Shown here in pieces: positions 1 to 64,000 of a DNA stretch of 64,000 nucleotides. A model generated the notes under the pieces. It was not told where the DNA came from and did no database searches. It worked only from the letters and a program-made list of their open reading frames with translations. Source of the DNA: Bacteroidota bacterium. GTDB taxonomy: Bacteria; Bacteroidota; Bacteroidia; Chitinophagales; Saprospiraceae. The stretch spans positions 248,001 to 312,000 of the forward strand of contig WGNL01000010.1 of NCBI GenBank assembly GCA_016124585.1, in the 5' to 3' direction. Position 1 is the stretch's first letter. Each line of letters begins with the position of its first letter. The translations under genes and the position numbers were made by a program.

Positions 1-122
1 TCGAAAATTTGAACCTCATCGGGTGTGAGGATTCTCTTCAAAATATGCGCCCCAAAAGCGCCAAGAACAACGGCAAATAAGCCAGATAGCGTGCCAATTA
101 GGAGAAATCTTCTGGTAATCAT
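1..122 (-). CDS. DUF423 family small membrane protein (partial, N-terminus only)
   Basis: Read on the minus strand from an ATG at 120-122, the 40 visible codons begin MITRRFLLIG and run into a hydrophobic helix with GAFGAH at residues 21-26. A first transmembrane helix ending in GAxGAH is the hallmark of the DUF423 (YgdD-like) family, usually about 125 aa with four membrane helices. Its biochemical role is unknown. The rest lies beyond the window edge. A TACATTTG element at 165-172 on the same strand fits its promoter, and it is divergent from the trypsin-like protease gene. Family call is from the motif only. Confidence 0.75.
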   Translation of the reverse strand, partial: MITRRFLLIGTLSGLFAVVLGAFGAHILKRILTPDEVQIF

Positions 123-164
123 TGGGTGGGTATTTTGTATTTAAGTTTTTTGATGAAAATTGGG

Positions 165-172
165 CAAATGTA
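165..172 (-). promoter_or_regulatory. candidate -7 promoter element (TACATTTG) for the DUF423 gene
   Basis: TACATTTG on the minus strand matches the Bacteroidota -7 consensus TAnnTTTG and sits 42 nt upstream of the DUF423 start. I see no -33 TTG at the usual 18-20 nt spacing, so this rests on one element. Confidence 0.4.
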
Positions 173-276
173 ATGTTTTTGACAAATGGCGAATGCCGTT
201 CGCCCGACGAAAATTCGATCATCATCAGTTTGTCTGGTTATCCTCTAATTTCAGGTGAAAATCCCCTGTCTTCTGC

Positions 277-284
277 TACATTTG
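277..284 (+). promoter_or_regulatory. candidate -7 promoter element (TACATTTG) for the trypsin-like protease
   Basis: TACATTTG matches TAnnTTTG. Transcription would begin near 290, just upstream of the ATG at 308, which argues against using the far upstream start codons in the same frame. No convincing -33 TTG is present. Confidence 0.45.
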
Positions 285-307
285 CCCACCTAATCCGCAA
301 TTTTTAC

Positions 308-1393
308 ATGCGAGACGTCATCGAGCAATTCCGCAACAATGTTATCCAAATAGCCACGCCGTACAGCACTGGCACGGGTTTTCTGTTGCAGGATTTTGGT
401 GTTATCGTCACCAACGACCATGTGGTGCAGGGCAATCAAGAGGTGGTGGTGGATGGAGCTAAACTGCCCCGACAGATAGCCAAGGTGACCTTCAGCGACC
501 CTCGATATGACCTTGCTTTCATTGTGGCGCCGCCATGTCCTGAAGCTCCCAAAGCTACTTTAGCCACCAACAAAAACGTAGCGGTCGGAGATGTGATAGT
601 GGCGATCGGGCACCCTTTTGGACTTAAATTTTCGGCGACACAGGGCATTGTTTCCAGCACGGAATATTTGCAGGACGACCTCCTGTACATCCAGCATGAT
701 GCGGCTCTGAACCCAGGCAACAGCGGTGGCCCGCTTGTCAACGAGCAAGGTGAAATTGTGGGAGTGAACACTTTCATCGTGAACGGTGGCGAAAGCATGG
801 GGTTCTCACTCCCAGTGCGTTACCTTGCGGAGTCGTTGTCTTTGTTCAAGCAAGGTGGTGGGCAAGTAGGGGCTAGATGCCAGAACTGTAAACAAGTGGT
901 TTTCCAAAAAGACAAATCGGATGGGTATTGTCCAAATTGCGGAGCACCGATAGCACTGCCAAGCGAGGCCGAAGTGTACGAACCAGCTGGCATTGCCCGC
1001 ACTATTGAAGAGATTTTGGAAAAATGTGGGCACAACCGGGTGCTAGCTCGCCGTGGAGCAAATGTCTGGGAAGTTCGGAACGGGAGTGCCAGCATTGTGA
1101 TAAGTTACTACGAACCAAACGGCCTCATCGCTGGTGATGCCATCCTCTGCGATTTGCCTTCGACCAATATCCAGCCTGTGTATGAGTATTTGCTTCGTCA
1201 AAACCATGAACTGGAGGCGTTGAGTCTCAGTGTGCGGGGACAAGAGATTGTGCTTTCACTTGTGATTTATGACCGCTACCTGACCCTTGAAACTGGCATG
1301 AAGCGCTTTCGGAACCTCTTCGAAAAAGCTGATTATTACGACAATGTGCTGGTCGATCAATTCGGGGCAGGTTGGAAGGAAAATGGAGATTGA
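308..1393 (+). CDS. trypsin-like (HtrA-type) serine protease with zinc ribbon and C-terminal CesT/YbjN-like domain
   Basis: A 361-aa protein. The chymotrypsin-fold triad is visible as H38 (TNDHVV), D68 (RYDLAF) and S139 (GNSGGP). No PDZ domain follows. Instead there is a four-cysteine zinc ribbon (C191, C194, C208, C211) and then a roughly 120-residue alpha/beta domain that resembles YbjN/CesT-type chaperone folds. No signal peptide is present, so it is probably cytoplasmic. The frame is open upstream to 122, but the ATG at 308 is preferred because the protease domain begins directly after it and a -7 element lies at 277-284. The N-terminal domain call is firm. The C-terminal domain assignment is a weak resemblance only. 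Confidence 0.85.
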   Translation: MRDVIEQFRNNVIQIATPYSTGTGFLLQDFGVIVTNDHVVQGNQEVVVDGAKLPRQIAKVTFSDPRYDLAFIVAPPCPEAPKATLATNKNVAVGDVIVAIGHPFGLKFSATQGIVSSTEYLQDDLLYIQHDAALNPGNSGGPLVNEQGEIVGVNTFIVNGGESMGFSLPVRYLAESLSLFKQGGGQVGARCQNCKQVVFQKDKSDGYCPNCGAPIALPSEAEVYEPAGIARTIEEILEKCGHNRVLARRGANVWEVRNGSASIVISYYEPNGLIAGDAILCDLPSTNIQPVYEYLLRQNHELEALSLSVRGQEIVLSLVIYDRYLTLETGMKRFRNLFEKADYYDNVLVDQFGAGWKENGD

Positions 1394-1434
1394 GAAATTG
1401 TCAACTGTGCTCCCACTAACAAAAACTTGCAACT

Positions 1435-1932
1435 ATGGAAAATCAAACAACTGCCACCCTCCGCCCTGCAACCATCGAAGATGTACCGCTCATACTCCAG
1501 TTCATTCGGGAATTGGCAGAATATGAACGGATGCTGGATGATGTGGTGGCGACGGAAGACATGCTCCGTGAAACGCTGTTTGGCCAGCGACCAGCAGCTG
1601 AGGTGGTAATATGTCAGGAAGGTGAAATCCCGGCTGGGTTTGCGCTGTTTTTTCATAACTACTCCACTTTTAAGGGCAGGCCAGGCATTTACCTCGAAGA
1701 CCTTTACGTTCGCCCAAGGTTTCGTGGTCGAGGCTATGGTAAAATGTTGCTGGCCAACCTTGCCAAATTAGCCGTTGAACGCAACTGCGCCCGTCTTGAA
1801 TGGGCTGTGCTCAATTGGAACACCCCTTCCATCAATTTTTACAAAAGCCTCGGTGCCCTGCCGATGGACGAATGGACAGTGTACCGACTGACAGGTGATG
1901 CCCTTGAAAAATTGGGTCAGTTTGGTCGGTGA
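1435..1932 (+). CDS. GNAT N-acetyltransferase, SSAT (spermidine/diamine acetyltransferase)-like
   Basis: A 165-aa single GNAT domain. The acetyl-CoA binding segment RPRFRGRGYGKMLL sits near residues 92-105. The segments NYSTFKGRPGIYLEDLYV and EWAVLNWNTPSINFYKSLGA are characteristic of the SSAT/thialysine acetyltransferase branch, which acetylates polyamines or lysine analogues with acetyl-CoA. The exact amine substrate cannot be told. It lies 41 nt after the protease gene and ends 7 bp from the convergent lipoprotein gene. It is cytoplasmic, with no signal peptide. Confidence 0.85.
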   Translation: MENQTTATLRPATIEDVPLILQFIRELAEYERMLDDVVATEDMLRETLFGQRPAAEVVICQEGEIPAGFALFFHNYSTFKGRPGIYLEDLYVRPRFRGRGYGKMLLANLAKLAVERNCARLEWAVLNWNTPSINFYKSLGALPMDEWTVYRLTGDALEKLGQFGR

Positions 1933-1939
1933 CCAATGG

Positions 1940-2671
1940 TCAATAGTCAAATTTGATGGTGTACAAGGATTCCTTCATGCCCTTCTTAGCGAGGTCAATT
2001 GAAATGGAGAGCGGGGAATCATGCTGGGTACGCTTGAGTAGGCCTGCCATGTTGAGGACGTCCTGTCCACCAGAGTTTTTTTCAAATGAAAAGCCCCGAA
2101 ACTCAAAGCCCTTTGGCTTGCCCAAATCAGCGTCCAAACTGGTACAATAGTTTTGAAGGCTTGAAACCGATGATTCGCTCATCACCGACGGCTCGAACAT
2201 GCCAAAAAGTCCTTGATAATCCCCTGTTATCAATTTGTTTGCAACCTCTTCAAATGTCGGGTAGCGAGCCTGCACTTCTTCCAATTGTTGTATGGTGAAA
2301 GGAATCACCGACTCGGTAGAATCTTCCAATTGCGCTTTCACGGATACCATATCATAGGGCGGGTTGTCGCTTCCCCTGTTTTTATAAAAAAACCAAGCGG
2401 CACGGGAGGCATGCAGCTTAACCAGGTCAGGTTCATTGTGGAAAAAAGCGCTGTGGGAAATGCTCAACTCCAAGGTTTTGCCATCAGGAGCAAGTACGCC
2501 GGATGCTTGTCCGCTGAGTGCTGTTCCGGCAAGTAGTACCGCTTCTTGTTCGGCAGTAGTTAACGAATTGCCCGCTCTGGGAGTGCTTTTACTGCTGGTT
2601 GTAGAACTGTTTTGTTGGCAACCGAACAAGGCGGCAATGAAAATCAGTAGCATCATATTTTTCATGGACAT
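1940..2671 (-). CDS. lipoprotein of unknown function
   Basis: A 243-aa protein with a hydrophobic N-terminus and a lipobox ending in Cys18 (IAALFGC), followed by a Ser/Thr-rich linker, so it is predicted to be lipidated and membrane anchored. The remainder is a mixed alpha/beta domain I do not recognise; residues 95-220 contain regular amphipathic helices. A second Met (residue 3, at 2665) is an equally good start. It is divergent from the giant T9SS gene at 2835 and convergent with the acetyltransferase. Confidence 0.65.
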   Translation of the reverse strand: MSMKNMMLLIFIAALFGCQQNSSTTSSKSTPRAGNSLTTAEQEAVLLAGTALSGQASGVLAPDGKTLELSISHSAFFHNEPDLVKLHASRAAWFFYKNRGSDNPPYDMVSVKAQLEDSTESVIPFTIQQLEEVQARYPTFEEVANKLITGDYQGLFGMFEPSVMSESSVSSLQNYCTSLDADLGKPKGFEFRGFSFEKNSGGQDVLNMAGLLKRTQHDSPLSISIDLAKKGMKESLYTIKFDY

Positions 2672-2834
2672 TCATTTTTATGGTGCGAAAATATTGGTCT
2701 CAATTTGCCCGCAAGATTACAAATTGACATGGTAACTTCTTTAAAATCAATGAAATTCACTTACCTTTCCGACCACAAACCACTGGACAAGCCCTTCTGC
2801 AGTTCACCTTTTTTCATCAACCAATTTATAGAAT

Positions 2835-5800
2835 ATGAGAGCAACCGTTACCTGCCTACTGGCCTTCTTCGCAATGGCTATAAGTCCGCTTTTTTCCCAA
2901 ACAACTGTTCAGGATGTCGTAGTAAAAGTCACAGCAACGGTGGATGTCGCTACGCCCAAAGTGACAATAAACTTTGAAAACCCTGCTCCGTCCGAACTTT
3001 TTGTCTTCAGAAGGGAAAAAGGTTCGACCGATTGGTACCTGCTTTTACAGCAAAGCCCCAGTTCGGTGACCAATTTTGTGGACAACCTAGTGAGCCTTGG
3101 TCAAACCTACGAATATGGCGTACAGCGCCAGATAGGAGGAGTTTACGCTTTTGGCTATGTGACGGTTCCTCTGGAAGCCCCCGTCGTTGACCAACGTGGC
3201 ATCATGTCCGTTTTCGTGGAAGAAGCATTGGAGACACCACTTGCCACAGAACTTGAGCGACTCCGCCTCGACCTGATAGGTGACGGCTGGCAGTTGCGTT
3301 GGCACTCCGTGCCTACCACAGCAACCGTTGAAACTGTCAAGTCCCAGATTGTCGATGATTACACCAATGATGGCATCAACTCGGTGTTTTTATTCGGTGA
3401 AATACCGGTGCCCTATTCTGGAAATACCAATTGGGACGGGCATCCAGACCACCAAGGAGCTTGGCCTGCTGACTCCTACTACAGCGACATCGACAGTGAT
3501 TTCTGGTCGGATGAAGTGGTCAATACAGCCAACAATGGTACGCAGCCAAGTCGCCCAGAAACGGTGAACGTGCCAGGCGATGGCAAATTTGACAACAGTT
3601 TTATTCCTACCACCTCGGAGCTTCAGGTTGGGCGGGTGGATTTCTCCAACCTCTCTGAAGCCACTTTTGGCACTACTCAGTTAGAGCTCTACCGCCGCTA
3701 CCTCGACAAGAACCACAACTGGCGCTCTAAACAGTACACAGTGGACAACAAGGTTTTGGTGGATGATAATTTTGGCTATTTCAGTGGCGAAGCTTTTGCC
3801 GAAAACGGCTACCGAAATGGCTACCCACTTGTGGGGGAAAGCAACGTGGCAGCGGGTAATTTTTTTGAAGATACCAACGACAATAGCTTCCTGTTTGCCT
3901 ATGGAACCGGGCCAGGTTCCTACACCAGTGCAGGTGGCGTTGGCACCAGTGCCCAGTTTGCCAGCGACACTGTCAATGTCGTATTCATGGAACTTTTTGG
4001 CAGTTACCACGGTGATTGGGATTCTTCGCCTAATCCCTTGATGATGAGCGCTTTGGCTTCTAAAGGTGGTGTGCTGAACTGTAGTTGGGCGGGCAGGCCG
4101 CATTGGTTTATCCACCATTTAGGAGCTGGGGAAACCATCGGGTATTGTGCGCTGGAAACCCAAAATGCCTGCGACAATCTTGGGTATTTTGACAGTTTTG
4201 GGGCATGTGGAGCACATGTGAGCCTGCTGGGAGACCCCAGCGTTCGGGCGCAAATTGTCGCACCAGTGAGCAATTTGGTGGCCACACCTTATTGCGACAA
4301 AATCGAAATCACCTGGGCGGCTTCTCCGCAACCCAACGTGATTGGCTACCATGTTTACCGTTCCGCTTCACTCAATGGCTATTATGACCGCTTGACTGGA
4401 GCTGAGGTGACTGGTCTAAGTTTCACAGATGATGCTCCATTGACTGGTGACAATTTTTACCTAGTAAAAGCTCTGGTCCGAGAAGAAACACCGAGCGGCA
4501 TTTTCTTCAACACCAGTACTGGTGTGTCGGTCGGCCACAATTTCGTGCCGGGGGCACCACCGACTATCAACGTGCCAGCGATGGTCACTTTGAACTGCGC
4601 AAACCCCAGTTATCTATTGGATCCGTGCGGCCCAGGGGTTGACTGTGTCATTAAGGGTACTGGTGGGGTGATGAACCCAGCGCCATATACCGTCACAAGC
4701 CCCGGCAACTATGTGGTTGTGGCCATTGACATTTCCTCTGGCTGCTCCGCAACAGCTACACTCAGTGTGACTTTGGACAATTTAACCCCAGTGCCAACGA
4801 CTGGTTATACTGACTATAACTGTGAACAACAAACTGCGCAACTTATCGGTAATGCTGCACCAAGTAGTGTGGACTACTCTTGGAGTGGGCCTGCGGGCTT
4901 TAGCTCTGCAGAACAAAATCCAATAGTACCTGCATCGGGTGTTTATATTCTAACTGTTTCAGCTTCAAATGGTTGTACTGCCACCAGCAGCGTCACGGTG
5001 CCACCTTTCGTTGCACCTGGGGTAGCAGCAACGGGAGGTGATATTAGCTGTTCTGTTACTTCAGTACAATTGATGGGGGATTCTAACACCCCAGGGGTGA
5101 CCTATTTTTGGATGGGGCCGAACGGATTTCAGTCAAATGAGCAAAACCCAGTGGTGTCGCTCATTGGTGACTATACGCTCATTGTCACTGCTTCTAATGG
5201 CTGTACTGCCACGGCAACGACCAGTGTCGGGCAAATGGGTGATTTGCCGCAGGCATCGGCCTCTGCTTCTGGAATGCTCAACTGCATCACGTCCGAGGTC
5301 ACCTTGATGGCCAATCCCGACATGTCCGGTTATAGTTTTGCATGGACGGGGCCAAATGGATTTAGTTCAACTGAAGAGAATCCGTTGGTGACTGTTGCAG
5401 GTACCTATAATCTTTTAGTGACCAACACTGGAACAGGCTGTTCATCCATGACCAGCGTCAACCTCATCGACGCTTTTGAACCACCACTCGCAGATCCAAT
5501 GGCTCAGGGTATTTTGTCTTGCATCGTGACCAGTGTAACACTTGTCGCCAACCCCGCTGAATCTGATTATAGTTTTGCTTGGGAAGGTCCCAACGGCTTT
5601 GCGTCATCCGCTGAAAATCCTGTTGTTTTAGAGCCAGGCACTTATTCCGTTTCGATAACCAGTGGCACTACTGGTTGTGTATCAAACTATTCGGTAGAGG
5701 TATTGGAATTGGTGGCTCCGACCTTCAATTTTGATATCCCAACTTTAGAAGTTAACTGCTCTACAACAGAGCCTGTCCTTGATTTGTCTGCAATTTGCAC

Positions 5801-6866
5801 CTTGCCAGGCCTCACATGTAAATTAAATGGGCAGATCTTCACTGGTCCAGTAGTCATCAATCCAGTTGTTACCAATGTTGTTGAAGTCTTTGACAATGCC
5901 TCTGGTTGCTTGATGGCTTCGGATACCGTTCAAATCAATACTCAAACTGATGTTCCAACGTTAAACGTGGCGGGTGAAACTGACCTGCTATGTGCGGATG
6001 ATTTGGCCACTCTGACGGCAAGTTCAAATACACCTAATACAACCATCGAATGGGATGGACTTGGCAGTAACCCTACGCAGACGGTGCCTCCAGGTACATA
6101 CCTTGTGACAGCTACTGGTACAAATAGCTGTGAAACATCTCAAACGATAGTAGTGACGGCACCGTCAGCCCTGACACTAGATGGTGCTGGCATCATTGAT
6201 TGTGATGGGAACTTCGATCCGGCTTTTGTCGCAGCTGGTGGCACTGCTCCTTATAATTATAGTTATTCTCCACAACCTCCTTTCCCTCCGGGCACCAATT
6301 TTGAAATTACTGTAACTGATTTCAATGGTTGCACAGCCTCTGTCAATGGCACGGTTGATTTACCTGTACCACCTGAATTTGGAATCCTTGGTACCAACGA
6401 AACTGTATTGGGAGCAAATGATGGAATGGCTACCGCCGTTTTTGACAGTGGCGTGCCACCATTTACTTATCTTTGGAGTAATGGGCAGACCACTCAGACC
6501 GTGGAAAACTTGGCGCCAGGAACTTATACATGCACGATTACCGGATCGAACGGTTGCTCCGTAGTTGGTACTGTCATCATTGAACCTGGCGTGAATGCCA
6601 CTACCGACCTCCCCGGTCTGCGCCGCCTTGCCCTTTCACCCAATCCTAGCGATGGAAGGTTCCAACTGACACTTGAGCTGGAAAACCCAATGCCTGTAAA
6701 GGTGGAGCTACTGGAAGTGGTAGGCCGTATTTTGACAACCACAAAACAAGAAAATGTGGTGGAAAAAACTTGGCAATTTGATTTAACTGATTCACCTTCT
6801 GGCGTATATTTTTGTAAAATTGTTGCCGAAGGAAAAGTGGCGGTACTGAAGGTGGTGAGGGAGTAG
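2835..6866 (+). CDS. T9SS-sorted, C25 (gingipain)-peptidase-like multidomain surface protein
   Basis: 1343 aa. A signal peptide ends near SPLFSQ (residue 22). Residues ~120-470 resemble the C25 cysteine peptidase fold: FLFGEIPVPYS, ADSYYSDID, LQVGRVDFS, then LFGSYHGDWD with H392 and VLNCSWAGRP with C416, a plausible His/Cys dyad 24 residues apart. A fibronectin type III domain follows (about 476-570), then an Ig-like segment. Next come four PKD/Ig-like repeats of about 75-80 residues with the recurring signature W-x-GP-x-GF-x-S (about 649-959), further Ig-like regions, and a SprB-like repeat (about 1179-1252). The last ~80 residues are a type A T9SS sorting domain (LSPNPSDGRF ... GVYFCKIV). 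It is probably exported and cell-surface attached. Peptidase activity is inferred, not shown. Confidence 0.8.
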   Translation: MRATVTCLLAFFAMAISPLFSQTTVQDVVVKVTATVDVATPKVTINFENPAPSELFVFRREKGSTDWYLLLQQSPSSVTNFVDNLVSLGQTYEYGVQRQIGGVYAFGYVTVPLEAPVVDQRGIMSVFVEEALETPLATELERLRLDLIGDGWQLRWHSVPTTATVETVKSQIVDDYTNDGINSVFLFGEIPVPYSGNTNWDGHPDHQGAWPADSYYSDIDSDFWSDEVVNTANNGTQPSRPETVNVPGDGKFDNSFIPTTSELQVGRVDFSNLSEATFGTTQLELYRRYLDKNHNWRSKQYTVDNKVLVDDNFGYFSGEAFAENGYRNGYPLVGESNVAAGNFFEDTNDNSFLFAYGTGPGSYTSAGGVGTSAQFASDTVNVVFMELFGSYHGDWDSSPNPLMMSALASKGGVLNCSWAGRPHWFIHHLGAGETIGYCALETQNACDNLGYFDSFGACGAHVSLLGDPSVRAQIVAPVSNLVATPYCDKIEITWAASPQPNVIGYHVYRSASLNGYYDRLTGAEVTGLSFTDDAPLTGDNFYLVKALVREETPSGIFFNTSTGVSVGHNFVPGAPPTINVPAMVTLNCANPSYLLDPCGPGVDCVIKGTGGVMNPAPYTVTSPGNYVVVAIDISSGCSATATLSVTLDNLTPVPTTGYTDYNCEQQTAQLIGNAAPSSVDYSWSGPAGFSSAEQNPIVPASGVYILTVSASNGCTATSSVTVPPFVAPGVAATGGDISCSVTSVQLMGDSNTPGVTYFWMGPNGFQSNEQNPVVSLIGDYTLIVTASNGCTATATTSVGQMGDLPQASASASGMLNCITSEVTLMANPDMSGYSFAWTGPNGFSSTEENPLVTVAGTYNLLVTNTGTGCSSMTSVNLIDAFEPPLADPMAQGILSCIVTSVTLVANPAESDYSFAWEGPNGFASSAENPVVLEPGTYSVSITSGTTGCVSNYSVEVLELVAPTFNFDIPTLEVNCSTTEPVLDLSAICTLPGLTCKLNGQIFTGPVVINPVVTNVVEVFDNASGCLMASDTVQINTQTDVPTLNVAGETDLLCADDLATLTASSNTPNTTIEWDGLGSNPTQTVPPGTYLVTATGTNSCETSQTIVVTAPSALTLDGAGIIDCDGNFDPAFVAAGGTAPYNYSYSPQPPFPPGTNFEITVTDFNGCTASVNGTVDLPVPPEFGILGTNETVLGANDGMATAVFDSGVPPFTYLWSNGQTTQTVENLAPGTYTCTITGSNGCSVVGTVIIEPGVNATTDLPGLRRLALSPNPSDGRFQLTLELENPMPVKVELLEVVGRILTTTKQENVVEKTWQFDLTDSPSGVYFCKIVAEGKVAVLKVVRE

Positions 6867-6872
6867 AGTTTT

Positions 6873-6946
6873 AATTGTTGAATTGCTATATTGTTGATTT
6901 ATTGGGGTTAGTGAATACTATCAAACAATATAGCAATTCAACAATT
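6873..6946. repeat. intergenic inverted repeat with 23-bp perfect arms
   Basis: Arms at 6873-6895 and 6924-6946 are exact reverse complements, separated by a 28-nt loop. The arms are AT-rich and built from the phrase caattcaa/ttgaattg; the phrase is repeated again just after the right arm up to the start codon at 6963. It starts 6 nt after the stop of the upstream gene, so it may end transcription. One of a set of similar hairpins in this window. Confidence 0.85.
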
Positions 6947-6962
6947 CAACAATTCAAAAAGG

Positions 6963-8444
6963 ATGATTCGAAAACTGGTACAAGAAGGAAAGCTTGAAGA
7001 GGCCATTGATGAATTAGTCAAGCTGCATGAATCTATGGGGGCAAACGGGAATACCTTGGCACTGCTACGCTCCCGCTTGACTCAGTTGGAGGATAAACGG
7101 CTCAAGAACATTGCCAAGCCAGAAGAGCTGAACATTGAAATGAACCGCATTACCGACTCGTTTTTGTATTTCTACGAAAACATGGAGGAACGGGTGAATT
7201 CGGTGCTTGACCTGAAATACGATGTTAAGGATTTTGACAAACAAGTGCGGCTGAAAATGATGCGGCATTTTGAAATGAAGGAAGTGCTCGGTAGCGGCAC
7301 ATCGGCGGTCATCTATCGGGCGAAAGAGCTTTCGAGTGGCAAAACGGTGGCCGTAAGGGCACTGAAAGACATCAAACCGCTCTCCGATGTATTGTCAAAA
7401 ATTGTTTACCAGATAAAACACCGCAACATTATTGAGGTGCTGAGCAGCTACGAGAGCGACATCCCGTTTTGCCTCGTGCTCGAATACATCAACGGCATTA
7501 CACTCGACAATCTGCTGCAAGTAGGCTACTTCCCTCGGCGGGATACCATTTCCATCATCCGGCAGCTCTGCGATGCGCTGTATTACCTGCAAAACCTTGG
7601 CATTGACCTCAAAAACCTGCGTCCTTCCAAAATCATCATCGACCATGAGCTGAAACCCGTTGTTTCTGTCTTCGAAATCTTCAAAGACATGCGGGGCTTT
7701 AGCCGATTGGACAAAATCAAGGACGACCTGATTTATTCCAGTCCTGAAGAACTGAGCGTGGAGCCGGAGAACATCGATTATGATAAGGTGAACCAGTTTC
7801 TCATGGGGCTGCTGCTTATTGAAATGATCACGGGCGAACCACTTTTCCGGGGCAACTCAGTGGCGGAAGTAATGGCCCACCGTCAACAGTTTTTCACCAA
7901 GCCCGTATATCGCCGCAGCCAACTCAAGGCACTTAATTTGCCCAAAAAACTGCTCACCATCTTAGAGCGGCTACTAGAGGAAGACCCCACCAAGCGCTAC
8001 TCCAGCCTTGTGGAACTGGAAAAAGAGCTCTACCGATTGCCTATCCACGGCGAGCGCTCCACAGAAGTGGTGCACGAGAGTTATATGCGTTGCTGCGCAA
8101 AAAACAGGGACTTCATTGCCAGTTTTTATGGACGGCTATTTCGGGAGCACCCTGAACGGGACTATGTCAAGCGCTTCGGCCAAACCACAGTCAGCAAGCG
8201 AACCCGCAAAAAACTGCGGGTAATGCTGCTCCAACTCATTGACGTGGACAATCCGGATGCACTCGCCAATTTTGCCAATATCAAGCAATACGGTGGCCAT
8301 GCGGGTCTTGAGAAACTGGACTTTTCCAATTTCCTTTATACGCTCAAAGCCGAAATGGAGGAAAATGATTTTTATTGGAAAAGAGACCCCTCAATTGGCA
8401 AGGCTTGGGATGAGGTGATAAAAAGGGCGCTGGAGAAGCTATAA
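6963..8444 (+). CDS. effector-associated domain - pseudokinase - globin-like fusion protein
   Basis: 493 aa with no signal peptide. Residues 1-75 read as an effector-associated domain (EAD11-like: EGKLEEAIDEL, then EELNIEMNRITDSFLYF). Residues ~103-360 follow the Ser/Thr kinase fold, with the glycine loop GSGTSAVIY (110-118), LVLEYINGITL and YSSPEEL intact. Catalytic residues are lost: the beta3 Lys is R132 (VAVR), HRD is replaced by L216-K217-N218, and DFG by V236-F237-E238, so it is a predicted pseudokinase. Residues ~366-493 look like a globin (SYMRCCAKNRDFIASFYGRL then FREHPE, ending GKAWDEVI), with H446 a candidate haem-proximal His. EADs mediate partner recruitment in bacterial conflict and signalling proteins. 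No obvious partner gene is adjacent. The globin call needs a profile search. Confidence 0.75.
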   Translation: MIRKLVQEGKLEEAIDELVKLHESMGANGNTLALLRSRLTQLEDKRLKNIAKPEELNIEMNRITDSFLYFYENMEERVNSVLDLKYDVKDFDKQVRLKMMRHFEMKEVLGSGTSAVIYRAKELSSGKTVAVRALKDIKPLSDVLSKIVYQIKHRNIIEVLSSYESDIPFCLVLEYINGITLDNLLQVGYFPRRDTISIIRQLCDALYYLQNLGIDLKNLRPSKIIIDHELKPVVSVFEIFKDMRGFSRLDKIKDDLIYSSPEELSVEPENIDYDKVNQFLMGLLLIEMITGEPLFRGNSVAEVMAHRQQFFTKPVYRRSQLKALNLPKKLLTILERLLEEDPTKRYSSLVELEKELYRLPIHGERSTEVVHESYMRCCAKNRDFIASFYGRLFREHPERDYVKRFGQTTVSKRTRKKLRVMLLQLIDVDNPDALANFANIKQYGGHAGLEKLDFSNFLYTLKAEMEENDFYWKRDPSIGKAWDEVIKRALEKL

Positions 8445-8817
8445 TTGAAAAAGTAATTCATCAAGACTGCAAAACTAGCTGATACGTTTCCCAAGCTGAG
8501 ACTATATCATGCACTCCAAATTTTTATGAAAAGCTTCCTAATATGAACGCATAAACTATATTTGCCTTCGTCCAAGGAATCAAATGGCATTGTTGGCAAA
8601 GTTCATCTCCCACGAACATAACATAAATTATTCTTCCCTTACTGCCAACAATTTTAGTGCTAAACACCTATAATCGAAGTTCGCTTACCTACATACTAAA
8701 AAGCTGCACATACTGAACACACACACTATAGTTCATGGCTGTTCCACAATGCCAATACGCAGCGTTGTCGCCAGTAGATTAGTAACCATATTTATCACTA
8801 ACATAAACTGAATTAGT
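8445..8817. other. 373-nt intergenic region with a weak promoter candidate
   Basis: No coding frame with family resemblance is visible. TATATTTG at 8557-8564 matches the -7 consensus TAnnTTTG on the plus strand, but no -33 TTG is correctly spaced and the leader to the ATG at 8818 would be about 250 nt. I see no hairpin strong enough to call a terminator and no riboswitch signature. Confidence 0.4.
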
Positions 8818-11800
8818 ATGAGAACAGGAAAGTACGCCTTGCTGGTCTTACTCTTGGCCGCCAGCCAATCCATTTTTGCCCAAACCAAATCTCCCAACCC
8901 GTGGAACTTTGTTCCAGAGACTACCTTGGCTGCCAAAAGCCAGTCCCGTCAAATTGTCCCGAAACATTACCGGACGCTCAGTATGAGCGTGTCCCAGATG
9001 AAGTCCCTGCTGGCCGATGCACCACTTTGGCACACCAACAAAGCTGCTGACAATCAAGGCGTTATCATCTCACTCCCAATGCCCGATGGCTCTTTTCAGG
9101 ATTTCCGCATCGTGGAAGCGCCCATCATGCATCCGGATTTGCAAACAAAATACCCGACCCTACGCTCCTACGCCGGGCAGGGCATTAACGACCCAACTGC
9201 CTTCTTCCGGGGGGATTTTACAACAAAAGGTTTTCACGGTATGATACGCTCCTTTGAGCATGGCACTGTGTTCATTGACCCGTATTCCATCGCCGATGTG
9301 CAGAATTACCAAGTTTACTACAAAAAGGATTTTGCCAAAGACGATCCTTGGAAATGCAGCTTTGATGAAATTGAACAGGTGAACAAGCCGAAGCCGATAG
9401 ACCCAGCAAAGGTCATGATTGGCGACTGCGTCCTACGTGACTACACACTGGCGCTGGCATGTACTGGCGAATATGCTACCTATCACGGTGGCACTACCTC
9501 TGCTGTCATGTCGGCCTTCGTGACGACCATGACCCGTGTGAACGGCGTCTTCGAGCAGGATGCCTCCATCCACATGACCCTGCACCCGAACACTGACCAG
9601 TTGATTTTCCTCAATGCAAATACTGACCCGTACACCAACACAAATGGCAGTACGATGCTTGGCCAGAACCAAACCACTTGCGATAATATAATTGGCAATG
9701 CCAATTATGACATCGGTCATGTGTTCAGCACGGGCGGAGGCGGCGTCGCTTACCTCGGTGCTGTTTGCTCCAACTCTATCAAAGCAGGTGGGGTTACTGG
9801 CCAGTCGAACCCCATTGGCGATGGCTTCGACATTGATTATGTGGCTCACGAAATGGGCCACCAATATGGCGCCAATCACACCCAAAACAACAACTGCAAC
9901 CGCAATAGCAGCACCGCAATGGAGCCCGGAAGCGCCAGTACCATCATGGGCTATGCGGGTATCTGTGCCCCTAACGTGCAAGCACATTCCGACGATTATT
10001 TCCACGCCATCAGTTTGCAGGAAATGGCGGCGGAAGTGACTAGCAATGGTTCTGGCGGTGGCAATACCTGTTCTTCCAATACGACCATCAACAGTACGCC
10101 AACGGCCAATGCTGGTGCGGATTATGTGATACCAAAGTCAACGCCTTACATTCTTACTGGCACTGGCTCTGACCCTAATGGCGGCGACGTGCTGACCTAC
10201 ACTTGGGAGCAAATGGACGCTGCCGTGGCTACCATGCCGCCTTCTGCCACCAGTACGGGAGGGCCTGCATTCCGCTCCTTCAAAGGCACGACCTCACCCA
10301 GCCGATACTTGCCCAACTTGACGGATGTAGTGAACAACGTCAGCCCAACCTGGGAGGTGCTTTCCAGTGTGGGCCGCACCCTAAACTGGCGCTTGGTCGT
10401 TCGGGACAATCACCTTGGTGGTGGTTGCGCAGCACAGGACAATATGATTGTGACGGTGAACGGCACGGCTGGCCCCTTCGTGGTCACTGCCCCAAATACG
10501 AACGTGAGCTGGGCTGCTGGCTCCACACAGACCGTGACTTGGAACGTGGCTGGTACGACAGCCTCGCCGGTTAGCTGCGCCAATGTGGACATCCTACTCT
10601 CTGTGGACGGTGGCTTCACCTATCCCTATACCTTGGCAACTGCCACGCCGAACGATGGCACGCAGTCCATTACCATTCCAAACATCGCTGCCAATACCAC
10701 GAGCCGCATCATGGTGAGGGCGAACGGCAATATTTTCTACGACATCTCCAATACAAACTTTGCCATCACGGCGGCTTCCAATGGTTTTACCCTCAATGCT
10801 ACACCAGGCAGTCAAAGTGTATGCGCTGGCGCAAATGCCGTATATGCCGTAGCGGTGGGCGTTTCCGGTAGTTTCTCTGGCAATGTGAGCCTTAGCGTGA
10901 GTGGACTTCCTGCTGGCGCAAATGGCAACTTCAGCGTGAACCCAGTCTCCGCCCCCGGCAATAGCAACTTGACCGTGACCACCGCAGGCGTTGCCGCAGG
11001 CACCTACAACCTGACCATCACAGGCACAAGCGGTTCACAGACACAGACCGCCAACATTAGCCTGACCGTACTTGCTGGTGCGCCTGGCCAAGCTGTACTT
11101 TCCAGCCCGACCAACGGTGCTACGGGTGTTTCACAAACGCCAACCCTCACTTGGGGTGCGGTTGCTGGCGCAACAAGCTATGACGTACAGGTTTCTACCG
11201 TCAGCAATTTCTCCAGCACGGTCGTGAATGCCTCGGGCGTTTCGGGTACGAGCTACGTCGTCAGCCCAGCGCTCAACGCCAACACGACCTACTACTGGCG
11301 TACCCGTGCTGTGAATTCCTGCGGCATTGGCGCTTACGCAGCGGCTTTCAGTTTCACAACAGCCAATACCTCCTGTCTCACGCAGGCGAGCACGAATGTT
11401 CCGGTTGCCATTTCAGCCAGCGGTACACCGACCGTGACTTCCACACTGACCATTGGCACGAGCGGTACCATCAGCGATGTAAACCTGTTGAACCTCGGCA
11501 TCACCCATACTTGGGTCAATGATTTGGTGGTAAAACTGAAAAGCCCTACGGGAACGGAAATCACGCTGTTCAGCCAGATTTGCAGTAGTCAGGACAATGT
11601 GCTGACCAATTTCGATGATTCGGGATTGGCGTACTCCTCCTTGCCTTGTCCACCGACCAACAACGGTACTTACCAGCCATTGAACGCCCTTTCCGCATTC
11701 AACGGCCAGGACATGGCGGGCACTTGGACACTCACCATTCAAGACGTGGCCAATCAGGATGGCGGTTCACTCAATTCTTGGAGCCTGAACATCTGCTACT

Positions 11801-13041
11801 CGGGTGGTGGAGGCAATCCACCTGTGGTCGTTTCAGTTTCAGGTAGCAATGTAAGTTGCAACGGCGGCAACAACGGCTCCGCCACTGCCACTGCTACTGG
11901 CGGTAATGGTAGCTACACTTACGCATGGAGTAACGGCGGCACTACGCAGACCATCAACGGTCTGGGCGCAGGCACTTACACTTGCACAGTAACTTCTGGT
12001 GGCAACTCCGGAACAGGCAGCGTGACCATCACTCAGCCATCGGCGGTGAGTGTGGCCGTTTCAGGCACCAATCCGACAAATGGCAACAACGGCTCAGCCT
12101 CGGCGGTGGCCTCTGGCGGAACTTCCCCATACAGCTATGCATGGAGCAACGGTGGCAATACTTCAACCATCACTGGCCTTGGTGCTGGTACTTACACCTG
12201 CACAGCTACGGATGCCAATGGTTGCACGGCTTCGAGCAGCGTTACGCTCACTTCGGGTGGCTGCACCACGCAGACCATCAACAGCAATAATTTTGAAAGT
12301 GGCTGGGGCATCTGGTCGGATGGTGGCTCCGATTGCGCAAGGGTAAATAATTCAACCTACGCCAACAGCGGCAATTACAGTATCATGCTGCGGGACAATA
12401 CCAACTCATCGGTGATGACGACCTCCAACCTGAACCTGACCAGCTACTCGGAAGTGACCATTGATTTCAGCTACATCAGCTCGGGTTTCTCGAACGGCGA
12501 GGATTTCTGGTTGCAAGCCTCTACGAATGGCGGCGGTTCATACTCTACGTTGATTGCTTGGGTAGCCGGTACTGACTTTTCCAACGGTCAGCGCAAGTTT
12601 GCGACCGTGGTCATTACGGGCAATTTTACCTCCAATACCCGCTTCCGTTTCCGCTGTGATGCGTCCACGAATTCCGATCAGGTTTATATTGACGACGTGG
12701 TCATCACAGGTTGCCAAAACTTGGCGGGGAACCAACAGGAAGAAGCTCGCCCAGAAGAGGAATCCAATGTGTCACTCCCTTCCACGTCTTCTAGCCTACT
12801 GGCCTATCCGAACCCCACCAGCAACATGCTGACCGTGGAATTCACCCAAGCAGAAGGAGCCGCCACTTTGGTGGTCTTGGATATGACGGGCAAATTGCTC
12901 CAATCACAAAAAGTGGCCTCCAACGGCACGGGTCTCCAGCAAGTACAACTTGATGTGAGCAACCTCCAGCCCGGCAGCTACCTGCTGCAAGTGCTTGATG
13001 GCAAGGAGCGTCGGTATTTGCAGTTTGTGAAGATAGAGTAG
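8818..13041 (+). CDS. T9SS-secreted reprolysin-like (M12B/metzincin) metalloprotease with P-domain and SprB repeats
   Basis: 1407 aa; signal peptide ends near residue 22 (SIFAQ). A propeptide precedes the catalytic domain. The zinc site is a full metzincin motif, H344-E345-x2-H348-x5-H354 (HEMGHQYGANH), with a likely Met-turn at STIMGYAG. Downstream are a PKD-like region (425-548), Ig-like domains (558-753), a fibronectin type III domain (755-851) and a proprotein-convertase P-domain (852-995). Then come two SprB repeats with YAWSNGG cores (1000-1145), a MAM/jelly-roll-like domain with NNFESGWG start (1149-1300) and a T9SS type A sorting tail (YPNPTSNMLTVEF ... GSYLLQVL). It is predicted to hydrolyse extracellular protein. 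A terminator follows at 13074. GC content is higher than in neighbouring cargo genes. Confidence 0.9.
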   Translation: MRTGKYALLVLLLAASQSIFAQTKSPNPWNFVPETTLAAKSQSRQIVPKHYRTLSMSVSQMKSLLADAPLWHTNKAADNQGVIISLPMPDGSFQDFRIVEAPIMHPDLQTKYPTLRSYAGQGINDPTAFFRGDFTTKGFHGMIRSFEHGTVFIDPYSIADVQNYQVYYKKDFAKDDPWKCSFDEIEQVNKPKPIDPAKVMIGDCVLRDYTLALACTGEYATYHGGTTSAVMSAFVTTMTRVNGVFEQDASIHMTLHPNTDQLIFLNANTDPYTNTNGSTMLGQNQTTCDNIIGNANYDIGHVFSTGGGGVAYLGAVCSNSIKAGGVTGQSNPIGDGFDIDYVAHEMGHQYGANHTQNNNCNRNSSTAMEPGSASTIMGYAGICAPNVQAHSDDYFHAISLQEMAAEVTSNGSGGGNTCSSNTTINSTPTANAGADYVIPKSTPYILTGTGSDPNGGDVLTYTWEQMDAAVATMPPSATSTGGPAFRSFKGTTSPSRYLPNLTDVVNNVSPTWEVLSSVGRTLNWRLVVRDNHLGGGCAAQDNMIVTVNGTAGPFVVTAPNTNVSWAAGSTQTVTWNVAGTTASPVSCANVDILLSVDGGFTYPYTLATATPNDGTQSITIPNIAANTTSRIMVRANGNIFYDISNTNFAITAASNGFTLNATPGSQSVCAGANAVYAVAVGVSGSFSGNVSLSVSGLPAGANGNFSVNPVSAPGNSNLTVTTAGVAAGTYNLTITGTSGSQTQTANISLTVLAGAPGQAVLSSPTNGATGVSQTPTLTWGAVAGATSYDVQVSTVSNFSSTVVNASGVSGTSYVVSPALNANTTYYWRTRAVNSCGIGAYAAAFSFTTANTSCLTQASTNVPVAISASGTPTVTSTLTIGTSGTISDVNLLNLGITHTWVNDLVVKLKSPTGTEITLFSQICSSQDNVLTNFDDSGLAYSSLPCPPTNNGTYQPLNALSAFNGQDMAGTWTLTIQDVANQDGGSLNSWSLNICYSGGGGNPPVVVSVSGSNVSCNGGNNGSATATATGGNGSYTYAWSNGGTTQTINGLGAGTYTCTVTSGGNSGTGSVTITQPSAVSVAVSGTNPTNGNNGSASAVASGGTSPYSYAWSNGGNTSTITGLGAGTYTCTATDANGCTASSSVTLTSGGCTTQTINSNNFESGWGIWSDGGSDCARVNNSTYANSGNYSIMLRDNTNSSVMTTSNLNLTSYSEVTIDFSYISSGFSNGEDFWLQASTNGGGSYSTLIAWVAGTDFSNGQRKFATVVITGNFTSNTRFRFRCDASTNSDQVYIDDVVITGCQNLAGNQQEEARPEEESNVSLPSTSSSLLAYPNPTSNMLTVEFTQAEGAATLVVLDMTGKLLQSQKVASNGTGLQQVQLDVSNLQPGSYLLQVLDGKERRYLQFVKIE

Positions 13042-13073
13042 TGAGCAGGTGAGACCCGATTTACATTTTGATG

Positions 13074-13109
13074 AAAACTCCCGGTGGCGTTGGCTGCCGG
13101 GAGTTTTTT
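13074..13109 (+). terminator. intrinsic terminator after the metalloprotease gene
   Basis: GC-rich stem with arms aaaactcccgg (13074-13084) and ccgggagtttt (13097-13107), followed by a T run. It lies 33 nt after the stop codon and between convergent genes, so it may work in both directions. Confidence 0.85.
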
Positions 13110-13197
13110 GATTTTCATGGCTATTGTTTCAATTGAAATATTGCGTTTCAAAAAACGCTTTGGTTTTTTGTGTAAGCTGAGTAAATTTTGTCAAAAC

Positions 13198-14652
13198 CTA
13201 TTTCCCCTTAACCACAAAAACCTTCTCCACCGTCCCATCATCGAATAAAATCAACTGTAAACCACCTACACTTTCCGTTATTTCCTGCCCGAGTAAATTA
13301 TACCTCCCAATTTCTGTCTTGAAAGCGAAAGATGCAGGCTCTGCTACCGCAGTCGTTTCACTGGCCTCAATCCGCATTTGGTAAGGAAAAGACTGAAAAG
13401 TCGGATTGTCATCCCGGAACACTTCCGGCATGGAGGCAATGATAAAATATACAGCGGTGTCCTGCGGCGTCAAATCAAGGCTGAGCGAGCCATCCAGGTT
13501 GTTCACCATGTTCAAATCATGGAAACTGGCCCCCGTGTCGTTATTTTTTACCAATACCTGCCCCTGAAAAAATGCAGCATCCCCAAAGTTTCCAGAGGGT
13601 TCCCCATTGACATCAAAAGTGTAGGTCATGGTCTGGCTGTTGATGAGCTTATAGGTGTTGAAAGACCAGGCATGTGTTCCTTCATCTTCATCGGGGGAGA
13701 ACCAGCCGCCTGTTCCTTCATTTTCATACATGGCGATGAATTCGTTGTCGTCGTCTGGGTCAGCATAATCGTTCCACTCATTCAAATTGGTGGCCGCTTG
13801 GATGGGAGGAATAAAATCAAAATCATTGGTCATGTGCGCCGCCCAATCAATGAAATATTGCCGATAATCGGCCGCCCCGATGAGGTGGTACATGTACTCC
13901 TGCGGCAATTCGTTTGTGCCACTGTAAAGGCCGGAAGTCACCACATTTTCGGGCACGCCAGCCACCTCCGTCAGGTAGTACAGGTGCAGGGCCAGGGCAT
14001 ATTGATGCACATAGCGCTGCCAGTTTTGGGGGTAGCTTGCCGGAAAATTATCATAGCTCAACCAGAACGGCACCTGTGGCAAACGCACCAGACTTTCCGC
14101 CTCCACAAACCTGCGGTTCTCATTTGGATTTTGCCGAGCCGCAAACCAGTTGGCGGAGGCTTCGATGAACCATTGGCTATCTCCCGAATAAGCAAATCCG
14201 GGTGCATTTCCATTGTATTGAAAGACGTGAAAGGTCTCGTGTGCAGTGTTCGGCCAATCGTTTGCCAGCCCAGTGGGCAGTGTCAGAAATGGGTACCCGT
14301 TTGAATCGGTGCCTTGCCCGTTCCCCCAATTAAAAGCGGAAAAGTAGCCGCTCCCATGGAGATAAACGTTGTAGTAAAATCCAGCCAATGGGTTCGGTGG
14401 GTCACTCATGCCCATGTCATTGAGGCAGACCGACCGATAGCTCAGCATGGTGTCCAGCAATTCATCCGCTTTGGAAGCAAGGTCAAAATCCTTGTCCCAC
14501 CAAACGATGAAAATGCCTCGGGTCATGGTGTCGCATTCCGCCAAGTCGCCGAACACATTCTTGATGGTGTACTGGGCATTTGCTGAAGGAAATGAAAAGA
14601 GCAAAGCCGAAAAAAGGAGGATGGTTTTGAGAGGATGGGTGAAGGTTCTCAT
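13198..14652 (-). CDS. secreted HExxH (DUF6055-like) putative metalloprotease with T9SS-type tail
   Basis: 484 aa with a signal peptide ending at ANAQ (residue 27). The zinc-type motif H138-E-T-F-H142 is followed 22 residues later by E164 in WFIEASANWFA, a gluzincin-like arrangement. The surrounding sequence (TAHETFHVFQY, WLSYDNFP, RYVHQYALALHLYYL) resembles DUF6055 proteins. The C-terminus (RYNLLGQEI ... LILFDDGTVEKVFVVKGK) is the end of a T9SS-type sorting domain, though no PNP motif is seen before it. It is predicted to be an exported zinc hydrolase; substrate unknown. It is convergent with the metalloprotease at 8818. Confidence 0.75.
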   Translation of the reverse strand: MRTFTHPLKTILLFSALLFSFPSANAQYTIKNVFGDLAECDTMTRGIFIVWWDKDFDLASKADELLDTMLSYRSVCLNDMGMSDPPNPLAGFYYNVYLHGSGYFSAFNWGNGQGTDSNGYPFLTLPTGLANDWPNTAHETFHVFQYNGNAPGFAYSGDSQWFIEASANWFAARQNPNENRRFVEAESLVRLPQVPFWLSYDNFPASYPQNWQRYVHQYALALHLYYLTEVAGVPENVVTSGLYSGTNELPQEYMYHLIGAADYRQYFIDWAAHMTNDFDFIPPIQAATNLNEWNDYADPDDDNEFIAMYENEGTGGWFSPDEDEGTHAWSFNTYKLINSQTMTYTFDVNGEPSGNFGDAAFFQGQVLVKNNDTGASFHDLNMVNNLDGSLSLDLTPQDTAVYFIIASMPEVFRDDNPTFQSFPYQMRIEASETTAVAEPASFAFKTEIGRYNLLGQEITESVGGLQLILFDDGTVEKVFVVKGK

Positions 14653-14911
14653 TTTGTTTGATTTTGGTATATGGTGTTGCCGAGGATTCCTGCGAATATG
14701 GGCATTAGTTCTGGAAACAGGAAGTATCTTTCATTTCGAGGCCGGAATGGGCTATCCTTGCAGTTCAATCAAATACTACTGTGCTTTTCTCTTGCTGGAA
14801 TAGTGACATACCGGCAGTTGAGTTGACTTAGGGCTGCTTTGGTGATTTAGAGCTTCACCAAAAACAGAAAATCCCCTGTAATGGCACTGGCTACCGTGAA
14901 TTTTTTTTGGG

Positions 14912-15805
14912 TTATTTTGTGATGGCCAGCTTACCACTGCCTATCAACTCCTGTTCGTCTTTAAGCATCCAGAAATAAAGGCCATTTGGCATGTTTTCCA
15001 ATGGAAAAGTCTGGACTTCTTGCCCATCTGCCAACTTGAACAACTTTACAAATTTGCCAGTGGCATCAAATAAAAATAGGTTGTTCGGTTCGGCTGTCAA
15101 TTTTGATGAAGCAATGGTAAATTCGGTGCTTGCGGGGTTAGGGTAAGGCTGGATGACACTATTTTCAATCCCCAAATCTATAACAGGCGTCGCAAGTGCC
15201 TGGCAATCCACATCCAGGTTGTCATTTATTGAATAAAGCTTACCATCGGGTGTTTGATAACAAGCCAGCGAGTACCAAGTTTCAGCAACAGGTGAGAAAC
15301 CATTCAGTTGCCAGGGGCCATAAATTGTGCCTATTCCTTCATAAACTTCACAATGCGTTTCTGACTGTTCACTAGTAATGAAAAGCCTTCCATGCTGTAC
15401 GTTGTATTGGTCATTTTCAAAAACTTTGACCTGAATGGAGTCCACATAAAAAAAGGTTGAATCCAGGCCCGCCTTCAGCAAGAGGTGTTCCCCAACTTGC
15501 AAGGAATAATCGAAGTTAGGGACGAAATCCTCCGCTATACCACTGTAAATGAACACTTTGCTGCCCATTTGATAGCTGTAAAAATCGTTTTCAATTCCAT
15601 CAAATCCTATCTTATGGATGACCTTGCAGTTATGTCCCAAGGTGTCTAAAACCCCTGTGCATTCGTAGTAATTAATGAACCCAGTTGGTGCCCAGTCAGA
15701 CTGTACCAATTCCCACCATTTTGCACCAACAGGTGCCCATTCCGTTTGAGCACCAACAGTTTGCGCCATAAAGAGAGCAAGTAAAACCAAGCCGAAGTTT
15801 TTCAT
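14912..15805 (-). CDS. T9SS-sorted secreted protein of unknown function
   Basis: 297 aa; signal peptide ends at VGAQ (residue 19). The mature part begins EWAPVGAKWWE, a start I associate with a group of Bacteroidota secreted proteins of unknown role, with a beta-rich body. The last 75 residues are a type A T9SS sorting domain (PYPNPASTEFTIASS ... GLYFWMLKDE). It starts only 5 nt downstream of the stop codon of a broken T9SS tail on the same strand, suggesting it was once second in an operon. No enzymatic motif is recognised. Confidence 0.75.
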   Translation of the reverse strand: MKNFGLVLLALFMAQTVGAQTEWAPVGAKWWELVQSDWAPTGFINYYECTGVLDTLGHNCKVIHKIGFDGIENDFYSYQMGSKVFIYSGIAEDFVPNFDYSLQVGEHLLLKAGLDSTFFYVDSIQVKVFENDQYNVQHGRLFITSEQSETHCEVYEGIGTIYGPWQLNGFSPVAETWYSLACYQTPDGKLYSINDNLDVDCQALATPVIDLGIENSVIQPYPNPASTEFTIASSKLTAEPNNLFLFDATGKFVKLFKLADGQEVQTFPLENMPNGLYFWMLKDEQELIGSGKLAITK

Positions 15806-15810
15806 GATTT

Positions 15811-16005
15811 TTAGGTTTTGATGAATTTTTGAGAAAAGCTTATTTGATTGTCAATGACCACTTGCACCCAATACCCCCCGCTCGTCCAATCCCATACAGG
15901 AACAATAAAGGTCTGGTCAAAGCTATCCGTTTTGAACTCCATTACCAAGCTTCCTTCACTATTGATGATACAGATAGTCGCCACGCTTGCAGGAATTGGG
16001 CCGAC
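15811..16005 (-). pseudogene. orphan C-terminal fragment of a T9SS sorting domain
   Basis: A minus-strand frame of 64 codons without a start reads as the end of a T9SS sorting domain: ICIINSEGSLVMEF, then DWTSGGYWVQVVIDNQISF and QKFIKT before TAA at 15811-15813. The frame is closed upstream by TGA at 16006-16008, inside the first unit of a 21-bp tandem array. No PNP motif or body of the gene is found upstream. Most likely the 3' remnant of a cargo gene whose front was lost, with the array now at the break. Confidence 0.65.
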
Positions 16006-16196
16006 TCATTTGTCACAAGGTTGCGATGCCGTGTCAACGGGGTGCGACCATTTGTCACAAGGTCGCACCCATTTGCCAACGGGTCGCACCCAATTGTCAA
16101 CGGGTCGCACCCATTTGTCACAGGGTCGCACCCATTTGTCACAGGGTCGCACCCATTTGTCACAGGGTCGCACCCATTTGTCACAGGGTCGCACCC
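16006..16196. repeat. 21-bp tandem repeat array (about 9 units)
   Basis: Seven consecutive 21-bp units occupy 16050-16196, with two or three more degenerate units from 16006. The consensus is atttgtcacagggtcgcaccc; the last four units are identical and the earlier ones diverge progressively. Each unit contains gggtcgcaccc, a short self-complementary core. Because 21 is divisible by three and the unit lacks stops in several frames, long false reading frames appear on both strands here. It lies between the broken T9SS tail and the promoter of the S1/P1-type gene. There are no unique spacers, so it is not a CRISPR array. Confidence 0.9.
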
Positions 16197-16270
16197 CGTT
16201 GCCGCCCGACTTGGCTCAATTTCCCAGTTTTATTTTTCTGTAAACTCGCCAACCGTCCCGCAAGTCCAAC

Positions 16271-16278
16271 TACCTTTG
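16271..16278 (+). promoter_or_regulatory. candidate -7 promoter element (TACCTTTG) for the S1/P1-type hydrolase
   Basis: TACCTTTG matches TAnnTTTG and lies 29 nt upstream of the ATG at 16308. It supports that start over the longer open frame that runs back through the 21-bp repeats. No well spaced -33 TTG is seen. Confidence 0.5.
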
Positions 16279-16307
16279 CAGTCAAGCATTTTTGCAAAAA
16301 CAAGCAC

Positions 16308-17564
16308 ATGCGCCAGCCAAAACTAAAGTTTCTACTGTTTGCCTCGCTTCCCTTGGCGTTGCTGCTGCTGGCGTTGCGGCCCGTTCCCAAACCCGCTTGG
16401 GGTTTCTTTGGCCACCGCAAAATCAATCATCAGGCGGTGTTCACCTTGCCACCGGAGATGCTGGTTTTTTACAAAAAGAACATTGATTGGCTGACCGAGC
16501 ACGCCGTTGACCCCGACATGCGGCGCTACGCTTCCAAGTTCGAAGCGCCCCGCCACTTCCTCGACCTCGACCGCTACGGCGAACCACCTTTTGATGGTCT
16601 GCCCCGCACCTGGACGGATGCGCTCATGCAGTACTACCAGTATTTTTATGTGAACGAACGGGGCGATACGCTGCGCCTCGTTACCCAGCCCATCACGGAA
16701 AAGGCCGACTCGGTGGCGCTGAACAACCGCATCTTCAAAGGGGGAAAAGCTGGGGTTTCCAGAAAGGATTTCCGACGCTTTTTTAACCAAAATATACTGC
16801 CGCTCTACTACGAGGACGGCCCGTGGGACATCGCCTGTGACTCGCTTGCCAACCTGCTCGGCGGCACTCGGCTCAACTGCCGGGAAGTTTTCGTGGTGGA
16901 TACCTTCTCCCAGCACGGCGTCCTGCCCTATAACCTGGAGCAGATGCTGAAACGCCTGACGGATGCCTTCGTGCAGCGGGACGCCAACCGCATCCTGCAT
17001 TACAGCGCTGACATTGGCCACTACATTGGCGATGCGCATGTGCCGCTCCATACTTCGATGAACTACAACGGCCAACTGACGGGGCAGGATGGACTGCATG
17101 CCTTTTGGGAGAGCCGCCTGCCGGAGCTTTTTGCCGATGAGCAATACGATTTTTGGGTGGGCAAGGCCAGTTTTATCGAAAAGCCCAAGGACTATTTTTG
17201 GAAGGTGGTGATGGACAGCCATGCGCTGGTAGACAGCGTGTTTGCTATCGAGCTTTCGCTTCGCAAACAGTTCCCGCCCGACCGCCAGCTTTGCAACGAG
17301 TACCGAAATGGGGTCTTTGTGAAAACGCAGTGTGAGGACTTCGCTGCCGCCTACCACGAGCGGATGGGCGGCATGGTGGAAGCCCGGATGCAGGCGGCCA
17401 TCAGCGCTGTGGGCGATGCCTGGTACACGGCTTGGGTGCTGGCCGGGCAGCCCGACCTTTCCAATCTGGGAAGTGACGTGACGGCTTTGCCTGATTCGAC
17501 GGATTTGGAACTGAAAAAAGCGGTGCAGGGTGGTAAACAATTAGGCCGCCCGGAGAATAATTAA
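16308..17564 (+). CDS. S1/P1 nuclease / zinc-dependent phospholipase C superfamily protein
   Basis: 418 aa. The signal peptide ends at A30, so the mature protein would begin with W31 of WGFFGHR. In S1/P1 nucleases the N-terminal Trp itself binds zinc, and GH (H36) follows in the same way here. A second metal cluster, H238-x3-D242-x-H244-x3-H248 (GHYIGDAHVPLH), and HAFWE downstream match the trinuclear zinc site of this superfamily. It probably hydrolyses phosphoesters (nucleic acid or phospholipid) in the periplasm or outside. The frame is open upstream to 15987, but that part is the tandem array. Nuclease versus phospholipase cannot be decided from sequence alone. Confidence 0.8.
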   Translation: MRQPKLKFLLFASLPLALLLLALRPVPKPAWGFFGHRKINHQAVFTLPPEMLVFYKKNIDWLTEHAVDPDMRRYASKFEAPRHFLDLDRYGEPPFDGLPRTWTDALMQYYQYFYVNERGDTLRLVTQPITEKADSVALNNRIFKGGKAGVSRKDFRRFFNQNILPLYYEDGPWDIACDSLANLLGGTRLNCREVFVVDTFSQHGVLPYNLEQMLKRLTDAFVQRDANRILHYSADIGHYIGDAHVPLHTSMNYNGQLTGQDGLHAFWESRLPELFADEQYDFWVGKASFIEKPKDYFWKVVMDSHALVDSVFAIELSLRKQFPPDRQLCNEYRNGVFVKTQCEDFAAAYHERMGGMVEARMQAAISAVGDAWYTAWVLAGQPDLSNLGSDVTALPDSTDLELKKAVQGGKQLGRPENN

Positions 17565-17565
17565 C

Positions 17566-17624
17566 AATTGATAATTGAAAATTCTTGTCCCGAATTATCA
17601 ATTATTAATTTTCAATTATCAATT
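17566..17624. repeat. intergenic inverted repeat with 18-bp perfect arms
   Basis: Arms aattgataattgaaaatt (17566-17583) and its exact reverse complement (17607-17624) flank a 23-nt loop. The arm starts two bases after the upstream stop codon. The phrase aattgataatt is repeated within and beside the arms. Same architecture as the hairpin at 6873, different sequence. Confidence 0.85.
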
Positions 17625-17669
17625 AGTTTTGGGTTTTTCCAAAAAATACTAAAAACAAAAGCTTATTAC

Positions 17670-20561
17670 ATGAAAAAAGCAATTACCCTTCTATCATTTT
17701 TCCTGATGCTCACCATGCTGACGGCACAAGACCATATCATCACGCTGTCGGGCACATCCTTTTCGCCCAACAGCCTCACCATCAACGTAGGTGAAACGGT
17801 GCAATGGAACAATACCGGCGGCACACATAATGTAAACGGCTCCATTGCAACTTATTCCAACAATCCGGAAGGCTTTATGAGTGGCAGTGCTGCACCTGCA
17901 CCTTGGATGTTTTCGCATACTTTCAATACACCGGGTGTTTATCAATACCGCTGTGACCCGCATTTCAGCCTTGGCATGATGGGTACAATTACGGTGGTGG
18001 GTGCTGCTGCGGGTGACGTAGTGATTTCAGAAATCAACTACAACAACCCTGGAACCGACAACTACGAGTTTATCGAATTTTACAACAAAGGCGCAGCTGC
18101 CGTGCAACTGGAAGGTTGGACGATTTCCAGTGCCATCAACTACACCTTTCCTGCCTACACGCTCGATCCAGGTGCATTTGTCGTGGTGTCAAACAATACA
18201 ACGTTGTTTGAGGCTGCATTTGGGTTCGCACCGCTCGGTTGGAACGCTTCCAGCAATGCTTTGAACAATGTCGGAGAAAACATTGTCCTGTCCGATGCGT
18301 CGGGCATGGTAGTCGATTCGGTGCACTATTTGGCTACTGCGCCTTGGCCCACCACTCCGAATGGCGCTGGCCCATCCCTCGTGCTTTGTGACCTGAACAG
18401 CGATAATGACCTCGCCAGCAATTGGGCGGCCGCAGTGACACCCACTGGTGCTTTTGTTGGTGTGGGTGAAATTCGGGCGACACCGGGTGCCGCTCTTCCT
18501 TGCCCGGCTGGACCACAAGTAGGGTATGTCACTTCTAATGTGAATGTGCTCGAAAACAGTGGCGACGTATTTGTCAATGTGTTTATTGCCAATGGCAACG
18601 CAAGTCCTACCACGGTCATTCTTAATGCAGACCTGGCATCGACTGCCACGGGTGATGTTGATTATTCGGCGGCGCTGCCAATTACCCTGATTTTTCCCGG
18701 CGGTGTGGTAGCGGATACTCAAACGGTGACCATCACGGTGAACGATGATGCGGTAATTGAGGGCGATGAAGTCCTGCTTTTGGATATGTCCAGCCCTACG
18801 CTTGGTGCCACGGTGACCAGCAGTGCTTTCCATCTGAACATTGGTGACGATGATGCGCCACTTTCCGGCGCTTTGGTTATCACTGGTGTTTTTGATACCC
18901 AAGTTGAATCGGGTGGTACCTGGGCGAAGGGTTGCGAGTTGAAGGCATTGAGCGATATTCCCGATTTGAGTATTTATTCAGTTGGCTTCGCCAATAATGG
19001 TGGTGGAACGGACGGGGAGGAAGCTATTCTTCCTGCAATTTCTCTTACTGCTGGTGAGTGTGTTTGGGTGGCCAATGACAGTGCCTTGTTCCATAACTTT
19101 TTTGGATTTCCACCTACATTGGCTGATTCTGATGCAGGTATCAATGGTGACGACGCCATTGAGTTATTTGAAAATGGGCAGGTGATTGATGTTTTTGGTG
19201 ACATCACTTACCCAAGCGGTAGCATGCTTGCCTGGAATTACCAAGACGGCTGGGCTTACCGCAAAGACGGCACTGGTCCCGATGGCACTATTTTCACGCT
19301 CAACAACTGGATTTACAGTGGTACGGATGTTTTCGATTTACAAACTTCAAATGCCACAGCCGCTGTCCCATTCCCAGTATGCGATTATTCTCCAGTGGCT
19401 CCGATGACTGCTGAATTAGTGGACGATGACTTTGTAGTTCAATCGGGGGTAGCTGCCAGCCTTGATGTTTTGGCGAATGATATCCTACCTGCTCCAATTA
19501 CTTCATTGACTATAGTAAGTCCTCCAGCGCATGGTACTGCCAATATCAACGGGCTGGTAAATATCTCTTATACTTCTACGGGCGGCTACTGTGGTTCCGA
19601 TTCATTTACTTATGAGGTTTGCGATGCAGGAGGTTGTGATCAAGCCACTGTCAATATCACCGTTGAATGCTATCCATTGCTCAATATCGGAGATGTTACG
19701 ACTGTGACAAATGGTCAACCAGATTCAGTAGGTATTACTTGTGAACTGCACGGTATTGTTTACGGTATTGATTTTCAAGGAGTTAACGGTTCGGGTGTGC
19801 CGCAGGATGCTGTTCAGTTCTACTTGAATGATGGGACGGGAAGCATCAGTGTTTTCAGTGCTCAATCATTTGGCTATACCGTTCAAGAAGGCGATGAAGT
19901 AGCTGTGCGTGGTACCATAATGAATTTCAACTGCTTGACACAGATTGGCGATGTGGACACACTTTTCAAAATTTCTTCGAACAATGCACTGCTACCTCCT
20001 GCCATCACAACCTTTCTGAATGAAAGCCTTGAGTCAGATCTGGTCGAATTCACAAACATGATTTTGGTTGACCCCTCAACTTGGATACCAACGGGAACAG
20101 GTTTCAACGTGATGATAAAAAGTACCATCAACCAAGGGGCAAGCCCAATTTCGATGCGCATTGACAATGATTGTGAGTTGTTCAATATGCCTGCTCCGGT
20201 TGGTGCTTTCCATGCAATTGGTCTTGGTAGCCAATTTGTAAGCGGCGGTGCAGGCGGCTGTGTGGATGGCTATCAGTTTTTGCCACGTTATGCTGCGGAT
20301 ATTATTCTGCTAAATGGCACGAAAGAGTCTCAATTGGAAGGCAAAATCAGCTTTTACCCGAACCCTGTAAACGATGAGCTATTCTTGAAAACGGACATCA
20401 TCATCGACGATGTGATCATGTCGAATGCATTAGGTCAGCAGGTTCTTCAGGTGAAAAGACCTGGCAACCGCATTGATGTTGGTGAATTGCAGGCAGGGCT
20501 TTACCTTATTAGCTTCCGCTCAGGCAGTGAGGTTTTAACCAGCAAATTCATCAAGCAATGA
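17670..20561 (+). CDS. T9SS-sorted cupredoxin / lamin-tail / Calx-beta multidomain protein
   Basis: 963 aa from the ATG at 17670, which opens a clear signal peptide (MKKAITLLSFFLMLTMLTAQ). Residues 22-110 form a plastocyanin-like cupredoxin with type 1 copper ligands H53, C95, H98 and M103 or M104 (GTHNVNG; YRCDPHFSLGMMG). Then come a lamin-tail domain (about 117-225, ISEINYNNPG), a Calx-beta domain (about 286-397), a second lamin-tail-like domain (399-554), a Big/cadherin-like domain (577-670) and an OB-fold region (DUF5689/YhcR-like, 674-880). A T9SS sorting tail ends it (SFYPNPVNDELFL). The cupredoxin could carry electrons or copper at the cell surface. The other domains suggest adhesion or scaffolding. 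Confidence 0.85.
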   Translation: MKKAITLLSFFLMLTMLTAQDHIITLSGTSFSPNSLTINVGETVQWNNTGGTHNVNGSIATYSNNPEGFMSGSAAPAPWMFSHTFNTPGVYQYRCDPHFSLGMMGTITVVGAAAGDVVISEINYNNPGTDNYEFIEFYNKGAAAVQLEGWTISSAINYTFPAYTLDPGAFVVVSNNTTLFEAAFGFAPLGWNASSNALNNVGENIVLSDASGMVVDSVHYLATAPWPTTPNGAGPSLVLCDLNSDNDLASNWAAAVTPTGAFVGVGEIRATPGAALPCPAGPQVGYVTSNVNVLENSGDVFVNVFIANGNASPTTVILNADLASTATGDVDYSAALPITLIFPGGVVADTQTVTITVNDDAVIEGDEVLLLDMSSPTLGATVTSSAFHLNIGDDDAPLSGALVITGVFDTQVESGGTWAKGCELKALSDIPDLSIYSVGFANNGGGTDGEEAILPAISLTAGECVWVANDSALFHNFFGFPPTLADSDAGINGDDAIELFENGQVIDVFGDITYPSGSMLAWNYQDGWAYRKDGTGPDGTIFTLNNWIYSGTDVFDLQTSNATAAVPFPVCDYSPVAPMTAELVDDDFVVQSGVAASLDVLANDILPAPITSLTIVSPPAHGTANINGLVNISYTSTGGYCGSDSFTYEVCDAGGCDQATVNITVECYPLLNIGDVTTVTNGQPDSVGITCELHGIVYGIDFQGVNGSGVPQDAVQFYLNDGTGSISVFSAQSFGYTVQEGDEVAVRGTIMNFNCLTQIGDVDTLFKISSNNALLPPAITTFLNESLESDLVEFTNMILVDPSTWIPTGTGFNVMIKSTINQGASPISMRIDNDCELFNMPAPVGAFHAIGLGSQFVSGGAGGCVDGYQFLPRYAADIILLNGTKESQLEGKISFYPNPVNDELFLKTDIIIDDVIMSNALGQQVLQVKRPGNRIDVGELQAGLYLISFRSGSEVLTSKFIKQ

Positions 20562-20606
20562 TTCAGTATTGCTTTTAGATAAGCCATCTTTAGCAGAAAA
20601 TATGAG

Positions 20607-20641
20607 AAAAGCCCGCTCGGACAAAATCCCAGCGGGCTTTT
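20607..20641. terminator. hairpin terminator 1 of a near-identical pair
   Basis: Arms aaaagcccgct (20607-20617) and agcgggctttt (20631-20641), flanked by A and T runs so it can act on either strand. It lies 45 nt after the stop of the cupredoxin gene. It shares aaaagcccgctcggacaaa with the second hairpin at 20688. Confidence 0.85.
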
Positions 20642-20687
20642 CATATTTTAGATATTCGGTTTCATGGAAAAACAATTTCAACCCCAC

Positions 20688-20726
20688 TAAAAAAGCCCGC
20701 TCGGACAAATCCGGCGGGCTTTTTTA
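20688..20726. terminator. hairpin terminator 2 of a near-identical pair
   Basis: Perfect 13-bp arms taaaaaagcccgc (20688-20700) and gcgggctttttta (20714-20726). Read on the minus strand it is followed by a T run and lies 40 nt past the stop of the RRM gene, so it probably serves that gene while its neighbour serves the cupredoxin gene. Confidence 0.85.
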
Positions 20727-20766
20727 GATACTATAAAGTAGCAGCCTGTGTGGGCTGCTACTAATA

Positions 20767-21423
20767 CTAATATTTGTCTTCGTTGTAGCGATCGTCTTTG
20801 CTACGGTCACTGTAACGGTCATTTCTGTCACTGTAACGATCGTTGCGGTCATTTCTATCGCTGTAACGATCATTGCGGTCGTTGCCATAACGGTCGCCGC
20901 CGCGGTCATTGCCATAGCGATCGCCGCCACGGTCGTAGCCGCCACCGCCGCCGCCACGGTAACCACCGCCACCGCCACGGTCGTAGCCGCCACCGCCGCC
21001 GCCACGGTAACCACCGCCACCGCCGCCGTAGCCACCACCACGACTTCCGCCGCCGCCGCCGTAGCCGCCGCCACGACTTCCGCCGCCGCTATAACCACCG
21101 CCGCCGCCACTAGTGCGTGGGCGATAGCCACCTTCGCGTCCACCGCTACCATCGCCATAGGCGCTGCGTTGCGGGCGGTCTTCCCTAGGGGTAGCTTCTT
21201 TTACAAAAATTGGTCTTCCGTCAATCTCGCTCTCGTTTAGCGCTTCAATGGCTGCTCTAGCCTCGTCATCATTGGGCATCTCGACGAAGGCAAATCCTTT
21301 TGACTTACCAGTAAAATGGTCTGTAATAACCTTGGAAGAAGAAACTTCACCGAACTTTTCAAATGCGGCTTGCAAATCTTCGCTGGTCGTGTTGAAATCC
21401 AGCTTTGCTACAAAAATGTTCAT
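20767..21423 (-). CDS. RRM-domain RNA-binding protein with long Gly/Arg-rich and RNDRYSD-repeat tail
   Basis: 218 aa. Residues 1-80 are one RNA recognition motif with RNP2 IFVAKL (3-8) and RNP1 KGFAFVEM (42-49), as in the small glycine-rich RNA-binding proteins of cyanobacteria and Bacteroidota. Those usually have short tails. Here about 120 residues follow: a Gly-rich RGG/GGGGYRGG region and then RGGDRYGND and NDRYSDR repeats, low complexity and rich in G, R, Y, D and N. Such composition favours RNA binding and, by analogy with eukaryotic RGG proteins, condensation. The leader is long (up to about 150 nt), which would allow post-transcriptional control. Confidence 0.85.
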   Translation of the reverse strand: MNIFVAKLDFNTTSEDLQAAFEKFGEVSSSKVITDHFTGKSKGFAFVEMPNDDEARAAIEALNESEIDGRPIFVKEATPREDRPQRSAYGDGSGGREGGYRPRTSGGGGGYSGGGSRGGGYGGGGGSRGGGYGGGGGGYRGGGGGGYDRGGGGGYRGGGGGGYDRGGDRYGNDRGGDRYGNDRNDRYSDRNDRNDRYSDRNDRYSDRSKDDRYNEDKY

Positions 21424-21580
21424 AACAAGAAAAAAAATTAAAAATGATGAATAAAAAAATTGGTTTAGAAAATCAGTCTGTGATGCGTAGCAAGCCTTTC
21501 GTGCAAGTCAGTTTTGATAAAATGGTCAAAATACCTCTAGAACCTTGGGTTGCCAAACAAGCGACCTTTTGCCGCCGGGG

Positions 21581-21588
21581 CAAAAATA
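21581..21588 (-). promoter_or_regulatory. candidate -7 promoter element (TATTTTTG) for the RRM gene
   Basis: TATTTTTG on the minus strand matches TAnnTTTG. It would give a 5' leader of about 150 nt before the RRM start at 21423. The -33 element is not clear. Confidence 0.35.
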
Positions 21589-21706
21589 AGTGAAGATTTA
21601 TTTCAATGCTGATTTTTTTGTTTTAAACAAAATAATTACAAGTTTCTCCTCAAATTTTTTATCATTCATTTTTTTTTGACCATAAAACACGGTTAGAGTT
21701 TTTTGC

Positions 21707-21714
21707 TACCTTTG
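21707..21714 (+). promoter_or_regulatory. -7 promoter element (TACCTTTG) for the SRP RNA gene
   Basis: TACCTTTG matches TAnnTTTG and ends 4 nt before the 5' helix of the small SRP RNA, placing the transcription start at about 21719-21721. A TTTG lies 28 nt upstream, farther than the usual -33 spacing. Confidence 0.6.
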
Positions 21715-21718
21715 CAGC

Positions 21719-21811
21719 GGCAAGCGCCGTACGACCAGCTCCGGTCGAACTCCCCCAGGGTGGAAACGCAGCAAGGGTAGATTGTTGAGCGGTGCGATAT
21801 GGTTGCTTGCC
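21719..21811 (+). ncRNA. ffs: small signal recognition particle RNA (4.5S type)
   Basis: The conserved domain IV hairpin is present: a left strand ending CCCCCAGG, a GGAA tetraloop closed by GU/AC pairs (ggGTGGAAACg), and the right strand GCAGCAAGGG containing the symmetric-loop GCAGCA that binds Ffh. The ends pair as ggcaagc (21719-21725) with gcttgcc (21805-21811), giving a rod of about 93 nt. With Ffh it targets nascent inner-membrane and exported proteins to FtsY and the Sec translocon. A TACCTTTG promoter precedes it and a strong hairpin follows. Confidence 0.88.
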
Positions 21812-21823
21812 ATCTTTTATTTT

Positions 21824-21857
21824 ACGAGGGGTCGTCCCAAGCGGGACGACCCCTCGT
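21824..21857. terminator. strong 15-bp hairpin after ffs
   Basis: Arms acgaggggtcgtccc (21824-21838) and gggacgacccctcgt (21843-21857) with a 4-nt loop, followed by gcatttt. It lies 12 nt after the SRP RNA helix and 16 nt before the stop of the convergent T9SS gene, so it may terminate both. Confidence 0.75.
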
Positions 21858-21873
21858 GCATTTTGGGAAGTCC

Positions 21874-23538
21874 TTACCGAAGGATGGCTATTTTGCCTGA
21901 ATAAATTTTGCCTTCCTGTTTGACCAATCTCCAGAGGTACATGCCATTCGGAATGTCTGAAACCGACAATTCTGCATCGCTCTGGCCATTTTCCACCAAA
22001 ATTGATTTCAAGACTCGCCCTTGTACATCCAAAATTTGGAATTGGGCAGTGCCGTGTACTCCCTCCATTTGAAGTTGAACGAAATCTTGAGCAGGGTTTG
22101 GCCAAATTTTGATAGTTGGTACGGTCAAACCTCCTTCCTTCGTATCGGTCAAGACTTGGATGCAGGCTTTGTCATTGGTTCTGTCCGTCTCGATTTTTTT
22201 GTCGGGACTGGAAGTCCAGATGCAGATGTTTTCGCTGGGGCTGTAGCCTGTCGTGTTTTTGTGCCAAACAGTTATGTCACCGAAATATAGCTCCTTGGTG
22301 TCGCCTGGAGCGAGATTTAGGTTTGAAAAATGACGCTTATAATTTTGATATTCAATCCAGCAATCCTCCCAGCTTAATGCAAAGTCCCCGAAATCTAAAT
22401 TTAAGTTCATGTCATTCACAACTGTGTTACCAAAATTTTTTACCGACACATAAATGTCCTCATAAGTTAACTTATAAAATTCATAAGGCATTTCGGTAAA
22501 AACAATACCTGATGGATTGCTTATGCTGAATGCACCAATATCTTTAGTTTCAGAAAGAGTAGGCCCATTTAAAGGGATTTTTTTAATCACAGGCTGAGCA
22601 ACGACATTAGCCCAAGGTTGGGAGCCGTAAAACGTTTGACCACTCACGACTAACCTATCATTTTCAAGTATAATCTGTTGTGCTGAGAATCTAGCATCAA
22701 ACTCAAACATACTCAAGCTATCTAGGTCTTCAGAGTAGATAAATGCCGAATTTGAAGTTGTAAGTATTGCAACTTTATCTCCATTTGCATCAAAATCTTC
22801 AATATAAACTCCTTGCGTAAGGGCCAAAGCATTTATCAGTTCTAAATTAGATGATAAAAGATATAATGAATCGTCGGAGCTGCATAATATATTTCCTTGT
22901 GGAGTTACCTTTATTTTATCAAATTTGTAAGGATATATGCTCAATAAGTTACCGCTTGAATCATATAAAACAGTTGAAGAATACTCATTATAAACTAGAA
23001 TACTGTCACCACTTAATAGTGCATAATCATTGCCTGGTCCAAATGTGCCTGATTTTTCCCAAATATCATTTCCAAATTTGTCCACTTTTTTCAGGACATC
23101 CCAATACCCTGAATAAATAATATCGCCATTGCTCAGAACCACAGCGTTATACCATTCACCTTCAGGCTTGTTAAAAGTAGGGTCTAAATTATAGTTTCTG
23201 TCAAGTTTCCAAAATCCATAAGATAACACGTCACAACCCCAAACCCCGAATGCGAGGAAAGAGGAGTCAGGCAACTCTATTAAGTGCTCAATATCAGCAA
23301 GATGAAATAATTCTGATTTAATGAAACTCCCTGAACTATCAAGAACACCTATAAAAGGCCAATGGCGATATTCTATTTCCTTCGCAATACCGCATATAAC
23401 ATAATCACTTGGCTTCGTCTTTATTAATTTAGTAGGAGATGCGCTAAACCCAATATCCCCCACCCACTCAAACTGCGAGAAAACAGCTCTGGCCATGAAC
23501 TGGCACACAAACAATAAAAAGAGGCATTTTTTCATCAT
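21874..23538 (-). CDS. T9SS-sorted secreted protein, AT-rich gene
   Basis: 554 aa from the first of two adjacent Met codons (23538 or 23535) that open a signal peptide ending at AVFSQ; the frame upstream of these lacks any signal-like sequence. The body has recurring beta-strand segments with ILSGDSILVYNEYSS-type blades, probably a beta-propeller. A FN3-like or CARDB-like stretch follows (YEDIYVSVKNFGNTVVNDMNL), then a type A T9SS tail (KIWPNPAQDFVQLQM ... GMYLWRLV). Codon use and base composition are visibly AT-richer than the neighbours, especially at 22750-23100. No enzymatic motif seen. Confidence 0.8.
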   Translation of the reverse strand: MMKKCLFLLFVCQFMARAVFSQFEWVGDIGFSASPTKLIKTKPSDYVICGIAKEIEYRHWPFIGVLDSSGSFIKSELFHLADIEHLIELPDSSFLAFGVWGCDVLSYGFWKLDRNYNLDPTFNKPEGEWYNAVVLSNGDIIYSGYWDVLKKVDKFGNDIWEKSGTFGPGNDYALLSGDSILVYNEYSSTVLYDSSGNLLSIYPYKFDKIKVTPQGNILCSSDDSLYLLSSNLELINALALTQGVYIEDFDANGDKVAILTTSNSAFIYSEDLDSLSMFEFDARFSAQQIILENDRLVVSGQTFYGSQPWANVVAQPVIKKIPLNGPTLSETKDIGAFSISNPSGIVFTEMPYEFYKLTYEDIYVSVKNFGNTVVNDMNLNLDFGDFALSWEDCWIEYQNYKRHFSNLNLAPGDTKELYFGDITVWHKNTTGYSPSENICIWTSSPDKKIETDRTNDKACIQVLTDTKEGGLTVPTIKIWPNPAQDFVQLQMEGVHGTAQFQILDVQGRVLKSILVENGQSDAELSVSDIPNGMYLWRLVKQEGKIYSGKIAILR

Positions 23539-23641
23539 CGTAAATTTAGTGGTGAAACAATTTTCACAATGTACGGGATGATTTTGAACAAGCAATACGA
23601 ATGGCGCTTCATGTCCATCATTTGCGAGATGAACAACAAAA

Positions 23642-23673
23642 AACGGCGGCAGAACCCTAATTCTGCCGCCGTT
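23642..23673 (-). terminator. intrinsic terminator after the tricorn-type protease gene
   Basis: Perfect 13-bp arms aacggcggcagaa (23642-23654) and ttctgccgccgtt (23661-23673). On the minus strand the stem is followed by a TTTTTT run, and it lies 24 nt past the protease stop. Confidence 0.85.
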
Positions 23674-23696
23674 CCTTGAAACTATTTTGAATTAAA

Positions 23697-26600
23697 TCAA
23701 GGCTTCAACACCTCCTTCAGCGCCTTAACCGCCGCCTCCAATTGCTGGTCACGGCCCTTGCTCACCTCGCCCGGCTCGTTGGGGGCTTTCACGTCCGGCT
23801 CCAGTTCCTGGTTTTCAAGGTACTTGCCATCGCTACCGACCATGCCCACTTGCGGGATACCGAAGACGATGCCGTTCTGCAAGCCTTCCCACCAGACCGC
23901 TGTGCCAGTACCGGGCACGGGCATACCGATCAGTTTGCCGATGCCGAGCGCCCGGTAAGTGTACGGGAACATGTGCGCATCGGAGTAGTTGCTTTCGCTC
24001 ATCACCACAGCGCTGGGGCGGTGCCACTTGAACTGCGGCTCGTTGCCGAGGTTTTGGCCACGGGGCATGAAGGTCATGTACTCCTTGCCGCTGAGAAAGG
24101 TGGCGAGGTCGTCGTGGAGCCAGCCACCGCCATTGAAACGGGTGTCCACCACGAGGGCTTCCTTGCCCGCATTTTTACCCAAAGCATCTTCGTAAACGGT
24201 GCGGTAACTCTGGTCATTCATGCCCCGGACATGTACGTAACCGATTTTGCCACCGCTGAGGCTGTCCACCAAAAAGCGGCAACGTTCCACCCAGCGCTGG
24301 TAGCGCAGTTCGCCCTCCTCGCCCAGGCTGATGGGTTTCACCACTTCGTCCCAGCGTTTTTTTGAACTTGGGTCGTAGAGGGAAAGCAGGGTATTCTTGC
24401 CTGACTTGCGGTTCAGGAGGCTCTGGTAGTTGGTAATTGCGGTGATTTCGTTACCGTCTATCTTCTCAATCACCACGCCCGCCTTGATTTTCGAATCGCT
24501 TTTCACCACGGGGCTTTTCTCCATCACCTCCTCAATTTTGAGGCCAGTGCCCGTGTAGTTTTGGTCGTAAAAAAGGCCGAGCGCTGCCGTCTGGTCAGCG
24601 TTTTCTGGGTGCGGACGGTAGCGGGCGCCCGTGTGCGAAGCGTTCAATTCACCGAGCAGTTCGCTGAGCATATTGGCGAAATCGTAGTTGTTGTTGATGT
24701 ACGGCAGAAAGCGCTCGTATTCTTTTTTGTAAAAATCCCATTTCGTGCCTTGCAGGTCCACCTTGTAGAATTTCTTCTGAACTTGCCGCCAGGCGTGCTC
24801 GAACAGGTATTGGCGCTCCACGGCTTCATTCAGCACCATCTCACCACCGACGCCCACGCCTTCCCTTTTTCCACCCTCAATTTCTATCTTCGAAATGCCG
24901 CCATCGGCGAGGATGAACAGGTTTTTGCCCTCCTTGTCCATGATGATGCCGCCGACGTTTTCAGCGCCGAGCTTGGCCAAAATCTTGGTGTCCTTCGTGC
25001 GGATTTCCGTCTGCCAGAGGTCGAAGCCCTTCTCGAATTTTGCGAGGTAAAACAGTTTTTCACCATCCTTTGAAAGCTGCGCATCTGCTAAGTCGGAGGA
25101 GTGGATGGTCAGGCGCACCTTGCGGTCTTCGATGCCGTTCAATTCAAATTTCAGCGGCTCAACGGGCTTTTCTTTTTCATCTTTTTTCTTTTCGTCTTCC
25201 TTTTTTTCCTCTTCTTTTTTCTCTTTGTCCTTGTCCTCATCTTCTTTTTTGAGGTCAAAATCCTCCTTGTTCAATTTGAATTTATCAAATGTTTCCTGCG
25301 TAAAAAACATGGCATAAACATCCGCTTGGCCGCCCCAACTGGCGTCGTTTTTCATGCCGTCCCGGTCACTAAAGAAAGTCATGGCCTTGCCGTCCATCGC
25401 CCAACGGGGCTGGGCACTGCCGTAACCGCTTTTTGTCAAATTGAAAATCTCCTTGCCACCGTCGGCGCTCACGAGGCCCGCCTGCCCAATCCACTGCTTG
25501 TCCTGCAGGAATTCCACCAAAAACCATTTTCCATCGGGTGACCACTGGTAGTGCTGGTCGCCGTCGGAGTAGCTGTAGTTTTTGTCGCCGGGCATGATGG
25601 TGCGGACGGCCTTACTGGCCAAATTAACCACCTTGAGTGTGGTTCGCTCTTCGAGGTAGGCAACCTCCTTGCCGTCTGGCGAAAACTCCGGCTGAAACTC
25701 CTCGGCAGCTGTAGCAATCACGGGCGTTTCCTTCAAAATCGTGCTGCTGAAAAAATACTTTTCCTCTGGCCTCGTCAGCGAGGTTTGATAGACATTCCAA
25801 CTGCCATCCCGCTCACCAGCGTAGAGGATGGAGCGGCCATCGGGGCTGAAACTGATGGAGCGTTCCTGCTCCGGCGTATCTGTTATGCGGCGGGTCGTGC
25901 CTTCTTTCACCGAAGCGGCAAACACCTCGCCCCGAAAGACGAAAGCGACTTCCTTGCCATTGGGCGAGAGCGCCATTTCGGAAATATCACCTTTTACGGG
26001 TAGGATTTTTTCTGGGTTGTAACGGCCATCGTTCACCACGTTCACGGTCAGTTTTTTGGGCTGGCCGCCTTCCCGCATGGTGTAAAGCTCGCCGTTGTAA
26101 CTGAAGCAGAGCAGGCCGTCCTTGCTCATGCTCAGGTAGCGGACGGGGTGGGTATCGAGTTGGCTGACCTGCTTCTCGTTGCCGCCGTTCAAGTCCATTT
26201 TCCAGATATTGAACGAACCGCTTTTTTCACTCAAAAAATAGATGTCTTGCTGGTTTTGGGCAAAAACGGGGCTGCGGTCTTCGCCTTCAAAACTGCTCAG
26301 TTGGGTGTACTTTTTTGATTTCAAATCGTATTTCCACACGTCCCTCGTAACGCTGGAAGTGTGGTGCTTGCGGAATTCATCCTCGTAGCCCTTCCGGTCG
26401 TGGAAGACCAGCACCGAGCCGTCGGCGTTGAAATGGGCATCCTCGGCGGGTGTTGTGATGATTTGCCGAGGCATGCCGCCTGTCACGGGGATGCTGTAAA
26501 GTTCGGGCAGCACGCCGCTGGGGTACTGCTGGTTGGCGGCATCATCCCCTTGGCTGGAGGTGTAGATGACCGACTTGTTGTCAGCCGTGAAATCGCTGGG

Positions 26601-26936
26601 CACTTCCCCGGCGCTGTGGTAGGTGAGCCGGGTGGCCTGGCCGCCTGCCGCTGGCATGACGAAGATGTCGAAATTGCCGTAGCGGTCGCTGGCGAAGGCC
26701 AGTTGCTGCCCGTCGTGTGACCAAACGGGGCTGTAATCATAGGCCTCATTGATGGTGAGCAAGGTAGCCGTGCCGCCGTCCGAGGAAACTTTGTAAAGGT
26801 CGCCTTGGTAGCTGAAGGCAATGGTTTTGCCGTCGGGCGAGATGGCGGGATACCGGAGCCACAGGGCTGTGTTTTGGGCATTTGTCGCTAATAAAAATGT
26901 GGCGAGGAATGCCAGGGTGCAGTTGATTTTTTTCAT
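23697..26936 (-). CDS. tricorn-type S41 peptidase with beta-propellers and PDZ domain
   Basis: 1079 aa from the Met at 26936, which opens a signal peptide ending near NAQN. Residues ~22-330 and ~340-690 are TolB/PD40-type propeller blades (AISPDGKTIAFS and similar). The tricorn core C1 domain follows, with ELNASHTGARY giving S767 and H768. Then come a PDZ domain (about 800-860) and the S41 domain with VVMSESNYSDAHMFPY, where S985 is the predicted nucleophile, and a Glu in LENQELEPDV. These match the tricorn tetrad Ser-His-Ser-Glu. It probably degrades peptides in the periplasm. A Lys/Glu/Asp-rich insert of about 35 residues (near 560-595) interrupts the second propeller. It is followed by its own terminator. 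Confidence 0.9.
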   Translation of the reverse strand: MKKINCTLAFLATFLLATNAQNTALWLRYPAISPDGKTIAFSYQGDLYKVSSDGGTATLLTINEAYDYSPVWSHDGQQLAFASDRYGNFDIFVMPAAGGQATRLTYHSAGEVPSDFTADNKSVIYTSSQGDDAANQQYPSGVLPELYSIPVTGGMPRQIITTPAEDAHFNADGSVLVFHDRKGYEDEFRKHHTSSVTRDVWKYDLKSKKYTQLSSFEGEDRSPVFAQNQQDIYFLSEKSGSFNIWKMDLNGGNEKQVSQLDTHPVRYLSMSKDGLLCFSYNGELYTMREGGQPKKLTVNVVNDGRYNPEKILPVKGDISEMALSPNGKEVAFVFRGEVFAASVKEGTTRRITDTPEQERSISFSPDGRSILYAGERDGSWNVYQTSLTRPEEKYFFSSTILKETPVIATAAEEFQPEFSPDGKEVAYLEERTTLKVVNLASKAVRTIMPGDKNYSYSDGDQHYQWSPDGKWFLVEFLQDKQWIGQAGLVSADGGKEIFNLTKSGYGSAQPRWAMDGKAMTFFSDRDGMKNDASWGGQADVYAMFFTQETFDKFKLNKEDFDLKKEDEDKDKEKKEEEKKEDEKKKDEKEKPVEPLKFELNGIEDRKVRLTIHSSDLADAQLSKDGEKLFYLAKFEKGFDLWQTEIRTKDTKILAKLGAENVGGIIMDKEGKNLFILADGGISKIEIEGGKREGVGVGGEMVLNEAVERQYLFEHAWRQVQKKFYKVDLQGTKWDFYKKEYERFLPYINNNYDFANMLSELLGELNASHTGARYRPHPENADQTAALGLFYDQNYTGTGLKIEEVMEKSPVVKSDSKIKAGVVIEKIDGNEITAITNYQSLLNRKSGKNTLLSLYDPSSKKRWDEVVKPISLGEEGELRYQRWVERCRFLVDSLSGGKIGYVHVRGMNDQSYRTVYEDALGKNAGKEALVVDTRFNGGGWLHDDLATFLSGKEYMTFMPRGQNLGNEPQFKWHRPSAVVMSESNYSDAHMFPYTYRALGIGKLIGMPVPGTGTAVWWEGLQNGIVFGIPQVGMVGSDGKYLENQELEPDVKAPNEPGEVSKGRDQQLEAAVKALKEVLKP

Positions 26937-27078
26937 ACCGAAATTAATGATTTTTGATTTGGTTGAAGGAGGGCGAAAGGTAGGCAAAGTTGCAGGAAGT
27001 GGGAGAGAAGGGTAGAAGTCTGTAACACCAAGAGGCTGTGCCATAAATCATTTGCAACTTGACATGTGCAGAATAAAT

Positions 27079-27142
27079 GAGCACAGAGGCGCAGAGACGC
27101 AGAGAATCGTTTTGAACTCTGTGTCTCTGCACCTCTGTGTTC
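27079..27142. repeat. intergenic inverted repeat, 26-bp arms with three transitions
   Basis: Left arm 27079-27104 and right arm 27117-27142 match as reverse complements at 23 of 26 positions. The three differences are all transitions spaced nine bases apart. The arms are made of the repeated phrase gcagaga/cacagagg. The loop is 12 nt. It lies in the leader of the tricorn gene, 142 nt upstream of its start. Confidence 0.8.
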
Positions 27143-27150
27143 AAATTTAA

Positions 27151-27171
27151 TTTTTTGCCTTCGGCAAAAAA
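27151..27171 (-). terminator. short hairpin terminator after the TonB-domain gene
   Basis: Perfect arms ttttttgcc (27151-27159) and ggcaaaaaa (27163-27171) with a 3-nt loop. A and T tracts on both sides allow either direction. It is 34 nt beyond the stop of the minus-strand gene at 27206. Confidence 0.65.
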
Positions 27172-27205
27172 AGACCAAATGATAAAGCCTCTTTTTAGAC
27201 CAAAA

Positions 27206-27676
27206 TTATTGGAGCCTAAACGTGACCGGCATGGTCATTTGTACCCGAACTGGTACGCCTCGCTGTTTGCCGGGTATCCAATTCGGCATCAACTTAACAA
27301 CCCGTACCGCCTCCTCGCCGCATCCGGCGCCAATGTCACGGACGACGGTGGGGTCAGAAATTGTCCCATCTTTTTCTACCACGAATTTCACGTAAACCAC
27401 ACCTTGAATGCGGTTTGCTTTCGCAATGGCTGGGTACTCGTAGTTGTCAAGAAAGAATTTTTCAAACTTGTTCTTGGAGCATTCATTGAGCAGCTTTTTA
27501 TCCGTTTCCGATTCGCAGCCCGGGAAAAGCGGCTGGTTTTCTACCACTTTGTAAAGTGCTTCACCATCTTCCATGCTTTGTGGCGGCGGTGGAGGAGGGG
27601 GTGGCGCAGGTGGCTTTTGTGCAAAAATGGAAGTACTGATTAATCCACCGACGAGCAAAAAAAGGAATTTTTTCAT
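27206..27676 (-). CDS. secreted TonB C-terminal-domain protein
   Basis: 156 aa. An N-terminal signal peptide (ISTSIFAQ) is followed directly by a proline run (residues 21-32). After a short segment with FPGCESE, residues ~75-156 form a TonB C-terminal domain (YPAIAKANRIQGVVYVKFVVEKDG ends in VQMTMPVTFRL). It lacks the long proline arm and true membrane anchor of a classic TonB. It is more likely a periplasmic TonB-like protein of the kind common in Bacteroidota, perhaps binding outer-membrane receptors or peptidoglycan. No exbB/exbD nearby. Confidence 0.8.
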   Translation of the reverse strand: MKKFLFLLVGGLISTSIFAQKPPAPPPPPPPPQSMEDGEALYKVVENQPLFPGCESETDKKLLNECSKNKFEKFFLDNYEYPAIAKANRIQGVVYVKFVVEKDGTISDPTVVRDIGAGCGEEAVRVVKLMPNWIPGKQRGVPVRVQMTMPVTFRLQ

Positions 27677-27780
27677 GCGTTCAATTTTGGTAATTTATGA
27701 TGAAAATAGTTTTAGGATGCAAAATAAAGTGGTTATCACGGCTGATAGCTGAATACGAATATTTTTAACGATTTTCTGAT

Positions 27781-29190
27781 TTATACCGACAGCCGTCCCA
27801 GCAACCATTCCTTCTCCAGCACATTGGCCGACTCAATTTCATTCCCCAACGCCGATGCTGCACTGCGTTCGTGCGGGTTGAGCAGCAATATCTTTTTAGT
27901 AAAAAAAAGCAAACTCAAGTAGTGCTCCTTGTGATAGCCTATATTGGTTTTTCTTCGCAAAAACGCTTTGAAACTCGTCAGTAACGAGTCCAGTGCATCC
28001 CACTGCGCCGTCTCGAAATACATTTTCAGCAGCAGCACCTTGGCATCGAGCATCAATAAAAAATCATCGTCGCCGACCTGCGCCAGCAGCGGCATGGCCT
28101 CGGCGTAGTTTTTCTTCGTAAAATGGAGCTTGGCAAAGTTGAAGCAAAAACTGGATTCTTGGTGCCGAGGCTCCAACAGCTTTTTTTGCGCATGGATAAA
28201 TTGCTCCACCCAATCGAACTGTTGCAGGCCCAAGCCCAGCGCCACCACATTTTTATAAGTGAATCGGCTCAAAATTCCCCGCTCCAGAAGTGAGCCCCGC
28301 TCCAAGCCCAATCTGTACAGGTCGAATGCCTCCTGTACGAACTGTTGCGCCCCTACGTTCAGTTGCCGGATGCAAAAATTAATGCCCAACAGTAGGATGT
28401 CTTTCAACTCCGCTGCATCGAATTGATCGCCGTGCTGTTCCACCACGGAGCGGAAGGCCCGGAACTCGACTTCGTCGTTCTCGGTCAGGGCACGGTAGCA
28501 GTGGTAGTACAGTCCGATTTCTGGCGAGTTGAGTAGTGGGTTCCCCTCCAACCAATTGATTATCAAGCTCAAAAAAGAAAAATCGTAGGCTACTTTCACC
28601 ACCGCCTGGTGGGTCGACATGAGGCAAGCGAGCCGCAGTTTTCCGCTGATGGCGTAGAGGTCGAAGGCATTGTGGAGGTCTTGCAGGGCACTGTCACGGC
28701 TGCGTTTTTGGGTTTCGGAGAAGGTGTATTTCTCCAGTTCGAGGCGGTAACTGGTGTGCAGTTTTTCGAGACCGAGGGGCATGGCAGAAGCCTGTGAAGC
28801 AGTCGTTTGTGCAGCGTGTCGGAAATGTTTTTCCAACCCCCGCTCTCGGTAGCTGGCTAAAAGGGAAAGCCCCGCCTGCGCTGGTTCCCCGTCCCATTGC
28901 CGATAGGCGAGGAACCACTCGATTTTTTCTCGAAGGAAAGTAAACGTGTAGCGGAGTTGCCTGTCGTCGTAGGTTTGGCCGAGGAAGATTTTTTCGAAGA
29001 TTTCGGCCTTGTCGCAACTACCGTTTTCAGTCATTTCGGCATTCAGCAGTATTTGCCACAAAGCCGACACCTCCACCCTTCGATTGAAGAATGGCGAGGC
29101 AAGGAACTGGTGCAGTTCCCGTTTTTCTACCCCTGTGAGCGAATTTAAAAGGGAAAAAAGTTTTGGGTCAGAGAATTTAGTTTTTGACAA
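27781..29190 (-). CDS. conserved alpha-helical protein, paralogue A (unknown function)
   Basis: 469 aa, no signal peptide. Almost all alpha-helical, with helix pairs suggesting a TPR-like solenoid. The N-terminus LFSLLNSLTGVEKRELHQFL aligns with LISLFNQLSGVEKREFTRFI of the protein at 34730, and the two stay similar to the end (FLRRKTNIGYHKEHYLSLLFF versus FIRRKKELAYHQSHYLGIIRF). Both genes are divergent from a giant T9SS protein of a second paralogous pair, so the unit is duplicated. A cytoplasmic regulatory or chaperone role for the neighbouring cargo is only a guess from position. Confidence 0.7.
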   Translation of the reverse strand: MSKTKFSDPKLFSLLNSLTGVEKRELHQFLASPFFNRRVEVSALWQILLNAEMTENGSCDKAEIFEKIFLGQTYDDRQLRYTFTFLREKIEWFLAYRQWDGEPAQAGLSLLASYRERGLEKHFRHAAQTTASQASAMPLGLEKLHTSYRLELEKYTFSETQKRSRDSALQDLHNAFDLYAISGKLRLACLMSTHQAVVKVAYDFSFLSLIINWLEGNPLLNSPEIGLYYHCYRALTENDEVEFRAFRSVVEQHGDQFDAAELKDILLLGINFCIRQLNVGAQQFVQEAFDLYRLGLERGSLLERGILSRFTYKNVVALGLGLQQFDWVEQFIHAQKKLLEPRHQESSFCFNFAKLHFTKKNYAEAMPLLAQVGDDDFLLMLDAKVLLLKMYFETAQWDALDSLLTSFKAFLRRKTNIGYHKEHYLSLLFFTKKILLLNPHERSAASALGNEIESANVLEKEWLLGRLSV

Positions 29191-29201
29191 AAGATGAAAT
29201 T

Positions 29202-29278
29202 AATGATGAATGATAAATGGTAAATGATGAATAAATATTGACAAAAAATTCATCATTCATCATTCATCATTTATCATT
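29202..29278. repeat. intergenic inverted repeat made of an aatgatga phrase
   Basis: Left arm 29202-29232 consists of aatgatgaatgataaatg-type phrases; right arm 29248-29278 is an imperfect reverse complement built from attcatcatt phrases repeated in tandem. It starts 12 nt upstream of the helical gene start and lies between two divergent genes, so it is not simply a terminator. Confidence 0.8.
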
Positions 29279-29361
29279 TTTATTATGACAAAACTACTTT
29301 TTTGTTTTTGCCTCACCGCATTTCTCCGCACATTTTTGCAGCATTAAAATTCTATTTGCAC

Positions 29362-32300
29362 ATGAAAAATCCAAAAACATTGAATCGCCTACTGTTTTCC
29401 CTTGCTTTTTGCCTTCAGGTTTTGCTGCTCCAAGCACAAACTTGGCAGATGGCTTACCCTGACATAGACCTTACCAACGGCGAAATCGAACCCACGCCAG
29501 ACGGCGGTTTTCTGGTTCCGCACACGGCGCAGGAAGGCACTTATTTCAAAGTGGACAAATTCGGCAACATTGAATGGACGGTGACGCCCCCGAATACCTA
29601 CACCGGCCAAGCCGTGGAACCTACCATTGATGGGAATTATGTCATCGCTGGCCAAAGTGTGACGAGCAACCAGTTTTTCCTTTCCAAAATCACCCCAACG
29701 GGCACGCTGCTGTGGACAAAATATTTCACCGTGCCAAACAACCAAGCGAACCGTGCCTTGTTAGCTGCTATCCCCGGCGGCGGGTTTTACTTTGGGGCAA
29801 ATATTAGCTACTTGGCAAAACTGGACGACGACGGCAATGTCCTCTGGGAAAAAACGACCACACCTTACAGCCCAACTTCCCTCGTGGCAAGCGACGATGG
29901 CGGGGCTGTTTTCGTGCTCAGCTTCAATGCTGTAACACCCGGCGATATGGGGCTTCGGAAAGTGGATGGCAACGGTGACATCGTTTGGACAAAAAATTAC
30001 GGTTCAGCGGATGAAGTCGGAGAAGCTGTGGCTAAGGCTTCCAACGGTGATTTCGTAGTGGCTTCTACACAAACAGTGAACGGCAACGCCAATTTTTTCA
30101 TTGTAAAAACCGATGCGGACGGCAATGCGTACTGGGAAAAAAACATCGGCAGCAACCTACCCGAATCGCCCAGTGCTATCACCCAAACCGCCGACGGCGG
30201 CTTTGCCGTGGCGGGTTTTCAGGATGATGGAATCTACCTGCAATACCTGCTGCGCTTGGATGCGCAAGGGGACTCACTCTGGGCGGAGAGCTACAACGAT
30301 GGCTTTTTCTACGATGTAAAAGAAACCGCTGCTGGCTATCTAGCGATGTTTGGCAGTCAGTCCTCTTTCAATGATATACAGATGGTCGTCGTAAATGCCG
30401 CTGGGAATTTTGACCCAATATTCAGTGGGGCTTTGTGGCAACGGGGTTACGCTGGTACCGATGCTACTTACTCTGAAATAGTAGCCACCCCCGATGGCGG
30501 CTTCCTGAGCAGCAGTGGCGGCGAAGCGGTAGCTTTCAAGACCGACCCTGATGGCCACCAGCTTTGGACCTATGAACTGCCCGATTCGTTGGATACGCAT
30601 TTCGGCGGAGATGTGGCCATTTTGCCAGATGGCAATTACCTCGTGGTGGGTGGAGCGACCATCAACTCGCCTTTCCACCACTATATTTTCAGCGCAAAAC
30701 TGAATCCTAATGGGAATCTCGTCTGGCTAAAACTTTACCCCTACACCGGGGTGGGAACCTCTGGCCACAGCGTGGCGGTGGCGGCTGATGGCGGTATTTT
30801 CATCGGCTCGCCGTACAATATGCTGCTGAAAACAGATGCAAACGGAAACCTTCTTTGGCAATTGCCAGCCTTGAATTATTCTGTGAAAGACCTCATTGCC
30901 ACGGCAGACAGCGGCGCAGTTTTTTTGGTCAATGATGCCGTGGTGGCCGACCCCATCCTCATCATCCGTAAAGTGAACGCCAACGGCGGATTTGTTTGGG
31001 AAAAAAGCCTTACCAGCACGGGCAACGAGTACGTGGGTCGCAGCCTCGCACCTACCAGCGATGGCGGTTTTTCGCTCACAGGTTATCTGAGGTACGGAAC
31101 GCCTTCTCCCAGTGAAAATGGCAGCGACCTGTTCATGATGAAATTCGATGCCAACGGTAACCAGCTTTTCGAGCAGGTGTTTCCGCAACCTGATGTGGAA
31201 GTTGGCGCTGAAATCCAGCAGACAATGGACGGCGGCTACGCCGTCACGGGTTACAAAACAGTACCGGTCAGCCGCTACGTCTGGTTCTGGCGGCTCGACC
31301 CACAGGGCAATTTGCTTTGGGAGAAAAACTATTTCAAAAGTGAAGGGCTTAGCTTGGACGAACTTTCCGACGGCGGTTTCATCCTGCTTACCCGTGGCCT
31401 TCGGCTCATCCGTACCGATGCGCAGGGCGAAGTTTTTCAAAACCTCATCCAAGGAAATGTGACGCAGGACCAGAACGGAGACTGTAATTTCCAGAGCGGC
31501 GAACCAGGTCTGGATGGCTGGCAAGTGAGCGCTGAAAATGATTTCATCGCTGTAACTTTCACCGATGCCAATGGCAATTACGAAATCCCAGTGGACACGG
31601 GCGACTACGTACTGACCTTTACCCCGCCGCAGAACACTTGGCAGCCGTGCCAAGCCAATTTGAGCACAAGTTTCACTGCCACGCCTGCCACCAACAATTT
31701 GGGGTACCTCATGGCACAGTCCACAACGCAGACAACTAGCACGATTTCGGGCTATGTTTTTATTGACGAAGACGGCGACTGCGTGCAGGATGCCAATGAA
31801 ATCGGCCTCGCTGGCTGCACCGTTTGGGCAGCGACGGAGAGCAATTTTCAGACCCCTCAATGGACGACGGTGACAGATGCCAATGGTTTTTACAGCTTCA
31901 CCTTGCCCGCTGGCACGGACTACTACTGGATTTATTTGCCCAACTCCTCTAACAACCCATTTTGCCAAGCCTGTGACAACAACTGGCTTCAGTTCCTGAA
32001 CGTCACCCCGCTGACCCACAATATTGGCGTGCAATGTCAGCCGCCCTTTGCGCAGCACCTCACCGGTTTTGTTTTTTACGATGAAAATGAGAACTGCCAA
32101 CCTGATTTCGGCGAGCATGGCCTTGACGGCTGGGTGCTTGATGTGGTGAAAATCGGGACGACCGATACTTTTCAAATTGAGAGCGCAAACTTCCCAGGCG
32201 GCAATTTCTCGGTGCCAGTGGACACAGGCAACTACCTTTTGACCATCACCCCACCGAATTACCTGTACCTGCCTTGCCAGTTTGCCTACACGGTCTTTGT

Positions 32301-34683
32301 CAGTTCGCTCGGAGCGCCCACGGTTTACATCCCACTGATGCCACTCACGCTTTGCCCAAAACTCACAGTGGATGTAGGTACAGCCTTTCTAAGACCTTGT
32401 CGGTCAAGCACTTATTATGTACAATACTGCAACGAAGGTACTGGCACTGCCAGTGATGCCTACGTCGAAATTGCCTTCCCGCCATCCCTCACGGTGGACA
32501 GTTCGGAGATAACGGGCGTGGCCCTACCGGGCAATGTATGGCAGTTCCAATTGGGTGAAATTCCCGTAGATTCTTGTGGCAGTTTTTGGATAAAAGCCTT
32601 CCTCAAATGCTCCGATCCAGTCGGCCTGACCTACTGTGTGGATGCCCATATTTACCCGGACAGCATCTGCGGGCCAACCAATATCCAGTGGGACGGCAGC
32701 AGCGTCGAACTCAGCGCCAACTGCCTGGGCGACAGTGTGGTGTTGAGCATCACCAATGCGGGCTGGGGCGACATGAGCGAGCCGCTGAACTTCATCGTCG
32801 TGGAGGATAATGTGCTTATCCGGGACAGCACGTTCCAATTGCCAGCAGGCGGCACAACGCAGGTTGCCGTGTACCCGAACGGCGCCACCATCGTCCTATC
32901 GGCGCAGCAGGCGGCCAACCACCCCGGGATGTCCATGCCCATCGTTTTCGTGGAGGGCTGCGGGCAGGACAGCATCAGTCTGGGCTTCGTGACCCAGTAC
33001 CCGCAGGACGATGCCGATTGTTTTATCGCCACGGACTGCCACGAGAGCGTCGGTTCTTTCGATCCCAACCGCAAATCTGCCCAGCCGAAGGGCGTGACGG
33101 ATGCTCATTTCATCGAAAACACGACCGATTTGAACTATCAAATCAATTTCCAAAATTTGGGTACAGCGCCTGCGCAGACCGTGGTGATTTTGGATACTCT
33201 TTCACAATTTCTGGATACGGCTCGGCTGGAACTTGGGGCTGCTTCGCATCCGTATTCTTTTGAGTTGCTGGCGCAAAATGTGTTGAAATTCACCTTCGAA
33301 AATATCCAGTTGCCAGCGGCCAGTGCGGACTACGACGCTTCCATCGGCTTCTTGAAATTCAGGGTAAAACAGCGCCCCGGCAACCTTCCCGGCACGGTCA
33401 TCAACAACCAAGCGGGTATCTATTTTGACTTCAATGCGCCCGTGATTACCAACACGGTGACGCACCGGATTCCGTTGCCTCAAATGTTTGAAAATCAAAC
33501 CGTTAGCCTCTGTGCTGGCGAGTCCTGGAATGGCCAGATTTTCACTTCGGACACCCTGCTGACCGACACATTGCGCTTTGCATTTTTTGATAGTATTTTC
33601 ATCACAAACCTGCATTTGCAGCCAGCCATTTCTACTACGCTTTCTGAAACACTTTGCAACGGCGGCAGCCTCACCGTCAACGGCACAGTGTACGACGAGT
33701 CGAACCCAAGCGGCACGGAGGTTTTCATTGGCGGTAGCTACCTCGGCTGCGACTCTACAGTTTTTGTGCAGTTGAGCTTCAATTCAGTGGTTTCAAGTGA
33801 AATAACGACGACCCTCTGTGCAGGGGAAAGCTTGTTCATTGGCAACACAATTTTCAACGAACCCAACCCAGTCGGCGAAGTGGTTTTCCCCAACGGCAGC
33901 TACCTCGGCTGCGATTCCGTGGTTCAGGTTAACCTGTCTTTCTACCCCGTTTTCAGCAGCAATTTCACCGTTGAAATTTGCCCAAACGAAAGCGTCATCG
34001 TAAACGGAACGGTCTATGACGCCAACCACTTGATGGGGACTGAGGTGATGCCTTCCAGCACAACAGGTTGTGATTCAACGGTTTACGTGTCGCTGACTTT
34101 GTTGCCGTCACCTGAATCTGAACTGGATATTACGATTTGCGATGGCGATTCTTACCTGTTCGGCAGTGAATACCTAGCGGTAGCTGGAAATTATACCCAA
34201 GTGCTGATGGCCGACAACGGCTGCGACAGCACTGTTCATTTGGCGCTCACCGTTTTGCCGCTTTCGGTAATGGAAATTGATACTTCGGTTTTGTCAGGTA
34301 CGGAAGTTTTCGGAGTGTTGGTTACAGCAGACACAGTTTTCACCCAAACTTTTATGGATGAAAACGGCTGTTCGTTTCGCATTGTGACTGCTCACCTGAC
34401 AACAGATACGAGGCAGGAGCCTGAAAAATTGCAGTTGTTTTCCATTGCGCCAAATCCAAGTTCTGGCAATTTCACCATCAGGGGCCAATTGGCGACGGGC
34501 GCTTTTTGCGAAGCGAAAATTCTGGATGCTTACGGGCGTACTGTCGTGCAATTATTTGACAATGAATGGATTGCAGGTAATTTCAGCCAAAAACTTAGCT
34601 TGCCGGACTTGCCTTCGGGACTGTATTTTGTCAGCTTCGCAACGGATGGGGAGCGGCAAGTTTTGAAACTGGTGAAAGAGTAA
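29362..34683 (+). CDS. giant T9SS-sorted surface protein, module copy A (propeller, SdrB-like, DUF7619-like, repeats)
   Basis: 1773 aa from the ATG at 29362, which begins the signal peptide (ending LLLQAQ). Residues ~27-690 are repeated propeller-like blades with a recurring DGG-F/Y ... DANGN ... W-K pattern. Three SdrD-B/prealbumin-like domains follow (about 697-1000: QDQNGDCNFQSGEPGLDGW; DEDGDCVQDANEIGLAGC; DENENCQPDFGEHGLDGW), then a DUF11-like region. A domain I take to be DUF7619 comes next (about 1227-1373, SFDPNRKSAQPKG ... GIYFDFNAPVITNT). Four or five Cys-containing repeats of 50-60 aa carry the signature GSYLGCDSTVFVQL. The end is a T9SS tail (SIAPNPSSGNFTI). Probably an adhesin-like or structural surface protein. 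Confidence 0.85.
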   Translation: MKNPKTLNRLLFSLAFCLQVLLLQAQTWQMAYPDIDLTNGEIEPTPDGGFLVPHTAQEGTYFKVDKFGNIEWTVTPPNTYTGQAVEPTIDGNYVIAGQSVTSNQFFLSKITPTGTLLWTKYFTVPNNQANRALLAAIPGGGFYFGANISYLAKLDDDGNVLWEKTTTPYSPTSLVASDDGGAVFVLSFNAVTPGDMGLRKVDGNGDIVWTKNYGSADEVGEAVAKASNGDFVVASTQTVNGNANFFIVKTDADGNAYWEKNIGSNLPESPSAITQTADGGFAVAGFQDDGIYLQYLLRLDAQGDSLWAESYNDGFFYDVKETAAGYLAMFGSQSSFNDIQMVVVNAAGNFDPIFSGALWQRGYAGTDATYSEIVATPDGGFLSSSGGEAVAFKTDPDGHQLWTYELPDSLDTHFGGDVAILPDGNYLVVGGATINSPFHHYIFSAKLNPNGNLVWLKLYPYTGVGTSGHSVAVAADGGIFIGSPYNMLLKTDANGNLLWQLPALNYSVKDLIATADSGAVFLVNDAVVADPILIIRKVNANGGFVWEKSLTSTGNEYVGRSLAPTSDGGFSLTGYLRYGTPSPSENGSDLFMMKFDANGNQLFEQVFPQPDVEVGAEIQQTMDGGYAVTGYKTVPVSRYVWFWRLDPQGNLLWEKNYFKSEGLSLDELSDGGFILLTRGLRLIRTDAQGEVFQNLIQGNVTQDQNGDCNFQSGEPGLDGWQVSAENDFIAVTFTDANGNYEIPVDTGDYVLTFTPPQNTWQPCQANLSTSFTATPATNNLGYLMAQSTTQTTSTISGYVFIDEDGDCVQDANEIGLAGCTVWAATESNFQTPQWTTVTDANGFYSFTLPAGTDYYWIYLPNSSNNPFCQACDNNWLQFLNVTPLTHNIGVQCQPPFAQHLTGFVFYDENENCQPDFGEHGLDGWVLDVVKIGTTDTFQIESANFPGGNFSVPVDTGNYLLTITPPNYLYLPCQFAYTVFVSSLGAPTVYIPLMPLTLCPKLTVDVGTAFLRPCRSSTYYVQYCNEGTGTASDAYVEIAFPPSLTVDSSEITGVALPGNVWQFQLGEIPVDSCGSFWIKAFLKCSDPVGLTYCVDAHIYPDSICGPTNIQWDGSSVELSANCLGDSVVLSITNAGWGDMSEPLNFIVVEDNVLIRDSTFQLPAGGTTQVAVYPNGATIVLSAQQAANHPGMSMPIVFVEGCGQDSISLGFVTQYPQDDADCFIATDCHESVGSFDPNRKSAQPKGVTDAHFIENTTDLNYQINFQNLGTAPAQTVVILDTLSQFLDTARLELGAASHPYSFELLAQNVLKFTFENIQLPAASADYDASIGFLKFRVKQRPGNLPGTVINNQAGIYFDFNAPVITNTVTHRIPLPQMFENQTVSLCAGESWNGQIFTSDTLLTDTLRFAFFDSIFITNLHLQPAISTTLSETLCNGGSLTVNGTVYDESNPSGTEVFIGGSYLGCDSTVFVQLSFNSVVSSEITTTLCAGESLFIGNTIFNEPNPVGEVVFPNGSYLGCDSVVQVNLSFYPVFSSNFTVEICPNESVIVNGTVYDANHLMGTEVMPSSTTGCDSTVYVSLTLLPSPESELDITICDGDSYLFGSEYLAVAGNYTQVLMADNGCDSTVHLALTVLPLSVMEIDTSVLSGTEVFGVLVTADTVFTQTFMDENGCSFRIVTAHLTTDTRQEPEKLQLFSIAPNPSSGNFTIRGQLATGAFCEAKILDAYGRTVVQLFDNEWIAGNFSQKLSLPDLPSGLYFVSFATDGERQVLKLVKE

Positions 34684-34691
34684 AATAAATT

Positions 34692-34721
34692 AGCTGGCAG
34701 CGGATGAAAACGCTGCCAGCT
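34692..34721. terminator. hairpin terminator between convergent module genes
   Basis: Perfect 11-bp arms agctggcagcg (34692-34702) and cgctgccagct (34711-34721), then a T-rich run on the plus strand. It begins 9 nt after the stop of the giant gene and ends 9 nt from the stop of the convergent helical gene. Confidence 0.88.
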
Positions 34722-34729
34722 TTCTTTTT

Positions 34730-36121
34730 TTAGTCCAATTTTGCAAGTAACCAATCCTTCTCCGGCAGCCCTTCCGCTGCCTCAATCTCCTTCCGCAACG
34801 CTGACGCAGCAACCAAATCCCCCGGTCGTAGTGCCATCAGTTTTTGGGTAAAACGAATGATGCCGAGGTAGTGGCTCTGGTGGTAAGCCAATTCCTTTTT
34901 GCGGCGAATGAAGGTTTTCATGCTTGATAGAAGCGAATCTAGAGCGTTGAATTCCCCCAGTTCATAGTACATTTTGAGCAGCATGAGCTTGCCGTCGAGG
35001 TTGAGCAGAAGGTCACGGTCGTCCACTTTTGCCAGCAATTCCATAGCCTTTCCATATTCCTTGATAGTAAAATGATAGCGGGCAAGATTGTAGTGGTAAA
35101 AATCCTCCTGCCAAGCTGGCTCCAATGCCGTTCGGTAGCGATTGATGAATCCTTTTACCCATTCGTATTGGCCATAGAGCAGTGCAAGTGCCACCGTGTT
35201 TTTGTAGGCGAACCGTCCGAGGACGCCGTTTTCCAAGATGATTTGCCGCTCAATTCCGGTTTGATAAAGGCTCAATGCCTCTTCGCCGAAAGGTCGGCTA
35301 CCTGTGTTCAACAGCTTGATACAGAAATTGATAGCCAATAGCCATAAATCCCTGATTTCGTTTTGGGAAAATGACTCAAAATGCTCCTCCAGCAATGCAC
35401 GGAATTTCCTGAACTGGGCTTCGTCGCCTTCTGTCAGCGCCTTGTAGCAATGGTAATAAAGTGCGATAGCGGGTATTTCCAAAAATTGGCTTCCTTCCAA
35501 ATATTCCAGCAATGGCGGGAGGAAAGTGTAGTCGTACTTGGTTTGAAAAACCGACTGGTGAGCGAGTTGGATGCAACTTTGGCGAAGCTTTGCCGCAATC
35601 AAATAAGTGTCGAGCGCCTTGCCGACCGCTGGTAGGTTGTTGGCGGCTGTCCTTCGTTGCGATTCGATTAGTGCATATTTTTCAAACTCCAATCGATAGT
35701 GGTCGTGATACCAAGCTTGGTCACGCACCCGCTTTTCCAATGCAGTTTCTGCCATGCGCACGGCCTGTCCGAAATGCTCCTCCAGGTTTCGCTCCCGAAA
35801 ACTCACTGCCAATTGAAGTGCCTGCTCGGTCTCATTTTTTTCAAAACGCCGCATGGCGAGGAAATACTCAATATGTTTGGTCAGCCAAGATGCTGGATAC
35901 CTCAGCTTGGCTTCATCGTGCGGCTGATTAGGGAAAAGTGCCTGAAAGGCATGCGCTGGCTGCCAAGTTTTTCCGGCTGGCGCAAATTCCCGCAACAAAT
36001 AATGCCAAAGCTGAACTGGCTCCTCACGTCGGTTGAAATAATCCGACTCAATGAATCGAGTGAATTCTCTTTTTTCTACGCCGGAGAGCTGGTTGAACAA
36101 AGAAATCAGTTTCTGTTTCAA
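34730..36121 (-). CDS. conserved alpha-helical protein, paralogue B (unknown function)
   Basis: 463 aa, no signal peptide, predicted all-helical solenoid like its paralogue at 27781. Shared landmarks include GVEKRE-F near residue 15, YFNRREEPVQLWHYLL, a central IALYYHCYKALTEGDEAQFRKFRALLE that matches IGLYYHCYRALTENDEVEFRAFRSVVE, and the same C-terminal KEWLL/KDWLLAKL ending. It is divergent from the giant gene at 36344 with a 222-nt gap that holds no recognisable promoter motif. Function unknown. Confidence 0.7.
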   Translation of the reverse strand: MKQKLISLFNQLSGVEKREFTRFIESDYFNRREEPVQLWHYLLREFAPAGKTWQPAHAFQALFPNQPHDEAKLRYPASWLTKHIEYFLAMRRFEKNETEQALQLAVSFRERNLEEHFGQAVRMAETALEKRVRDQAWYHDHYRLEFEKYALIESQRRTAANNLPAVGKALDTYLIAAKLRQSCIQLAHQSVFQTKYDYTFLPPLLEYLEGSQFLEIPAIALYYHCYKALTEGDEAQFRKFRALLEEHFESFSQNEIRDLWLLAINFCIKLLNTGSRPFGEEALSLYQTGIERQIILENGVLGRFAYKNTVALALLYGQYEWVKGFINRYRTALEPAWQEDFYHYNLARYHFTIKEYGKAMELLAKVDDRDLLLNLDGKLMLLKMYYELGEFNALDSLLSSMKTFIRRKKELAYHQSHYLGIIRFTQKLMALRPGDLVAASALRKEIEAAEGLPEKDWLLAKLD

Positions 36122-36343
36122 TTAATTACTGTTTTAAATATCAGATTCAATTTTACAACAAAAGAAGATACTTTCAAGGTTTTTGTTTTTGATAAACTGC
36201 AAAAAAAGTGTTTGTATAGGTTCAGCAATCCATTCATTTTCGTACCATAAAAATCCATCAAAGCCATGAGCGTGGATTAATGCTAGCATGGTGATTTTTG
36301 TTGTTTCTGAATAAAATGTGGCAGCTCTTTAAATATCAGTTGT

Positions 36344-39300
36344 ATGAAAATCAATAACTCGTTGTTCTTCGCCCTACTGTTCGTTCAATTCATTTTTTTG
36401 GCAAAAACTGATGGCCAAATAACATGGACGTACAACTTGCACAGAGGGAATATCTTCGGTAATCTTGGCCCGAACAGCGGTAGGGCGCTCGTTGAATCGC
36501 AAGACGGAAATATCCTGTTCCTTACGGATTCAGTTGATTACCTTAACAAGTCCAGGCTTAAATTAATTAAGCATGACCCTCATGGCTACGAGATATGGCG
36601 GCGGATATTGCCGCAGGTAAACTCACTGAAAGGTGTTGATTTGTTGGAGCTACCCGACGGAAGAATCGTCATCGTAGGGGAGACACCCAACGATGGCAAT
36701 TTGTATTGGCAAGTGAGGAGTGCCGCAGGCGATTTTATCGCTGAATATTCCTACAACCTAGGTGGAACACCTAACCATTGTTTGGATGCAGCACTCAGCC
36801 CATCTGGAAATATTGTGATATCGGGGTACAGAACCAACGGCGGCACAAATCCTTACGGGCAGTTGATACTGTTGGAAGTTACCCCAGATGGCGCAGTCAA
36901 TTGGAGCATTTACCAAAACAACAACTTTGGGACGGTCGGCTCCGATGTCGTGTTTTTAAATGATGGTACAGGCTTGCTGGGTTATTTTAACCAAATATCC
37001 AATACCATTGGGTTTCAGCACTTTGATGGTGCAGGTAATATTCTAGGTACGCAAGATTTTCCCCAAATCGGAGGAGAGCTGATGGATGTGGAAGCGCTGC
37101 CAAGCGGCGGAGCCATGATAGCTTATTACCAGAACGGCCAAACAGGCAACCTCGCCAAAATCGGCAACAACCTGCAACTGGAGTGGACAAATTTAATAGG
37201 GCCGGGTACACCTGATTTCAAAATATGGAACCTAGCAGCTTATCCAGATGGGGGTTGTGCTGGCATAGCAGACCTTGATGAGCAGCACTGGTTCAGAGTG
37301 GATGCGAATGGAAACTTGATTTGGATGAAATATTCAGATGATTTAAAAATTCCTCCAAAGTACAATACCATATACGGGGAGGCGATCATCGTGACGTCAG
37401 ACAATGGAATACTCTTCTCCTCTAGCGATGAGGATCATTTAAATTCTGATTACCCTGCTTTCTATTTTTTGACAAAAACGGATGAAAATGGACAAATGAT
37501 CAGGAACCGAATTACTTTCCAAGTTTGGATTGACACCAATGGCAACTGCACCGCTGACGGAGCACCTGGCGAAGGGCCTTGGCAAAATGGCGCGCTATAC
37601 ATGGATTTTTTTTACAATACTGGGACCATTATAGAGCTTGATTCTATGGGTATGGAGACTCGGGACTTGATACAACGCAATTATACGCCCGAAATTGACC
37701 AAAAACTCCTTGGCCATTACTTGCCGTGCGAGCCATTTCCTTTGATTCAAACACACCCTTACCCTGACACTTTTACGGTCGACACGCTATTTGTCGTGCC
37801 AAACCCTCCGAACAGCCTCCTTTCTGGAACGGTGTTTATTGATAATAATCAAGATGGTGTTTTTGATTCGGGTGACTCAACGATGGCTTGTGCAAAACTT
37901 AGGGTAGGTTGCAATTACCCATATTTAGAAACTACGGTATTTACGGACGCTGATGGTTATTATAGTGTTTCTGCTTACGATAGCTCAACCTATTATGTGC
38001 AATTATTAACCAGCTTAGGTAATTGCACTTCTTCGTTGAATTCCAATTTTGTCCATGTCTTTGGGCCAACTACAACATGGGACATCCCATTAACTTGCAC
38101 TTCAGCACCCGGCAGCCTAGGCATGCTACAAGGCCATGTACAATTTGACGCCACCAATGATTGTCAACCTGACGATATTAGCGACGCAATCGGCAATTGG
38201 CATGTAGAACTCACAGATGCCTCAGATAGTACTTTCACTGCCACCCCTGATAATTACGGAGGGTTTTCGATTGGGCTGGATCCGGGCAGCTATACTATCA
38301 GCGTCGTTTCGGAAGGTGATGTTTTTGATATTTGCAACATATCAGACTCCGTTCAAATTGGGCAGGGCCAATGCTTAAACCTAGATGTAGTTGCACAAGT
38401 GCCAAATTGCGCAAGGCCCTTCGTGGATATTACTGTGAACAGGTTTCGCCCTTGCGTAAATTCCAAAATCTCTGTCCATTATTGCAACAGTGGAACCGAT
38501 CCAGCCTACAATGCCATCATCCAGGTTCTGCTCGACCCGCAGTTAAGTTACATTACTGCTACGTTGCTACCCATCGCTCAATCAGGAGATACGTTATGGT
38601 TTGATATTGGAACACTTGACCCATTCGAGTGTGGTGATATTTACATCGCTGCCAAGTTGGATTGTAACGCTTTCGTTGGACAAACACATTGCGTGGAAGC
38701 CCAAATCTTCCCAAGTTCACCCTGTGCGGTCGCCGCCTCCAGTTGGGATGGTTCCAACATCGAACTTTCTTCCCGCTGCGAGCAGGGACAGGTCATTTTT
38801 ACGCTCCGCAATACGGGCACTGGCGATATGAGCACGCCACGTTCCTACATCATTATTGAAGACAATGTGCTGCTTCGCCCAGATGAAATTTTGACCTATC
38901 AATTGGCTGCCAATACGGACACGACCATCGTGCTGCCAGCCATGGGCAATACATTCCGGCTTGAAACCAATCAAGCCCTTGGCCACCCAAGTGGTACGTT
39001 GAGCGCCACTTGGGAGGAAGGTTGTGGCGCAAATCCGCCCGACAATTTTAGTAGAGGCTTCGTCACGCAGTTGCCTTACGGCGATGAGGAGGCGTTCTTA
39101 TCTGTATTCTGCGACGAAAGCGTAAATAGCTTTGACCCCAACGTCAAAAAAGCGTTTCCAAAGGGGCTCGGGGCGCATCATTTCATCCAAAACACGACAG
39201 CGCTGGATTATCAGATTTTGTTCCAAAACACGGGCACTGACACCGCATACCTTGTCGTTGTGAGAGATACCCTCTCTCCTAACCTCGACCCATTGAGCCT

Positions 39301-41062
39301 GCGGCCCGGGCCATCTAGCCACCCCTACACTTTCAACTTGGAAAATGGCAATGTGGCGGTTTTCACTTTTGAAAATATCAACTTGGTGGACAGCACCACC
39401 AATGCCGAAGGCTCCATTGGTTTCGTACAATTCAACATTGCGCAAGCCCTTGGCAACACCCCAGGAATACTAATTGAAAACAATGCTGCCATATATTTTG
39501 ACTTCAACGACCCTGTCATCACGCCGACGGTCTTTCATGAAATCCCCGCATCAGTTTACTATCATTATAGCGATGTAAGTCTCTGTGAAGGCAGTGAATG
39601 GCAGGGCACAGTCTTTACAGCGGATGCCATGGTGATGGATACCGTTCATTTTGTGATTTTCGACAGCATTTATGTTACTAATATTGAAGTGCTGCCCCTC
39701 TCAACTACTAGTTTTTCAGCAACCATTTGTAACGGGGAGTCATTTGCCTTCGGTAATGAAACCTATTCGCAAACGGGCGTTTACAGTCAGGTTTTTGTTG
39801 CGCAAAATGGTTGCGACAGCACTGTGATGCTCAACCTGACCATACTGCCTGAACTGGCTAGTAGTTTTTCTCGAAGTATTTGCAGCGGCGAAAGCTATCC
39901 ATTCGGCAATGAAACCTACTCGCAAACGGGCGTTTACAGTCAAGTTTTTGCTGCGCAAAATGGTTGCGACAGCACCGTGACACTCAATTTAAATGTAATA
40001 CCTGCACCGTTTTTTAACCTAACCCAAACCCTTTGTCCCGGCGGTAGCCTCACCGTCAATGGCACAATTTACGACGAGGCAAACCCAAGCGGCACAGAAG
40101 TTTTCCTCAACGGCAGCTACCTCGGCTGCGACTCCACGGTTTTTGTGCAGTTGAGCTTTAACCCAGTGGTCTCAAGCGAAATAACGACGACGCTCTGCTC
40201 TAACCAGAGCTTGGCAGTGGGCGGCACTGTTTTCGATGAATCCAGCCCAAGTGGTGAGGTGGTATTTGCAAATGGCAGCTACCTCGGCTGCGACTCAGTG
40301 GTTCAGGTGAATCTGTCATTTTACCCTGTTCTCAGTGGCAATTTTTTCGCTGAAATCTGCCCTAACGAGAGCGTCATAGTGAACGGAACGACCTATGACG
40401 CCAACAATTTGACGGGGATTGAGGTGATTCCATCCAGCACAACAGGTTGTGATTCAACGGTTTACGTCTCTCTGACATTGCTGTCGGAAACTATTTCTGT
40501 ATTGGAAGCCACGATTTGTGATGGTGAAACCTACCAATTTGGCAACGAAAACCTGAATGTGGCAGGCAATTATACCCAAGTACTGGCAGGTGTCAACGGC
40601 TGCGATAGCACCATTCATTTGGCATTGGCAGTGCTTCCAGTTTTGGTAGTTGAGCTTGATACTACGGTGTTGTCGGGGACAGCGGTTTTCGGAGTGGTGG
40701 TTATAGCAGATACAGTCTTCACCCAATTTTTGATGCATGAAAATGTTTGTACGGAGCGTACCATAACCGCTCATCTACTTACCGGGATTAGTTCAGCAAT
40801 TGGAAATTTATATTCTCTCGTCATTGCTCCAAATCCGACTTCAGGTAGTTTCACGATGAGCGGAAAATTGACAACGGGCGCTTTTTGCGAAGCAAAAATA
40901 ATGGATGCCTTTGGGCGAACTGTGGTGCAATTATTTGACAATGAATGGATTGCAGATAATTTCAGCCGAGAACTGAACTTGCCGGACTTGCCATCAGGGC
41001 TGTATTTTATCAGCTTCGCAACGGATGGAGAGCGGCAAGTTTTGAAACTGGTGGTGGAATAA
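36344..41062 (+). CDS. giant T9SS-sorted surface protein, module copy B
   Basis: 1572 aa; signal peptide ends near TDGQ (residue 25). The order parallels the protein at 29362: propeller-like blades (about 30-390), SdrB/prealbumin-like domains (about 395-690), a DUF11-like region (about 695-910), and the DUF7619-like domain (SFDPNVKKAFPKG ... AIYFDFNDPVITPT). Cys-containing repeats follow and a T9SS tail (VIAPNPTSGSFTM) ends it. Two consecutive repeats at 39740-40000 are almost identical at the DNA level (156-bp period, FGNETYSQTGVYSQVF). Parts of the C-terminal third are also nearly identical in DNA to copy A, so duplication or gene conversion there is recent. Predicted surface or released structural protein. 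Confidence 0.85.
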   Translation: MKINNSLFFALLFVQFIFLAKTDGQITWTYNLHRGNIFGNLGPNSGRALVESQDGNILFLTDSVDYLNKSRLKLIKHDPHGYEIWRRILPQVNSLKGVDLLELPDGRIVIVGETPNDGNLYWQVRSAAGDFIAEYSYNLGGTPNHCLDAALSPSGNIVISGYRTNGGTNPYGQLILLEVTPDGAVNWSIYQNNNFGTVGSDVVFLNDGTGLLGYFNQISNTIGFQHFDGAGNILGTQDFPQIGGELMDVEALPSGGAMIAYYQNGQTGNLAKIGNNLQLEWTNLIGPGTPDFKIWNLAAYPDGGCAGIADLDEQHWFRVDANGNLIWMKYSDDLKIPPKYNTIYGEAIIVTSDNGILFSSSDEDHLNSDYPAFYFLTKTDENGQMIRNRITFQVWIDTNGNCTADGAPGEGPWQNGALYMDFFYNTGTIIELDSMGMETRDLIQRNYTPEIDQKLLGHYLPCEPFPLIQTHPYPDTFTVDTLFVVPNPPNSLLSGTVFIDNNQDGVFDSGDSTMACAKLRVGCNYPYLETTVFTDADGYYSVSAYDSSTYYVQLLTSLGNCTSSLNSNFVHVFGPTTTWDIPLTCTSAPGSLGMLQGHVQFDATNDCQPDDISDAIGNWHVELTDASDSTFTATPDNYGGFSIGLDPGSYTISVVSEGDVFDICNISDSVQIGQGQCLNLDVVAQVPNCARPFVDITVNRFRPCVNSKISVHYCNSGTDPAYNAIIQVLLDPQLSYITATLLPIAQSGDTLWFDIGTLDPFECGDIYIAAKLDCNAFVGQTHCVEAQIFPSSPCAVAASSWDGSNIELSSRCEQGQVIFTLRNTGTGDMSTPRSYIIIEDNVLLRPDEILTYQLAANTDTTIVLPAMGNTFRLETNQALGHPSGTLSATWEEGCGANPPDNFSRGFVTQLPYGDEEAFLSVFCDESVNSFDPNVKKAFPKGLGAHHFIQNTTALDYQILFQNTGTDTAYLVVVRDTLSPNLDPLSLRPGPSSHPYTFNLENGNVAVFTFENINLVDSTTNAEGSIGFVQFNIAQALGNTPGILIENNAAIYFDFNDPVITPTVFHEIPASVYYHYSDVSLCEGSEWQGTVFTADAMVMDTVHFVIFDSIYVTNIEVLPLSTTSFSATICNGESFAFGNETYSQTGVYSQVFVAQNGCDSTVMLNLTILPELASSFSRSICSGESYPFGNETYSQTGVYSQVFAAQNGCDSTVTLNLNVIPAPFFNLTQTLCPGGSLTVNGTIYDEANPSGTEVFLNGSYLGCDSTVFVQLSFNPVVSSEITTTLCSNQSLAVGGTVFDESSPSGEVVFANGSYLGCDSVVQVNLSFYPVLSGNFFAEICPNESVIVNGTTYDANNLTGIEVIPSSTTGCDSTVYVSLTLLSETISVLEATICDGETYQFGNENLNVAGNYTQVLAGVNGCDSTIHLALAVLPVLVVELDTTVLSGTAVFGVVVIADTVFTQFLMHENVCTERTITAHLLTGISSAIGNLYSLVIAPNPTSGSFTMSGKLTTGAFCEAKIMDAFGRTVVQLFDNEWIADNFSRELNLPDLPSGLYFISFATDGERQVLKLVVE

Positions 41063-41081
41063 TTTGACTTTGCTTTTTTGG

Positions 41082-41114
41082 AACGGCGGCATGGCTTTGA
41101 GCGATGCCGCCGTT
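41082..41114 (+). terminator. hairpin after module copy B
   Basis: Perfect 11-bp arms aacggcggcat (41082-41092) and atgccgccgtt (41104-41114), 19 nt after the stop. The following run (tctcg) is poor in T, so termination may be weak. Confidence 0.6.
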
Positions 41115-41244
41115 TCTCGTTTGGCACAAAACCTTGTATGTTTGGCTTCGCAAATGTGGTGGTTGTTTTGCCTTCCATCACGCTAAAATCAAAGCAATCG
41201 AGCCGACCAAGCCATCCACTATTTTCACCCCCAGTGTCATCCAC

Positions 41245-42099
41245 ATGTTCTGGGCGGTTATTTTTTTCTCCCTGATGAATGCCACCATCAAAGGCGTGGA
41301 GGACTTGCCGACCATGGAAATTGTGTTTTTCCGTTGTGTCATTTCCATTCTTTTCAGCAGTTTTTGGTTGAATAAAATTTCGGTGAAATGGCGGGGAACG
41401 CACACCCTGCAACTGGTAGCGAGGGGCGTTGCAGGCACGACGGCCCTGTATTTTTTCTTCCTGACGATTCAAAACATGCCCTTGGCTTCTGCGGTGACGA
41501 TTGGCTACACCTCGCCCATCTTCACGGCACTGCTGGCGGTCTTGTTTCTTAAAGAAAAAATGCGGCGCATCCAGTGGCTGTTCTTCGGCGTTTCCTTCCT
41601 CGGCGTGGTGGCGCTTAAGGGCTTTGATGAACGGATTTCTTGGATTTACCTCGGTGTGGGCTTGCTGGCGGCTGTCATGTCCGGGGTGGCTTATGTGCTG
41701 GTTCGGAGCCTTTCCGGCAAGGAGCACCCACTCGTGGTCGTATTCTATTTTCAGTTGGTGGGTACGATTGTGGGTGGGCTTTTCACGCTGTTCAATTTCA
41801 AAATGCCACAGGGCTGGGATTGGCTGCTGCTCATTGCCACGGGCGCATTCGCCCATTTCGGGCAGGTCTATCTGACGATGGCTTTGCAGGGTGAAAAAGT
41901 GGGTGTGGTGTCCAGCCTGAACTTCCTTGGAGCGATTTTCGCCACCTTTTTCGGCATCGTTTTTTTTCACGAACATCTCACGCTTGGTAACGTGTTGGCC
42001 ATGCTGTTGGTCATCGCAGGGGTGTTACTGAATATTTGGGTGAATGCGAAGGGCGGCACTGGCATCCGGCGCTGGGTGGCAAATTTGCTGTCGAAATGA
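41245..42099 (+). CDS. DMT-superfamily permease (EamA family)
   Basis: 284 aa from the ATG at 41245; the open frame continues upstream to 41104, but that part is not membrane-like and covers the terminator of the previous gene. About ten transmembrane helices in two EamA repeats: FWAVIFFSLMNATIKG ... RGVAGTTALYFFFLT ... YTSPIFTALLAVLFLKEK, and again FLGAIFATFFGIVFFHE at the C-terminal half. Such inner-membrane carriers export or exchange metabolites and amino acids. The substrate cannot be predicted. No regulatory gene is adjacent. Confidence 0.85.
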   Translation: MFWAVIFFSLMNATIKGVEDLPTMEIVFFRCVISILFSSFWLNKISVKWRGTHTLQLVARGVAGTTALYFFFLTIQNMPLASAVTIGYTSPIFTALLAVLFLKEKMRRIQWLFFGVSFLGVVALKGFDERISWIYLGVGLLAAVMSGVAYVLVRSLSGKEHPLVVVFYFQLVGTIVGGLFTLFNFKMPQGWDWLLLIATGAFAHFGQVYLTMALQGEKVGVVSSLNFLGAIFATFFGIVFFHEHLTLGNVLAMLLVIAGVLLNIWVNAKGGTGIRRWVANLLSK

Positions 42100-42146
42100 A
42101 GGCCCAACTAATCAGACCTAAATCAATGTCTTTCGGGGAAAATTTT

Positions 42147-42458
42147 ATGAAATATCTATCTATAATTTTAGCTTTCGTAACTCTACTTTTTGGTTGTTCC
42201 AAGGATTGCGATTTCTTGCTGCCAAGTTGTTTGCGCCAAAAAATTAAAGACAAAGAAATTCAAACTGGTGGTTCGATAAAGCGTTACGACTCACCAGTTG
42301 GCCATGTGTACGAAGTATACCAAGGGGATTTTGCCAATGTTTATGATAAAAATTGTAATGTGGTATGTACATTGGGTGGGTTTGTTGGTGTTACCGATTG
42401 TGTCAATGGAACAGACACTTTATTGCTTACTAACCCGGTTGTTGTTTGGGAAGAATAG
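42147..42458 (+). CDS. small lipoprotein (possibly DUF6970-like)
   Basis: 103 aa from the ATG at 42147, chosen because it puts a lipobox (VTLLFGC) at Cys17; an in-frame ATG at 42126 is possible. The mature part has paired cysteines (KDCDF, LPSC, NCNVVCTLGGFVGVTDC) and a VYEVYQGDFANVYDKNCN segment reminiscent of DUF6970. Function unknown; likely anchored to the inner face of the outer membrane. It lies between the permease and the SUI1 gene on the same strand. Confidence 0.6.
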   Translation: MKYLSIILAFVTLLFGCSKDCDFLLPSCLRQKIKDKEIQTGGSIKRYDSPVGHVYEVYQGDFANVYDKNCNVVCTLGGFVGVTDCVNGTDTLLLTNPVVVWEE

Positions 42459-42502
42459 CCTGTATCATCCATATGCCTATTTTTGCCAAAAATCAACTAG
42501 GT

Positions 42503-42853
42503 ATGAGCAAGAACAAAAAGCCCGACCAGTTTGGCTTCGTCTTTTCCACCAACCCCGATTTCCAGTTCCAGCCGGAAGAACCTGAACAGGTAGAAGACTT
42601 GCCCAACAACCAGCAACCACTCAAAATCTGGCTCGACCGCAAGCAGCGGAAAGGCAAGGACGTGACGCTCATCACTGGGTTTACGGGCAGTGAGGAATCC
42701 TTGGAAACACTGGCAAAAGCACTTAAAACCAAATGCGGGGTCGGCGGTTCGGCCAAGGACGGCGAGATTCTATTGCAAGGCGACCACCGTGACAAGGTGA
42801 TGGCTTATCTATTGGAAAAAGGCTACTCGAAAGCGAAGAAGGCGGGTGGGTGA
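42503..42853 (+). CDS. SUI1/eIF1-domain translation factor (YciH-like)
   Basis: 116 aa. The C-terminal ~75 residues form a SUI1 fold: IWLDRKQRKGKDVTLITGF, then LAKALKTKCGVGGSAKDGEILLQGDHRDKVMAYLLEKGY. The GVGGSAKDGEI-QGDH block is the family signature. Bacterial YciH binds the small ribosomal subunit and influences initiation fidelity. The start at 42503 is used because the 19 codons upstream overlap the lipoprotein gene and are not conserved-looking. It is followed by a phrase-repeat hairpin. Confidence 0.88.
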   Translation: MSKNKKPDQFGFVFSTNPDFQFQPEEPEQVEDLPNNQQPLKIWLDRKQRKGKDVTLITGFTGSEESLETLAKALKTKCGVGGSAKDGEILLQGDHRDKVMAYLLEKGYSKAKKAGG

Positions 42854-42857
42854 AGAG

Positions 42858-42986
42858 AGTTGGCAGTTCGACAGTTGGCAGTCAGTTCGACAGTTTCTTA
42901 GTCAGTGCCTTGGCAAATGGCAAAAGACTCATAAACTACTTGACTGAATAATGACTGCCAACTGCCAACTTGTCGAACTGCCAACT
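42858..42986. repeat. intergenic inverted repeat with gttggcagt phrases
   Basis: Left side 42858-42894 carries agttggcagttcgaca twice in variant form; right side 42953-42986 carries the reverse complement (actgccaact, tgtcgaactgccaact). The 16-bp outer arm is perfect; a single-base bulge separates it from a second 9-bp block. The right arm overlaps the prmC stop codon. Confidence 0.8.
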
Positions 42987-43836
42987 AAGAAAGCCTCCCA
43001 CAAACCATCCTATCCCGACCATTCAAATCCTTCCTCGTTTCCACTTCCACATAGCCGTGCTTAGTCAAGACTTCAGATGAAATCGGCACGTAAAACTCGT
43101 TTGTTTCCAGAAAGAGCCAGCCGCCTGGGGTGAGGTGCTTGGTGCCAAATTCTGCAATCTTCTTCACAAACCGCTGGGCATCATTTCCGCCTGCAAACAG
43201 GGCGAGGTGCGGCTCGTAATCAATTACATTTTTGGGCAAAATTGGGCGTTCATCCTGCGTGACATAGGGTGGGTTGCTTACGATGAGGTCGAACTTGGGC
43301 AGGTTTTTCCAAACCTTTTTTTCCAAAATATTCACTTCGTAAAAATGCACTTCGGTGCCTAGCCGGACGGCGTTTTCGGCAGCGACTTCGAGGGCGGCTG
43401 CGCTCACATCGAGGGCATGGACGTCGAGGTCGGGTCGCCGTTTTTTGATGCTGATGGGGATGCAGCCGCTGCCTGTCCCGATGTCGAGGACGCTGCGGAT
43501 TTCTGGGTGTTGCTTGCAGGTTTCGAGTACCCAATGCACGGATTCCTCAGTCTCCTGCCGGGGAATGAGAACAGCGGGGGTTACCTTGAAACGCAGGCCG
43601 TAAAATGCAGCCTGCCCCATCACATACTGCACTGGCTCATGTGCCAACAAGCGTTGAATAATGGCATTCAGCGCCACTACCTGCGGTTTTTCCAGTTTAA
43701 TTTTTGTGGAAATCTGGCTTGGTTTTATCCCAAAAGCATCCTCCAGCACGATGGAGGCGATGCTGAGCGATTCGCCGGGATCGTAAATGTCGAGCAGTTG
43801 TTGAACGATGTGTTTGAGTGCTTGTGCAGCGGTCAT
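42985..43836 (-). CDS. prmC: peptide chain release factor N5-glutamine methyltransferase PrmC
   Basis: 283 aa. The SAM-binding motif VLDIGTGSGCIPISI and the catalytic NPPY (N188) in IVSNPPYVTQDER are diagnostic. It methylates the Gln of the GGQ motif in RF1 and RF2. An N-terminal helical substrate-binding domain is present (QALKHIVQQLLDIYDPGES). The open frame extends to 43989, but the Met at 43836 gives the normal family length and leaves a 146-nt divergent promoter region with rdgB. Ends inside the phrase-repeat hairpin. Confidence 0.93.
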   Translation of the reverse strand: MTAAQALKHIVQQLLDIYDPGESLSIASIVLEDAFGIKPSQISTKIKLEKPQVVALNAIIQRLLAHEPVQYVMGQAAFYGLRFKVTPAVLIPRQETEESVHWVLETCKQHPEIRSVLDIGTGSGCIPISIKKRRPDLDVHALDVSAAALEVAAENAVRLGTEVHFYEVNILEKKVWKNLPKFDLIVSNPPYVTQDERPILPKNVIDYEPHLALFAGGNDAQRFVKKIAEFGTKHLTPGGWLFLETNEFYVPISSEVLTKHGYVEVETRKDLNGRDRMVCGRLS

Positions 43837-43982
43837 TTGTTGATTTTGATTTCGGTCGAAGGCTTCAAACTTTGCGCAAAAATCATAAAATCCACCACTT
43901 TTGTGGTAGAGGCTAAAATTCAGTTTAACATCGACAAGTTTCGAAACCTTGCCGACAGCGGACTTCAAATTTTTTAATAATA

Positions 43983-44567
43983 ATGTCAAAAATCGTTTTT
44001 GCCACTGGCAACCCCAACAAAATCAGCGAAGTGAACGACCTACTCGCCGGACACTTCGAGGTGCTGGGACTGACCGACATCGGTTGCCCGCTCGACCTGC
44101 CTGAAACCAGCCCGACCATTCCCGAAAATGCGCTGCAAAAGGCCCGCTACGTTTACGAAAATTACAGCGTGGACTGCTTTTCTGAGGACACTGGGTTGGA
44201 GATTGAAGCGCTCGGTGGCGAACCCGGTGTATTCTCAGCCCGCTACGCTGGGGAGGGAAAAAATGCGGAGGACAACATGAATTTGGTGCTGCGAAAAATG
44301 GAAGGAGAGACCAACAGGAAGGCTCGATTTTATACCGTCATTGCCTTGATTTTGGATGGAAAAGAGCATTTGTTCGAGGGAATTGCTGAGGGCACGATAC
44401 GAAATGAACGGTCGGGAACGGCGGGCTTTGGCTACGATCCCATCTTCCAGCCCGACGGTTTTGGTGTTACTTTTGCCGAGTTGACAAAAGCGGAAAAGAA
44501 CGCCATCAGCCACCGAGGCAAGGCGGTACGCAAGCTGATAGATTTTTTGGCAAGTCTAAACAATTGA
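43983..44567 (+). CDS. rdgB: dITP/XTP pyrophosphatase (RdgB/HAM1)
   Basis: 194 aa, full family length. The N-terminal FATGNPNKISEVNDLL and the SEDTGLEIEALGGEPGVFSARYAG segment are the HAM1 signatures; FGYDPIFQPDGFGVTFAEL and SHRGKA complete the active site. It removes deaminated purine nucleotides (dITP, XTP) from the pool to prevent mutagenic incorporation. First gene of a run with the acidic protein at 44636 and secG, although a promoter overlaps its stop codon. Confidence 0.93.
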   Translation: MSKIVFATGNPNKISEVNDLLAGHFEVLGLTDIGCPLDLPETSPTIPENALQKARYVYENYSVDCFSEDTGLEIEALGGEPGVFSARYAGEGKNAEDNMNLVLRKMEGETNRKARFYTVIALILDGKEHLFEGIAEGTIRNERSGTAGFGYDPIFQPDGFGVTFAELTKAEKNAISHRGKAVRKLIDFLASLNN

Positions 44568-44592
44568 ATATCAGTAGAAAAATCTAGTTTTG
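44564..44592 (+). promoter_or_regulatory. promoter (TTG-N18-TAGTTTTG) before the conserved acidic-protein gene
   Basis: A -33 TTG at 44564-44566 is followed after 18 nt by TAGTTTTG at 44585-44592, a good match to the Bacteroidota pattern. The -33 element overlaps the rdgB stop codon. Transcription would start near 44598, 38 nt before the ATG at 44636. Confidence 0.65.
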
Positions 44593-44635
44593 CGTAGCTT
44601 AACTCCGTTTTTCACCAACTCAACAGCCCAGGACG

Positions 44636-45706
44636 ATGAACTCAGAGAATTTTCATGAATACGTCAAGAACCCCTCGATGCTCCATCAGGTGAGCTATCA
44701 GGAGTTGAAGAGTTTGGTACTCCAGTACCCGTATTCGCCGAATCTGCGCTATCTGTTGCTGCTCAAGAGCCTCTTCGACCAAAGCAAGGATTTTGATAAA
44801 AACCAAGTGCTTGCCTCGCTGAGTAGTCCCGACCGCAAGAAGCTTCGGCAGTTGGTGAAGCAGTACACCCGCCTTCGGGAAATGCAGGAAAATTATACCT
44901 TGAGCGAGGACTTCTTGGAGCTGAAAGACCTGTCGGCGCTGGAAAGCAGGCTGGATGAGTTGGAGGCAGAGGCACCCATTACTCCAGCAAAAAAAACAGA
45001 AGCAGCCACACCGCCGCCGCCTAGCCTCAATTTTACGTTGGAGGATTTTGAAGATGTAATTGATGAAGAAATTGAGGAGGAAACAGACCCTGGCTTCCTC
45101 AGCGATTTGGAGGACACAAATGCTGGAGATGACACTGAACTAACCGATCAATTGGCTCCTTCTCCAGCTGCCCAGATACCAGCCGAGGAGTCTGAACCAG
45201 TCCCAGAAGATTCACTCAAAGACTCAGCAGTAGAGGAAAGTTCGGAGCAAATGCCTGCCGAAGTGACTCCTGCCATGGAGGTGGAAATGGCGCCAGAGCA
45301 AAGCGATGATGCGCCAAAACCAGCGCCCGCAGTAAACATTCCGCTCGAAATCACGAATGAGGTTGACACTCATCCTGCCCCGATGCCAAAATCGTCGTTT
45401 AATACTTGGCTGAAAAAATTCAAGCCGCCCGAGGCGGGAATTTTGAACACTGACTTGAAGGATTTGTCGCTCAACACCAAACCACACAATCCAATTGAAG
45501 AGCAGGAGGTGCCGGATGCGAAACAGATTGCTGAGCAGAGCGTAGAAGAAGACGAAGAAATTGCCAGCGAAACCTTGGCATTGCTGCTTGAACGGCAGAA
45601 ACTCTTTGCCAAAGCAATTTCAATGTACGAGCATTTGAAGTTGTTATATCCCGAAAAAAGCAGTTTATTTGCGGCCAAAATTGAAGAATTGAACAAGAAA
45701 TTGTGA
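44636..45706 (+). CDS. conserved acidic protein of unknown function next to secG
   Basis: 356 aa, no signal peptide or membrane segment. Residues 1-110 are helical (FHEYVKNPSMLHQVSYQELKSLVLQYPYSPNL is split over two helices and looks TPR-like). About 150 residues of low-complexity acidic, Pro- and Glu-rich linker follow. A conserved C-terminus has SFNTWLKKF near residue 258 and IASETLALLLERQKLFAKAISMYEHL near the end, again TPR-like. I recall proteins of this layout being common next to secG in Bacteroidota, but no function is established that I know of. Confidence 0.7.
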   Translation: MNSENFHEYVKNPSMLHQVSYQELKSLVLQYPYSPNLRYLLLLKSLFDQSKDFDKNQVLASLSSPDRKKLRQLVKQYTRLREMQENYTLSEDFLELKDLSALESRLDELEAEAPITPAKKTEAATPPPPSLNFTLEDFEDVIDEEIEEETDPGFLSDLEDTNAGDDTELTDQLAPSPAAQIPAEESEPVPEDSLKDSAVEESSEQMPAEVTPAMEVEMAPEQSDDAPKPAPAVNIPLEITNEVDTHPAPMPKSSFNTWLKKFKPPEAGILNTDLKDLSLNTKPHNPIEEQEVPDAKQIAEQSVEEDEEIASETLALLLERQKLFAKAISMYEHLKLLYPEKSSLFAAKIEELNKKL

Positions 45707-45810
45707 ATTGGTGTCTATTGCTGACCTAGGTTTTTTTTAGAATGGACTTCCTTAAATGATTCACAATCAGTAGTTTATAATTATTTGCGAACAATTAAAA
45801 AGAAATAACA

Positions 45811-46068
45811 ATGGTAGCAATGACTATTCTGATAGCAATCGTAGCATTCTTGCTAATTGCTGCAGTTTTGATTCAAAACCCAAAAGGTGGCGGTGTTGAC
45901 TCCACTTTTGGCGGCCAAGCCAACCAAATGTTCGGTGTTGCAAAATCTGCCGACATGATTGAAAAAATCACTTGGGGATTAGCCGCTGCGCTGATTATCC
46001 TTTGCGTCCTGACCACATTTATGTTGGGCGGCGGTGCTGTTGGGCCAGAAATTCAGTCAGCTGGTTAA
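45811..46068 (+). CDS. secG: preprotein translocase subunit SecG
   Basis: 85 aa with two transmembrane helices separated by a short conserved loop. ILIAIVAFLLIAAVLIQNPKGGG then FGGQANQMFG matches the SecG signature (VLLQ-x-xKGGG, then FGG). SecG is the accessory subunit of the SecYEG inner-membrane channel through which the signal-peptide proteins in this window are exported. Followed by a strong terminator. Confidence 0.92.
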   Translation: MVAMTILIAIVAFLLIAAVLIQNPKGGGVDSTFGGQANQMFGVAKSADMIEKITWGLAAALIILCVLTTFMLGGGAVGPEIQSAG

Positions 46069-46081
46069 TCAATCGGACTAT

Positions 46082-46124
46082 AAAAAATAGCTCCGTGCTG
46101 CCTGACAGCCGGAGCTATTTTTTT
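46082..46124 (+). terminator. intrinsic terminator after secG
   Basis: Arms aaaaaatagctccg (46082-46095) and cggagctatttttt (46110-46123), extended inside by gctg/cagc, then a T run. It is 13 nt beyond the secG stop. Confidence 0.92.
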
Positions 46125-46157
46125 GCCTAAGCCCCTCATCTTCAAATTTTCCTCCTC

Positions 46158-46826
46158 ATGAAAATTGCAGCCATCGTCCCCATGCGCCATTCCAGCGAGC
46201 GGGTGGTCGGAAAAAACTACCGTGATTTTGCGGGAAAACCGTTGTACCATCATGTAGTTGAGAGCCTATTGGCTTGCTCCGCAATTGGCGAAGTAGTCAT
46301 CGACACGGATAGCCCCGTGATTTTGGAAGATGCGGCAAAGCATTTTCCAACTGTCACGCTGTTGGAGCGCCCCGTTCACCTTCGGGCTGGCGACATCCCG
46401 ATGAACGATGTACTGCTGAACACGCTCAACCAACTCGACGCCGATTTTTTCCTTCAAACGCACAGCACCAATCCTTTGCTGACTGCTGAATCTGTGAAAA
46501 AAGGCGTTGATATTTTCCTGAAAAACTACCCGATTTACGACTCGCTATTCAGCGTGACTAGGCTTCAGACCCGCCTCTGGGACGAACTGGCCCGTGCTGT
46601 GAACCACAACCCCAACATCCTGCTGCGTACACAGGATTTGCCGCCGATTTATGAGGAAAACTCTTGCCTCTACATTTTTTCCAAAGAGATTTTGCTCCGT
46701 AAACACAACCGCATCGGCGATCGCCCATATCTGCTCGAAATCTCAAAAGAGGAAGCACAGGACATTGATGTGGAAATTGAATTTAGGATTGCGGAGTTCC
46801 TGTTCAAGGCAAGGACTGGGAACTAA
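46158..46826 (+). CDS. acylneuraminate cytidylyltransferase-family (CMP-sugar synthetase)
   Basis: 222 aa. The N-terminal IVPMRHSSERVVGKNYRDFAGKPL is the nucleotide-binding signature of CMP-sugar synthetases (NeuA, KdsB, PseF), and DADFFLQTHSTNPLL corresponds to the conserved LQPTSPLR segment. It would activate an acidic sugar with CTP for surface glycan synthesis. The sugar (Kdo, sialic-like or pseudaminic-like) is not decidable, and no other sugar genes are adjacent. The usual Arg of the RxGSKR signature is kept here as MRHSSER. Confidence 0.82.
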   Translation: MKIAAIVPMRHSSERVVGKNYRDFAGKPLYHHVVESLLACSAIGEVVIDTDSPVILEDAAKHFPTVTLLERPVHLRAGDIPMNDVLLNTLNQLDADFFLQTHSTNPLLTAESVKKGVDIFLKNYPIYDSLFSVTRLQTRLWDELARAVNHNPNILLRTQDLPPIYEENSCLYIFSKEILLRKHNRIGDRPYLLEISKEEAQDIDVEIEFRIAEFLFKARTGN

Positions 46827-46905
46827 GTTTTAAAGTTTCTGCAAAAACTCAACCATCACGCGCTCGTAAAGCCGTAAACTTGCAGCTCCAACAAACGCAA
46901 GTTTC

Positions 46906-49290
46906 ATGACGCAATCACCCGTAAAACACTCATACCTCGACGAACTCAACCCCATTCAGCGCCAAGCCGCCACGCAGATTGACGGGCCTGTGCTCGTGGT
47001 AGCCGGCCCCGGCTCTGGCAAAACAAGGGTGCTCACCTATCGCATCGCTCACATGATCCAATCGGGAGTTGCTCCATGGGAAATCATGGCGCTCACTTTC
47101 ACCAACAAGGCTGCACGAGAAATGCAGTCGCGTATCGAGAAGGTAGTAGGGCCCCGGGCAGGTAGAGTTTGGGCAGGTACCTTCCACTCGCTGTTTGCGA
47201 AAATACTCCGAGTGGAGGCACAGCATATTGGCTACCCCAGTAATTTTACCATTTATGACACAGATGATACGAAGAGTGTCGTTTCGGCCATCATCAACGA
47301 GATGAACCTTAACAAGGAGCAGTACAACGTGAACACCATCCGCTCCCGAATCTCCTCTTGTAAAAGCAACCTCATCACGCCAAAAATGTATGTAAACCGG
47401 GCTGACATGATGGAGGATGATAAAGTCGGTAAGCGGCCATTTTTCCACCAGATTTATGAAAAATATGTCATCCGCTGCAAGCGGAGCGGAGCGATGGACT
47501 TCGACGACCTGCTGTTCCGGCTTTACGAGCTGTTCCAAAATGTGCCGGATGTGACGAACAAATACCGTCAACGCTTCAAATACCTGATGGTGGATGAGTT
47601 TCAGGACACAAACCACCTCCAATATTCCATCGTCAAGAAATTCATCAACTACGAGGGGAGCCCTCGCAATATCTGCGTTGTGGGTGATGATGCTCAATCC
47701 ATCTACGCTTTCAGGGGGGCCACCATTCAAAACATCCTTGATTATGAAAAGGACTTTAAGCCTTTCGGTATCAAAACGTTTAAGTTGGAACAAAACTACC
47801 GTAGCACCGAGCATATCGTTCAGGCGGCCAACGAAGTGATTTCCTACAACCGCCATCAAATCCAGAAGACAATCTTTAGCGACAAAGGTGAAGGACAGCG
47901 AATTCGGGTCATTCGGGCCATCACGGACAGCGAGGAGGGCAAACGGGTAGCGGATGCCATAATGGAGCAAAAAAACCGCTGGCATTTGGCCAACAAGGAA
48001 ATTGCTATTTTATACCGTACCAATGCCCAGTCAAGGGTTTTTGAGGAGTGGATGCGACACTACAACGTATCGTACCGGGTTTTTGGAGGCATGTCGTTTT
48101 ACCAGCGGAAAGAAATAAAGGATCTAATCGCCTACCTCCGCCTCGCCATTAATCAGCAAGACGACGAGGCATTGCGCAGGGTCATTAACTACCCCAAGCG
48201 GGCAATTGGCGGTACGACGGTTGATAAAATTGCCGCCACAGCTGACAGCCACAGTGTACCTATGTGGCAGGTGCTTCCGCATGTGGACTTGCCACCCCGT
48301 ACTCGAAATTCCATCGAGAATTTTTATTTGATGATTCAGGATTTTGGAGAAAAAGCAAAGACCCACGATGCTCACGTGGTCGCCGAATACATTGCTCGCA
48401 AGTCGGGTTTGATGGATGAGTTAAAACAGGACACGACTGTTGAGGGCATACAGCGGTTGGACAACGTAACGAGCCTTTTGGATGGGATAAAAACCTTTGT
48501 GGAAGATGATACTGTGAATACGGAAAGGTTTACAGTGGATGGGGAAACAGAGGCATTGGCTGATGGCCCGACGGATAGTTTTGATAAATCCCTGTCGGCT
48601 TATCTTCAGAACATCGCCTTGATGACCGATCAGGACACAGGTGATGTCGACGGAGACCATGTTACGCTGATGAGCGTCCACTCGGCCAAAGGCTTGGAGT
48701 TTAAAAGTGTGTTCATCGCTGGTTTGGAAGAGCAGCTTTTTCCTTCTTTCATGAGCATGGACACACCAGAAGGACTGGATGAAGAGCGGCGTCTTTTCTA
48801 TGTGGCCATTACGAGGGCTGAGCAGTTCCTCACTTTGAGCTACGCTGCCAGTCGGTATCGATTTGGACAGGAGCGCAGCAATCCGCCGAGCCGATTTTTG
48901 GATGAAATCAACATGGTGCACCTGGATGCTTCTTCGCCCATCGGCACTACTTCAAGGGCCCCAGCGGGCCGTTTCGAACGGGCAAAGGCACATGCCGCTC
49001 CAACGGCAGGTTCTGTTCCGTCAAGAAGTGGGGTTACGGGTAGCTTCAAACCAAGAGGCCCTCAGCAGGAGGTGGCGAACCGAATCGACCCAGCGACTTT
49101 TAAGCCAAGCCCCAGTGAGCATATCCAAGCTGGGCACAAAGTGACGCATTTGAAATTTGGAGAAGGTAAGGTGGTTGCCATCGATGGCAGCGGCGACAAG
49201 CGAATGGCAACGATACTATTCCCTGAATTAGAGGTGGACAAGCAAAAGCGGATAATGTTGAAATTTGCGAAGCTACAGATAGTTGGATGA
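46906..49290 (+). CDS. pcrA: UvrD/PcrA-type superfamily 1 DNA helicase
   Basis: 794 aa. Walker A GPGSGKT (34-40), Walker B-like VDEFQDTN, GDDAQSIYAFRGA, LEQNYRST, VTLMSVHSAKGLEFKSVF and VAITRAEQFL are all present, covering SF1A motifs I to VI. The C-terminal AGHKVTHLKFGEGKVVAI is the Tudor-like module by which PcrA/UvrD contacts RNA polymerase. It unwinds DNA 3' to 5' in repair and replication-transcription conflict. Length is slightly above the family norm because of a linker near residues 670-740. Its stop overlaps the start of the SDR gene by 4 nt. Confidence 0.93.
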   Translation: MTQSPVKHSYLDELNPIQRQAATQIDGPVLVVAGPGSGKTRVLTYRIAHMIQSGVAPWEIMALTFTNKAAREMQSRIEKVVGPRAGRVWAGTFHSLFAKILRVEAQHIGYPSNFTIYDTDDTKSVVSAIINEMNLNKEQYNVNTIRSRISSCKSNLITPKMYVNRADMMEDDKVGKRPFFHQIYEKYVIRCKRSGAMDFDDLLFRLYELFQNVPDVTNKYRQRFKYLMVDEFQDTNHLQYSIVKKFINYEGSPRNICVVGDDAQSIYAFRGATIQNILDYEKDFKPFGIKTFKLEQNYRSTEHIVQAANEVISYNRHQIQKTIFSDKGEGQRIRVIRAITDSEEGKRVADAIMEQKNRWHLANKEIAILYRTNAQSRVFEEWMRHYNVSYRVFGGMSFYQRKEIKDLIAYLRLAINQQDDEALRRVINYPKRAIGGTTVDKIAATADSHSVPMWQVLPHVDLPPRTRNSIENFYLMIQDFGEKAKTHDAHVVAEYIARKSGLMDELKQDTTVEGIQRLDNVTSLLDGIKTFVEDDTVNTERFTVDGETEALADGPTDSFDKSLSAYLQNIALMTDQDTGDVDGDHVTLMSVHSAKGLEFKSVFIAGLEEQLFPSFMSMDTPEGLDEERRLFYVAITRAEQFLTLSYAASRYRFGQERSNPPSRFLDEINMVHLDASSPIGTTSRAPAGRFERAKAHAAPTAGSVPSRSGVTGSFKPRGPQQEVANRIDPATFKPSPSEHIQAGHKVTHLKFGEGKVVAIDGSGDKRMATILFPELEVDKQKRIMLKFAKLQIVG

Positions 49291-50066
49291 CAAGTTTTGC
49301 CATTATTACAGGTGCCTCGCAAGGGCTAGGAAGAGCTTTTGCCTTCGAGCTTGCCAAACGCAAAACCAATTTGATTTTGGTTTCTCTGCCGAATGAAGGG
49401 CTATCCCTACTTGCTGCTGAACTAGCTAATTTTAATATTAAAGTCCATTTCTTTGAGACTGACCTTTCTTTGCAGCAAAATATAGAAGGCTTAGCACATG
49501 AAATCAATGAGACCTTTCAAATCCATTGCCTGATCAACAATGCTGGTAGAGGAGGTACTTGCAGGTTCGAAGAAGCTAAAATGGCTTACCTTCATGGAAT
49601 TCTGCAACTCAATATCATCTCTGTAGTACTTCTAACTCGCCTATTAGTTCCCAATTTGAGAAAACAAAAACAAGCCTTCATACTAAATATAAGTAGTATG
49701 GCAGCTTTTAGCCCTATCGCTTACAAGACAGTTTACCCTGCTAGTAAGGCGTTCATTAGACACTGGTCACTCGGGCTTCGGGAGGAGCTTCGTGGCACTG
49801 GAGTTTCGGTAAGTGTGCTGTATCCTGGCCCTATGAAAACGAACCTAGATGCTATGCAACGTATTGAAAAACAAGGCCTTAAGGGTAAGATGGGGCTTGT
49901 TCCGCCAGAAGATGTTGCTAAAGTTGCCATCACTAACTTGTTCAGAAATCGAGCGACAATTGTGCCGGGCTTTATGAATAAAATCAATTTTCGAATGATG
50001 CGGCTGTTCGAAAGTCGCTTGTTGACTCGTCTTATTTCAAATGCCGTTAAGTTGGAGTTGGATTGA
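49287..50066 (+). CDS. short-chain dehydrogenase/reductase (SDR)
   Basis: 259 aa classical SDR. Cofactor motif TGASQGLG (8-15), NNAG at 84-87, and catalytic S137-Y150-K154 (SSMAAF ... YPASK). The ATGA overlap with the helicase gene suggests translational coupling. Substrate unknown; the sequence resembles the broad YqjQ/DltE-like group of oxidoreductases. The gene and the following 250 nt have more AT-rich, rarer codons than the helicase upstream. Confidence 0.88.
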   Translation: MTSFAIITGASQGLGRAFAFELAKRKTNLILVSLPNEGLSLLAAELANFNIKVHFFETDLSLQQNIEGLAHEINETFQIHCLINNAGRGGTCRFEEAKMAYLHGILQLNIISVVLLTRLLVPNLRKQKQAFILNISSMAAFSPIAYKTVYPASKAFIRHWSLGLREELRGTGVSVSVLYPGPMKTNLDAMQRIEKQGLKGKMGLVPPEDVAKVAITNLFRNRATIVPGFMNKINFRMMRLFESRLLTRLISNAVKLELD

Positions 50067-50319
50067 TTGGCAGTAAAATTGTATGCTTTGTTCTATGCCG
50101 AAGGATGTTTTGAAATTATCCCAATACCGTTATTTAGGTATTTATTTGAAGCTTGGATTGAAAAAGGATTTATTTCTCTAGATTTGTACGGCTTATTTAG
50201 TTCACTGGCTTACACACCTATCAAGACTATATCCTTTCGCTATAATTAAGTTTGTTAAGTTCCACGTTTGATAACCAAACGTGTTATCCCCTTTTTGTAA
50301 ACACTTATATCTTATTAAA

Positions 50320-53300
50320 ATGAAACAATCTTTTAACCCTATTCGGGCAGCCTACCTCTGCTGTCAACGTTTGGTGTTACTATTGGTAATCTACAGTTGC
50401 ATCCTACCTGCTAATCTTTCTTCACAAACTGATATTTACCTGGCTAGGTCGACTGAAAACAAGATAGCCAAATTCAGTTCTGATGGTTCTGGTCTGAATC
50501 TATCCCTAGTAAGTGCCTCAGGTTTCGTTACTGGCGTTGCAATTGATGCTACCAACGGTAAAATTTATTTTACTCAATATACTACAGGCGCCATTGGAAT
50601 CGCTAACCTAGATGGAACCAGCTTGAACGCTAGTTTAATCATGGGGCTTCAAAAACCAATGGGCATAACCATCGACCCTGTGAATGCTAAGATTTATTGG
50701 ACAGAAGAAGGTTCCAAAAAAATCAAAAGAGCCAATTTAGATGGAACTGGTGTCGCCACTCTTGTTACTGTGACTAATGGCCAACCTTACGATGTCGCAG
50801 TTAGTCCTGCCACTAATCAACTTTTTTGGTGTTCAAAAGGATATAATCGTATAGGTGTGGTTAACCTTTCAGGAGGGGGGTACAACCCGGATTTTATCAA
50901 TTGCGGGGCTGCGACTTATGGCATATACGGACTAGGTATTGATAGAGTTGGCAATAAGGTTTTTTGGGCAAACTATGGTGCCAGTGCTATAGGAGTAGCC
51001 AATTTAGATGGCACTGAAGTCAACCCTTCTCTAATTCCCAATTGCCTTAGCCCAATAGATGTGGTGGCCGACCCAGGCACAGGTAAACTTTATTGGAGCA
51101 ATATTGGAAATGATGGCGTTGGTAGTTCAAACATTGATGGCACTGAAGTCAATCAATACTTTAAAACTGGAATTACCAGAGTGTGGGGAATTGACATGAT
51201 TTTGTCACCATGCCCCGACCAGGACCAAGATGGTGTTTGCAGTCAACTGGACAATTGCCCCAACACATTCAATCCGGACCAAGCTGATGCTGACAATGAT
51301 AGCATAGGTGATGCTTGTGACGCCGACGATGACAACGACAATGTTTTAGATATCAACGACCCCCAGCCACTAAACAATTTTGTTTGCGGTGATGCTGATA
51401 TGGATGGCTGCGACGACTGTTCAATTGCTGGTGTTGCCAGCCCCAACAACGATGGCCCCGATTTCGACTCAGACGGAATTTGTGACAATGGGGATGCCGA
51501 CGACGATAACGACGGCGTACCAGATGTTGATGACCCGGATGATGCAAATAATTTTATCTGTGGAGACTCAGACATGGATGGTTGCGATGACTGTTCCGTG
51601 GCCGGCACATTTGCGCCCAATAACGATGGCCCTGACAACGACCTAGATGGTCTGTGCGACAGCGGTGACCCTGATGACGACAACGACGGCGTACCAGATA
51701 TAGACGATAATTGTCCAAATGTTGACAACCCGGACCAAGAGGATGCCGACATGGATGGCATTGGCGATGCCTGTGAAACAGATGATGACAATGATGGTAT
51801 TCCTGATGTATCTGATAACTGCCAGTTTACGCCAAATGTCGATCAGTTAGACAATGATATGGATGGAATGGGAGATGCCTGCGATTCTGACGATGACAAT
51901 GATGGCGTTATTGACGCCGCAGATAATTGTCCATTCGCTGCCAATGCTGACCAAGCCGACAATGATATGGACGGCATCGGGGATGTTTGTGACAATGACG
52001 ACGATAACGATGGTGTACTGGATGTTGATGACAATTGCCCATTCACTGCCAATGCCGGCCAAGCCGACAATGATATGGACGGCATCGGGGATGTTTGTGA
52101 CAATGACGACGATAACGACACTGTACTAGATGTTGATGACAATTGCCCATTTACTGCCAATGCAGATCAAGCCGACAATGATATGGATGGCATGGGTGAT
52201 GTTTGCGACGATGACGATGACGATGATGGTATTTTGGACGTGACAGATAATTGCCCAACTGTTGCCAATGCAGACCAAGCCGACAATGATACGGATGGCA
52301 TGGGTGACGCTTGTGACCCAGATGATGACGGCGATGGTGTAGCTGATGGCGATGATAATTGCCCAACTGTTGCCAATGCAGACCAAGCCGACAATGACAT
52401 GGACGGTATCGGTGATGCTTGTGACAATGATGTAGATACTGATATGGATGGTTTTCAAGATGGAAATGACAACTGCCCGATGAATTTCAACCCTGGGCAA
52501 GAAGATAATGATAATGATGGGGTAGGCGATGTTTGCGACACGGACGACGACAACGATGGTGTGCCAGATGTTTCAGATAATTGCCCGCTTGTGGCCAATC
52601 CTGCTCAAGCCGACAATGACATGGATGGCCTCGGTGACATTTGTGATCCGGATGACGACAACGATGGCCTGTCGGATCAAAATGATAATTGCCCGCTTGT
52701 GGCTAATCCAGACCAAGCTGATTTTGATATGGATGGTATTGGCGATGTCTGCGATTCTGATGCTGACGGCGATGGAATTGATGATAGTATTGATAATTGT
52801 CTGGGACTTGCCAATCCTGACCAAGCTGATACAGACATGGATGGTCTTGGCAATGCTTGTGACAGCGATGATGATAATGATGGAGTGGATGACGGAGATG
52901 ACAACTGCCCAGAATCTGCGAACGCTGACCAAGCCGACAGCGATTGTGATGGCGTAGGAGATGCTTGCGACCTTTGCCCTGGCGGTGATGATAGCATTGA
53001 TTATAACAATGACGGTTTAGCTGACTGTTTCTATTTGCCTGCTACTTTCAATGAAATTTATCCCGGATGGCGTTGTGGCAACAATAACACTAAGGTTTAT
53101 ATATGTCACAATGGCAGTACGCAATGCGTAGGCTTTAATGCCATCAATAACTTTGACTACATTGGGCCATGTGGCAATGCAACTTGTTTCCAATCTCCTG
53201 GCGGCAATCCTTCCAGTCAATTGGGTTGGTTAGATTTGCCTACTGAAAGTAAGGAAGGAATCAGGTTTGAATTGATGCCAAACCCAGCTGGTGAATCTGT

Positions 53301-53511
53301 CAATATACAATTCAGCGGATTAAGAGGCGTCATTGCTGATCTTGTCGTAGCAGATAACCTTGGCAGGGTTGTATTCCAACAGGAATTGGAAGATGGGCAG
53401 ACCAACCTAGACCTTGATTTGAGCACAAGCAATTGGCATACTGGGCTGTACACCGTAATGATAAAATCAGGTGGTGAACGTGCCTTCCAACGGCTCATGA
53501 TTCAGCAATAA
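50320..53511 (+). CDS. T9SS-sorted protein with YWTD-like propeller and thrombospondin type 3 calcium repeats
   Basis: 1063 aa from the ATG at 50320, which opens the signal peptide (ending NLSSQ). Residues ~36-294 are a six-bladed LDL-receptor YWTD-like propeller (KIYFTQYTTGAIGIANLDGT; KIYWTEEGSKKIKRANLDGT). Residues ~296-890 are thrombospondin type 3 repeats: 13 DNC motifs with D-x-D-x-DG spacing, typically 36 aa each and able to bind many calcium ions. A short Cys-containing domain precedes the T9SS tail (ELMPNPAGESVNIQF ... GLYTVMIKSGG). Several repeats are nearly identical in DNA. Likely a calcium-stabilised surface stalk or adhesin. Followed by a 24-bp bidirectional terminator. Confidence 0.9.
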   Translation: MKQSFNPIRAAYLCCQRLVLLLVIYSCILPANLSSQTDIYLARSTENKIAKFSSDGSGLNLSLVSASGFVTGVAIDATNGKIYFTQYTTGAIGIANLDGTSLNASLIMGLQKPMGITIDPVNAKIYWTEEGSKKIKRANLDGTGVATLVTVTNGQPYDVAVSPATNQLFWCSKGYNRIGVVNLSGGGYNPDFINCGAATYGIYGLGIDRVGNKVFWANYGASAIGVANLDGTEVNPSLIPNCLSPIDVVADPGTGKLYWSNIGNDGVGSSNIDGTEVNQYFKTGITRVWGIDMILSPCPDQDQDGVCSQLDNCPNTFNPDQADADNDSIGDACDADDDNDNVLDINDPQPLNNFVCGDADMDGCDDCSIAGVASPNNDGPDFDSDGICDNGDADDDNDGVPDVDDPDDANNFICGDSDMDGCDDCSVAGTFAPNNDGPDNDLDGLCDSGDPDDDNDGVPDIDDNCPNVDNPDQEDADMDGIGDACETDDDNDGIPDVSDNCQFTPNVDQLDNDMDGMGDACDSDDDNDGVIDAADNCPFAANADQADNDMDGIGDVCDNDDDNDGVLDVDDNCPFTANAGQADNDMDGIGDVCDNDDDNDTVLDVDDNCPFTANADQADNDMDGMGDVCDDDDDDDGILDVTDNCPTVANADQADNDTDGMGDACDPDDDGDGVADGDDNCPTVANADQADNDMDGIGDACDNDVDTDMDGFQDGNDNCPMNFNPGQEDNDNDGVGDVCDTDDDNDGVPDVSDNCPLVANPAQADNDMDGLGDICDPDDDNDGLSDQNDNCPLVANPDQADFDMDGIGDVCDSDADGDGIDDSIDNCLGLANPDQADTDMDGLGNACDSDDDNDGVDDGDDNCPESANADQADSDCDGVGDACDLCPGGDDSIDYNNDGLADCFYLPATFNEIYPGWRCGNNNTKVYICHNGSTQCVGFNAINNFDYIGPCGNATCFQSPGGNPSSQLGWLDLPTESKEGIRFELMPNPAGESVNIQFSGLRGVIADLVVADNLGRVVFQQELEDGQTNLDLDLSTSNWHTGLYTVMIKSGGERAFQRLMIQQ

Positions 53512-53530
53512 TAGCTGAATAAGTAGCCGA

Positions 53531-53587
53531 TTGGGCAAAAGAAAAGCGGTTTGGGCATAATGTCCAAACCGCTTTTCTTTTGCCCAA
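53531..53587. terminator. bidirectional terminator with 24-bp perfect arms
   Basis: Arms 53531-53554 and 53564-53587 are exact reverse complements around a 9-nt loop, each containing aaaagaaaagcgg or its complement, so a T-rich run follows on either strand. It sits between two convergent stop codons (53511 and 53598). Confidence 0.88.
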
Positions 53588-53597
53588 TCTTGAAACC

Positions 53598-54704
53598 TTA
53601 ATCTACCCAATCCGCTACGAATACATTCGTGTCATGTCTACCGCCGTTGTTGCGGTTGCTGGAGAAAGCTACTTTTTTACCATCTGGTGAAAACATAATG
53701 AATGAATCAAAGCCAGTATCAAAAGTGATTTGCTCAAGTCCTGTGCCGTCCAAGTTCACAGCAAACACATTGAACAAGCGACCACTCTTACTGTGGTGAT
53801 TGGTGGAAAAAAGGATTTTCTTGCCGCTTGGGTCCATGAAAGGTGCCCAATTCGCACCGCCAAGATGTGTGATTTGCTTTAAGTCCGAACCGTCCACATT
53901 GCAGGTGAAAATCTCAAGTGCAGTGGGTTGTACCAATCCCTGCGCCAGCAGTTCTTTGTAGGTTTTCACTTCCTCGTCTGTTTTCGGACGGCTAGCCCGG
54001 AAAACCAAACGCTTGTTGTCTGGCGTAAAAAAAGCGCCACCATCGTAACCCAATCCATTGGTCACTTGGCGCTGGTCAGAGCCGTCAATGTTCATCGTCC
54101 AAAGTTCCAAATCGCCTGAGCGGGTGCTGGTAAAAACGATTTTTTTGCCGTCCGGCGAAACAGTTCCTTCTGCGTCATAACCGGGCGAGTTGGTCAGTTT
54201 TTTAACAATATTCCCTTTCAAATCAGCTACATAAATATCGAATTCTTTGTGAACTGACCAGACATATTTGCCCCCAACACTACGTGGCGACTCAGGACAG
54301 TTGTCGCCGCTCTCGTGCGTGCTAGCAAAGAGAATATGCTTGTTGTCTGGCATGAAATACGAGCAAGTCGTTTTCCCTTTCCCAGTACTGATAAGCTGTG
54401 GTTTTTGGCCGCCATTCGTGCCTGTGCTGATTGGCATGTAGAAAATCTGGTCACAGGCAGTTCCCCATTTTTCATTGGTTGCTTGAAAAGTGAGGTACTT
54501 GCTGTCGAAACTCCAGTAGGCTTCTGCGTTGTCGCCAGCAAATGTCAATTGCTTGACATTGCGGAAGTGGTTTTCACCAGTCAAACGGAGGGTGTCCGCT
54601 GCCTGATTGTAATTGGTAAGTGCTTGGTTTCCAGCTTTTTTTGATGAGTCGCAAGCCAAAGCCATCATGGCAAATGACAGGGCGAGGATGGTGTATTTTG
54701 TCAT
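53598..54704 (-). CDS. TolB-like PD40 beta-propeller lipoprotein
   Basis: 368 aa with a lipobox at Cys18 (MALAC). The rest is a chain of PD40/TolB blades: NAEAYWSFDSKYLTFQA, GTVSPDGKKIVFTSTRSGDLELWTM, PFMDPSGKKILFSTNH and IMFSPDGKKVAFSSNRNNGG, the last three with the SPDGK signature. Such proteins bind partners or peptides in the periplasm. This one carries no protease or other enzymatic domain. A -7 element TATCTTTG lies 14 nt upstream. Confidence 0.85.
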   Translation of the reverse strand: MTKYTILALSFAMMALACDSSKKAGNQALTNYNQAADTLRLTGENHFRNVKQLTFAGDNAEAYWSFDSKYLTFQATNEKWGTACDQIFYMPISTGTNGGQKPQLISTGKGKTTCSYFMPDNKHILFASTHESGDNCPESPRSVGGKYVWSVHKEFDIYVADLKGNIVKKLTNSPGYDAEGTVSPDGKKIVFTSTRSGDLELWTMNIDGSDQRQVTNGLGYDGGAFFTPDNKRLVFRASRPKTDEEVKTYKELLAQGLVQPTALEIFTCNVDGSDLKQITHLGGANWAPFMDPSGKKILFSTNHHSKSGRLFNVFAVNLDGTGLEQITFDTGFDSFIMFSPDGKKVAFSSNRNNGGRHDTNVFVADWVD

Positions 54705-54717
54705 AAAATTTTTTTCG

Positions 54718-54725
54718 CAAAGATA
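54718..54725 (-). promoter_or_regulatory. candidate -7 element (TATCTTTG) for the TolB-like gene
   Basis: TATCTTTG on the minus strand matches TAnnTTTG and would start transcription only about 5-8 nt before the ATG at 54704, so the message would be nearly leaderless. No -33 TTG at standard spacing. Confidence 0.4.
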
Positions 54726-54790
54726 GTATTCGCAAGCTCCTTGCCCAGTCTAGCCTCATTTTACAGCGTAATCCTTTTGTAAAAATGCCA

Positions 54791-55276
54791 CTAATTACTT
54801 GCCCTTCGTTCCATCAGCACATTGTCATGCCATGTGCCGTCCCGTTGTGCAATTCGTTCCCGAATGCCTACTACCCGAAATCCTGCCTGCTCGTGAAGTG
54901 CGATACTTGCCTTGTTTTGGGCAAAAATGACTGCCTGCAACGTCCAAAACCCCTGCTTCTCAGCATTGGAAATTAGTTGCTTGAGCAAGGTTTGGCCGAT
55001 GCCTTTTCCCCTGCTTTTTTCACCAATGTAAATCGCCACCTCGCCCACACCTCGGTAAACTTCCCGTTTTGAATAAGGTGTGAGCGCTGCCCAGCCAACT
55101 ACCTCACCATCAACAGTTGCCACCAAACGGCAAATAGATAGGTATTTTTCATCCCATGCTTCCCAGTCAATGGATTTTGTTTCAAAAGTGGCAATACCTG
55201 TGGCCAAGCCTTCTTCGTAAATACGGCGGACAGCTGGGTAGTGTGCTTCCAGTAATGGCTCAATTACCAAATTCAT
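54791..55276 (-). CDS. GNAT N-acetyltransferase (phosphinothricin acetyltransferase-like)
   Basis: 161 aa. GNAT motif A is VAIYIGEKSRGKGIGQTLL; the N-terminal IYEEGLATGIATFETK and the C-terminal HEQAGFRVVGIRERIAQRDGTWHDNVLMER are typical of the Pat/ArsN1-like group. The start at 55276 overlaps the upstream stop as ATGA, implying coupled translation with the DUF6428-like gene. Related acetyltransferases (ArsN) occur in arsenic clusters, where they detoxify the arsenical arsinothricin. That role here is an inference from position. Confidence 0.82.
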   Translation of the reverse strand: MNLVIEPLLEAHYPAVRRIYEEGLATGIATFETKSIDWEAWDEKYLSICRLVATVDGEVVGWAALTPYSKREVYRGVGEVAIYIGEKSRGKGIGQTLLKQLISNAEKQGFWTLQAVIFAQNKASIALHEQAGFRVVGIRERIAQRDGTWHDNVLMERRASN

Positions 55277-55731
55277 GAGCAGCAACCGACTGTTGAACAG
55301 CCTGCCAACTCCAATTCCAGCTTGGGCTTGCAGACGGTAGGTGGTACAAACATTTTCACAACCAATTGACTTTCTGTGATTTCAATATCCGATGGGCTGT
55401 AGTTGGAAGTGGGGAGGTACTCGTTTCCCCACTCAAAAAAGATGTCGGCATCTCCTCGCATCGGCTTCATTTTGCCCACAATGTCGAAGATTTTTAGAGC
55501 TTTTTCAGTGAGCATGTGGCGCTCCACCTGCTCGTCACCGGAAACCCAGAGCTGCACTACTGTTTGAAAATACTCGCTTGGCCTGCCCCCACAGTCCACT
55601 GCTTCGATGTGCATATTTTTCACTTCCGTAATGTGATAAGCCATTGGCACGAAGAAGCCTTGGCGGTATTCAAAAACGAGTTCCTTGCTGGGATTTTCCC
55701 GCAGTGTTTGGAGAAATTGATTGGTTGTCAT
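55273..55731 (-). CDS. DUF6428-like protein of the arsenic-type cluster
   Basis: 152 aa from the Met at 55731 (TNQFLQTLRENPSKELVFEY). FVPMAYHITEVKNMHIEAVDCGG is the feature I associate with DUF6428, a family often seen beside arsR. The C-terminus is Cys-rich (AGCSTVGCCS), which could bind a soft metal or arsenite. No signal peptide. Ends in a 4-nt ATGA overlap with the GNAT gene. It follows a 26-aa Cys-rich peptide gene on the same strand. Function not established. Confidence 0.75.
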   Translation of the reverse strand: MTTNQFLQTLRENPSKELVFEYRQGFFVPMAYHITEVKNMHIEAVDCGGRPSEYFQTVVQLWVSGDEQVERHMLTEKALKIFDIVGKMKPMRGDADIFFEWGNEYLPTSNYSPSDIEITESQLVVKMFVPPTVCKPKLELELAGCSTVGCCS

Positions 55732-55809
55732 GTTGAAAATTGGTAAGTTATTACTGAAAAAGGATTTGAAAATGGTGGCAACTTGGAAAGCAGTTGCCAC
55801 CAATATCTT

Positions 55810-55890
55810 TTAGCAGCAGCCGTTTCCACAGCCGGTGCCACAGCAGCCACCTTCGGTGGTGCTTGTTTGGAATGAAATTGAATTTCGCAT
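55810..55890 (-). CDS. 26-aa cysteine-rich micropeptide between arsR and the DUF6428-like gene
   Basis: A complete frame (ATG at 55888-55890, TAA at 55810-55812) whose last 13 residues are GGCCGTGCGNGCC, five Cys in thirteen positions. The N-terminal half is polar (MRNSISFQTSTTE). It sits in the leader of the DUF6428-like gene, 38 nt downstream of the conserved ArsR-type operator at 55929. Its CC-x3-C-x3-CC pattern echoes the Cys-rich C-termini of the DUF6428-like protein and ArsR. A small thiol-rich metal-binding or leader peptide is plausible. Coding status is inferred from the intact frame and composition, with no obvious ribosome binding site. Confidence 0.55.
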   Translation of the reverse strand: MRNSISFQTSTTEGGCCGTGCGNGCC

Positions 55891-55928
55891 AGCACAAATA
55901 GTTTAAAAGTGAAAAAATACGCTTTCTA

Positions 55929-55944
55929 TCGCAATATTACGATG
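55929..55944. promoter_or_regulatory. ArsR-type operator, copy 1
   Basis: ATCGCAATATTACGAT, a near-perfect palindrome (ATCG-Y-AATATT-R-CGAT), identical to copy 2 at 56294. It lies between the arsR stop and the micropeptide, where it would control the downstream genes separately from arsR. Confidence 0.75.
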
Positions 55945-55963
55945 ATTTAAGCCAAAAAAAATC

Positions 55964-56275
55964 TCAACAGCAGCGACTGAACATCTCGCCGAATGCCGCC
56001 GTGAACTCCCGCAAAACCTCCATGTTCAGGCAGTAGCAAACCTTGGGCGGTTCCACGCTTCCGGTGATGATGCCCACGTTTTTCATCGCTTTCAAGTGCT
56101 GCGAGACCGTACTTTGCGACAGCGGGAGCACATCCACCAAATCCCCGCATACACAGGCTTTGGTTTTGAGCAAATGCTGAATGATGGCTACTCTAGCAGG
56201 ATGTGCCAGCGCCTTTGCCAGTTCAGCAATTCGGTTCTGTTCGGTAGAAAATGCTGCTGTTTTGCTAAGTCCCAT
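55964..56275 (-). CDS. arsR: ArsR/SmtB-family metalloregulator
   Basis: 103 aa winged-helix repressor. Recognition region PLSQSTVSQHLKAMKNVGII (51-70); metal site ACVCGDL with C41 and C43 just before the HTH, as in the arsenite-sensing ArsR group (usually CVCDL). Further cysteines at C80, C82, C102 and C103 could complete an As(III) or Cd(II) site. It probably represses its own gene and the downstream cluster via the two identical palindromes at 56294 and 55929, releasing DNA when arsenite binds. No arsenite permease or reductase gene lies in the window. Confidence 0.88.
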   Translation of the reverse strand: MGLSKTAAFSTEQNRIAELAKALAHPARVAIIQHLLKTKACVCGDLVDVLPLSQSTVSQHLKAMKNVGIITGSVEPPKVCYCLNMEVLREFTAAFGEMFSRCC

Positions 56276-56293
56276 CCGTCGGGTTTGAAATTC

Positions 56294-56309
56294 ATCGCAA
56301 TATTACGAT
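56294..56309. promoter_or_regulatory. ArsR-type operator, copy 2
   Basis: ATCGCAATATTACGAT, identical to the 16 nt at 55929-55944, placed 18 nt upstream of the arsR start. On the minus strand it contains TAATATTG, one base from the -7 consensus, so bound repressor would block the promoter. Confidence 0.8.
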
Positions 56310-56377
56310 TATTAGGTTTTGAAAAGCAATTTTTCAGGAAAGTTTTTTTGAAAAAAAATTGCTTGCTTAATTTTCGG

Positions 56378-56408
56378 TTGCAGCCACTTGGTACCTACGG
56401 TAATTTTG
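56378..56408 (+). promoter_or_regulatory. ada promoter (TTG-N20-TAATTTTG)
   Basis: -33 TTG at 56378-56380 and -7 TAATTTTG at 56401-56408 with 20 nt between them. Transcription would begin near 56414, 16 nt before the ATG at 56430, which excludes the longer upstream start. Confidence 0.7.
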
Positions 56409-56429
56409 CCCTCAACAAAATATATAAAA

Positions 56430-57497
56430 ATGCTCACGACGACATTACCCGACACGACCACCATGTACCAAGCCCTGTTGAACAAGGATACCAGTTTTGA
56501 AGGTATTTTTTTTGCGGGTATCAAGACCACTGGCATTTTTTGCAGGCCCAGTTGCACTGCCAGAAAACCCAAGCCTGAGAACGTAGAGTACTACGCCAAT
56601 GCGAGTGAAGCCATCCGCCACGGCTATCGGCCCTGCAAGGTTTGCCACCCGATGGAACTGAAGGACGCAACCCCTGATTGGCTCGAACCGCTGCTCAAAG
56701 AAATTGGCGCTGACCCTTCTATCCGGTTGCGCAGCAGTGACCTTCGGGAACGTGGACTGCAGCCAGAGCGAGTAAGCCGTTGGTTCAAAAAAACACACGG
56801 CATCACCTTTCAGGCCTATTTGAGAATGCTCCGCATTAACCAGGCTTTTGGACAAATCAGGCATGGTGAGCGGGTGACGGATACGGCTTTCAGCAACGGC
56901 TATGAATCGCTTAGTGGCTTTGCTGATTCTTTCAAAAAAACTACAGGTTTTGCGCCAGCAAAAAGTACTAATAAAAAAATCATCACAGTGACTAGGCTGC
57001 TGACGCCCCTCGGCCCGATGATGGCTGGTGCCACAGACCACGGCATCTGCCTACTTGAATTTACAGACCGTAGGATGCTGGAAACACAAATCAGCCGTTT
57101 GAAAAAATACTTGAAAGCTGAGATAGTGTCTGGCGAGCATTCATTTTTTTCGATGCTAAACGAGCAACTGAACGATTATTTCGATGGAAAAAGAAAGGAT
57201 TTTGGATTGCCGCTGGACTTGACGGGGACAGCTTTTCAGCAACAAGTTTGGACAGAATTATTACAAATTCCATATGGCAAAACACGTTCGTACAAAGAGC
57301 AGGCGACCAATATTGGGAACCCTAAAGCGGTTCGGGCAGTGGCAAGGGCAAATGGCGACAACCGAATTTCTATCATCATTCCTTGCCATCGGGTCATTGG
57401 TTCTGACGGTGAGTTGACAGGTTACGGAGGTGGGCTTTGGCGGAAAAAATGGCTGCTCGAACATGAACAGAATTCAAAATTGAAAGTGGATAATTGA
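56430..57497 (+). CDS. ada: Ada-type methylated-DNA repair protein and transcriptional activator
   Basis: 355 aa. N-terminal Ada zinc domain with the four cysteines C38, C42, C69 and C72 (GIFCRPSC ... RPCKVC), one of which accepts methyl from phosphotriesters. An AraC-type HTH follows (RVSRWFKKTHGITFQAYLRML ends in AFSNGYES-GFADSFKK), then an O6-alkylguanine methyltransferase domain with the acceptor C319 in IIPCHRVIGS. All three modules are intact, so it should act as both repair enzyme and methylation-activated regulator. The start was chosen by the promoter spacing. Ends inside a phrase-repeat hairpin. Confidence 0.93.
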   Translation: MLTTTLPDTTTMYQALLNKDTSFEGIFFAGIKTTGIFCRPSCTARKPKPENVEYYANASEAIRHGYRPCKVCHPMELKDATPDWLEPLLKEIGADPSIRLRSSDLRERGLQPERVSRWFKKTHGITFQAYLRMLRINQAFGQIRHGERVTDTAFSNGYESLSGFADSFKKTTGFAPAKSTNKKIITVTRLLTPLGPMMAGATDHGICLLEFTDRRMLETQISRLKKYLKAEIVSGEHSFFSMLNEQLNDYFDGKRKDFGLPLDLTGTAFQQQVWTELLQIPYGKTRSYKEQATNIGNPKAVRAVARANGDNRISIIIPCHRVIGSDGELTGYGGGLWRKKWLLEHEQNSKLKVDN

Positions 57498-57546
57498 CAA
57501 CTATCGCATTTGTTTCAATTGTCAATTATCCATTGTCAATTATCCA
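57487..57546. repeat. inverted repeat with a duplicated right arm
   Basis: Left arm tggataattgacaa (57487-57500); its exact reverse complement ttgtcaattatcca occurs twice in direct tandem (57519-57532 and 57533-57546). The left arm overlaps the ada stop codon and the right arm ends 3 nt before the stop of the convergent gene, so either copy could pair. Confidence 0.88.
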
Positions 57547-57549
57547 TTC

Positions 57550-58911
57550 CTATGGTTTTGCCCCTTCTAGCCATTTGCTGATGCCGGGGCAAGCTTGATA
57601 AGTTTGATCGATGCGGATGTATGTGGAGCGTACTTTTTCTTCGACCCACCGGGCAGTTTCAGCGGACTTTTTTTGCTCAATGGCAGCTGTCTGAATTTTT
57701 GCATAATCCTTCTCCAAACTTGCCACGTGAGGTTGCGTTCGGCTCTGTAGCTGCACAATTCTAAAAAAGGTTTCACCACGTGGGTCTGTAAAGCTGAAGG
57801 GCTTTGAAAATTCGCCAACTTTCATAGTGTCAATGGTGAAATAGATGGCAGGCTCTAAGTCCCCAATTTCAAAAAACGAGTTGCCACTGGCTGGATTGAC
57901 GAGCTTACCGTCGTTGTTGTAGCTCTGTACGTCTTTATAGCCAAACATTTTTACTGCCTTCGAAAAACTGATGCTGTCCGACATAAGCAATTGGCGTACG
58001 GAGTCGAGTTTGTGTTCTGTGAGGGCAAGGTCAGCATCGGTAATTTCAGGTTTAACAAGGATGTGCCTGGTGTTTATGCTGTTGCCACGGCGTCCAATCA
58101 GTTGAATGAGGTGGAACCCGAATTCAGACTCCACTACATCTGAAATTTGATTCTCGTCAAGTTTGTAAGCTGCTGCTTCGAAAGCTGCCACAAATTTCCC
58201 CCGTTTGGTCCAACCGAGGTCGCCGCCAATTCTTGCACTGGCAAAGTCATCGGAATATTTTTTTGCCAATTCTTCGAATGATTCGCCACCTTCCACAATG
58301 CGCTTGCGGATGTCGGTTAGTTTGTCAATGGCCTTTTGGCGTTCAACGGCATTGATTTCTGGCTTCATCACAATTTCGCCGATTTCCACTTCCGAATTGA
58401 AATAAGGCAAGCTGTCTCGTGGGATTTTTTTGAAAAATGCCTTCACTTCGGACGGCGTCACGCTTATACCTTCCATGACTTTAGAACGCATTCTGTCTGC
58501 AAGCAACTGGCTTTTGAGGTCCTCTCTGAATGACTGCTTTACTTCGCCGATGGACTGGCCGTAATAATCCTCGAACTGGTTAACGTCACCACCCATGTAA
58601 TCGAGGATTTGCTCAATACGGGCATTCATCTGGTCTTCCACTTCTTCATCTTTCACTTCCACGCTGTCGATTTTTGCTTGGTTCACGAGCAGTTTTTGCG
58701 TGAGCAGGTTGTCCAGCATTAGGCAGCGGGCGTCGGGGGGGAGCTTGCCGCCTTGCTTGTCGGCAATGAGCGCAATCTGCTCTTCCAGTTCTGAAAGCAA
58801 AATGTATTCGCCTCCCACATTGGCAACCACTTTGTCAATCACTTCACGTTGGGCAACCAGTTGCGAAGCAATAAAAACCGCTAAAAGCCCAAGGGCAATT
58901 CTTTTTATCAT
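57550..58911 (-). CDS. SurA-like periplasmic peptidyl-prolyl isomerase
   Basis: 453 aa from the Met at 58911 (signal peptide ending QLVAQ). A SurA N-terminal chaperone domain (VVANVGGEYILLSELEEQI ... LLTQKLLVNQAKID) is followed by two parvulin/PpiC domains. The first has GGDLGWTKRGKFVAAFEAAAYKL and FGFHLIQLIGRRG. The second is more degenerate. It is the third gene of a three-isomerase unit and probably guides outer-membrane proteins across the periplasm. Confidence 0.88.
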   Translation of the reverse strand: MIKRIALGLLAVFIASQLVAQREVIDKVVANVGGEYILLSELEEQIALIADKQGGKLPPDARCLMLDNLLTQKLLVNQAKIDSVEVKDEEVEDQMNARIEQILDYMGGDVNQFEDYYGQSIGEVKQSFREDLKSQLLADRMRSKVMEGISVTPSEVKAFFKKIPRDSLPYFNSEVEIGEIVMKPEINAVERQKAIDKLTDIRKRIVEGGESFEELAKKYSDDFASARIGGDLGWTKRGKFVAAFEAAAYKLDENQISDVVESEFGFHLIQLIGRRGNSINTRHILVKPEITDADLALTEHKLDSVRQLLMSDSISFSKAVKMFGYKDVQSYNNDGKLVNPASGNSFFEIGDLEPAIYFTIDTMKVGEFSKPFSFTDPRGETFFRIVQLQSRTQPHVASLEKDYAKIQTAAIEQKKSAETARWVEEKVRSTYIRIDQTYQACPGISKWLEGAKP

Positions 58912-58995
58912 TGATGATTCTATTTTTTGATGTCTAGGCAAATTTCAGGGTTGGTCAGAGGATTTGCAGTTTAAAGAAAGCTTGCTGCACAAATC

Positions 58996-59904
58996 TTATT
59001 CGAACACTTTCAAGTTGTTTTTTTGCACAGCTTCTTGGTAAAGTTTATCCTTCAAATCTTCCAAAAGTTCAGTTTTTCTTTTGTGCAAAATGACTTTCCT
59101 TGCTTGGTCTTCGATGTAGGATAGTGGTGCAATTTCTTTTTTGCGGACTAGCTCCAACAACTTGAAATAGTACACAAAGTTTTCGTCCCGTTGGATGAAG
59201 TCCTTTCTGTTTTCAACATTGTCAACGGTCAAAGTGCCCTGCGGCATGTAAGCCGCAATATCGTCCACGTTGTACCAAGTATTGTCTTGCAAGTGATGCA
59301 CTGCTGCATGTTGGCTGCACCACCTTGAGAGGTCTGCAAAGTCCTCACTTTTGTTGCTGTTCCACCAATCCTGAGCTTTGTCAGAGTTTGGAGCATTTCG
59401 AGGTGCTTTGATGAAACGGCATCGCAAAATGGGGGTCTCAAGCTGGTACTGCTCTTTGTTTTTTTCGTAAAATTCTTGTAGCTGTTGCTCCGTCACCGTA
59501 GAATCCAGCAACTTGTTCATCACAAGGTTCCCGTAATTGTTCTTGATGAGCGAGGCACGATAATCAGCTACCAATTTTTCAAGGTTGAGGTCTTCGGGGA
59601 TGTTCTGTTCTGCCTCGTGCAGCAGGGCCATTTCCCGCATCCAATATCTAACATAGGTGTTGATGATGACCGTACTATCCTCCCCGGTAATGCCCTGCGG
59701 CAACATTCCGTCCATGTCGGAGAGGTAAAGGGTTTTGTCATAAATACGGCCCAACTTCCGGTCGTTTTTTGAGTGTTTGGTATCGTTGCTGCATGAACCG
59801 AGCAAAGCAAAGACCGCCGCTGCAAAAAGCAGAAACCAGGCGGAGAAACGCTCCCCGCCTGGTTTATTATTCTGCTTAGCAATATTTTTTGTAGTGAAGT
59901 TCAT
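58996..59904 (-). CDS. SurA/PpiC-related lipoprotein
   Basis: 302 aa; lipobox at C38 (FALLGSC) after a long N-terminal extension. It has a SurA-like helical N-domain (YVRYWMREMALLHEAEQNI; LVMNKLLDSTVTEQQLQEFYEKNKEQY) and a parvulin-like region that lacks the conserved GGDLG block. It is probably a membrane-tethered chaperone-like member that has lost isomerase residues. It sits between two full SurA-like genes, 66 nt and 84 nt from its neighbours. Confidence 0.72.
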   Translation of the reverse strand: MNFTTKNIAKQNNKPGGERFSAWFLLFAAAVFALLGSCSNDTKHSKNDRKLGRIYDKTLYLSDMDGMLPQGITGEDSTVIINTYVRYWMREMALLHEAEQNIPEDLNLEKLVADYRASLIKNNYGNLVMNKLLDSTVTEQQLQEFYEKNKEQYQLETPILRCRFIKAPRNAPNSDKAQDWWNSNKSEDFADLSRWCSQHAAVHHLQDNTWYNVDDIAAYMPQGTLTVDNVENRKDFIQRDENFVYYFKLLELVRKKEIAPLSYIEDQARKVILHKRKTELLEDLKDKLYQEAVQKNNLKVFE

Positions 59905-59970
59905 ATTGGTTTGCTCGTTAGTTGGTGTAAAGATAGGCGTACCCAACACGCCAACCAACCAGCTGCAAAC

Positions 59971-61950
59971 TTACTTTTTAACCATGCTATTGAAGACTTT
60001 TTCGTTTGTCTTCACTTTGTATTCTTTACGGAGTGACTCCAACCAGCGCTTTTCCAAGTAATCTTGGTAGTCGGCAACTACGTAGCCACGGGCTTCCAAC
60101 AACGTTTTCTGGCCTGGTTGTAGGATTTCCTCCAGCTTGAAAAAATTGTAGGATTTGTCCCTTTTGCTGATGTCCACAGGAGATAACGCACCCACTTTCC
60201 ATTCCATTTTGTCCACCACTTCGTTACGGCCTTTTTCATATTGTTTCTCCGTGCGGCTAAGGATTTTGTCCTCATCCGTGTTGAATTTGGCAAGTACGGT
60301 TTCAGGGTCGTTGTGCTTCGCAAATTCCCGGATCTGGTTGATTTTGTCTTTGGCTTTTTCAACCAGTGCATACTGGCTCAATACGGCACGTTCTTCCCAT
60401 TTGTAGTTGGCTTTGTTTTTTTCGTAAAACGCTTCTAAGCCAACAGAATCCGCAGAAGCCTTGTCCCAAACTTCCATTTTGGTGACTTCGAAGAGCATGA
60501 CACCTTCTTCGTACTCCCGCATCAGGGATTTGAACTCAGGGTATTTTGTGTCCAGCAATTTCTCTTCGTGTTTCAAAGCAGTTTCACCAACATAGTCCTC
60601 GTAGAGGTTTTCCACTGTTTGAGCGATGCCTGCTCCTGACATTTGTTGACGCTTGCGGGAAGCTTTGGCGCAGTACTCAGCAAAGTCGCCAAGTGTGATT
60701 TTCTCCGAGTTTCCGAAGGAAAAAAGTGGCTTTGTGGATGGCACCTCAGGTGCTTTCCATTTGTATGTCAAAAAACTTTTGGTGGTATCCGCTTCTAAAG
60801 TGGCGATGAAATTGGCCAGCGTTGTATGGTCTTCTGTGAAATTGCTTTCCTTTTTAATTCGCTCGATCATTTTCTGTCGGGCCAATTCGTAGCGGGTATC
60901 CTGCTTGATTTGGTTTTGCAACCTAGATTTCACTACTGTAAACGGTTCGTCCCGTTTTAGGCTGATCCGCTTGAGGATGTGCCAGCCAATTGAAGTCATA
61001 ATTGGTGGTGAAAAATCACCATCATTTTGCAGCGCAAATGCGGCATCTTCAAACGGTTTTTCATAGCGGTTGATACCAAAAAAACCGATGTAACCACCTT
61101 TTGCAGCAGTAGCTTGGTCCATCGAACCCGTTTTGGCAAGTTCCTCAAAATTGGCACCACCTTGCAAAGCGGAGTACAGCGAGTCAATGGCACGGCGTGC
61201 CTTGATTCCATCAGGGAATTTATCCAGCCGCACCATGATATGCGATATTTCCACTTCGCCACGTGCTGGTCGGCGACCATGAACGATCAGCAGGTGGTAA
61301 CCACCGTTGGTACGGATTGGGCCTTGAAGTTTACCGATTGGGGCAGTGTAAGCCGCTGTTTCTAAATTGTAAAATCCATTAGGAAAAAGGGCGGTTACAT
61401 ATCCGATATGACCTAAGTTTTTGTTGACTGATTTGTCGGTGGAATAAACCATTGCAGTAGCACCGAAATCCTCGCCCCGCTCCAATTTAGCTTTCGCTTC
61501 CATAATTTTGTTCCAAGCTGCGAGGGTGTCGGCTGGTGAAGCGTTTGGAGGAAATGATACCATGATGTGGCTAATATCCACGTCTTGCTTGGTACGCTCG
61601 TAGGCTTCGTCCACCAATTTTTCTGTGACTTCCCGATCGATTAAATAGGAGTCTGCAAGCTGGCGGCGGTAGCCTTCCAATTCTTGTTTCAAGGAAGAAA
61701 TGGTATCCAATTTCATGTCCTTGGCCTTTTTAACCTTCAGTTTGAAATTTGTGTAAAGGTCAAGGTACTCTTGTAGGCTGGCTTTTGAGTAATCGGCTTT
61801 GTCACCGTTGGTTTTGGAGTATATGTACTTGAATTCGGAGAGATGAACTGGTGTGTCATCCACTGAGAATAGTACAGGGTCGTCCTTCTGGGCAAAAAGA
61901 CCTGTAGAGAGGAACGTGACAAAAAGCAAAATCAAGAAACGATTCGGCAT
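59971..61950 (-). CDS. large PpiC-type periplasmic peptidyl-prolyl isomerase
   Basis: 659 aa from the Met at 61950 (signal peptide ending TGLFAQ). It begins with a SurA-like helical domain (SEFKYIYSKTNGDK; LQEYLDLYTNFKLKVKKA). Two parvulin domains follow: DISHIMVSFPP ... LGHIGYVTALFPNGF, and EISHIMVRLDKFPDG ... GGYIGFFGINRY ... GWHILKRISLK. A third region near 480-650 repeats the helical fold. First gene of the three-isomerase unit, with a clear promoter upstream; the frame continues to 62097 but that stretch includes the promoter. Confidence 0.88.
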   Translation of the reverse strand: MPNRFLILLFVTFLSTGLFAQKDDPVLFSVDDTPVHLSEFKYIYSKTNGDKADYSKASLQEYLDLYTNFKLKVKKAKDMKLDTISSLKQELEGYRRQLADSYLIDREVTEKLVDEAYERTKQDVDISHIMVSFPPNASPADTLAAWNKIMEAKAKLERGEDFGATAMVYSTDKSVNKNLGHIGYVTALFPNGFYNLETAAYTAPIGKLQGPIRTNGGYHLLIVHGRRPARGEVEISHIMVRLDKFPDGIKARRAIDSLYSALQGGANFEELAKTGSMDQATAAKGGYIGFFGINRYEKPFEDAAFALQNDGDFSPPIMTSIGWHILKRISLKRDEPFTVVKSRLQNQIKQDTRYELARQKMIERIKKESNFTEDHTTLANFIATLEADTTKSFLTYKWKAPEVPSTKPLFSFGNSEKITLGDFAEYCAKASRKRQQMSGAGIAQTVENLYEDYVGETALKHEEKLLDTKYPEFKSLMREYEEGVMLFEVTKMEVWDKASADSVGLEAFYEKNKANYKWEERAVLSQYALVEKAKDKINQIREFAKHNDPETVLAKFNTDEDKILSRTEKQYEKGRNEVVDKMEWKVGALSPVDISKRDKSYNFFKLEEILQPGQKTLLEARGYVVADYQDYLEKRWLESLRKEYKVKTNEKVFNSMVKK

Positions 61951-62068
61951 GGTAGGATGTATTTTGGTTATCAAATGCTTTGAATAAGGTTGTCGGGAGT
62001 TGGGCAAAACGGCGGCAGGTTCATAAAGATTGCTGGAGCCACTTGCACAACGGCCAAAAAAAGCGCCG

Positions 62069-62097
62069 CAAAAGTAGCAAAATTTAAAGGCGGACAA
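62069..62097 (-). promoter_or_regulatory. promoter of the isomerase operon (TTG-N18-TACTTTTG, minus strand)
   Basis: On the minus strand, TTG at 62097-62095 is followed after 18 nt by TACTTTTG at 62076-62069. Transcription would start near 62063, giving a leader of about 110 nt to the ATG at 61950. Confidence 0.65.
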
Positions 62098-62156
62098 TCT
62101 TTTGCCCCAGTCATTTGAATTTCATTTGATTTTATGGGCAATGCTGGCATTTCGAC

Positions 62157-62164
62157 TATTTTTG
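62157..62164 (+). promoter_or_regulatory. candidate -7 element (TATTTTTG) for lysS
   Basis: TATTTTTG matches TAnnTTTG, 97 nt before the lysS start, and the phrase-repeat hairpin at 62181 would lie in the leader. A TTTG is 28 nt upstream, longer than usual spacing. Confidence 0.4.
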
Positions 62165-62180
62165 CGCACCGTTTCGGAGT

Positions 62181-62252
62181 TATGAGTTAAGGGTTAAGAG
62201 TTAAGAGATATTCTGACTTGGGACTTTCAAAACTCATAACCCATAACTCATA
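62181..62252. repeat. inverted repeat of tatgagtta phrases in the lysS leader
   Basis: Arms 62181-62202 and 62231-62252 are reverse complements at 20 of 22 positions; both mismatches are A versus T at equivalent phrase positions. It ends 9 nt before the lysS start, so as RNA it would shelter the ribosome-binding region. Confidence 0.8.
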
Positions 62253-62261
62253 AATAAAATT

Positions 62262-63803
62262 ATGTCCGAACAAGAACTCGTCCGTAGGGACAACTTGCAG
62301 AAAATCAAAGACTTAGGCATTAATCCTTATCCACCGGAACTTTTCCCGGTCAATGTCACTGCCACTGAAATCAAGGCGAACTATAAAGAAGAAATCCTCG
62401 AAGATGGTACCAAGAACCGCTTGAATTACCAAGCAGTTTGCATCGCTGGACGCATCATGGCTCAGCGGGAGGCTGGCAAGGCCATGTTCATGAATATTTT
62501 GGATAGCACTGGCACGATTCAATTGTATATGAAGCGGGACGAGCTTGCTTCGCAAAATGAAGCTGGCGAACCTGATTACACTTTCTTCGATGTTTTGGTG
62601 AAAAAACTGCTCGACCTCGGCGACTTCGTTGGTGTGAAGGGCTACGTTTTCAATACAAAAACTGGGGAAACGAGCATTCACGTGCAGGAACTGACCTTGC
62701 TGGCCAAATCCCTCCGTCCACTCCCCATCGTGAAGCGGGACGCCGAAGGCAATGTTCACGATGCATTCACCGACCCTGAGCTCCGCTACCGGATGCGCTA
62801 CGTTGACCTCATCGTAAACCCAGAGGTGAAGGAAACCTTCATCAAGCGGACGAAAATGATTGCTTCCATCCGCAGTTTTCTCAATGAACGGGGAGGTATG
62901 GAAGTGGACACGCCCGTCCTTCAACCCATCCCCGGTGGCGCTGCGGCCCGCCCGTTCAAGACGCACCACAATGCGCTCGACGTGCCTTTTTTCATGCGAG
63001 TGGCCAACGAATTGTACCTCAAGCGCCTTATCGTCGGCGGCTTCGAGTGGGTGTATGAGTTCAGCCGGAACTTCCGCAACGAGGGCATGGACCGGACGCA
63101 CAACCCAGAGTTCACCATCCTGGAATTCTACGTGGCCTACAAGGATTATTTCTGGATGATGGAAACAACCGAGCAGTTGCTAGAGCGCGCTGCCCTCGAT
63201 ACCTGCGGTACAACGGAGGTTGTTTTTGGGGATTCGATATTGAGTTTCAAAGCGCCTTTCCAGCGAATCAGCATTTACGAAGCCATCGAAAAACACAGTG
63301 GAATTGATGTTTCCAACATGGATGAAGAAGCCTTGCGGGAGGTCTGCAAAAAATTGCACATCGAACTCGACCCAAGTATGGGCCGTGGCAAATTGATTGA
63401 CGAAATCTTCGGGGAAGTGGCTGAGAAGCACATGATTCAGCCCACTTTCGTCACCGACCACCCGGTGGAAATGTCTCCGCTCACAAAGAAGCACCGCAGC
63501 AAACCCGGCCTTGTGGAGCGCTTCGAATTGTACTGCAACGGCAAGGAAATCGCCAATGCCTACACCGAGTTAAACGACCCGATTGACCAGCGGGAACGCT
63601 TTGAAGACCAAGTAAAACTCATGGAGCGGGGTGACGACGAGGCCATGTACATCGACCACGATTTCCTCCGGGCGATGGAATTCGGGATGCCACCCATGTC
63701 TGGTATCGGTTTCGGCATTGACCGTTTGGCTATGCTGTTTACAGGCCAGGCAAGCATTCAGGAAGTGCTGTTCTTCCCGCAGATGCGGCCGGAAGTGTTC
63801 TAA
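62262..63803 (+). CDS. lysS: lysyl-tRNA synthetase, class II
   Basis: 513 aa. It has an N-terminal OB-fold anticodon-binding domain (VCIAGRIMAQREAGKAMFMNILD) and the class II catalytic core: motif 2 FRNEGMDRTHNPEFT and motif 3 GIGFGIDRLAML. ELNDPIDQRERFE and SPLTKKHRSKPG are lysine-enzyme signatures. It charges tRNA-Lys in the cytoplasm. Length matches the family. Confidence 0.95.
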   Translation: MSEQELVRRDNLQKIKDLGINPYPPELFPVNVTATEIKANYKEEILEDGTKNRLNYQAVCIAGRIMAQREAGKAMFMNILDSTGTIQLYMKRDELASQNEAGEPDYTFFDVLVKKLLDLGDFVGVKGYVFNTKTGETSIHVQELTLLAKSLRPLPIVKRDAEGNVHDAFTDPELRYRMRYVDLIVNPEVKETFIKRTKMIASIRSFLNERGGMEVDTPVLQPIPGGAAARPFKTHHNALDVPFFMRVANELYLKRLIVGGFEWVYEFSRNFRNEGMDRTHNPEFTILEFYVAYKDYFWMMETTEQLLERAALDTCGTTEVVFGDSILSFKAPFQRISIYEAIEKHSGIDVSNMDEEALREVCKKLHIELDPSMGRGKLIDEIFGEVAEKHMIQPTFVTDHPVEMSPLTKKHRSKPGLVERFELYCNGKEIANAYTELNDPIDQRERFEDQVKLMERGDDEAMYIDHDFLRAMEFGMPPMSGIGFGIDRLAMLFTGQASIQEVLFFPQMRPEVF

Positions 63804-63815
63804 TTTACGGTTTAC

Positions 63816-63859
63816 GATTTACGATTTTGGATTTTATGCCCAAGCGTAATTCGTAAATC
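63816..63859. repeat. weak phrase-repeat inverted repeat between lysS and ddl
   Basis: tttacg-type phrases repeat at 63804-63828; gatttacga (63816-63824) pairs with tcgtaaatc (63851-63859). The remainder is imperfect. It resembles the stronger hairpins elsewhere in architecture. Confidence 0.35.
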
Positions 63860-63874
63860 CCTAATCGTGAATCC

Positions 63875-64000
63875 ATGAAAAAAACCGTTGCCCTCCTCTG
63901 CGGGGGTGTTTCCCCCGAGCACGAGGTCTCGATGAACTCTGCACGGAACATTTACAAAGCCATTGATAAAAAAAAGTACGATGTGGCCGTCATCGGTGTG
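63875..64000 (+). CDS. ddl: D-alanine--D-alanine ligase (partial, N-terminus)
   Basis: The 42 visible codons, starting ATG at 63875, read MKKTVALLCGGVSPEHEVSM, then SARNIYKAI. The GG-x-SPEHEVS block is the diagnostic N-terminal motif of Ddl, which makes the D-Ala-D-Ala dipeptide for peptidoglycan. The gene runs off the window end. It is 71 nt downstream of lysS. Confidence 0.88.
   Translation, partial: MKKTVALLCGGVSPEHEVSMNSARNIYKAIDKKKYDVAVIGV

Follow-up and report, generated by a model that had tools for sequence, protein, structure and literature searches.

Gene order at the locus and the micropeptide frame

The window, meaning the whole 64-kb stretch of DNA that was analysed, contains an arsenic-type gene cluster in which a 26-codon open reading frame lies between arsR and a DUF6428 gene (Table 1). 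The frame is complete, Cys-rich and unannotated, as the preliminary description had stated, and the family matches of its neighbours confirmed the nature of the cluster. The arsR product matched PF01022 (E 1.3e-11) and NF033788 (66.6 bits, cut-off 55), and its matches among PDB sequences were chiefly ArsR/SmtB-type regulators. The downstream gene, described beforehand as DUF6428-like and Cys-tailed, proved to be both, with a PF20001 score of 100 bits (cut-off 28.7), and the nearest model of the acetyltransferase behind it was ArsN1 NF040503, at 142 bits and thus under the cut-off of 170.

Table 1. Features of the locus in the window and the two related peptides found elsewhere
Feature	Position	Strand	Remarks
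Operator 1, 16-bp palindrome ATCGTAATATTGCGAT, 5' of arsR	56309..56294	-	Exact match
arsR, 103 aa	55964..56275	-	PF01022, NF033788; contains CVCGD and KVCYC, ends SRCC
Operator 2, identical to operator 1	55928..55943	-	37 nt 5' of the peptide ATG
Cys-rich micropeptide MRNSISFQTSTTEGGCCGTGCGNGCC, 26 aa	55890..55810	-	ORF, ATG to TAA, between arsR and DUF6428
11-bp hairpin, terminator- or attenuator-like	55773..55802	-	Inverted repeat, 7 nt past the peptide stop
DUF6428 protein, 152 aa, ends CSTVGCCS	55273..55731	-	PF20001; AlphaFold2 model, pLDDT 93
GNAT acetyltransferase, ArsN1-like	54791..55285	-	An ATG overlaps the DUF6428 stop (ATGA)
Related peptide MKNVLSFLSSFCCSGGDCCETGCGGGCC	L074:7763-7849		Saprospiraceae MAG; ends GGDCCETGCGGGCC-stop
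Related peptide MKNVLFVSFSGGDCCETGCGGGCC	L076:3742-3816		Saprospiraceae MAG; ends GGDCCETGCGGGCC-stop

An Ada-type alkylation-response gene (56430-57497, plus strand) is divergent from arsR, and operator 1 lies within their common upstream region. On the other side of the cluster, a near-perfect long hairpin (53528-53590; -53 kcal/mol for the stretch) stands between the facing ORFs 50281-53511 (plus strand) and 53598-54704 (minus strand); both of its strands drew Rfam microRNA matches below the threshold, and it is probably a two-way terminator. The Rfam search of the window (E up to 1) yielded 15 matches, none of which reached its gathering score or lay at the micropeptide ORF.

The final 13 residues of the micropeptide, GGCCGTGCGNGCC, hold five Cys, in agreement with the number of thiols first reported for them. 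Among the 987 short ORFs of the window (15-60 aa, with ATG, GTG or TTG starts), the micropeptide was the only one with at least five Cys in its last 13 residues. In a second Cys-dense short ORF (9794-9919), seven of 13 residues are Cys, but these lie near the start of the frame; this ORF begins with TTG and is antisense to a long ORF (8818-13041). In a first-order Markov simulation of 100 sequences of 64 kb, 18 of 145,821 short ORFs reached the same Cys content, or about 0.18 per window; the composition is therefore only mildly unlikely, and rarity alone is a weak argument. The surroundings of the frame, namely the operator, the hairpin and the shared ending, make a stronger case than its composition that it did not arise by chance. 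The micropeptide had no match in Pfam and NCBIfam (E up to 1) or among PDB sequences; these profile searches included the ArsD domain and the metallothionein profile, for which so short a query is a weak test. No promoter or ribosome-binding site was identified for it, the sigma-70 scan using a model that does not cover Bacteroidota promoters.

With up to two mismatches allowed, the palindrome occurs at exactly two places in the 64 kb, the two operators of Table 1, each of which matches on both strands, whereas 0.02 matches are expected by chance. Both operators lie within a 20-nt direct repeat (95%). An ArsR-type operator had been proposed ahead of the micropeptide; the exact copy of the arsR operator just upstream supports this, and by its sequence the frame has the appearance of an ArsR-regulated gene. 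In seven relatives (L012-L018), the second operator stands right before the DUF6428 gene, in L012 with one extra core mismatch (intergenic sequence), and in L018 no arsR-side copy was found at up to one mismatch. Since DUF6428 directly occupies the slot after operator 2 in these relatives, the micropeptide appears to be wedged into it. One operator was found in L021, just past arsR and distant from DUF6428, and none at up to one mismatch in L019, L020, L022 and L023.

The hairpin 3' of the micropeptide has a folding energy of -21.4 kcal/mol (z -5.7), and none of 200 shuffles was as stable. The T run behind it is only four long, and in the terminator scan the hairpin appeared on the opposite strand only. 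A hairpin that limits read-through is documented for the ars1 operon of Bacillus sp. CDB3, where the hairpin between arsC and arsD reduces full-operon expression (PMC4562236); for the hairpin in the window, such a role is proposed.

Distribution of the micropeptide and its relatives behind SigZ

With the DUF6428 protein of the window as query, matches were obtained in 110 of 396 order genomes, 30 places being given as loci, and a PF20001 search of 40 relatives contributed 10 further loci, one of which was the window's own. The comparison set comprised 39 DUF6428 loci (the window and 38 others; 129,759 bases), 34 of which have an ArsR-like ORF. In the closer subfamily (L012-L023, 32-59% identity), the order arsR-DUF6428 is mostly kept. 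Such a peptide was present between arsR and DUF6428 in none of the 38 other loci. Lack of conservation in related arsR loci had been named in advance as the observation that would refute the initial interpretation, and it is what was found; the micropeptide is thus not a conserved member of arsR-DUF6428 loci, and that interpretation survives solely because related peptides occur in a different arsenic context. A short ORF with at least five Cys in its last 13 residues was seen in two of the 39 loci, the window and L034, and short ORFs with four Cys in these residues in three others. The L034 frame, which ends CCCCCSDW, was dropped because a 170-codon ORF upstream of arsR contains it in another reading frame and it is not located between arsR and DUF6428.

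When 398 family genomes were searched with the single 26-residue sequence, 62 had matches at E up to 10, and apart from the window's own match every E value exceeded 0.04. Of the 30 places taken from this search, 29 were not the window's own, and neither the ArsR nor the DUF6428 motif looked for stood in any of the 29. These negatives weigh little, because genome G647, later found by profile, was missed. The plasmid collection gave no match to the micropeptide.

A degenerate codon pattern, CC-x2-GCG-x-GCC, was then scanned over 84,980 species genomes, with one genome per species. The pattern was found at 30 loci, in two of which (L074 and L076) the motif is at the end of its frame (32 and 65 codons between stops); the other 28 were dropped, the motif being internal to the frame, and in both IMG/VR loci obtained with the pattern it was likewise internal, the frames being 216 and 43 codons long. 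The L074 and L076 peptides are 58 and 54% identical to the window peptide, figures that apply to very short and partly pattern-selected sequences. In all three, CC-x2-GCG-x-GCC ends a short ORF behind an arsenic-type regulator. Because the search pattern dictated the Cys/Gly spacing, homology and convergence are both possible for the window and MAG peptides; the stop and the genomic context were left free by the pattern. Over the last 16 codons, including the stop, L074 and L076 have three base differences, all synonymous and in third positions, and their similarity decays immediately past the stop. These three synonymous changes may be taken as modest evidence of selection. The two MAGs are close relatives, with SigZ proteins 90% identical, and therefore count as one independent case.

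Genome G647, of the window's family, contains the same stretch as L076 (2,266 identical bases), so the family includes at least that MAG. When a profile of the three peptides was run against the 398 family genomes, 87 had matches at E up to 1, and only G000 (the window's genome) and G647, both of which supplied rows of the profile, were below 0.003. The next match (E 0.0035) was a 139-codon frame opposite a longer ORF and was unconvincing. Only G000 was found in 358 order genomes at E up to 0.01. As the profile gave no further convincing match, the micropeptide type appears to be rare and patchy.

The L074 and L076 peptides start about 80 nt past a gene for a SigZ-type sigma factor; the L074 protein scored 172.3 bits with TIGR02959 (cut-off 168.65) and 187.4 with NF007215, below the cut-off of 212. 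SigZ relatives (E up to 1e-15 to the L074 protein) were found in 64 of the 398 family genomes, with none at that level in the window's own genome. At 30 SigZ loci, the first downstream gene was arsM, called by motif, in 14 cases (the first 110 residues of one copy scored 134 bits with NF008823), a small Cys-rich ORF, mostly for a signal-like peptide, in eight and neither in eight; the Cys-rich cases include the L076 micropeptide, whose contig ends soon after, and one of the "neither" cases is likewise near a contig end. Since SigZ often precedes arsM, both peptide sites are behind a regulator tied to arsenic-type genes, and SigZ may regulate arsenic genes in Saprospiraceae. All 30 SigZ proteins carry a Cys in their last 14 residues, and 26 of them carry two or more. 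The over-cut-off arsM of both MAG genomes lies on another contig, behind arsR. A literature search found no paper on SigZ together with arsM, nor on SigZ with arsenite and Bacteroidetes.

Cysteine-pair tails and the DUF6428 protein

Among the 65 mechanically called ATG ORFs of at least 100 aa in the window, only arsR and the DUF6428 gene encode CC within three residues of the end. A CC or CCS ending is thus shared by three successive genes, arsR, the micropeptide and DUF6428, and by no other long ORF of the window. The tails were compared in motif-picked rows (L001-L040, L159 and L160), with two arsR-arsM loci counted twice. Of the 38 ArsR rows, 36 have CC within three residues of the end; for DUF6428, 33 of 34 rows have it within two residues, and 22 end as C-x-P-G-x(1-2)-CC. 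The ArsM proteins of G657 and G658 end ACCAPGSGCC, and two of the other 12 ArsM rows have a Cys tail while 10 do not. The second regulator-like ORF of L020 (774-1490), directly 5' of arsR on the same strand, also ends in CC.

The micropeptide tail looks like a detached version of the ArsR, DUF6428 and ArsM tails. It shares C-terminal Cys pairs and Gly-rich spacing (C.PG.GCC in those tails, GCG.GCC in the micropeptide) with the tails of Bacteroidota DUF6428 (PF20001), ArsR and some ArsM (NF008823), which are found in the same operons. Those tails belong to larger proteins, whereas the micropeptide is a free peptide of 26 aa with a fifth, middle Cys and without Pro. Possibly, the cysteine-pair C-termini are one exchangeable tail used across ArsR, DUF6428 and some ArsM. 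A literature search for such C-terminal Cys tails found none.

No paper on DUF6428 was found either. Its structure model is confident (pLDDT in Table 1); Foldseek found nothing similar to it with E limited to 0.001, and a sequence search of the PDB gave no match with E limited to 1. The best VIA-align hit, glutamine synthetase, had a Z of 3.6 and an rmsd of 3.4 over 75 residues, and no function was drawn from it. Columns invariant in 19 sequences include H33, T35, E36, D46, C47, G48, E100 and C134.

Possible role of the micropeptide and alternative explanations

The proposal that the Cys peptide is linked to arsenic held with respect to the arsenic-type context, the operator, the DUF6428-like tail and the two MAG relatives behind SigZ, and failed with respect to conservation between arsR and DUF6428. 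On balance, and without much confidence to spare, we favour the frame being a real micro-gene whose product, made under ArsR control, would be a peptide that binds soft metal(loid)s, in effect the tail of its neighbours as a separate molecule. ArsR bound to operator 2 would repress the gene, and binding of As(III) by ArsR would lift the repression. With the strong hairpin past the stop, a short message would be favoured over transcription on into DUF6428-GNAT, and the peptide would accordingly be produced in excess. Its CC..GCG.GCC tail could chelate As(III) through three thiols, the most likely ligand being arsenite or antimonite. The micropeptide would then buffer As(III) or transfer it to the CC endings of the ArsR and DUF6428 proteins, acting as a detached, diffusible form of the cysteine-pair tail at its neighbours' C-termini.

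The two pumps searched for in the window's own genome, ACR3 and ArsB, gave no match, and the genome has no ArsM above the cut-off, with nine weaker methyltransferase matches and two ArsC/Spx-family matches. Sequestration of As(III) would make sense in a genome of this kind, which has neither an ACR3/ArsB match nor an over-cut-off ArsM. A more specific proposal, which we regard as doubtful, is that Saprospiraceae and related Bacteroidota share an exchangeable tail among ArsR, DUF6428 and some ArsM, that this tail has been freed in a few lineages as a micro-gene under ArsR or SigZ, and that the diffusible peptide carries As(III) from one tailed protein to another where no ACR3/ArsB arsenite pump is recognised in the genome.

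The micro-gene reading has to be weighed against a meaningless frame in a widened intergenic stretch, possibly a decayed or duplicated DUF6428 or ArsM tail with a start codon. Such a chance or relict frame is compatible with the rate of about 0.18 ORFs per 64 kb expected from composition, with the lack of the peptide at the other 38 DUF6428 loci and with the likeness of its tail to neighbouring tails such as GCCKPGGGCC and ACCAPGSGCC. However, the Cys-rich tail reaches exactly to the stop, with an intact operator above and the hairpin right behind, and a similar free-standing peptide with synonymous divergence occurs in a second arsenic-type context; we consider a chance or relict origin unlikely. 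The preliminary description had also suggested a peptide modified after translation. The short length, the Cys/Gly-rich C-terminal core and the Ser/Thr-rich front would suit the precursor of a ribosomally synthesised and post-translationally modified peptide (RiPP), but no maturase was found among the four neighbours scanned (ArsR, DUF6428, GNAT and Ada), which leaves this suggestion unsupported. Moreover, no long same-strand ORF lies in the approximately 720 bases past the L074 peptide and the micropeptide matched no NCBIfam model, and a precursor of this type is highly improbable.

The Cys codon cluster and the hairpin make a leader-peptide attenuator a serious rival, one in which the Cys codons would matter and not the product. 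When arsenite depletes free cysteine or charged tRNA-Cys, the ribosome would slow on the final Cys codon or on the stop and cover the 5' arm of the hairpin, and with the hairpin opened by the stalled ribosome, RNA polymerase would read into DUF6428-GNAT. Indeed, five Cys codons end the short ORF, a strong hairpin follows 7 nt on and structural genes come next, and a modelled ribosome placed on codon 26 or on the stop lowered the mean pairing probability of the hairpin from 0.99 to 0.81 or 0.54, respectively. There are precedents: mycobacterial short ORFs with Cys codons are described as cysteine-responsive attenuators (as cited in PMC9031893), and the arsC-arsD hairpin mentioned above lowers full-operon expression in Bacillus sp. 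CDB3 ars1 (PMC4562236). The mycobacterial attenuators share with the window a Cys-codon-rich short ORF ahead of structural genes, but they have contiguous Cys codons and leaderless mRNA (as cited in PMC9031893), whereas the window has spaced Cys, a terminator-like hairpin and no alternative antiterminator fold. Pairing of the hairpin also stayed at 0.98-0.99 at all modelled ribosome positions up to codon 25. After the L074 and L076 peptide stops, folding was no better than in shuffles (z -1.2 and -1.3; L076 is truncated by the contig end), and the non-Cys residues of the L074/L076 tail are kept as well. Taken together, an attenuator seems less likely still than a chance or relict frame, while being far from negligible.

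Read as a metal-binding product, the micropeptide would plausibly be a new, very small and rare member of the Cys-rich metal-binding kind. ArsD is a small arsenite metallochaperone of ars operons, and its vicinal Cys pairs are proposed to pass on As(III). The micropeptide resembles ArsD in being a small product of an ars-type operon with vicinal Cys pairs; it differs in being much smaller, in having no ArsD domain match and in belonging to a genome without an ACR3/ArsB pump match as recipient. Provided that it is translated, the micropeptide would be a metalloid-handling product of very small size, of a kind that standard annotation tends to miss, and would offer a minimal one-gene As(III)-site sequence, CC..GCG.GCC. 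The finding also points to the cysteine-pair tail that several arsenic proteins share and to a possible role of SigZ in regulating arsenic genes, and the tail pattern may be a more useful lead than the micropeptide.

The micropeptide can further be compared with bacterial metallothioneins and with the Cys-rich peptides found behind SigZ (L105, L109, L115 and L130), all of them small, rich in Cys pairs and beside the regulator of an arsenic-type locus. The post-SigZ peptides are longer and, as judged by eye, have a hydrophobic signal-like start, whereas the window peptide has no such stretch. In the L074 genome, a second Cys-rich peptide, exported or signal-like, follows (L167:966-1130). Planctomycetaceae frames (L080:7374-7541, L099, L079 and L095) carry CC-D/G-x-GCGNG units, either single or repeated and in some cases in tandem, that are close to the micropeptide motif.
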